From the IMG/VR virus record IMGVR_UViG_3300020057_000144, positions 1 through 25,730 of that record: DNA of 25,730 nucleotides, one strand, 5' to 3'. Source of the stretch: a virus. Shown here piece by piece: positions 1 through 25,730 of the stretch. Below the pieces are notes generated by a model that saw nothing but the letters and a program-made list of their open reading frames with translations, did not search any database and was not told where the DNA came from. The first letter of the stretch is position 1. Each line of letters opens with the position of its first letter. Made by a program: the position numbers and the translations under genes.

Positions 1-677
1 GCCGGTCTCTCCATCAGTCCAGCGGGTTGACCACCGGGCATCCCTTGCGGCTGCGCGCCTTCCTGTGGTTGCTGTTTGTCCTCGCCCGCCCATCCCTGCG
101 CCGCAGACTGCTGTTCCGCCACCATCGCCTGAACCTTGGTGGGATCCATCTTGCCGATGAAGTCCTGGACGCCAGCCGGGTCAACGCCGTATTCCTGCAT
201 CAATTTCAGGATGAGCTGCTGCGCCGCCGAAGTCATGACTTTGACATCAACAGCGAACAGCCCCGCGGTGTCCGCGAGCTCGCCCAGGATGTCCAGCACT
301 TCCATCGCCGCCGGGAGGATGACGACTTCCGGGACTTTGCCGCCGGACTTCTGATCCAGTTCGGTCATGATCGAGGCGGTCGTCGTCGCCAGCGCGGCGT
401 CGGGGGTGCCGCCCTGCTGCAGTGCCTGCATGATCTTGTTGTGCGTGGTTTCGTCGTAGACGACTTTTAAAGCGGCGAGGACGATTTTTTCGTATGCCAT
501 TTGTTCGTCGGGGCTGGCGGCATCGCCTTCAGTATTCTCGTCAGTCGCGCCGCGCGCCGGCGGCATCTCATCGCCCATAGGGCCGCGATCGCCTTCCGGT
601 GTGGCGACCTGTTCGCCTGTTACCGGAACGGGCCGGTCTTCTCCGTCCTGCGCCGCCTTTGCCATCATGCCTTTCAT
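1..677 (-). CDS. Hypothetical virion-associated protein, truncated by window edge
   Basis: The reading frame opens with ATG at 677 and stays open to base 1, giving at least 225 codons with no stop in the window. AGGAG lies about 7 bases before the ATG, and the preceding gene stops at 681, only a few bases away. The product begins MKGMMAKAAQDGEDRPVPV, has an acidic Pro/Gly-rich linker to about residue 60, then a mostly helical Ala-rich segment (about 60-190). That segment includes LMQEYGVDPAGVQDFIGKMD, followed by a Gln/Gly/Pro-rich stretch. I do not recognise a catalytic motif. Its place last in a run of Ala/Gln-rich proteins suggests an internal virion or ejection protein, or the N-terminus of a longer one; that is inference. 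Confidence 0.8.
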   Translation of the reverse strand, partial: MKGMMAKAAQDGEDRPVPVTGEQVATPEGDRGPMGDEMPPARGATDENTEGDAASPDEQMAYEKIVLAALKVVYDETTHNKIMQALQQGGTPDAALATTTASIMTELDQKSGGKVPEVVILPAAMEVLDILGELADTAGLFAVDVKVMTSAAQQLILKLMQEYGVDPAGVQDFIGKMDPTKVQAMVAEQQSAAQGWAGEDKQQPQEGAQPQGMPGGQPAGLMERP

Positions 678-680
678 TGT

Positions 681-1718
681 CTATCTCCTACCCATGAGCC
701 CGGTGCGCGGGATCCGGGTTTTCAGTTTCTTCAGCGGTGCGCCGCTGTAACGCCAGGTCGAGATATCGCCGGTCTGGGCGATGCGCGCGTTGCCGGCGGC
801 CTGTTCGGCTTTGGCGCGATTCTCGGCGTCGATCCGCTGCTGGTTTTCCTGATCGGCGACATCGAGTTCGTTGGGCGAGTTCGCGCCGGCAAGCGCTTGG
901 CCGGCCAGCATGGTGGGGATCGGATTCGCAGCCATGAATTCGCCTGCGCCGACAACTGCCTTCCCCACCGTAGCCATGAAGCCCGGGGCTGCGGCCGGCG
1001 GTGACGTAGTGATGGTCGGGAGCGGGGCGGCGAATGGAGAGCCTGCCGCTGTTGCCGCGGCGGATGACGGTGCAGCAACGACCGGCGCGGCGGCCGCGGT
1101 GCCACCGATTACAGTGCCAGCGCCCGCCGCGGGGCCACCGATTACAGTGCCAGCGCCCGCCCCGGCGCCCATGCCGACGCCCCCGGACCCGGAGATGCCA
1201 GTCGCGGCCAGCCCGCCGCTGCCGAAGGTCATCGCGGCATAAGCCGCCGGAATAGCCGCCTTTTCGGCGAAAGCCATCAGTCCGGTGCTTTTGTGCTGCG
1301 TGAAAATGTTCTTCTCTGATCCGGCCTGAACCATCTGCTTCGCGCGGTCGATCTGCGCCATGATCTCCGGGCTGTACGTGATCGGAGCGCCTGGCACTTG
1401 GCCGACGCGACCCGTTTCAACGGGTGCCCGGTTCAGCGGGTGCGCGCCCAGAAAGCCCAGGGTGTCGTCGTAAAATTGCTTGTAAAGATTGGGGTCGCTG
1501 CCGGGTTGCCGATCTTTGGACGCCAGCACGGCATCCAGATCGTAGCCGCGCCCGGACTGCATTGCGGCGTTTCCCTTTGCCGTGACGGCGGCATAGTGGT
1601 CATCGATCTCTTTCCGTCGCAGGTTCTCGCCGTTAGCCTGACGCGAGTCGTAGGTCTTGCCAGAAGGGGAATATCGAGGGTCGCCAGGCTGGAAGCCGCC
1701 GCCCAGGTTCCAAGCCAT
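681..1718 (-). CDS. Putative internal virion/ejection protein, paralogue of upstream neighbour
   Basis: 345 residues starting MAWNLGGGFQPGDPRYSP. The ATG at 1718 overlaps the previous stop as TGATG, which fixes the start. Residues about 1-150 are polar and helical. About 165-250 is a low-complexity Ala/Gly/Pro/Thr stretch with a tandem AGAGTVIGG motif. The last 80 or so residues (NPIPTMLAGQALAGANSPNELD through GLMGRR) resemble the C-terminus of the neighbouring 226-residue protein (NPIPTLLGGQALAGAFGPNKMD through GIMGRR), so the two share a C-terminal domain. It ends in TAG, one of only two amber stops among the complete genes here. No enzyme motif is seen. The role is inferred from position and composition: a small virion protein possibly delivered with DNA. 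Confidence 0.75.
   Translation of the reverse strand: MAWNLGGGFQPGDPRYSPSGKTYDSRQANGENLRRKEIDDHYAAVTAKGNAAMQSGRGYDLDAVLASKDRQPGSDPNLYKQFYDDTLGFLGAHPLNRAPVETGRVGQVPGAPITYSPEIMAQIDRAKQMVQAGSEKNIFTQHKSTGLMAFAEKAAIPAAYAAMTFGSGGLAATGISGSGGVGMGAGAGAGTVIGGPAAGAGTVIGGTAAAAPVVAAPSSAAATAAGSPFAAPLPTITTSPPAAAPGFMATVGKAVVGAGEFMAANPIPTMLAGQALAGANSPNELDVADQENQQRIDAENRAKAEQAAGNARIAQTGDISTWRYSGAPLKKLKTRIPRTGLMGRR
1101..1161. repeat. Tandem 28-base direct repeat inside coding sequence
   Basis: Two identical 28-base copies (1101-1128 and 1134-1161) lie 33 bases apart, in frame with the 345-residue protein, and encode a doubled AGAGTVIGG motif. Being in frame, gain or loss of a copy would change the length of the low-complexity linker by 11 residues without breaking the gene. 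Confidence 0.8.
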
Positions 1719-2398
1719 CAGACTAAACGCCTACCCATAATCCCTGCCGGCGGCGGGAGCTGCGCCCCGCTGTAGCCAACAGTGGGAATGCCGCCGACCT
1801 GCGCCAGACGCGCATTCATATCCGCAACGTCCTGCTTGCGCCGGTTCTCTTCGTCGATCTTGAACTGGTTCTCCTGTTCGTTGAGGTCCATCTTGTTCGG
1901 GCCGAATGCACCGGCCAGCGCCTGACCACCGAGAAGGGTCGGGATCGGGTTCTTCTGCATCCACTCCGCCGCGCCGCTGACGACCTTCCCTGTCGTGTTC
2001 ATGAAGCCGCCGGGCGGCGGCGCAGTCGTGATAACCGGGGCCGCCGACACCACCGGGGCCGCCATACCGAACGGCGTTCCAGCGGCGCCGCCGAGCCCGC
2101 CCGTTGCTGCGGAAGCCGCCGAATTCACGGCTGCCGTACCGGCGCCGCCGGCATTGGTTGCCGCAGCGGCGGGCGCCGCAGCACTACCCGCCACACCAGC
2201 AGTTTGCGAGGCCACCAGAGCGCCATCGATCGAGGCGAAGCCCGATTTCCATGCGCCCAAGGCTGCGCCACCGAGCCAGACCGCAGCCGCAATCAGCACG
2301 ATCTTGCCGATCTTGCTGCCGACCACCGACTTGAAGGCTTTTTTTACGCCACTGAAAATCGACTTGAAACCTTTGGTTATCCCGCTAAAGAGTCCCAT
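1718..2398 (-). CDS. Putative membrane-active internal virion protein
   Basis: 226 residues from ATG at 2398 (MGLFSGITKGFKSIF). I prefer this to an upstream ATG at 2413 because GAGG sits at the right distance and the acetyltransferase gene stops at 2400. Residues 1-30 form a basic amphipathic region. About 34-54 (IGKIVLIAAAVWLGGAALGAW) form one hydrophobic segment. About 60-140 is an Ala/Gly/Thr-rich linker, and the C-terminal 75 residues match the C-terminus of the 345-residue neighbour. An amphipathic basic N-terminus plus one membrane segment is what one expects of a protein that inserts into the envelope during DNA ejection, but no named family is recognised. The stop overlaps the next start (TGATG). 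Confidence 0.75.
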   Translation of the reverse strand: MGLFSGITKGFKSIFSGVKKAFKSVVGSKIGKIVLIAAAVWLGGAALGAWKSGFASIDGALVASQTAGVAGSAAAPAAAATNAGGAGTAAVNSAASAATGGLGGAAGTPFGMAAPVVSAAPVITTAPPPGGFMNTTGKVVSGAAEWMQKNPIPTLLGGQALAGAFGPNKMDLNEQENQFKIDEENRRKQDVADMNARLAQVGGIPTVGYSGAQLPPPAGIMGRRLV

Positions 2399-2399
2399 T

Positions 2400-2834
2400 T
2401 TAGTACCTCGCATAAACAGCGCCGCGGCGTGGCAAGCCCGCGCGCATCAAAAGATTGCCGACCCTCGGGTCTACCGCAAACTCTTCGGAAAATCCCACCG
2501 CTTTGATCGCCGGCCGTCCCTTCGCCCACGTCAGTGCCTGTCGCAACATCGCATAGCCGGTCCGCGGCGTTTCGGCGTACCAAAGGACGATGCCGGCGAC
2601 CTTGCGCTCGAACCAAAGCGCATCAGACACCGACATCGCAAGAACGCCGTTCAACTTGCCGTCCTGATCGCACACCAGCACCAGGCTTTGCGGGTCACTG
2701 ATAAGGCGCTTGGCGGCTTGCCGCACACGCGCCGCGCTGGACACCACATTCCGGCTGTCAGGCAAGCCGCTTACTGCGCGCGCCGCCAATTCAACGATTG
2801 CGAGCGCATCGGTCGGACTGGCTCTGCGGATCAT
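2400..2834 (-). CDS. GNAT-family N-acetyltransferase
   Basis: 144 residues, MIRRASPTDALAIVELAARAV, a typical GNAT opening (beta 1 followed by helix 1). The central strands are SLVLVCDQDGKLNGVLAMSVS and AGIVLWYAETPRTGYAMLRQALTWAK, where the second leads into the acetyl-CoA-binding helix. It ends with a short AGLPRRGAVYARY strand, like the usual GNAT beta 6-7. The canonical Q/RxxGxG/A loop is degenerate (ETPRTGYA), so cofactor binding cannot be taken for granted. The ATG has no ribosome site within 15 bases. Its ATGA overlaps the end of an open frame that follows the amber stop of the previous gene (see findings). Small GNAT proteins occur in virion gene blocks of other short-tailed phages; the substrate is unknown. 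Confidence 0.7.
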   Translation of the reverse strand: MIRRASPTDALAIVELAARAVSGLPDSRNVVSSAARVRQAAKRLISDPQSLVLVCDQDGKLNGVLAMSVSDALWFERKVAGIVLWYAETPRTGYAMLRQALTWAKGRPAIKAVGFSEEFAVDPRVGNLLMRAGLPRRGAVYARY

Positions 2835-2932
2835 CGGGCGGGCGGCGCAATCCTCACAGGCGTGCCGCGTAGAGCGCTTTGGTCGGTTAATGCGGGCCGC
2901 GGTCCGGCGGTGGGAGCTACCGCGTTCGGGTA
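2831..2932 (-). other. Open in-frame extension after the amber stop of the 271-residue gene
   Basis: The 98-base gap between the TAG stop (2933-2935) and the acetyltransferase ATG (2834) has no ATG of its own. In the frame of the upstream gene it reads 33 sense codons (TACCCGAACGCG... , YPNAVAPTAGPRPALTDQSA then LRGTPVRIAPPAR) and stops at a TGA that overlaps the acetyltransferase ATG as ATGA. It has no usable start codon of its own except a very late GTG. It could be a readthrough tail, a former C-terminus cut by a recent amber mutation, or chance in GC-rich DNA where stops are rare. Confidence 0.4.
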
Positions 2933-3748
2933 CTAAAACGTCAGTAACCCGGACAGGTCCAGCCCAGCAATCGCCCCGGCCACGCCTATCTGCGCTTTGA
3001 GCCCGTCCTGAATCTTCTGGATCAGCGCGGTCTTCGCGGTGATGGTCATGACGGGATCCTTCATGATATCGTTGATGCCAACCTGTGCCTGGGACATGAT
3101 CTGCCCCGCCGTTGCGGAGGTCTGCATCACTGTCTTGTAATCGGCCTCGATGTTGACGAGATCCTTGGCGGCGGCCGTTTGCAGGTTCTGCAGGGTAATC
3201 TGCCCCTGCAACTGCAACTGCTGCATAGCGGTTTGCTGCGCGGCCTGGCGGGTGAACAGGGAATTCTCAGCCTGCTGTGACTGAGCGGCAGTCTGCCGGG
3301 ATTCCTCTCCCTGCTGCGTGATCTGGCCGGACTGATTGGCCGCTGCCGAATTCGCCAGTGCGGCTGTGTTGGCGGACTGCGCGTTCTGGGAAAGCGCCGC
3401 GTTCTGCGCAGCCTGGTTGTCGCGTGACGCTGTGCCGTAGATGTTGGCATCGGCATTGGCGATCGGAAACGCTGTGTTGATCGCCGCTTCCTCTCCCGCC
3501 CCGGCCGCCATTGAAGAGTTCAGCAACCCGCGGGCATTCGCCGTCTGCGCCGCCCCGGTCCTGGCGCGGGTCATCAACCCGGATTCCTTTGCCAGCAGGG
3601 AATCCAGTTGGCCGGCGACGCTTTCCCTTGTGGCGTCGATCGTTCGCAAAGCGGGGTCGACGCCGGTATTGGAAGCCGAGAAAACATTCTCCCCCAAAAG
3701 CGGGTCTTTCTTTGCGCCGGTCAAGGCGTTCATCATCAGTCCAGGCAT
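2933..3748 (-). CDS. Ala/Gln-rich putative internal virion protein
   Basis: 271 residues from ATG at 3748 (MPGLMMNALTGAKKDPLLGE), with AAGGAT upstream. Composition is extremely rich in Ala, Gln, Asn and Ser. Residues about 95-200 are nearly continuous polar helix (for example QAAQNAALSQNAQSANTAAL), expected to form a coiled coil or helical bundle. A more ordered C-terminus ends DLSGLLTF before an amber TAG. Such Ala/Gln-rich helical proteins are common among internal core and ejection proteins of short-tailed phages; the assignment here is by composition and position only. The TAG is followed by an open frame to the next gene. Confidence 0.7.
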   Translation of the reverse strand: MPGLMMNALTGAKKDPLLGENVFSASNTGVDPALRTIDATRESVAGQLDSLLAKESGLMTRARTGAAQTANARGLLNSSMAAGAGEEAAINTAFPIANADANIYGTASRDNQAAQNAALSQNAQSANTAALANSAAANQSGQITQQGEESRQTAAQSQQAENSLFTRQAAQQTAMQQLQLQGQITLQNLQTAAAKDLVNIEADYKTVMQTSATAGQIMSQAQVGINDIMKDPVMTITAKTALIQKIQDGLKAQIGVAGAIAGLDLSGLLTF

Positions 3749-3753
3749 GACGC

Positions 3754-4170
3754 TTATCCTTCCAGGAATGCTTCGAGGTCGGCCAGATCGTTCACGGAAA
3801 CAGGGGTGTCCGCAAACAGATCAATGGAAATTTTCTCGAAATCAATTTCGACGGGCTCTTTCATCAACTTCACAATGGCATCGCCGACGCGACCGATCTT
3901 CTCGCGGTGTCCGACCACGACAGCGTCCCATTCTTCATCGGTCTGATTGCCCCGCACGGGTTCTAAGATGGTCACGCCGTTACCGGACGGGATGCCGCCG
4001 TTGTCGATGTAGATTTTGAGTTGCGTGGTCTCGAAGTCCAGCACGACGGCCTTCACCTTGTTGATGAGGCGCGCAAAGCGCCACGCGACCGTGGCGGGAA
4101 GTTTGATGTCGTTGAGGGCGCGCAACGCGCGGTGGGCCTCACGGCAGTGCTGTACGGTCGTTGAGATCAT
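3754..4170 (-). CDS. Hypothetical phage protein
   Basis: 138 residues, MISTTVQHCREAHRALRALN. GGAAA lies just upstream of the ATG, and the gene sits 16 bases after the collar-fibre stop and 5 bases before the next start. The product is soluble and mixed alpha/beta. A basic helical N-terminus (HCREAHRALRAL, VAWRFARLINKVKAV) leads to a strand-rich middle (VVLDFETTQLKIYIDNGG) and an acidic tail (PVEIDFEKISIDLFAD then ADLEAFLEG). No recognised domain or membrane segment. Between fibre and internal virion genes it could be an assembly chaperone or a minor structural protein; I have no sequence evidence to choose. Confidence 0.65.
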   Translation of the reverse strand: MISTTVQHCREAHRALRALNDIKLPATVAWRFARLINKVKAVVLDFETTQLKIYIDNGGIPSGNGVTILEPVRGNQTDEEWDAVVVGHREKIGRVGDAIVKLMKEPVEIDFEKISIDLFADTPVSVNDLADLEAFLEG

Positions 4171-4186
4171 GGGTTTCCAGTGTTGG

Positions 4187-5788
4187 TCAGGTCTTGATGA
4201 TTTTCATGAATACGCTGAACGGCTGCATGTTGTTCATGGCGGCGTTGCCGCCTGCAGAACCCATACTCGTTACACTACTTGCACCCGCCTCAAATTGACC
4301 GCCGCCGCCGCCGTTGAGCAATATCCCAGAGTGCGTATGCGACAGCAATTCTGTACTGCTCATGGCGTGAGATTCTTCGCCGCCATTTACCCCAAGCGTC
4401 CTTGCGGTCAGGGCATGCGCAATCGTCCACACCGGAGAAGACTTTGCCGTGAGGTCAATCACCGTTCCGTTCTGTGCGTTGGCGAGGCTTGAAGCGAGCT
4501 TGATTAGGGTCGCGCTGTTTCTGACGATGTAGTACGTCGTCCCAGAAGTCAGGCCGGTAATCGTTCCAGAGGCCAGGGTGAACGCAACCGCCATCCCTGT
4601 AATCCACGTCGCGCTGTTCGACGTTACGGTAAGAGTGTCAGATGTCGTGTCGACATCCGCGTTGGCGCCGGATGCGGATTGCGCGCCCGTACCTGAACCC
4701 ACAGCAACCCGGCCCCGCATGTCAGGAACATTAAAGGTCGTCGCCCCATCACCAACGCCCCAGGTCGTGCTGATCGCTGTGAACAGGGCTGCGTAGGTCG
4801 CCCTGGAAACCGCCGAGCCATCGCATTCCAACCAGCCAGAAGGTGCGGACGAGCCTGCAAAATCCATCACCGCGCCCGGCGGGCTGGTCGAGACGCTTGA
4901 GAATGAGGGCAAAGCGCCCGCGCCGCCTGATGTCAAAACCTGACCGGACGTACCAACAGAAGCAACTGCCTGCAGCGCGCCGGTGCCGGATGTGCTGCCG
5001 CAGAGTACGGCGTAGGCCGTGACGGTTGCCGAGAGTGTGGTAAAAGTGCCCGCCCTGGGCGTCGCGCCGCCGATCGCCACGTTGTCCATCGTGCCGGCCG
5101 AAGCGGGAGTAATGCCGATCGTGCCGGTAATCGTGCCGCCGAACACCGGCGCGGTCAGGGTCTTGTTCGTGAGCGTCTCGATCCCGGCCAGCGTTGCCGC
5201 CGTCCCGCTCGATGCCGGGCCAGTCAGAACAACGCCGTTGGGAACAGTCAGCGTGCCGCTGGACGTTGTGATCGTCAGTCCGTTCAGTGACGTGGCGGTG
5301 GCAACCCCGAGAACCGGCGCAGTCATTGTCGGCGCGGTCAGGGTCTTGTTCGTGAGTGTCTGAGATCCGGTCAACGTCACCAGGGAAGACGGGAAGGTGG
5401 GCGTGCCGCCAAGCGTGTATGTGCCGGTGATCGTCCCGCCGACTACGGGCGAAGTCAGCGTCTTGTTGGTCAGCGTCTCGGCGCCAGCCAGCGTTACTAT
5501 CGTCCCGGTCGTAGGCAGCGTGACATTGGTCAGGCCCGTGGAAGTCAGCGTAATCCCGCTGGCGCCTGCCGTCTCGAAGTTGCCGGCCAACAACAGCGTT
5601 CCGGACGTGACGGTCATCGCAGTGCCGCCGGCATTGATGACAACCGCCTTGCCTCCGTTGCCGGTAATGTCCGGCAGTTTCCCGAAACCAGTCTGGATCA
5701 GATCAAACTCGGCACGCATAGCAGAGGACGAGCCCTGCCCTCCGGTCGAGGGAGTTCCGGACGAATCGTAATATTCAGCGAACGCCAT
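4187..5788 (-). CDS. Tail fibre with phage tail-collar domain
   Basis: 533 residues from ATG at 5788 (MAFAEYYDSSGTPSTGGQGS), whose start overlaps the previous stop as TGATG; a longer in-frame ORF reading from 5956 lies inside the upstream gene and is rejected. Residues 1-45 look like a virion-attachment head. Residues 50-300 are Thr/Gly/Ser-rich beta repeats containing three copies of the fibre motif ETLTNKTLTSP / QTLTNKTLTAP / ETLTNKTLTAP (about 104, 143 and 204). Residues about 304-365 form a tail-collar domain (PPGAVMDFAGSSAPSGWLEC, then TTFNVPDMRGRVAVG). The C-terminus ends with the usual NNMQPFSVFMKIIKT. The likely role is receptor recognition or baseplate-proximal fibre. Collar domains are well known in fibres and in microcystin-dependent-like proteins. 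Confidence 0.9.
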   Translation of the reverse strand: MAFAEYYDSSGTPSTGGQGSSSAMRAEFDLIQTGFGKLPDITGNGGKAVVINAGGTAMTVTSGTLLLAGNFETAGASGITLTSTGLTNVTLPTTGTIVTLAGAETLTNKTLTSPVVGGTITGTYTLGGTPTFPSSLVTLTGSQTLTNKTLTAPTMTAPVLGVATATSLNGLTITTSSGTLTVPNGVVLTGPASSGTAATLAGIETLTNKTLTAPVFGGTITGTIGITPASAGTMDNVAIGGATPRAGTFTTLSATVTAYAVLCGSTSGTGALQAVASVGTSGQVLTSGGAGALPSFSSVSTSPPGAVMDFAGSSAPSGWLECDGSAVSRATYAALFTAISTTWGVGDGATTFNVPDMRGRVAVGSGTGAQSASGANADVDTTSDTLTVTSNSATWITGMAVAFTLASGTITGLTSGTTYYIVRNSATLIKLASSLANAQNGTVIDLTAKSSPVWTIAHALTARTLGVNGGEESHAMSSTELLSHTHSGILLNGGGGGQFEAGASSVTSMGSAGGNAAMNNMQPFSVFMKIIKT

Positions 5789-7854
5789 CAGCGCATCCTT
5801 CGGCGCGGCGTGTACTGCACCACCGCGCCCGTGATTGTGAAAGGTTGTAGGTAGTCCGATTCCCCGCGAATCGCCAAGGAGTAGTTTTCCGCCTCGCCAT
5901 CCATTTTCAGGATGTTTGGGGATAGCGTCGTGCCATCCCAGAAAAAAGCGTCCCACACGAAGCTATCCCAGAAAACCGGCGAGAAACTTGTAACCACGGA
6001 CTCCGTGGGCGGCTGGGCCAGGTCGGTCGTTCCATAACCCAGCGAGTAGCCGAAATTAAATTCCGTGTAACCCGTGCCGCTCAATTCCAGCAGGGCATCC
6101 CGAAACCGCTTGACCGTACGCGGGCTCTTGCCGAAGTTATAAGCCAACTCCAGGATGCCCTCTATCGCATCGCCGTCGAAACTGGTCCCCTTCTCCATCT
6201 GGTACACCCAGCCATCGTCCGACCCGAAGAAAATCGCCTCGGACCCGTCATTTAATTCGGTCGACCAGCAGCAACGCACGATGTCAGGGAACAGCATCGG
6301 CATGATGCCGACGACGCTTCGACCTACGACCGTCACATAAAAGGCGACGCGGTTGCTGAAGAATAGTCGATACTGGCTGCGGTCCCGAGAAACGCAACTG
6401 GACAGCGCCAGCGGCCGGTACGCATTCATCAGATTCTTGATCTGGTTCGAGATCGCGGCATGCGCGAAGTTACCGAAGGCCTGTGTGGTCTGAATGTCGG
6501 TGATGCCGCGATCGTCCACGAACAGCGCATAACCCACATCCTGAATCGTATGCGCGTAGGCGCCGATCTCATCGCGGTAAGGCACTAGATTCCAGTCCAC
6601 CGAACTGGTGCCGTAAAGAATGGACAACCGGTTGCGCGTAAAGATGGCCAATGCGCCGGAGTCTGCCGATCCCGGCATGGTCATGAAACCGGTAACCGTG
6701 TCGCCCATCGCAATTTCTGCCGCGCCCAGCACCGGAACCATAGCGAAGGGCGTGCCCGGCCCGCTGTGCTGCGCGCTGGTGGCGAACGACAGGAACAGGT
6801 GTTTCTTGTGCGCCCGAATATGGGTCGGCGTATCGGTCGTCATCCCACTGGGGATGGGCACGAAGTAGGTGCCGTCGAATTCAAAGGCGCGGTTCACTCG
6901 ATCCACGCCATAAACGCGCTTGGCCGTGCCGAAATTCTCCTGGATGGTCTCAAAGCGCCCGGAGGGCAGCAAGGTGATCGCGGTCTGAATCCCGGAGAGT
7001 GTCAGCGTACCCGCGCCGGTCGTCGTCGCCGCGCCGGCGCCGAAGTTGCCGCCCGCCGTCACTGAGATCACCAGAATCCCGGCGGCCGTGCCGCCAGCCA
7101 ATGTGCCTGTTCGGATGACCACTCGGCGCACCGTGGCGGTGACCCCGCCTTGCGTGAGGGTGTCGCCATCGTCAACGTCGCCGGAACCCACGGTGAAAGC
7201 AACCTCGAACTCAAAGGCCACCAGCGACCATCCGCCCGTAGTGGACTTATACAGCGCCGCAGCGGTTCCCCCGACGTTGTTGCGGAAGGCATACTTGACG
7301 TCGTTGAAGGTAAAGCCGCCGAGGATGCTCCCGGATCCAGTCACGGCCGCGATGTCCGCCCGGTAATCGTCCGCGGCGAGGTTCAGGTACTGGGCATGCA
7401 AGAGCGCCGTCGCGGCCCCGTTGGCGATCTGCGTGCCCACGGCGGTTGCCACCACGCCGCCGATGGTCAGGTTCTCGCCGTTGGTGTAGGTGCCGACCAC
7501 CTTAGTCAGTACAAAACTACCACCCGGAAGGGCAATGATGACGCCCGTTGCGCCGGAGCTTGCCCCGGTAAGTGTGTTGCCCGCCACTGGAGCGCCGGTG
7601 ATCGTGGCCGTTAGAATCGAATACTGCGCGCCCGATGGACTGCTCCGTCCGTCGAAACGCTCATACCCGGCGATCCGGCGATACCCGCCCAGTTGCTCCG
7701 CTTCGTAGTTCTGCGCGGTACGCGCTACCCCCTGGCGACGCGACAGCGGGGCGGTCACTTGGTCGAGCCCGCCGGTGAAGCTGATGTAATCCGGGATCAC
7801 GGTGGTCTGCGCAGCAGACCGATGGACAGCCCGGACCAGAGCTGAGGATCGCAT
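5788..7854 (-). CDS. Tail nozzle-like virion structural protein
   Basis: 688 residues from ATG at 7854. The N-terminus has TVIPDYISFTGGLDQVTAPL and GVARTAQNYEAEQLGGYRRI, a pattern of phage proteins that open with an ordered strand arm and a 'GG..R..GYER' segment. Two beta-rich inserts (about 80-135 and 215-285) contain repeated GxTLT...GATGVI / GDTLTQGGVTATV modules. The rest alternates short strands (for example LFLSFATSAQ, ALFVDDRGITDI, EAIFFGSDDGWVYQM) as in a beta-propeller or nozzle. The C-terminus is aromatic (FSPVFWDSFVWDAFFWDG) and ends basic. Its place after the head-tail adaptor and before a fibre fits a short-tail nozzle or tubular protein. Function by context; family not named with certainty. 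Confidence 0.75.
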   Translation of the reverse strand: MRSSALVRAVHRSAAQTTVIPDYISFTGGLDQVTAPLSRRQGVARTAQNYEAEQLGGYRRIAGYERFDGRSSPSGAQYSILTATITGAPVAGNTLTGASSGATGVIIALPGGSFVLTKVVGTYTNGENLTIGGVVATAVGTQIANGAATALLHAQYLNLAADDYRADIAAVTGSGSILGGFTFNDVKYAFRNNVGGTAAALYKSTTGGWSLVAFEFEVAFTVGSGDVDDGDTLTQGGVTATVRRVVIRTGTLAGGTAAGILVISVTAGGNFGAGAATTTGAGTLTLSGIQTAITLLPSGRFETIQENFGTAKRVYGVDRVNRAFEFDGTYFVPIPSGMTTDTPTHIRAHKKHLFLSFATSAQHSGPGTPFAMVPVLGAAEIAMGDTVTGFMTMPGSADSGALAIFTRNRLSILYGTSSVDWNLVPYRDEIGAYAHTIQDVGYALFVDDRGITDIQTTQAFGNFAHAAISNQIKNLMNAYRPLALSSCVSRDRSQYRLFFSNRVAFYVTVVGRSVVGIMPMLFPDIVRCCWSTELNDGSEAIFFGSDDGWVYQMEKGTSFDGDAIEGILELAYNFGKSPRTVKRFRDALLELSGTGYTEFNFGYSLGYGTTDLAQPPTESVVTSFSPVFWDSFVWDAFFWDGTTLSPNILKMDGEAENYSLAIRGESDYLQPFTITGAVVQYTPRRRMR

Positions 7855-7855
7855 G

Positions 7856-8560
7856 TCAGATCAACGGTTCGCCAAGGCGCATCCGCGGCAACTGATCGTC
7901 GCGCAGCGCCGAGAGCAGCCTGGCGGCTTCCAGTTGCGCCCGGGTAAAGACTTCCGCGGCCACCGAGTTGGCGCCGTACTTCTGCATGCCGAAATAACCG
8001 ATCAACTCCTGGTACTGCGTCGGCATTTCCGGAAGGTCGGCATCGACCGTCAGCGTTTGTGCGCTGCGCTGATAATCTCCGGTTACTACGTAGACTCCGT
8101 TGGGCTTCGGCCCAAGACAGAGATTGTTCTGGTGATCGACGCTCACATACGCCGGGGTCGATGCGGTTTGCGTGCCGCGCCGGTACAGCCACTTGAAATC
8201 GTTCCAGGGTAGATAGATCAATGGGTATTGCCCACCAACACCCCCGGATTGCAGATAGGCCAGATAAGGATCCTCGCAGTCGTGCGCCCACCAATGGCCG
8301 AATCTGGATATCACCGCAGCCGCGTCCACGTCGGTCACTGCGGTATACGGATAGCTGTCGTCGTCGGCCACCGTGTTGAAGGTGAAGGCCCGGCGCATCC
8401 AGCGCCAGTTCGTGTGCAGGTTCTGAATGTCCTTCCATGCCACTGCGGTCCAGTCCACGATCCGCTTTAACTGGCCCGTCTGCCCGGTGACGGTCGAAGG
8501 TCCGGTGCCGGGAATCTCGCACTCCTGCCGCAGAAACTTCGCGAGTTCAAGAAAGGTCAT
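7856..8560 (-). CDS. Head-tail adaptor (SU10-type adaptor family)
   Basis: 234 residues, MTFLELAKFLRQECEIPGTG PSTV, then QTGQLKRIVDWTAVAWKDIQ and a Trp-rich NWRWMRRAFTF. This opening (short helix, GTGPSTV..QTG....IV.W...AW.DIQ) is characteristic of the small phage adaptor proteins that sit under the portal in SU10- and N4-like short-tailed phages. A beta-rich middle (YLPWNDFKWLYRRGTQ, PKPNGVYVVTGDYQRSAQTL) is followed by a C-terminal helix (PTQYQELIGYFGMQKYGANS). The start overlaps the previous stop as ATGA. It is expected to form a ring joining portal to nozzle. Confidence 0.8.
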   Translation of the reverse strand: MTFLELAKFLRQECEIPGTGPSTVTGQTGQLKRIVDWTAVAWKDIQNLHTNWRWMRRAFTFNTVADDDSYPYTAVTDVDAAAVISRFGHWWAHDCEDPYLAYLQSGGVGGQYPLIYLPWNDFKWLYRRGTQTASTPAYVSVDHQNNLCLGPKPNGVYVVTGDYQRSAQTLTVDADLPEMPTQYQELIGYFGMQKYGANSVAAEVFTRAQLEAARLLSALRDDQLPRMRLGEPLI

Positions 8561-8778
8561 GGCCGAGCCTGCGTGAGATCATCATTCAGCACGCTGCGTA
8601 GCGCATCCCTCTCAAGAACCGGCAGCGCCCGGATGCGCGTGCGCGCCAGCGCATCAAACTTGCGCAAGTTTATCGCTGTCAGAATGGCCTGGCGTTCATA
8701 ACTAGCTAGCGCCACCACGTCGGCCAGGCGCATGAACTCCGCCTTCAATTCGTCTATCGTTGCTTTTGCAATATCCAC
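8557..8778 (-). CDS. Small helical hypothetical protein
   Basis: 73 residues starting at GTG 8778 (MDIAKATIDELKAEFMRLAD). AGGAG lies about 7 bases upstream, 11 bases after the previous stop. The sequence is almost wholly helical and charged, with no membrane segment. Its 4-base ATGA overlap with the adaptor gene suggests coupled translation with that protein. No family recognised; an assembly factor or minor virion component is possible. Confidence 0.7.
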   Translation of the reverse strand: MDIAKATIDELKAEFMRLADVVALASYERQAILTAINLRKFDALARTRIRALPVLERDALRSVLNDDLTQARP

Positions 8779-8789
8779 GTCTCATCTCC

Positions 8790-10448
8790 TTATCGTCGGC
8801 CGCGCCGACGCGCCCGCGTAATCCATTCCGATGCCGTCGCGTCAGGCAGTAGAACGCCAAACTGCGATTGGCTTTGCGCCTTCCAGTCCTGTTTCCAATG
8901 CCCCACGATTTGCGCAAAGCCAAAGCCCTGACGCGGCGGCGGGTTATCGACCGCCGCAACACTGAAGTTCCAGCCCGCATTTGGCGCTTTAGTCTGCGCC
9001 CGCCAGCCCTGCCCCCACTGAGAACGGGCCGCACTGTAATCCCGCCTTGAAGGCGGATCATCTACTACCGCAACACTGAAGTTCCAACCCGCATTCGGCG
9101 CTTTAGTCTGCGCGTTCCATGTCTGCTTCCACTGACTTACCCCGGCACTGTAATCCCGCCTTGAAGGGGGATTATCAACAGCCTGAAAGTTCCAGCCCGC
9201 ATTCTGGGCGGCGCTTTGAGCGCTTTGAGCGATCCACCGTTGCCCCCACTGCGCAACAATTTGCGACAGCCCGTAAGACTGCCGCTGCGGTGGGGTATCG
9301 GGCGCGATATTCCACGCTGCATTCGGGGCGGCGCTCTGCGCGTTCCAGCCCTGCTTCCACTGACTTGCCCCGGCGCTGTAATCCTGCCTTGAAGGCGGAT
9401 TATCAACAGCCTGAAAGTTCCAACCCGCATTCGGCGCTTTAGTCTGCGCGTTCCAGCCCTGCTTCCACTGAGAACGGGCAGCGCTGTAATCCTGTCTCGG
9501 GGCCGGATCATCTACTACCGCAACACTGAAGTTCCAACCCGCATTCGGCGCTTTAGTCTGCGCCCGCCAGGTCTGCCCCCACTGAGAGCGGGCAGCGCTG
9601 TAATCCTGCCTTGAAGGTGGATTGTCAGCCGACGGGGCCGCCGCCGGCGCAAAGGCCAGCGTGTACACAACCCACGGCGATGACGTGGCCAGCGTCCATG
9701 ACGGGGTATAGGTGCCGGTGCTGGCCTCGATGCTGAAAATGAGACTGCCGCGCCAGGTATCGCCGCCGTCCTCATACTCGCTGATCAGCGTTCCGTACGT
9801 CTCCGTGATCGCCGTAGTGTTGGTCGATTCGTCCGTGTACGCGCCAATGACCAACGATCCGGCTGAGGTCGTCGTGATGCCATCCGACCCCGTAGTACTC
9901 GACCCGGATGCGCCGCCGCCGTCTACGACGCCAGTAACCGTCGCGCCGGAAAAAGCCGCGAATCCAAACGACCATCCGCCCGCCGCCGCTTTCGTCGCCG
10001 ACACAACGGGCGTACCGGCGAATCCGCTGATGCAGTAGGCGATCCATGCCGTTCCAGATCCCGCCCCGAGACTATGGCGCGTATACGTATTGCCTAGATC
10101 GTCCGTTACCGCCGTAATTACCGCCCCGTCCTGACCGGCCCCGCCGCCGACGATCAGCAGATCACCGACTGCGATTGCGCCTGCCGCCGTTATGGTTCTG
10201 GTTGTGCCGCCAGGAAAGACATGCGAATGGGCGGGCGTTACCCCGGCGACTCGCGTTATTGGCGCACTTGCCGCCGCAAAGTTCCACGCGCCCTGTGTAG
10301 ATTTCTGCGCCGCCCAAGTCTTGATCCATTGGGCTGTGATCTGCGGGGGTTGGGTGCCTACCGCTCGGGGCGGATCATCCGCAATGCCGCCGCCCTCAAC
10401 AAACGTCTGGAGGGCGTCATGCTGAAACCCGCTGTGCTGAAATGACAC
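8790..10448 (-). CDS. Trp-rich repeat virion-type protein
   Basis: 552 residues from GTG at 10448, immediately after the previous TAA (TAAGTG), with GAGGGG upstream. It opens MSFQHSGFQHDALQTFVEGG, the 'FQ..FQ.dAFQ' style seen at the start of some phage structural proteins. Residues about 25-60 hold a diverged repeat (DDPPRAVGTQ.. QWIKTWAAQ.. GAWNF). Residues 60-270 form a Gly/Thr/Ala-rich beta domain (GDLLIVGGGAGQDGAVITAV, AAGGWSFGFAAFSG). From about 273 to 537 come seven tandem units of about 35-41 residues with the core D-N/D-P-P-x-R...QW-x-Q-x-W-x-AQ...NAGWNF. The tail is basic (ITRARRRGRR). I do not recognise the repeat. It lies between a methyltransferase and the adaptor block, so a virion or surface-appendage role is plausible but unproven. 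Confidence 0.75.
   Translation of the reverse strand: MSFQHSGFQHDALQTFVEGGGIADDPPRAVGTQPPQITAQWIKTWAAQKSTQGAWNFAAASAPITRVAGVTPAHSHVFPGGTTRTITAAGAIAVGDLLIVGGGAGQDGAVITAVTDDLGNTYTRHSLGAGSGTAWIAYCISGFAGTPVVSATKAAAGGWSFGFAAFSGATVTGVVDGGGASGSSTTGSDGITTTSAGSLVIGAYTDESTNTTAITETYGTLISEYEDGGDTWRGSLIFSIEASTGTYTPSWTLATSSPWVVYTLAFAPAAAPSADNPPSRQDYSAARSQWGQTWRAQTKAPNAGWNFSVAVVDDPAPRQDYSAARSQWKQGWNAQTKAPNAGWNFQAVDNPPSRQDYSAGASQWKQGWNAQSAAPNAAWNIAPDTPPQRQSYGLSQIVAQWGQRWIAQSAQSAAQNAGWNFQAVDNPPSRRDYSAGVSQWKQTWNAQTKAPNAGWNFSVAVVDDPPSRRDYSAARSQWGQGWRAQTKAPNAGWNFSVAAVDNPPPRQGFGFAQIVGHWKQDWKAQSQSQFGVLLPDATASEWITRARRRGRR
8850..9632 (-). repeat. Seven tandem coding repeats of about 105-123 bases
   Basis: On the plus strand the array is marked by recurring blocks such as 'gttccaacccgcattcggcg' and 'ctgtaatcctgccttgaagg'. 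Units are 35-41 codons long. Several share whole stretches of identical bases (QTKAPNAGWNF occurs in four units), while units 3, 4 and 7 have diverged and one carries an SAQSAAQ insertion. The mixture of near-identical and diverged units indicates repeated in-frame duplication or gene conversion. Confidence 0.85.
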
Positions 10449-10997
10449 TTACTTACCCCTCTTTGTAAGCGTGACGAGTAAGTCTTGCGCTCCCTCCAGC
10501 AAGTGAATGACGGCGTAGTTCTGATACTCCATGTTTCGCAGTTGCACGGTCGGATGTAGTCCGAATCCGTAACCGTGGTCAAAGTCGCAGGTGTACCGAT
10601 CGTTGTGTGGCGCGTTGACCTTGCGCCATTCCGCATTCAGGTACAGGTACCAGAAAGTCACAACAGGCGGCCATTCGTGCGTCAGATCCCCATACGCCCG
10701 GACACTGGCATAGTGCGGCGTGATGATCTGCGCCTTGGCTTGCGGTTTCAAAACTCGGTGCAGTTCGTTGGCAAAGTGAATCCGCTCCATTGGTTTCAGG
10801 TGCTCAACCATGTGCGAGCAATGCACTTCGTCAACGGAATCCGTTTCCCACGGCCATGTCTCAGCGCCGAGGTTGCAGACGGTATCCACGCCATCGAAGG
10901 CGCGCGAGTCCACGCCGGTAAAGCCTTCCTTCTTGTTCTTGCCGCAGCCTAAATCCAGCTTGACCGGCTTGAGGATCTCTTCAAGGACGGCGCTCAC
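10449..10997 (-). CDS. Class I SAM-dependent methyltransferase
   Basis: 182 residues from GTG at 10997 (GTGA overlap with the previous stop; GAGGTG upstream). Motif I is VKLDLGCGKNKKEGFTGVDS at about 12-31, with the acidic adenosine-binding residue in GVD. Residues about 53-67, DSVDEVHCSHMVEHLKP, match the post-I region of small methyltransferases of the Methyltransf_11 type that precede an 'EHL' helix. FANELHRVLKPQAKAQIITP follows as motif III. The C-terminal 80 residues include NAPHNDRYTCDFDHGYGFGL. The substrate is unknown. Its coupling to a glycosyltransferase suggests methylation of a sugar or glycan, but a protein or small molecule is equally possible on sequence alone. Confidence 0.85.
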   Translation of the reverse strand: MSAVLEEILKPVKLDLGCGKNKKEGFTGVDSRAFDGVDTVCNLGAETWPWETDSVDEVHCSHMVEHLKPMERIHFANELHRVLKPQAKAQIITPHYASVRAYGDLTHEWPPVVTFWYLYLNAEWRKVNAPHNDRYTCDFDHGYGFGLHPTVQLRNMEYQNYAVIHLLEGAQDLLVTLTKRGK

Positions 10998-11713
10998 CAG
11001 GACACCTCATTCGCGGCGTCGTAATGACCCACCAGAACGGAACAGTCCACCGCGCACCGATAGCCGTGTTTCTTGAAGTCCCCCCATGCGTACAGGTCTT
11101 GCGTGCCTACACCAGTCCCCGCAGAGCCGTTCAGGGTCTTGAACCACGGCTTACGGAGTTTTTCATCCTTAAACATCGAAATACGCCACAGGTTGAACCC
11201 CATTCCAGTGCCGACACATTCAACAAGCTCACCGAGTTTCGGCGCTTGCGGGCGGAAATTCTGGATCGGGTCTTTCGGGTCGCCCCATATCTGCGGGACT
11301 CCACCCTCCCCTTTCGTCCAGTAAAGCCCACCAATACACCCGTACTCAGGATGTGCGTCCATTTTCTCGATCAGCTTAATCACCCCATCCGGAGGCGGTA
11401 TGTTGTCGTGTTCAATCGTCAGGATGTATTCCCACTGGCTCAGTTCCGGGTGATCTAAAATGGTCTGGATCGCGTTGCTATACGCCTCGCCGACCTCCTG
11501 ACCTAATGCGATCATCCTATGCACCCCGTTGTTGGGCGGGAAGATTAGGTTCCAGTGGCTTAAAGCGACCTTGGTGCTGATCTGATTAGAAGCAGGAAGA
11601 ATGACCACGATCCGCTGCCGCTTCCACTGCGCCGAGTCCTCCATCCGCTTGATGGAATAATCCAGCATCGCGTTATGCTTGCCGAAATCGTAGCTGACCA
11701 GTTCCGGCTTCAT
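10994..11713 (-). CDS. GT-A fold glycosyltransferase (GT2-like)
   Basis: 239 residues, ATG at 11713 in an ATGA overlap. Residues 34-40 (RIVVILP) form the first strand of the nucleotide-binding fold. GQEVGEAYSNAIQTIL follows, then YILTIEHDNIPPPDGVIKLI at about 97-115, where E-H-D-N takes the place of the DxD metal and nucleotide-sugar site. GCIGGLYWTKGE is the acceptor-side loop. TGTQDLYAWGDFKKHGYR at about 202-219 resembles the ED-type catalytic region, and LVGHYD gives a late metal-binding His. There is no signal or membrane segment, so it is cytoplasmic. Likely targets are a virion protein or a host-derived sugar; the neighbouring fibre and repeat proteins are candidates by position only. 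Confidence 0.75.
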   Translation of the reverse strand: MKPELVSYDFGKHNAMLDYSIKRMEDSAQWKRQRIVVILPASNQISTKVALSHWNLIFPPNNGVHRMIALGQEVGEAYSNAIQTILDHPELSQWEYILTIEHDNIPPPDGVIKLIEKMDAHPEYGCIGGLYWTKGEGGVPQIWGDPKDPIQNFRPQAPKLGELVECVGTGMGFNLWRISMFKDEKLRKPWFKTLNGSAGTGVGTQDLYAWGDFKKHGYRCAVDCSVLVGHYDAANEVSW

Positions 11714-12594
11714 ACCGTCCCGCTCTGGAAGTAGAACACAGGCACACGCTGCGCCAAAGAAGCTGTCCCCCGGATCTGACTAAAGGCCACGGAAGCCGGA
11801 ACGTCGGTGCTGCTGGCGCTGTAATAGCCCTGACCTAACAGGGCTTGATTCGTCGCGTTGCTCGCCACACCGAAGATGCCTGAGTGGTTTGAGTTAGGCT
11901 GTGAAGCGAACCATTGGGAAATGGTCATATTCGCCCCGCCCGTCGTCGAGCGCGATGCAATGCCAGCCCAATACCCGCCTTCATCTATCGTGGATGTCCA
12001 CGGAATGGTTAAGTCCCGGCTTCCACCGAACAGAGAAAAACTTCCCGCCGTCCCCGACATCGTAACCGCTTGGGTGCTGGAAGTGCTGTGCAGCATGGAA
12101 AGCGTCGATCCGCTTTGCGAATACAGCCCAAACCAAAATGACAGCGTGCCAGACCCGGAACTATTGCTTGCGTTGGAAAAAAAGATAGGGATAACAAGCC
12201 GGTCAAACTTGAACGGTTCGAGCCGCCGCATCGGCTGAAAGTGCCATGTTGCCTGCCCATGCTGCCCCACCACGGGTTCCTCGAATACCGCGGGAGGATA
12301 AAGCCCGTCTTGAACCTGCTTCTGTATCCAGAGCGTCGCCGCGCCTGCTGCGGTGGAGTGTGAGACCTCAATCCCGTTTAATCCACCGATGATAAGGTTC
12401 GTCCCGCTCGCAGTTGAAGTCCCTGCGGTATTCCCCGAAATCGTCTGAAAGAAGTTATGCGCCGAATTCCAGTCCGACGGGCGGACAAGATTCGTCGCCA
12501 CAATGGTGGTCGTTGACCCTTGCGAATTGAAACCCGTAACGGTTCCAGTGAAGTCCGCAATGGCGTCGCTTTTGACGTGTGAAAACGCGCTCAT
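11710..12594 (-). CDS. Putative tail fibre / receptor-binding structural protein
   Basis: 294 residues, MSAFSHVKSDAIADFTGTVT, then STTTIVATNLVRPSDWNSAH, a recurrent phage-type N-terminus in which the RPSDWNSAHN segment precedes a short coiled fibre stem. Residues about 50-95 are Gly/Thr/Ser-rich. About 95-290 is a beta-rich domain with many Ser, Thr, Gly and aromatic residues (LTIPWTSTIDEGGYWAGIAS, MTISQWFASQPNSNHSGIFG), ending VPVFYFQSGTV. There is no ribosome site before the ATG; its ATGA overlaps a 15-codon mini-ORF, which suggests coupled translation. Fibre or appendage assignment is by composition and N-terminal pattern. Confidence 0.7.
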   Translation of the reverse strand: MSAFSHVKSDAIADFTGTVTGFNSQGSTTTIVATNLVRPSDWNSAHNFFQTISGNTAGTSTASGTNLIIGGLNGIEVSHSTAAGAATLWIQKQVQDGLYPPAVFEEPVVGQHGQATWHFQPMRRLEPFKFDRLVIPIFFSNASNSSGSGTLSFWFGLYSQSGSTLSMLHSTSSTQAVTMSGTAGSFSLFGGSRDLTIPWTSTIDEGGYWAGIASRSTTGGANMTISQWFASQPNSNHSGIFGVASNATNQALLGQGYYSASSTDVPASVAFSQIRGTASLAQRVPVFYFQSGTV

Positions 12595-12638
12595 AGGTCA
12601 GAGGTCAGAGCCAGCAGGTATTTAAACACCGCCTCCAT
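12591..12638 (-). CDS. Possible 15-residue coupling mini-ORF
   Basis: ATG at 12638 begins 4 bases after the fibronectin-like gene's TGA and encodes MEAVFKYLLALTSDL. Its stop TGA overlaps the start of the 294-residue gene as ATGA. The sequence before the 294-residue gene's ATG (GGCTCTGACCTCTGACCT) has no purine-rich ribosome site, so ribosomes delivered by this mini-ORF may be how that gene is translated. Length is too short to judge coding by composition; this rests on start, stop and spacing alone. Confidence 0.4.
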   Translation of the reverse strand: MEAVFKYLLALTSDL

Positions 12639-12642
12639 TTTC

Positions 12643-12999
12643 TCAGGGTCCACCTACCACTCGAAGATTCGATGGCGCAGGAGGCGCAGTAAAAGGGATG
12701 GTACGGGCCACCTGATTAGAGTAGGCGGACGGTCCCCCAGGGCCGACTGCGCGCACCTGATAGCAGTAGGTAGAGCCCTCAGCCAGTCCGGTGTCACTGT
12801 AACTGCGAAGAGTTTTTGGCACGGTGCCAATTTCCGCAAACGTGCCCACCGCCGCACAGGTGCCGGTCTTGCGCTCGGCGTTGAACGTCGTCGTCCTGCT
12901 TTCATCCACAACCGGAAAGTCCCAGGTCAGGGTGTTCGTTTGCGCGTAGGCCGTGACACTCGCACACAACAGGGCTGTGAGTACCATTCGAATTCTCAT
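12643..12999 (-). CDS. Secreted fibronectin type III-like protein
   Basis: 118 residues from ATG at 12999, with GGAGG upstream; a longer in-frame ORF from 13191 is rejected because it would overlap the previous gene. Residues 1-19 (MRIRMVLTALLCASVTAYA) are a clear Sec signal peptide with an AYA-Q cleavage site. The Cys at 12 is not in a lipobox. Residues about 22-103 look like one Fn3 domain: LTWDFP first strand, ERKTGTC..VGTFAEIG, then SYSDTGLAEGSTYCYQVRAV and GPSAYSNQV, the typical 'L..gttY.y.V.Av...g.S..Sn' close. C48 and C79 could form a disulfide in the periplasm. An exported Fn3 protein in the middle of a structural operon is unusual; envelope binding or a role in release or exclusion is speculative. 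Confidence 0.8.
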   Translation of the reverse strand: MRIRMVLTALLCASVTAYAQTNTLTWDFPVVDESRTTTFNAERKTGTCAAVGTFAEIGTVPKTLRSYSDTGLAEGSTYCYQVRAVGPGGPSAYSNQVARTIPFTAPPAPSNLRVVGGP

Positions 13000-13030
13000 A
13001 AAAAATCCTCCAAAAGTGTCGTTTGAATCC

Positions 13031-13049
13031 GGGAGGCCGAAGCCCCCCC
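13031..13049 (-). other. UUCG-loop RNA hairpin between genes
   Basis: On the transcribed strand GGGGGGGC-TTCG-GCCTCCC forms a strong stem with a UUCG-type tetraloop, just after the 160-residue gene's stop and about 30 bases before the fibronectin-like gene. There is no T-tract after it, so it is more likely an mRNA-stabilising or processing hairpin than an intrinsic terminator. Confidence 0.55.
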
Positions 13050-13058
13050 GCTCAACTA

Positions 13059-13541
13059 TTAGCCGAGTTCGCGGTAGGTCATCCCCGCCGTCCAGTTCAC
13101 CGCTGAGGTCGGCGCGGCAGGCAGAAACAGGCCCAGACCGGAAGCCGCAGAGGCGTTCATCATGATCGTGTCCACCGGCGTCGGCACCCACAGCCAGCCG
13201 TTCAGCACGTTGAACGAATCCGAGTACACCACAGACTTACCCCCCGCACCTTCTGCCGAAGCGACGATGCCAGACGTGCCCGCCGCACCCGTCGTACCGC
13301 CGACAATCACAGACGCCGGATCAAGCAGTTTGGTCTTGCTCGGGGTGATCGTGGTCAGTGTCGGGAAGGCAGTGACTTGCGTGGACAACTGGCAACGCTG
13401 CTGCGCCGAGGTCGCGGAACCGGCTTGCGACAACCATGCACGCAGAAATTCCAGCGTCGCAGTCGTGCCAGGGTTGACAAATACCATTGTGATCGCGCCG
13501 GCGGTCACGTTCGTTGCGAGGACATTGTATTCACGGGCCAT
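13059..13541 (-). CDS. Hypothetical structural protein
   Basis: 160 residues, MAREYNVLATNVTAGAITMV. AAAGGAAA lies 7 bases upstream of the ATG. It is rich in Thr, Ala, Gly and Ser and predicted mostly beta (ATLEFLRAWLSQAGSATSAQ, VVYSDSFNVLNGWLWVPTPV), ending WTAGMTYRELG. No membrane segment or catalytic motif. Composition and position after the head genes suggest a capsid decoration, fibre-attachment or minor structural protein. Its leader (ATTTTTGCAACTTTTAAAGG) resembles the leaders of the two fibre-like genes upstream. Confidence 0.65.
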   Translation of the reverse strand: MAREYNVLATNVTAGAITMVFVNPGTTATLEFLRAWLSQAGSATSAQQRCQLSTQVTAFPTLTTITPSKTKLLDPASVIVGGTTGAAGTSGIVASAEGAGGKSVVYSDSFNVLNGWLWVPTPVDTIMMNASAASGLGLFLPAAPTSAVNWTAGMTYRELG

Positions 13542-13564
13542 GATATATTTCCTTTAAAAGTTGC

Positions 13565-13582
13565 AAAAATACCCTCACGGGT
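13565..13582 (-). terminator. Weak terminator-like hairpin
   Basis: On the minus strand ACCC-GTGA-GGGT is followed by ATTTTTGC, in the 47-base gap between two small structural genes. The stem is only 4 base pairs, so termination would be poor. It is listed because it occupies the same position, directly before the ribosome site, as the stronger hairpins upstream. Confidence 0.25.
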
Positions 13583-13588
13583 TGGTCG

Positions 13589-13912
13589 TTAAATAAAGCT
13601 GCTTCCGGTCCAGCGTTTCCAGCCGTCACGAGTAAAGATCCGAATTCGACTACTACGCCGCTCGATCCTACTTGCAACCTCTCCAGTCTCCATGCCGTTC
13701 TTCAGGACATTGAAAGCGAATTCCCCGTCAGGACTCCTGCCCTGCGGTGCGGTCTGAAAACCCAGCGTCCAGACGTTATTCTGAGCGTCGGTGATGATTA
13801 ACGCCGGAGGCACGGCCACATAGTTTTCGGTTTCATGCTCCTGCTCGACCCGCGGGGCCATGAACGGGTATTTCTTGTAAATCGCCGCCAACTCGGCGGT
13901 TGGGTTTCTCAT
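13589..13912 (-). CDS. Hypothetical small structural protein
   Basis: 107 residues, MRNPTAELAAIYKKYPFMAP. The ATG at 13912 overlaps the previous stop as TGATG. The N-terminal 40 residues are charged and helical. Residues 45-60 are strand-like (NVWTLGFQTAPQGRSPDGEF), and the C-terminus is basic and aromatic (SRIRIFTRDGWKRWTGSSFI). No recognised family. Coupling to the coiled-coil gene before it suggests the two act together. Confidence 0.65.
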   Translation of the reverse strand: MRNPTAELAAIYKKYPFMAPRVEQEHETENYVAVPPALIITDAQNNVWTLGFQTAPQGRSPDGEFAFNVLKNGMETGEVASRIERRSSRIRIFTRDGWKRWTGSSFI

Positions 13913-14448
13913 CAGCCTTCCAGCAGCCGTCGCGTCTGAGCGCGGGCGGCATTGAGTTTTTCATTGATTGCCGCCAACTCGACTTGCCGAGCCGCAATCT
14001 CTTCGTTGATCTGGTCCAGCGATTCGGCGGCCTGTTTGATCTGGATCTGTCGGTGCGCGACGCCCCGTTTGGTTTCCTGCTGCAACTGGTCGACATCGGC
14101 GCTGGCCTTGGCGATTGCGTCGTTTGCTACGGCCTTGGCCTTTTCCAGAATCGACTCCCCCTCTTTACCAGCCGTGGACAGGATGTCTTGCGCCGAGGCT
14201 TTGCCCTGGAGCTCAATCCTATGTGCTTCGCTGCGCGCCGCCTCGACGCGACTGCGCGCCTGTAGCAGCTCGGACTCCGCATCTGCGGCCTGCTGCCCTG
14301 CGGCTGTGACGCGCCGCTCCGCTTCCTCAATCCGGCTTTCGAGAGTGGCCGCTTCGTGCAGAACCTTTGCGGCCGCCTGCATCCCATCGAAGCGTTTCAT
14401 TTCGCGATCAAGCGTCTCGGCCGCGTTACGGATGTCCTGTGCGTTCAT
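13912..14448 (-). CDS. Coiled-coil protein
   Basis: 178 residues from ATG at 14448 (MNAQDIRNAAETLDREMKRF). AGGAG is spaced 7 bases away, directly after the previous stop; the longer ORF from 14595 is rejected because it overlaps that gene. The whole chain is Ala/Glu/Gln-rich heptad-like helix (ATLESRIEEAERRVTAAGQQ, DQINEEIAARQVELAAINEK), with a hinge near residue 90 (SAQDILSTAGKEGESILEKA) that resembles ATP-synthase b-type stalk helices, a common chance likeness of long coiled coils. No membrane segment. Probably a scaffold-like, stalk or assembly protein; function unknown. Confidence 0.7.
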   Translation of the reverse strand: MNAQDIRNAAETLDREMKRFDGMQAAAKVLHEAATLESRIEEAERRVTAAGQQAADAESELLQARSRVEAARSEAHRIELQGKASAQDILSTAGKEGESILEKAKAVANDAIAKASADVDQLQQETKRGVAHRQIQIKQAAESLDQINEEIAARQVELAAINEKLNAARAQTRRLLEG

Positions 14449-14449
14449 G

Positions 14450-14818
14450 TCAAGTCTCCTTGCCGCCACGATTACGGCGGGCAATGCAAATAACAGTGAC
14501 CGCCTGCGAACCGCCGCCGCCGCTGGAGCTGGGTCGCTGGAACAGCGCCCCCTCGGTAATCTGTTCAATGGCGGCCGCCCCCTTACTGATGGCATTGCCC
14601 TGCGGATCTGTGAGCGTCAGGTAATTGGACCCGTCATTGCTCCCCTGCCAAACCACAGTCGAGGTATCGAACGTGCCAAGGATTTGCACGTTGCGATCCG
14701 CGTAGTCGGCAAACTCGGCGGAGATCGCCTGGCCCGCCGCGTCGGCTTGGGTCAGCACCCAGGTAAAGCGCAGGGCGTGGTTGCCGTGACGGGTGAACGT
14801 CGGATTAACGGTAGCCAT
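14450..14818 (-). CDS. Hypothetical phage structural protein
   Basis: 122 residues, MATVNPTFTRHGNHALRFTW. It starts 1 base after the previous gene's stop with only a weak ribosome site (GGACG). Predicted beta-sandwich: FTWVLTQADAAGQAISAEFA, then VQILGTFDTSTVVWQGSNDG and YLTLTDPQGNAISKGAAAIE. A SSSGGGGS linker precedes a terminal strand (QAVTVICIARRNRGG). This pattern (a 'GTF...TV.WqGSNDGsnY..L.dp' core) recurs in small phage virion proteins. The exact role is not established; tail-completion or decoration is possible. Confidence 0.7.
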   Translation of the reverse strand: MATVNPTFTRHGNHALRFTWVLTQADAAGQAISAEFADYADRNVQILGTFDTSTVVWQGSNDGSNYLTLTDPQGNAISKGAAAIEQITEGALFQRPSSSGGGGSQAVTVICIARRNRGGKET

Positions 14819-14819
14819 G

Positions 14820-15326
14820 TCAGGCGTCCGCGAGGATCGCGTCGAGCCACGCCTTGCCGCGCGGGCTCGGGTCGTGGACCACGGCGAACGGATAGAGTAG
14901 CGCGGTCTTCTGCGGATACTCGTAGTGGTCGATGCCGTTGTCGTCGGTCACCTTGCGCAGTCCGCGCGTTGTCTTTTTGGCGCGTGCCAGCACTTCCACG
15001 AATTTGCGCTTGACCTGCATTTCCTGGCCACGTTGAAACACGAACAGGCGCCCGTCGTTCCAGACCTCCGGCCTCGGGGTGTCGGTCGGGTTCCCGGATT
15101 CGTGAACGATGACGGTCATGATGTCCTCATTAAAGCGCAGGTTCTCCAGCTTGTCCTTCGACACCACGCGCTCCACGACTTCGATTACCGGAGAACTCAG
15201 CGCCTCGCGCGCGGGGCCGGTCGATTTGAGCTCGCGCGCGCTGTCCTGGCCGATTTGCTTTTCCGATGTTTCCTCGAAAGAGCGCGGCGCCACGATGGGC
15301 ACGCGCGCGTACTGACCTTTTGGCAT
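14820..15326 (-). CDS. Hypothetical virion assembly protein
   Basis: 168 residues, MPKGQYARVPIVAPRSFEET, with GGAG 7 bases before the ATG and a terminator-like hairpin just ahead of that. Residues 1-70 are charged and probably partly disordered. About 70-165 is a mixed alpha/beta domain with MTVIVHESGNPTDTPRPEVW, then RLFVFQRGQEMQVKRKFVEV and NGIDHYEYPQKTALLYPFAV, ending RGKAWLDAILADA. The block resembles small head-neck or coat-associated proteins of short-tailed phages, but I cannot name a family. Confidence 0.65.
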   Translation of the reverse strand: MPKGQYARVPIVAPRSFEETSEKQIGQDSARELKSTGPAREALSSPVIEVVERVVSKDKLENLRFNEDIMTVIVHESGNPTDTPRPEVWNDGRLFVFQRGQEMQVKRKFVEVLARAKKTTRGLRKVTDDNGIDHYEYPQKTALLYPFAVVHDPSPRGKAWLDAILADA

Positions 15327-15338
15327 AGCTTTACTCCA

Positions 15339-15361
15339 AAGAAAAGGCTCCCGAAGGAGTC
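15339..15361 (-). terminator. Intrinsic terminator ahead of the 168-residue gene
   Basis: On the minus strand GACTCC-TTCG-GGAGCC is followed by TTTTCTTT, a compact UUCG-loop hairpin with a T-tract. A second UUCG hairpin (GGGC-TTCG-GCCC, 15370-15381) lies between it and the previous stop. The T-tract ends about 13 bases before the ATG, so it can act as an attenuator for that gene. Confidence 0.7.
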
Positions 15362-15386
15362 GTGGTTGTGGGCCGAAGCCCGAAAA

Positions 15387-16139
15387 TTAAGCCGTCGTTA
15401 CGGTGATGGCCGAGTTGAGCAGGATGATGTCGGTTGCCGCCGCCGTAGTTCCGGTGATGAGCAGGTAGTATGACTTGCCTGCAGCCACAACTTCTGTCAG
15501 CCCGGTCTTGGACGTAACCGATGCGGTATCGGCGGTCACGCTGACCTGCGTCATGGTTGTGCCGATGTCGGCTTCTGTCGGGTCGGCCGCGACATTGGTC
15601 GTCGCCCGCAGAATTGCGTCAAGCGTGACCGTGCCGCCAGCAGACTCGATCTGCGCGTTGATTGTGAAGCCGGTGATGGTGTCGCCGATCCACAAGCCCT
15701 CAATCGGGACAATCAACGTACCGGCGGTCTGAGACGCGGCCATAGTCGCTACATACCCTTGGGTGGTCGCGGCACTGAGCACCCATCCTGCGACTGCGCC
15801 GACCCTGCCGCGCACGCCACACTTCATTGAGCGACCAGTGCGGACAACGCTTACGACGTTTACAGTGGTAGAGGTCAGAGTGGTGATCGTGGCACTGGTG
15901 ATGGTGGCGATTTCCCCGGACGCGCCCAGCACCAAGGCTTTGCCGCTCGCCGCGGTGCCGTTGGTGATGCCGTCGATCTTGGCTAAATCGGCGGCGGCGA
16001 TGCTGTTGAGCGCAGCCAGTTCGGCCACGTCCACATTGGTGAGCGTCCTATCTGCATTCTCAACCGTGATGACCGCGCCCTTCTTGATGTACAGGGCTTT
16101 TAACACCTCGATATTTGCGAATTTCTTCCAGCTAATCAT
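15387..16139 (-). CDS. Fibre-like protein with shared N-terminal anchor domain
   Basis: 250 residues, MISWKKFANIEVLKALYIKK. AGGAG is upstream. Residues 1-48 match the first 48 residues of the S74-domain fibre gene at about 34 positions, so both carry the same N-terminal module. Residues 50-100 are a Thr/Ala-rich stem (ATITSATITTLTSTTVNVVS). About 105-250 is a beta-rich Thr/Ala/Val domain (GLWIGDTITGFTINAQIESA, GKSYYLLITGTTAAATDIIL) that looks like a fibre tip or decoration domain. No catalytic motif. Likely attached to the virion through the shared anchor. Confidence 0.75.
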   Translation of the reverse strand: MISWKKFANIEVLKALYIKKGAVITVENADRTLTNVDVAELAALNSIAAADLAKIDGITNGTAASGKALVLGASGEIATITSATITTLTSTTVNVVSVVRTGRSMKCGVRGRVGAVAGWVLSAATTQGYVATMAASQTAGTLIVPIEGLWIGDTITGFTINAQIESAGGTVTLDAILRATTNVAADPTEADIGTTMTQVSVTADTASVTSKTGLTEVVAAGKSYYLLITGTTAAATDIILLNSAITVTTA

Positions 16140-16166
16140 TTCCGCTCCTTAGTTTTGAAGTTGTAA
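16140..16166 (-). promoter_or_regulatory. Duplicated leader with ribosome site, copy 2
   Basis: The minus-strand leader of the 250-residue gene contains TTTTTACAACTTCAAAAC followed by TAAGGA. A 24-base identical stretch is found before the 462-residue gene. A partial inverted repeat, GACCCC...GGGGTC with a long loop, lies just upstream of it (to about 16195) and may be a decayed terminator stem. Confidence 0.6.
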
Positions 16167-16244
16167 AAATAACAGGACCCCACAGCAGTACTTCCGCGCC
16201 CAGGTTAAGGGGTCGCCGTCCAACGTGAGTAGGCCCATTGTTCG

Positions 16245-17633
16245 TTAGCGTGCTTCGAGGGCTTCAACTTTAGCGATGAGCATTTGAATCGCTCCATACA
16301 TCGCCGCATAGATCTGGTCAGAATTCAGGGAGAGGCAATCGTCAATCGTGACGGTTTTTGTTTTCGGCCTGGATACAGTACGCATCCGCGGAACCGCGTG
16401 CATCATCGGCGCGCCATCAACAATCACAGGCCTTCCCATCTCGTCCACTACGGCAACTTCATCAAACTGCGGGACTGTGACGGTCTCAGTTGTGCTGGTC
16501 ATTTTCCGGGTCGGAATGCCGTCGATAATCTCAATGCTGGTTGATTCTGTGGTCCTTGCCTCGTCTATCGTCACCTGCTCTTTGACATTCTCAAACCCAT
16601 CATCTTCGGGGACGAAATCGAATTTCCTGGTCGGCGTGGACTTTGGAAATACCTGCTGGACATCCTGCGCAATCCAACCCAGCTTTGCTCTGTCCTTCAC
16701 ATCACCGAGCGTGTACGAGCTATCTTTCCACGTATAGCGTTTAAGGGGGAGGTACTTCACAATTTCATAGCAACGGTCCAAATCAGCGAGGGTGATGTCG
16801 GTTTTCAGGCGCTCGTCTGAGGCAATGGTCCACGTGTTTGTGGACGGCTTTGTGGCTCCGTCTGTGGATATTTCTAATTGGGTCGCGGGATTCGTCTTGC
16901 CGATGCCGACGCTGCCTTTCAGCGCCGTAAAAAGGATACTGTCATTACCCAAGACCACGGAATTGGAACCAATACCTGTAGCATCGAATCCGATGACTAT
17001 CTGATTAGTTTGTGAATCCGCTAGGGCTTTTGTGCCATGGCCCAAGAATACAGAGTTAGCAGGTGCCGCATTGACAGTCGTGCCGTCTGTTAGGTATCTG
17101 CCCGCACCAGATCCCATTGCATTGTTGTTGGAACCGTTGACGTTGCTTACGAGGGCATTATGCCCAATTCCATTGTTGTTGGAACCGCCTTTGTTGTTGT
17201 AGAGGGCATTAACTCCCAGCGCATTGTTTGATGCACCGGTTTCGTTGAAGAAGAGGGACTGATAACCAATACCATTGTTATTATCCGCCGCACTTGTTTT
17301 TCCCGTAGCGCTACTAGCAGACCCCGCCTGATACCCAACCCAAGTATTAAACTGTCCTAAATCATACTTTCCGGCTTCAAAACCTATTTGAGTTCTTTGG
17401 TCGGCATTGACGAAATCAATCACGTCGGTGACTTGGATGGTTGTGGCTGAGATTGCCCCTGTTATTGCTAGGCCAGCGCTACTGGCGGAGGCAATGCTGT
17501 TGATCGCAGCCAGTTCGGCCAGGTCCAGATTGGCGAGCGTCCCGTCGGCACGGTCAACCGTGATGACCGCGCCCCTCTTGATGCGCAGGACTTTGAACAC
17601 CTCGATATTATTGAATTTCTTCCAGTTAAGCAT
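16245..17633 (-). CDS. Tail fibre with YadA-like head repeats and S74 chaperone domain
   Basis: 462 residues, MLNWKKFNNIEVFKVLRIKR. Residues 1-50 are the anchor module also found in the next gene. About 85-232 are YadA/haemagglutinin-type beta-roll repeats (NNGIGYQSLFFNETGASNNA, NNAMGSGAGRY, SVVLGNDSIL). About 268-330 begin a Peptidase_S74 intramolecular chaperone: ASDERLKTDIT with Ser272 and Lys277 in the Ser-x4-Lys spacing of the self-cleaving dyad, then LDRCYEIVKYLPLKRYTWKD and AKLGWIAQDVQQVFP. The domain carries a roughly 95-residue insert (about 333-428) before the final LNSDQIYAAMYGAIQMLIAK helix. Such proteins trimerise, and the chaperone then cuts itself off just before the Ser. It is an adsorption fibre. 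Confidence 0.9.
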   Translation of the reverse strand: MLNWKKFNNIEVFKVLRIKRGAVITVDRADGTLANLDLAELAAINSIASASSAGLAITGAISATTIQVTDVIDFVNADQRTQIGFEAGKYDLGQFNTWVGYQAGSASSATGKTSAADNNNGIGYQSLFFNETGASNNALGVNALYNNKGGSNNNGIGHNALVSNVNGSNNNAMGSGAGRYLTDGTTVNAAPANSVFLGHGTKALADSQTNQIVIGFDATGIGSNSVVLGNDSILFTALKGSVGIGKTNPATQLEISTDGATKPSTNTWTIASDERLKTDITLADLDRCYEIVKYLPLKRYTWKDSSYTLGDVKDRAKLGWIAQDVQQVFPKSTPTRKFDFVPEDDGFENVKEQVTIDEARTTESTSIEIIDGIPTRKMTSTTETVTVPQFDEVAVVDEMGRPVIVDGAPMMHAVPRMRTVSRPKTKTVTIDDCLSLNSDQIYAAMYGAIQMLIAKVEALEAR

Positions 17634-17661
17634 TGCCGTTCCTTAGTTTTGAAGTTGTAAA
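17634..17661 (-). promoter_or_regulatory. Duplicated leader with ribosome site, copy 1
   Basis: This is the minus-strand leader of the 462-residue fibre gene: TTTTTACAACTTCAAAAC, then TAAGGAACGGCA and ATG. It shares 24 consecutive bases with the leader of the 250-residue gene, so the duplication that copied the anchor domain also copied the untranslated leader. Confidence 0.65.
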
Positions 17662-17690
17662 AAGAAGGGCGCATTGTAAGCGCCCTTCTT
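17658..17690 (-). terminator. Strong intrinsic terminator before the S74 fibre gene
   Basis: AAGAAGGGCGC (arm 17662-17672) and GCGCCCTTCTT (17680-17690) form a perfect 11-base-pair stem with a 7-base loop. On the minus strand it is followed by TTTAC directly after the stem's own TT; on the plus strand by TCTTTT. It could therefore stop transcription from either side. It lies 28 bases ahead of the fibre ATG, so that gene depends on readthrough, antitermination or a nearby promoter. Confidence 0.85.
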
Positions 17691-17721
17691 TCTTTTCCTG
17701 CAACCTGTTTGTTAGGATATC

Positions 17722-18183
17722 TTAGGAGATCTGCGGCGCCAGCGGCATGCCACCGGCGAAGTCGTACCAGGTCTCCGTCACGCCCGCAGCATCGAAGTTC
17801 GTGGTGCCCAGGGTGAACGTCACCGCGACCGTCTTAACTTTCACCCCGCCGACCGGGCACTTGTTGGTTGTCGGCGCTGACCATTGGACCGCCGTGCCGT
17901 TTGTCAGGTTGGTGTTCAGCACTTCATCGCCCTTGATTGTCGACAGGGCGCCCGCAGAATCGAGCAGCAACAGATACAAGCAGGTTGTATCGACTGCCTG
18001 CACCGCTGCGGCGCCGGTGTCGACGTTGTCGACGTCGGCCAAGTGATAAGCAATACCATTGATGGCGAAATCAGTCCCGGCGCCGTTTGGCGCCGTGAAC
18101 TTCACCCGGTCCGCCGTGCCGGCGATGCCGAGCCCGGCCTTGGTCAGGCATCCGGTGAAACCACTTAGAGTCATGATGTCCAT
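17722..18183 (-). CDS. Hypothetical post-capsid structural protein
   Basis: 153 residues, MDIMTLSGFTGCLTKAGLGI, with AAGGAG 7 bases before the ATG. It is beta-rich with Thr, Ala and Val: RVKFTAPNGAGTDFAINGIA, YHLADVDNVDTGAAAVQAVD, GGVKVKTVAVTFTLGTTNFD, ending ETWYDFAGGMPLAPQIS. No catalytic or membrane motif. Directly after the major capsid gene and behind its terminator, it is a candidate head decoration or stabilising protein, inferred from position and beta-rich composition. Confidence 0.7.
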   Translation of the reverse strand: MDIMTLSGFTGCLTKAGLGIAGTADRVKFTAPNGAGTDFAINGIAYHLADVDNVDTGAAAVQAVDTTCLYLLLLDSAGALSTIKGDEVLNTNLTNGTAVQWSAPTTNKCPVGGVKVKTVAVTFTLGTTNFDAAGVTETWYDFAGGMPLAPQIS

Positions 18184-18208
18184 TTACTTTCTCCTTGAGA
18201 TTTGCTTG

Positions 18209-18238
18209 AAATCAATCAAAGGCCGCCCGTAGGCGGCC
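18209..18238 (-). terminator. Intrinsic terminator after major capsid gene
   Basis: On the minus strand GGCCGCC-TACG-GGCGGCC (stem 18221-18238) is followed by TTTGATTGATTT. It is a strong stem with a broken T-tract, 48 bases past the capsid stop. A terminator directly after the most abundant structural protein is common in phages and would lower expression of the genes downstream. Confidence 0.7.
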
Positions 18239-18243
18239 CCTGG

Positions 18244-18278
18244 ATTGCAGTGCAGTGCATTGCAGTGCATTGCAGTGC
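18244..18278. repeat. Decamer repeat between capsid gene and terminator
   Basis: On the plus strand ATTGCAGTGC occurs three times (18244-18253, 18259-18268, 18269-18278), with an extra AGTGC half-unit after the first copy. It fills the space between the capsid stop and the terminator stem. TGCA is self-complementary, so the RNA may fold. Function unknown. Confidence 0.8.
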
Positions 18279-18285
18279 GGTTTGA

Positions 18286-19326
18286 TTACAGGGCGGTGCG
18301 GCCCGCTTCGATGACGCCCATCCAGCCGCCGTTGGCGACCAGGACAGCGGACCAGAACTTCGCGCCCACATAACCACGTTGGCGCAGCGGATCGGTCTTG
18401 TCCTCGCGGGTGTGCGGGATGTGGATCAGGTCGAAACTGTCCATACCTCGCAGTGCCACGTCGCACGCAGCCTCTTCGCCCATCACGATCATGGGGTAGA
18501 CATCGGCGCTGGTGCCGAGGGTCGAGTACAGCGTGGTGCCGGAGATGGCGGCGCCCGCATCGGCGTAGGCCGTGAGTTCCGGGCTGGTGATGAAGCGATA
18601 GCGCTCGCAAGCGCCCAGCTCGAACTCGCTGATGGCCTGGCCGCTGGCGTACTTCTCGCGCGGGGTAAAGCCCGGCAGGTCGCGGATGTCCGGCTCCATG
18701 TCCGTGGAGCAGAACACGATGTAGCCGGCAGAAATCGCCGACGTATCGTAGTCCGGCGACGGCTTCAGGATCCGGGTTTTCATCTTCGCGTGGTTGAGTT
18801 GCAGCGTTTGCGCCATCTTGCGGATGACGTTCAGGCTGACGGTCTCGTCCACGGTCACGCGGCTGGTGCCACCGGCGTAGAGCACGTTGGTGGCGGCTTT
18901 CAACGATCCGAAGCGGACCATTTCCCGCACCAGGCCCATGCGCTCGCCGGTCTGGATGCGCATTTCCTCCGGAATGTCGTCCTCGTACAGTTCCGCGGCC
19001 TTGTCGGTGTAGCTGTAGAGCGCGGCGTACTGCTGCAGTACGATACTGACATCCACCGGGGTTAGGGTTTCCGCCGCAGGCGTCACGCCTTCCGCTGTGA
19101 TGTGCGCAGCGGCGCTGACAGACGGACGGTTCTGCGTGCTGACGCTGGAGGTCGTGGCGCCGTAAGGCAGCCAGCGACGATAGGTGATGTTGTCGCCCTT
19201 GTTCGGTGGCATCTTCACCATCTTGCAGCCGAGCGATAGGACTTCAACCGGCATCGCGTGCGCTAGGGTCTCGCCCTTGATCTCGTTTACACGTCCGGCA
19301 TTGGTTGTATAAGCATGCGTAGGCAT
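18286..19326 (-). CDS. Major capsid protein, N4-gp56 family
   Basis: 346 residues, MPTHAYTTNAGRVNEIKGET. AAAGGAAA lies upstream of the ATG. LAHAMPVEVLSLGCKMVKMP followed by NKGDNITYRRWLPYG is the family signature at about 21-56. It continues with AEGVTPAAETLTPVDVSIVL and QQYAALYSYTDKAAELYEDD, the E-loop and spine-helix region of an HK97-fold capsid protein of the N4 gp56 type. The C-terminal part has GYIVFCSTDMEPDIRDLPGF, RFITSPELTAYADAG and RQRGYVGAKFWSAVLVANGG. Length is a little under the N4 protein's roughly 400 residues. It assembles the icosahedral shell on the scaffold encoded just upstream. Confidence 0.88.
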   Translation of the reverse strand: MPTHAYTTNAGRVNEIKGETLAHAMPVEVLSLGCKMVKMPPNKGDNITYRRWLPYGATTSSVSTQNRPSVSAAAHITAEGVTPAAETLTPVDVSIVLQQYAALYSYTDKAAELYEDDIPEEMRIQTGERMGLVREMVRFGSLKAATNVLYAGGTSRVTVDETVSLNVIRKMAQTLQLNHAKMKTRILKPSPDYDTSAISAGYIVFCSTDMEPDIRDLPGFTPREKYASGQAISEFELGACERYRFITSPELTAYADAGAAISGTTLYSTLGTSADVYPMIVMGEEAACDVALRGMDSFDLIHIPHTREDKTDPLRQRGYVGAKFWSAVLVANGGWMGVIEAGRTAL

Positions 19327-19347
19327 GGTATTTTTCCTTTGATGTGT

Positions 19348-20268
19348 TTAACCCCCTCGCACGCGCATGAACCCGCGATTGAAGGCGGCCTGATCGGAGA
19401 CTGCGGATGCCCCTGGAGCGCTTCGGCCTTTCGGCGCGATGGCTCGTTCGAGGCGACTGGTGTTTTGTTGACGTGTGCCCTGGCCTTGCTGCTTCCAGTT
19501 TTTGAATTTATCGAGACCTTCGGAGATAAAAGTAGCACTCTGGCTCTCAAGGAATTCGGCGCGATAGTCGGTTTGTTGCGTTGACAGCCACAAAGACAGG
19601 TCTTGACTGTCCCGGATGGATTTCCAGTCGCGATGGAAGTGCGAAAGCATTTCCTCGTTGACCTTTTGAAGCAGCTCTGACTCACGTTCCAATACCACCT
19701 TGTTGACGTGTGTAGAGACGTGCTCCTGCGTGACTGACGCGCCTGCTGAAGGTGTGCCAAACAGCAATTGGCCGAGATCGCCGAGATCGCCCGCAAGTGC
19801 TTCCGCAATGTCCGGATACTCTGCCTGCAATCTCTTCAATGATTCGGCCTTGATCTCCCGCCTGCCCAGCCCGGCGTTCGCCGTGGTGAGTTGTTGCTGG
19901 ATGTCGCCGAACTTCCCGAATACCTGCCGCAACTGCTTTTCTACCTTGTCCTTGGAGTCTCGAAGCTCCCCAACCTGGCCCAGCAACGCTTTGATCTCGG
20001 ATTCCTTGAGCCCGGCCAGCACCGGCTGTTCCGCGTCGGCCGCTAGGGCGGGCGCTTCTTCAGTTGTGGTAGCGTCTGGCGGTTCGGTACTCGCGTCCTC
20101 TTTAGTCGGTACAACAGGCGTACCGCGCACCCGCCCGAAACCCGCGGCAAAAGATGCGTCAGCTTCCTGTTGTACTGCCGCGTCCTGCTCGGCAGTCGGT
20201 TGCGTTGGAACGTCCTGCTGTTCCGTCGTAAACTCCGTGTCCTGCGTCTGCTCGGCCTGTGTCGTCAC
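19348..20268 (-). CDS. Capsid scaffolding protein
   Basis: 306 residues from GTG at 20268 (AAGAGG 6 bases upstream). The longer TTG-initiated frame from 20301 would start inside the terminator stem and is rejected. It is very acidic and Gln/Thr-rich at the N-terminus (TTQAEQTQDTEFTTEQQDVP). About 85-150 is a coiled coil (LLGQVGELRDSKDKVEKQLR, then QLTTANAGLGRREIKAESLK). The middle is helical and charged, and the C-terminus is basic (KFKNWKQQGQGTRQQ.. SRLERAIAPKGRS), ending FNRGFMRVRGG. An acidic disordered head, a coiled coil and a basic capsid-binding tail immediately before the capsid gene fit a scaffold. The GFMRVRGG ending echoes FGRVRG near residue 45. Confidence 0.8.
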   Translation of the reverse strand: MTTQAEQTQDTEFTTEQQDVPTQPTAEQDAAVQQEADASFAAGFGRVRGTPVVPTKEDASTEPPDATTTEEAPALAADAEQPVLAGLKESEIKALLGQVGELRDSKDKVEKQLRQVFGKFGDIQQQLTTANAGLGRREIKAESLKRLQAEYPDIAEALAGDLGDLGQLLFGTPSAGASVTQEHVSTHVNKVVLERESELLQKVNEEMLSHFHRDWKSIRDSQDLSLWLSTQQTDYRAEFLESQSATFISEGLDKFKNWKQQGQGTRQQNTSRLERAIAPKGRSAPGASAVSDQAAFNRGFMRVRGG

Positions 20269-20280
20269 GTCAACCTCTTG

Positions 20281-20309
20281 AAAAACAAAAAGCCCGCGCA
20301 AGGCGGGCT
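20281..20309 (-). terminator. Intrinsic terminator abutting the scaffold gene
   Basis: On the minus strand AGCCCGC-CTTGC-GCGGGCT (20291-20309) runs straight into TTTTGTTTTT (20281-20290), a textbook intrinsic terminator. The T-tract ends 12 bases before the scaffold GTG, with the ribosome site AAGAGG in between, so terminator and initiation site almost touch. Confidence 0.85.
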
Positions 20310-20335
20310 CTCAACTGTCGAAGGGCGTTAATTGC

Positions 20336-20357
20336 TTAAGTTACTTAAGTTACTTAA
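20336..20357. repeat. AT-rich nonamer repeat at gene end
   Basis: TTAAGTTAC on the plus strand occurs twice in tandem (20336-20353), followed by another TTAA, overlapping the last codons and stop of the 70-residue gene. It stands out as AT-rich in GC-rich surroundings, just ahead of the terminator. No recognisable promoter boxes were seen. Confidence 0.6.
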
Positions 20358-20562
20358 CGTCGTCCGACTCCTGCGGCGTCGGCGGGTAGGCCAAGGCCAA
20401 AAATACTTTGCATTCAGCAATCCTTCCACGGATGCGCTCGGTCTTCGCTGCGTCGTGGCTGCCGTCGTTCATCGCGCGCCAGTAGTCAAGGCGCTCTTCG
20501 TAGTGTTTTTGCAGTTTCAACCAGGTCGGCGAAAACAAGTCACCGGGCAGGAGGACGGCCAT
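20350..20562 (-). CDS. Small hypothetical protein between portal and scaffold
   Basis: 70 residues from ATG at 20562 (MAVLLPGDLFSPTWLKLQKH), 13 bases after the portal stop with GAAGGCG upstream; a longer in-frame ORF to 20760 lies inside the portal gene and is rejected. It is predicted helical: LKLQKHYEERLDYWRAMNDG then DAAKTERIRGRIAECKVFLA, with a proline-rich tail. Its size and place match the small proteins often found between portal and scaffold genes in short-tailed phages. Function unknown. Confidence 0.75.
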   Translation of the reverse strand: MAVLLPGDLFSPTWLKLQKHYEERLDYWRAMNDGSHDAAKTERIRGRIAECKVFLALAYPPTPQESDDVK

Positions 20563-20575
20563 TAGTGGTTCGCCT

Positions 20576-22807
20576 TCACGCCTGGTAAGCCTGCCCAGGT
20601 TTCGCGCGGCCCGCGGGTTCGGTCGGCGGCTTGGAGATTTGCTTGACCGTGTTGGTCTTGTCCGACATGCGCTCCTGAGCCTTGGTCTTGATGACCGTAT
20701 CGGCGAGTTTTCCGCGAAGGCTGGTAACATTGATGGTCTGGTGGCCTTGCAATTCGGCATCCTTCAGTTGCGCCCGCAACTCTTCGACCCCAACGGTTAC
20801 AGCGCGGTCGCGCTCGTTTTGGTCGGCTTGCCAGTTCAGCCTGGCCTCTTCGTAGGTGATCCTCATCTGCTCAATCATGACCCTGAAGTCTGCGGGCTGG
20901 TTTTGCTGGTTCTCCTGAATCTGCTTCCACTCTTCTTCGGTGTGCTGGAAGCGCTCCGGGTCGAGCTTTTGCGCCTTGCAGGCTTCGGCGAAGCACTTCC
21001 GCGGGTCCGCCCCGTAGTTCGGATTAAGCGATGCTGACACCAACTGGATGATGGCCTGGTTCTGCAGGTCGCGCTCCACCAGCACGGATGACGCCCTGGC
21101 ATCGATGGTGAAGTCGCCCTTTTCCTCTGGGTTCTCGCCGTGCTGCATCAGCCAGTCGTAAAAACGACCCACATGCGGTTCGGTAATGCAGTCGTCGAAC
21201 AAACGTGCCATTCTGCGCAGCACGCCCGATGCGTTGTTCTGTAGCATAGTCATGCCGCCAACGGTCTCCGGCGCTTTGCCCTGCTGACCCTGCAGCAGCA
21301 TCGGCATGCCGGTCACGTCCTCAGCCATCTTCAGATAAAACTGGATGATCGCCAGCAGTTCGACCTGCCGCGACGGGATCTGGAACGTGATGAAGGCGTT
21401 TCTAACATCCTGAATATCGGCGTCCGCCCTAGCCTTCCATAGTTTATTAGACCCAATGCGCATCACGCCATCAACAGGCTCTACGACCCCGTCGAGCATC
21501 ACGATCTGCGACCCGGCGGAGACCGCAGCGTTGTCCATCATGTTGCGTGTGCCGGCATTGATCCCGCGCTGCGGCACGCTGATCTGGTGGCCCACGCCCA
21601 TGCCGGCCCAGTGGTCCTCCGCCATCTGCCAGCACATCACATCGTATGGAAACTCGCCCGAATCCAGCGGGTTCCGTGCTGCCTTAATCACGCGGTTATT
21701 AACCATCGTCACAACGGCGTCGATGTAGTCGTCCTGCATCTCCGAGCAATCGCAGCCCGCGGCCTCCATGTCGTCGCGTTCGATGGTGCCGGTAAAATAC
21801 CAAATGTCGAAGGGTCGCCGGCCGATGGTGTCGCGCGGCGCGAATTTCGCCGTTTCCGCGGTCGGCAGTTGCGGCCCTTCTTCAAGGACGGCGTCGATTT
21901 GGCTGTCGATATAACCAGGCGTGCCTTTCAACTCGCGCAGCGCCTTGCCCGTGATGTCGTCGCGCTCCCAGCAGTACGAACCGTCGTGGATGTCTTGCCC
22001 GCAAGTTCCGTCCGGCCAAAAATTCCACGGCTTGATGCGCATGGACACCGGGCTGATCTTCTCTTCCACGGTCATGCGCATCTGGCCCTGCGGGTCGAAA
22101 TCTATTCGCGCCTTGCGCTTCCTGACCGGGACCGGCCCCTTGAGAATGCCGACGCCGATGCGCGCCGCATCTTCCACGACCTTACGCCCCTCGGCGTGCC
22201 ACTGGCATTCTGTCAACCAGTCGGCAATGCGAGTCTGCGCGCGCTCGGCCTTTTTCTCGGCCAGTTCCAATATCTTCTTTGCTAGGTCACCCTCTGTCGC
22301 CTGCCCGCCGTCAGGCAGGTTGACCAGCGCCTTGCTTTCGGTAGCGTCCGACAGCTCCGGGATCGGCGTCGCCTTAAGTCCCCATGGCCGGTCATCCGTC
22401 GGGAACAGCATGTCCGCCACCCGCGCCGCGGACGCATCCACATACGGGCGCGTGATGTTCAGGTACACGGTGCTGCCCGTCAGCGCATCTGATCTGGCAA
22501 TCTGCCCTACCGGTTTTGAGGCCCATCCGCCGCGCCTGACATCCCGATTCCGCTGGTTGACGTTGTCGTACCCCTCATAGGCGTTCTGCGCGTCGGCCCA
22601 CTCCTGTTCAATTCCGGACTGGTCGCGCGCCGTGATGGCGTCCTTGCGGTAATCGAACAGCGTCTGGCACAGCCCATCCAGGCGCGCGGCCCGCTCGGCC
22701 TCCTGGCGTTTCATTTCCTCTTCATCCAGCGCCATTTCTTCGGGCGATAGGTCCGGGCTGAGTTCGTCTTCAGCGGGATCCATGTCGCGCGGCTGTTCAA
22801 TGTGCAT
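20576..22807 (-). CDS. Portal protein
   Basis: 743 residues from ATG at 22807 (MHIEQPRDMDPAEDELSPDL), whose start overlaps the terminase stop as TGATG; a TTG one codon earlier is possible but less likely. Residues 1-90 are acidic and helical. About 110-290 is the clip/wing region (YLNITRPYVDASAARVADML, ARIGVGILKGPVPVRKRKAR, PVSMRIKPWNFWPDGTC). About 380-560 is the stem and crown: YDVMCWQMAEDHWAGMGVGH, QRGINAGTRNMMDNAAVSAG, then DVTGMPMLLQGQQGKAPETV. The 'MPMLLQGQQG.APETVGG' segment is a clear portal feature. The C-terminal 130 residues are charged coiled coil. It forms the dodecameric DNA channel at the capsid vertex. Length is close to N4-type portals (about 760). Confidence 0.9.
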   Translation of the reverse strand: MHIEQPRDMDPAEDELSPDLSPEEMALDEEEMKRQEAERAARLDGLCQTLFDYRKDAITARDQSGIEQEWADAQNAYEGYDNVNQRNRDVRRGGWASKPVGQIARSDALTGSTVYLNITRPYVDASAARVADMLFPTDDRPWGLKATPIPELSDATESKALVNLPDGGQATEGDLAKKILELAEKKAERAQTRIADWLTECQWHAEGRKVVEDAARIGVGILKGPVPVRKRKARIDFDPQGQMRMTVEEKISPVSMRIKPWNFWPDGTCGQDIHDGSYCWERDDITGKALRELKGTPGYIDSQIDAVLEEGPQLPTAETAKFAPRDTIGRRPFDIWYFTGTIERDDMEAAGCDCSEMQDDYIDAVVTMVNNRVIKAARNPLDSGEFPYDVMCWQMAEDHWAGMGVGHQISVPQRGINAGTRNMMDNAAVSAGSQIVMLDGVVEPVDGVMRIGSNKLWKARADADIQDVRNAFITFQIPSRQVELLAIIQFYLKMAEDVTGMPMLLQGQQGKAPETVGGMTMLQNNASGVLRRMARLFDDCITEPHVGRFYDWLMQHGENPEEKGDFTIDARASSVLVERDLQNQAIIQLVSASLNPNYGADPRKCFAEACKAQKLDPERFQHTEEEWKQIQENQQNQPADFRVMIEQMRITYEEARLNWQADQNERDRAVTVGVEELRAQLKDAELQGHQTINVTSLRGKLADTVIKTKAQERMSDKTNTVKQISKPPTEPAGRAKPGQAYQA

Positions 22808-24270
22808 CAATAGCCCATACTCCGATCAATAGGCACCCACGGATCGGTTTTAACGCCCGATCCGCCCCTGGCCGGCTTCCATCCCTGGCCGAACTGGCGG
22901 AACGCATCGGCGTAATTCGAGGTCCAGTCGTGCAACGGGTAGTTGCGAAATACCTGGTTCTCTTCATCCCACTCCCTTCGGTAATTTTCCAGCGCAGCAA
23001 CGCCATCGGCGCAACCCTCGGTATCAAAACAGCATTCATCGAACTTGGCGCGCGTCTGCTGGATGCCAATACTAATATCATCGATCCGCGGGACTATAAC
23101 GAAATGGTGACCGGGCATGAGGTCTTGCAGCAGTTCTTTCCAGGACTTGACGTTGTGCGCCCCGAGTCTGCGAACCCCGGCGTCATGCGGCAAAAAGTGG
23201 CGGCCAAACGTGAATCCGGTTTCCAGCAGCCATTTCACGTACCAGTCCAATGCTTCCGAATGGTTCTCAACGCAGCGCAGAAATCGGTGCTGTTGGGATA
23301 CGTGCTGCCCGCACCAGATCGCCGTCGTGCCGGAGTCTTTACTTAACCCCAAGTCCCAGTAGGTATCCACCGGGGCAGATCGGACATACGGAACTTTAAC
23401 GATTCGATCGCCTGCCCGTGCCCGCTCTATTTCCACGGTGTAATAAGCGCCCTTGATCTGCGGAGTTTCCCACAGCCCGCGCAACAGCCGGTCCTGGTCC
23501 TCCTTCTCCAACAGCAGTAGGTTCGCCCGGTAGTCACTGCCCAGGTGCGGGTTGTCCGCCAGCTTGGCCGGAATGAATCGCCGCGCCCTGGTGAACACTT
23601 CCCGCGTTTCCGAATCCATCATCTCGACCTCAATACGCGCTGCCTTGCCCGAGGTCGAAATGCCGAACCGATCCTTCACCCACTTGAAGCCGGGACCGTC
23701 CGGGTTTGTCGTCGACCGTACATATAACGGTATCGTACGATCCACGCTGCGCACCCGGCTTATTAGGTACAGATACGGCCCATTTGTCGGCCAGAGCGTC
23801 AATTCTTCCCACCCGACGTACTGGAACGCCCGCCCGCGGTAGCGGAACCGCTCGATGTCCCGCTGAATAAACCCGAATTCCACGCGGGCACCACTCGGAA
23901 ATGTCCAGACATGCGCCTGTTTGTCGTACCTGGCGCGGCGGTCGTAATCAAGGTAAATCTCGTGACTGCGGTCGATTAAATCCTTCAAATCCGGAAAGGT
24001 TTTGCGGAAAATGATCGCCTGATATGCGCGCTTCTCAAGGTGCGCTGGCTTTCCTTCGGCCGCCGGACCAAGCCCAAGCGCGTCGACTAGGATGCCGTCC
24101 GTTTTTCCGCCGCCCGCCGCGCCGCCGTAAAGCACCTCGAATTCGCTCGCCGACAGAAATTCCGCTTGTCGGTCGGTCGCCGCCCAGGCCGTTACTTCTT
24201 CCGCTACTTTTACTGCTTTAGCCGCTTCCAACCTGTTTTCCGGGAACAATAAAGATGCGGGCCACAGCAT
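22807..24270 (-). CDS. Terminase large subunit
   Basis: 487 residues from ATG at 24270, overlapping the small-subunit gene by 53 bases; a TTG start at codon 14 would shorten the overlap and is possible. ATPase: Walker A GGAAGGGKT at 49-57, Walker B-type FQYVGWEELTLW at 149-160 with Glu155/156, and coupling motif RSTTNPDG at 185-192. Nuclease: first acidic strand TYWDLGLSKDSGTTAIW (Asp306), LPHDAG (Asp363), and late Asp455 in DWTSNYADAFR, the RNase H-like triad of headful or cos nucleases. It cuts and pumps concatemeric DNA through the portal. Both halves are intact. Confidence 0.95.
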   Translation of the reverse strand: MLWPASLLFPENRLEAAKAVKVAEEVTAWAATDRQAEFLSASEFEVLYGGAAGGGKTDGILVDALGLGPAAEGKPAHLEKRAYQAIIFRKTFPDLKDLIDRSHEIYLDYDRRARYDKQAHVWTFPSGARVEFGFIQRDIERFRYRGRAFQYVGWEELTLWPTNGPYLYLISRVRSVDRTIPLYVRSTTNPDGPGFKWVKDRFGISTSGKAARIEVEMMDSETREVFTRARRFIPAKLADNPHLGSDYRANLLLLEKEDQDRLLRGLWETPQIKGAYYTVEIERARAGDRIVKVPYVRSAPVDTYWDLGLSKDSGTTAIWCGQHVSQQHRFLRCVENHSEALDWYVKWLLETGFTFGRHFLPHDAGVRRLGAHNVKSWKELLQDLMPGHHFVIVPRIDDISIGIQQTRAKFDECCFDTEGCADGVAALENYRREWDEENQVFRNYPLHDWTSNYADAFRQFGQGWKPARGGSGVKTDPWVPIDRSMGY

Positions 24271-24853
24271 TACCCAACTGATCGTTGTCTCTCTCGTACA
24301 AGCCGTGGTACTTCATGGCCTTTTCCAGAGCGGCGTTTTTGTCGTGTAGCCTGACCTTTTTGGAACATCCAATGCTTTTGCCCTCGCCACCCATCAACTC
24401 ATCAACATCAAAGCCGGACACAGCCGCCGCTGAATCGTCGTCCAACTCATGCGGCAACTTAAGCGTGCCGTCCTCCCGGTAGAGCTTGCGGATGTCCGCA
24501 TAGGACAACCTGGCAACCTCGCGCAATGTGCGCTCCGTCGTTAATTCGTATTTACTCAACACCTTGCCAAGCCTCTCGCGCAAAAGGGCGGCAACCTCCG
24601 GATGCCTTATCATTTTGCTGCCAACCACTTCGGCGCCCTTGCGGCTGTATCCGGCATTGATTGCAGCAACCTTGCCGTTCCCGCCATTGGAAAGGTACGC
24701 CTCGACGAACAACGCTCGCCGGTGCTCGGCCGACATCTGCGACGTGCCGCCAACCTTTACCGTTTTCTGGCGAGCCTTCGATGCCCTCACTAATGGCTTA
24801 GGCTTCTTTACTAATAACTTAGGCTTCTTTACTAATGGCTTAGGCCTCTTCAC
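24218..24853 (-). CDS. Terminase small subunit
   Basis: 211 residues from GTG at 24853. The previous gene's stop overlaps it as GTGA, and GGAGGAG sits 6 bases upstream, making it better than an in-frame ATG at 24952. Residues 1-21 are three basic heptads (VKRPKPL, VKKPKLL, VKKPKPL) encoded by a 21-base repeat. About 40-110 is the Terminase_2-type helix-turn-helix region: LFVEAYLSNGGNGKVAAINA GYSRKGAEVVGSKMI, RHPEVAALLRERLGKVL. The rest is helical with an acidic middle (HELDDDSAAAVSGFDVDELM) and the final ALEKAMKYHGLYE that often ends this family. It recognises phage DNA for packaging and works with the adjacent large subunit. Confidence 0.88.
   Translation of the reverse strand: MKRPKPLVKKPKLLVKKPKPLVRASKARQKTVKVGGTSQMSAEHRRALFVEAYLSNGGNGKVAAINAGYSRKGAEVVGSKMIRHPEVAALLRERLGKVLSKYELTTERTLREVARLSYADIRKLYREDGTLKLPHELDDDSAAAVSGFDVDELMGGEGKSIGCSKKVRLHDKNAALEKAMKYHGLYERDNDQLGNAVARIFIVPGKQVGSG
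24791..24853. repeat. Three 21-base coding repeats at the terminase small-subunit start
   Basis: Units at 24791-24811, 24812-24832 and 24833-24853 on the plus strand start taatggcttaggc / taataacttaggc / taatggcttaggc. They encode a basic-proline heptad, and the last one ends exactly on the GTG start codon. Copy-number change would lengthen or shorten the DNA-binding arm in frame. Confidence 0.8.
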
Positions 24854-25131
24854 TGCGAACTCCTCCGGCTCCAAGCGGCGCCGCCGCGCTTGTTGTTCAG
24901 GAGCAAAACGGCGGCGCCGACTAGAATCATGGAATTCGGCCCCAGGTTCCACTCCGGATGGAAAAGCGGGTACAGCACGGCCCAGAAGGCACCGACGGCA
25001 AGAAACCAGTGAGCCACCCTGACGCCGTGCGCCGTCTGTCGTGACATCAACCAGATAATTCGGCCACTGACTAGAAGCAACGCAACAGCCAGCGCTGTGT
25101 GAATTATCGCTAATGCTTCCATGATTCTCAT
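24850..25131 (-). CDS. Small membrane protein, possible holin
   Basis: 93 residues, MRIMEALAIIHTALAVALLL. The ATG at 25131 overlaps the previous stop as ATGA. Three hydrophobic segments: about 5-28 (ALAIIHTALAVALLLVSGRI IWLM), 41-57 (HWFLAVGAFWAVLYPLF) and 64-80 (GPNSMILVGAAVLLLNN). A short charged tail (KRGGAAWSRRSSQ) follows. Length, three-span layout and position next to terminase genes and another membrane protein fit a class I-type holin, but the sequence itself is not a recognised holin family. It could also be a membrane accessory protein. Confidence 0.65.
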   Translation of the reverse strand: MRIMEALAIIHTALAVALLLVSGRIIWLMSRQTAHGVRVAHWFLAVGAFWAVLYPLFHPEWNLGPNSMILVGAAVLLLNNKRGGAAWSRRSSQ

Positions 25132-25490
25132 TTACCTTTGAACATGCGGATGAAAAACAACGGATCCTCCTGAAACTTGCCGGCTATTTTTATGATTCCC
25201 GGTACCAGCGTCATACCGGTCAGGCCGAATAAGAAGCCATAAGCAGCCTCGATTTTGTCCAACCACTCAACGCCTAGCGCCGGGTCTCCGCCGTGAAGCA
25301 GGCCCGCAGTGTAGGGCGACGGGATCGGAGCTAAGAACACAGCGCATCCGAGCCCGGCCAGTACCGCGGCGATACCCTGCAGCTTGGTTAGGTCCCTCAG
25401 GAAGCTCAGCGTGACGACTCCCCCGGCAAATCCAGCCACCAGGGTTAGAAGTTTTATCCCGAGCCAACTGCCAGCAACTGGTTCTGTCAT
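25128..25490 (-). CDS. Small membrane protein, possible holin
   Basis: 120 residues from ATG at 25490 (MTEPVAGSWLGIKLLTLVAG), 13 bases after the previous stop. The long in-frame ORF from 25652 covers that gene and is rejected. Three hydrophobic segments: about 10-30 (GIKLLTLVAGFAGGVVTLSF), 36-53 (GIAAVLAGLGCAVFLAPI) and 83-103 (YGFLFGLTGMTLVPGIIKIA), with a basic tail (FFIRMFKGK). Such tri-spanning small proteins in phage lysis clusters are often holins. The upstream cut-off gene could be an endolysin, but only nine of its codons are visible. Assignment by topology and context. Confidence 0.65.
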   Translation of the reverse strand: MTEPVAGSWLGIKLLTLVAGFAGGVVTLSFLRDLTKLQGIAAVLAGLGCAVFLAPIPSPYTAGLLHGGDPALGVEWLDKIEAAYGFLFGLTGMTLVPGIIKIAGKFQEDPLFFIRMFKGK

Positions 25491-25503
25491 GTTTCTCTGT
25501 CCA

Positions 25504-25704
25504 TCAGTCTGGCAGCTCGTTGATCCTGGCCTGCGCCCCGGCAATGGCGGCATCGGCAATGTCGGATAGAGCCGCTTTAATCTCTTCGCCCGTGGCTCCA
25601 GCCTCTTCCATAGCCTTGATTTTACTGAGGACGGCCTTGCGCTCGATGCCAATGGCGATCAGATTCAGCGCCATCTCGGCAATCTTCCATATGACCGGAT
25701 TCAT
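25504..25704 (-). CDS. Small hypothetical phage protein
   Basis: 66 residues, MNPVIWKIAEMALNLIAIGI, with GAGGAAG 6 bases before the ATG. The ATG overlaps an upstream stop as ATGA. A short hydrophobic N-terminal helix (about 4-20) is followed by charged helices with KAMEEAGATGEEIKAALSD and AAIAGAQARINELPD. The composition fits a membrane-associated small protein; it could be a partner of the two membrane proteins that follow. No family recognised. Confidence 0.7.
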   Translation of the reverse strand: MNPVIWKIAEMALNLIAIGIERKAVLSKIKAMEEAGATGEEIKAALSDIADAAIAGAQARINELPD

Positions 25705-25730
25705 GGCTGCTTCCTCGCTTCGGCGGCCAC
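25701..25730 (-). CDS. C-terminal end of an upstream gene (window edge)
   Basis: Nine sense codons (VAAEARKQP) and a TGA that overlaps the following ATG as ATGA. The overlap style matches the other gene junctions here, which is the only evidence that this frame is real. Nothing can be said of its function. Confidence 0.4.
   Translation of the reverse strand: MAAEARKQP

Follow-up and report, generated by a model that had tools for sequence, protein, structure and literature searches.

In the tail and head fibre genes of phages, a constant N-terminal part provides attachment and the C-terminal part is exchanged, and glycosyltransferases (GTs) that modify virion proteins are known for some mycobacteriophages. 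In phage SU10, the portal, capsid, adaptor and nozzle are gp6, gp9, gp11 and gp17, respectively (PMC9509320).

The DNA analysed here (the window) is the whole 25,730-nt stretch of a 25.7 kb IMG/VR virus record, and includes genes for terminase, portal, capsid, an SU10-type adaptor (PF24175) and collar-domain fibres; the adaptor is a feature shared with SU10-type podoviruses. The 688-aa protein that follows the adaptor has a relative in MW202426 annotated as ‘phage stabilization protein’. A cassette comprising a fibre-like ORF, a GT, a methyltransferase (MT) and, as the last gene, a protein with an N-terminal ‘FQ tag’ lies between the capsid and adaptor genes. Like fibre genes, the FQ-tagged class has a constant N-terminus encoded beside conserved genes and an unrelated, exchanged remainder, and is located among structural genes; unlike fibre genes, the constant part is about 15–35 aa with repeated FQ pairs, the bodies consist for the most part of short tandem repeats, and the gene is coupled to the GT and MT. 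None of the fibre families was matched by the window ORF. The window GT gene resembles those of mycobacteriophages in lying inside a structural gene block, but differs in having a fixed MT partner and an FQ-tagged protein, in contigs whose capsid and portal families differ.

Among annotated phage records, the GT was found in only three, from Manatee Spring, with the best match in podovirus ctKR88 (MW202524; 64% identity). As in the window, the ctKR88 GT is followed by an MT, and the pair lies between the capsid and ‘phage stabilization protein’ genes; unlike the window, the ctKR88 annotation has small hypothetical proteins after the MT and no FQ-tagged repeat protein. A search of the open-access literature returned nothing relevant on FQ-tag or Trp-repeat phage proteins, which is weak evidence of novelty, and no description of a GT–MT–FQ cassette, in which the repeat body appears to be the exchangeable part.

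The GT–MT–FQ cassette and its genomic setting

The preliminary description named the neighbouring GT and MT as context only, yet this link turned out to be the lead that mattered. The cassette and the genes beside it are as follows.

8790..10448, (-): FQ-tagged Trp-repeat ORF, 552 aa, with a GTG start abutting the MT stop codon
10449..10997, (-): MT of the cassette, 182 aa (PF08241, E=1e-5), conserved after the GT in related loci
10994..11713, (-): GT2-like GT, 239 aa (weak PF00535, weak SpsA 1h7l)
11710..12594, (-): fibre-like protein upstream of the GT, 294 aa, with a related N-terminus in about 50 loci
10269..12603, (-): cassette segment of 2.3 kb (294-aa ORF, GT, MT, tag and Trp unit 1), missing from contigs L002, L004 and L005
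13059..13541, (-): 160-aa protein, with relatives upstream of the cassette in L029 (41%) and of a Trp protein in L093 (47%)

The ORF had been delimited correctly in the preliminary description (minus strand, GTG start, 552 aa), which had also placed its translation directly after the MT and GT, as borne out by the MT stop codon that abuts the GTG; a purine-rich AAGAGGGG lies upstream of the start. Our definition of the FQ tag requires F/V-Q pairs that recur at intervals of about 5 residues in the first ~30 aa. A search with the N-terminus identified a different phage (L008) in which these four genes recur in identical order; its FQ protein starts with MSFQHSGFQHNAFQ, has a body unlike that of the window protein, and retains intact start–stop coupling. 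Just downstream of the L008 FQ protein is a gene for a 99-aa protein (L008:7840-8139) that reads as GroES-like, a call made by reading the sequence.

Relatives of the GT were identified in at least 80 other IMG/VR loci (80 of 223 candidates) at 64–86% identity, with the MT following the GT. An FQ-tagged ORF is encoded directly after the MT in 38 of 78 loci, and the other 40 have no such tag there. The strict FQ motif gave 42 hits among 3087 plus-strand ORFs of GT loci, all 42 of them located 404–1431 nt past the GT end (shuffles give 2.8). Contigs with the GT carry different capsid and portal families, and in L029, L038, L047, L050 and L059 the cassette lies between the portal and scaffold/capsid genes. 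The tag, GT and MT are common to dozens of otherwise unrelated environmental phages, and the cassette is probably mobile. Across 84,980 bacterial and archaeal genomes, the GT was found in one short MAG contig only; thus, the cassette looks virus-borne, and this result gives no host.

Several observations concern neighbouring genes. The 160-aa protein precedes the cassette in both the window and L029 (L029:3406-3921), and precedes the remote Trp protein in L093 (L093:3243-3743), a locus that may be without GT and MT; this protein may be one more constant component of the module. In the structural block just upstream of the cassette, the window also encodes a short Fn3-like protein (12643-13191) with an apparent signal peptide (MRIRMVLTALLCASVTAYAQ); compared with L002:4247-4612, the signal peptide differs and the rest is about 95% identical in DNA. 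A tandem repeat of 21 bp (3.1 copies, 24789-24854) is present at the terminase small subunit gene.

The Trp-repeat protein of the window

The 552-aa protein has the following parts, listed from the N-terminus.

10404..10448, (-): N-terminal FQ tag MSFQHSGFQHDALQT, aa 1-15, constant among cassettes (in L008, MSFQHSGFQHNAFQ)
10269..10379, (-): diverged Trp unit 1, aa 24-60
9633..10268, (-): non-repeat, probably all-beta domain, aa 61-272, with a V.D..GNTYT motif
9513..9626, (-): Trp unit 2, aa 275-312
9405..9512, (-): Trp unit 3, aa 313-348
9300..9404, (-): Trp unit 4, aa 349-383
9177..9299, (-): Trp unit 5, aa 384-424, long type
9063..9176, (-): Trp unit 6, aa 425-462
8949..9062, (-): Trp unit 7, aa 463-500
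8829..8948, (-): Trp unit 8, aa 501-540, without the third Trp motif
8793..8828, (-): basic C-terminal cap EWITRARRRGRR, aa 541-552

The preliminary description recognised the repeats, and its count of about eight copies (one diverged and seven in tandem) agrees with the eight units of 35–41 aa found here; it made no mention of the FQ tag, the basic cap or the non-repeat domain (~210 aa) that separates Trp unit 1 from unit 2. Beta strands in this domain come from a very low-confidence model only. Using hhalign, the domain shares a short GNTYT stretch with L071 (E 0.001, probability 20%), and a relation to domains of L016 and L070 was unsupported.

The units follow the layout D-x-P-[PA] ... QWxQxWxAQ ... 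WN, and all eight retain the D, third-position P, both W, A and Q of ‘D-x-P ... W-x3-W-x-AQ’ without change. The Trp residues are spaced as W-x3-W, then 11 or more residues, and so do not match C-mannosylated W-x-x-W repeats, in which two residues separate the two Trp. Three Trp per unit, as first proposed, holds for seven units and fails for the last, which is without the third; likewise, the proposed NAGWNF core is exact in five units, and is replaced by NAAWNI in unit 4 and GAWNF in unit 1, with no equivalent in unit 8. When scored by a profile of units 2–8 alone, unit 1 reached 13.7 bits, more than all 2000 shuffles of the N-terminus; judged by this profile, unit 1 is homologous to units 2–8.

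The repeats had been described as near-identical in DNA and as the product of recent in-frame expansion, of which the first is incorrect and the second finds no support in the window gene. DNA identity between gap-free units is 72–89%, with dN of 0.05–0.25 versus dS of 0.42–1.45; thus, the units are diverged copies with their protein sequence kept rather than fresh copies. The seven tandem units of the near-identical contig L002 show no differences from the window in 837 nt, so the comparison of repeat number proposed earlier found the same copy number in this pair; it did find a change of one unit in another pair of contigs (L027 and L029, see below).

Consistent with the preliminary description, the repeat family could not be named: no match was obtained in Pfam, PHROGs, NCBIfam, PDB sequences, INPHARED phages or PLSDB plasmids. 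For the ORF, there was nothing above the cut-off in Pfam, even when listing to E 10 (including repeat and carbohydrate-binding families), no match in NCBIfam (curated repeat and carbohydrate-binding families), and no PHROGs family at E<=0.1. PF08931 (E 0.41) and phrog_8545 (E 0.11) were dismissed as far below cut-off. L007 was rejected as a relative; it shares only DDPPSRRDYS, at the start of an unrelated ORF, which we take as chance. Also set aside was H21 in a faecal phage, a weak match (E 0.7) in a record without annotation. The unit profile found no relative in the 84,980 bacterial and archaeal genomes. In IMG/VR, the near relatives of the window gene are on four contigs (L002–L005), and the sole remote relative of the unit is a Pro/Trp-rich protein present in identical form on three contigs (L093–L095). 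It carries QWIQNWPAQTRAPWAGW, QWAQDWGAQ and DNPPQR (unit-profile E 0.003); because this protein was found via the QWxQxWxAQ pattern, the independent evidence consists only of the flanking residues and the second copy.

FQ-tagged proteins and their bodies

The window ORF fits the FQ class in having the tag MSFQHSGFQHDALQT, a position directly after the GT and MT, a tandem-repeat body and a C-terminal cap. The 42 strict FQ ORFs together with the window ORF represent 32 distinct proteins, with 21 body groups that have no detectable similarity to each other. Tandem repeats are present in 16 of the 20 bodies of at least 150 aa, versus 8 of 150 control ORFs (stop-to-stop frames rather than verified genes); the window body (repeat z=12.5) forms its own cluster among FQ bodies. 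The caps, which cannot be recognised in every member, are either basic (RARRRGRR-like) or an acidic coiled coil; caps like that of the window are YIIRARRRGRR in L024 and SEWLQKARRRRMR in L065, the latter having tag and cap with nothing between. In L012–L091, the FQ-tagged proteins encoded 0.4–1.4 kb past the GT, with repeat bodies unrelated to one another, make up a large class that goes with the GT and MT and has remained unannotated.

Two pairs of contigs show how the bodies differ. Between L031 and L033, the GT, the MT and the tag region up to its end (FQQGALVVAGG) align at 89% DNA identity, and no alignment was found past that point. In L027 and L029, which are 98.5–99.8% identical, the FQ proteins differ by exactly one 35-aa unit of the VDQPPVTRRSQPSWPAITWQAPASVKVAALIEPAP type. 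This unit has a D-x-P-P start and a Trp-rich core, in a gene at the same cassette position as the window ORF; its likeness to the window unit is a resemblance only, with homology lacking statistical support.

The fibre-like genes upstream of the GT, including that of the window (11710-12594), have a constant N-terminus (SHVKSDxIADFTGT) and a changing C-terminal part; in L031:3983-4393 versus L033:3806-4216, the N-terminal part alone is common. Because this gene also varies at its C-terminal part, the GT and MT are flanked by two variable genes. In L071:6236-7888, a GNTYT-type domain comes first, followed by the FQ tag, beta repeats and an acidic cap; the internal position of the tag indicates that modules have been re-ordered.

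Possible roles of the FQ-tagged protein

An AlphaFold2 model of two units (six in-register rows) has one helix per unit (SAARSQWGQTWRAQ) joined by unstructured linkers; with pLDDT 54 and pTM 0.22, it is too uncertain to rule out that the units pack in an oligomer. The model of the full-length protein (pLDDT 28) is unusable. Given such poor models, no fold or ligand is established.

Taking the repeats, the tag, the linkage to the cassette, the body swap at the tag boundary, the change of unit number in a relative and the position among head genes, all of which are observed, we tentatively interpret the ORF as a member of a phage protein class in which a constant FQ tag is followed by an interchangeable body, usually of tandem repeats, and then by a C-terminal cap; the gene would be the last of a mobile cassette, and the body would act as a flexible multivalent string on the virion. 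This is the reading we prefer, with confidence somewhat short of even. In the window protein, the body is made of the eight Trp units and one additional domain. Location on the virion is probable from gene order only. The protein would be expressed as a late structural protein and docked on or in the virion by the FQ tag, perhaps also by the cap; the body would be a flexible string of short Trp helices making many weak contacts with host surface material or with other virion proteins. Phages would change the body by swapping or by unit number, and the GT and MT may modify the FQ protein or its fibre-like neighbour.

An internal or assembly function is unlikely, but is the foremost alternative: the protein would act like a scaffold, associate with DNA or be ejected along with the genome, the basic RARRRGRR cap binding DNA and the Trp helices binding membrane or the capsid interior. 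Such a role accords with a cassette that adjoins portal, scaffold and capsid genes, with caps that are strongly basic or acidic, and with a hydrophilic repeat region that plots on the disordered side of the charge–hydropathy boundary. However, body swapping and changes in copy number fit surface exposure better; the predicted helices are not clearly amphipathic, with amphipathicity of the repeat region not above shuffles.

Less likely again is that the repeats serve mainly as an acceptor, to which the GT (and MT) would attach and cap sugars, so that the virion would bear a glycan coat whose length varies. The strict linkage of the GT, MT and FQ genes, the highly conserved GT beside a highly variable protein, and the abundance of S/T/N/Q residues in the Trp units are all compatible with this role. 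Nevertheless, no common acceptor motif was identified among the bodies, the fibre-like neighbour would be an equally good substrate, and L002 keeps the domain and repeats without a GT and MT at that place.

The contigs that are without the cassette also bear on whether the window ORF is an accidental fusion (a recombination scar or assembly chimera), in which an imported cassette, cut within its FQ protein, was joined in frame to an unrelated domain–repeat gene. The window aligns with L002, L004 and L005 on either side of 10268-12604, and in these contigs the gene begins at the non-repeat beta domain, from an ATG or GTG that has no evident ribosome site; L002 also has seven units. Thus, the tag is not always needed. 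Furthermore, 12 of the 20 differences between the window and L002 cluster at 10055-10264, next to the junction, which indicates a recombination point inside the non-repeat domain. Against accidental fusion, homologous Trp units are present on both sides of the junction, the layout of tag, body and cap is complete, as in other FQ proteins, and the frame and start–stop coupling are intact, as in L008; we therefore regard it as improbable. That unit 1 lies on the cassette side suggests an earlier state in which tag and repeats were united.

The least probable reading, which develops the stacking of Trp repeats suggested in the preliminary description, is an ordered solenoid that binds sugars; we consider it highly improbable: the Trp spacing is regular (4 and 11 residues within a unit) and the units are conserved at the protein level, but the two-unit model has isolated helices and no known repeat family was matched.

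We return to the preferred reading, a tagged protein with an exchangeable body. The repeats alone would be one more unnamed phage repeat; what counts is the cassette, in which two highly conserved enzymes accompany a protein that keeps its first residues and has its whole body exchanged, in phages whose head proteins differ. A broader proposal, doubtful at present, is that GT–MT–FQ is a widespread and so far undescribed diversification cassette of uncultured phages, in which the short FQ peptide would be a universal docking tag across unrelated capsids, bodies (Trp repeats, beta repeats and others) would be swapped at the tag boundary or resized by unit number, and the GT and MT would modify the displayed protein. 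The cassette leads to the prediction that the FQ peptide is a docking signal, and would offer a handle for annotating hypervariable phage proteins absent from current libraries; should the tag prove to be a portable anchor, it may be of use for display on phage particles.
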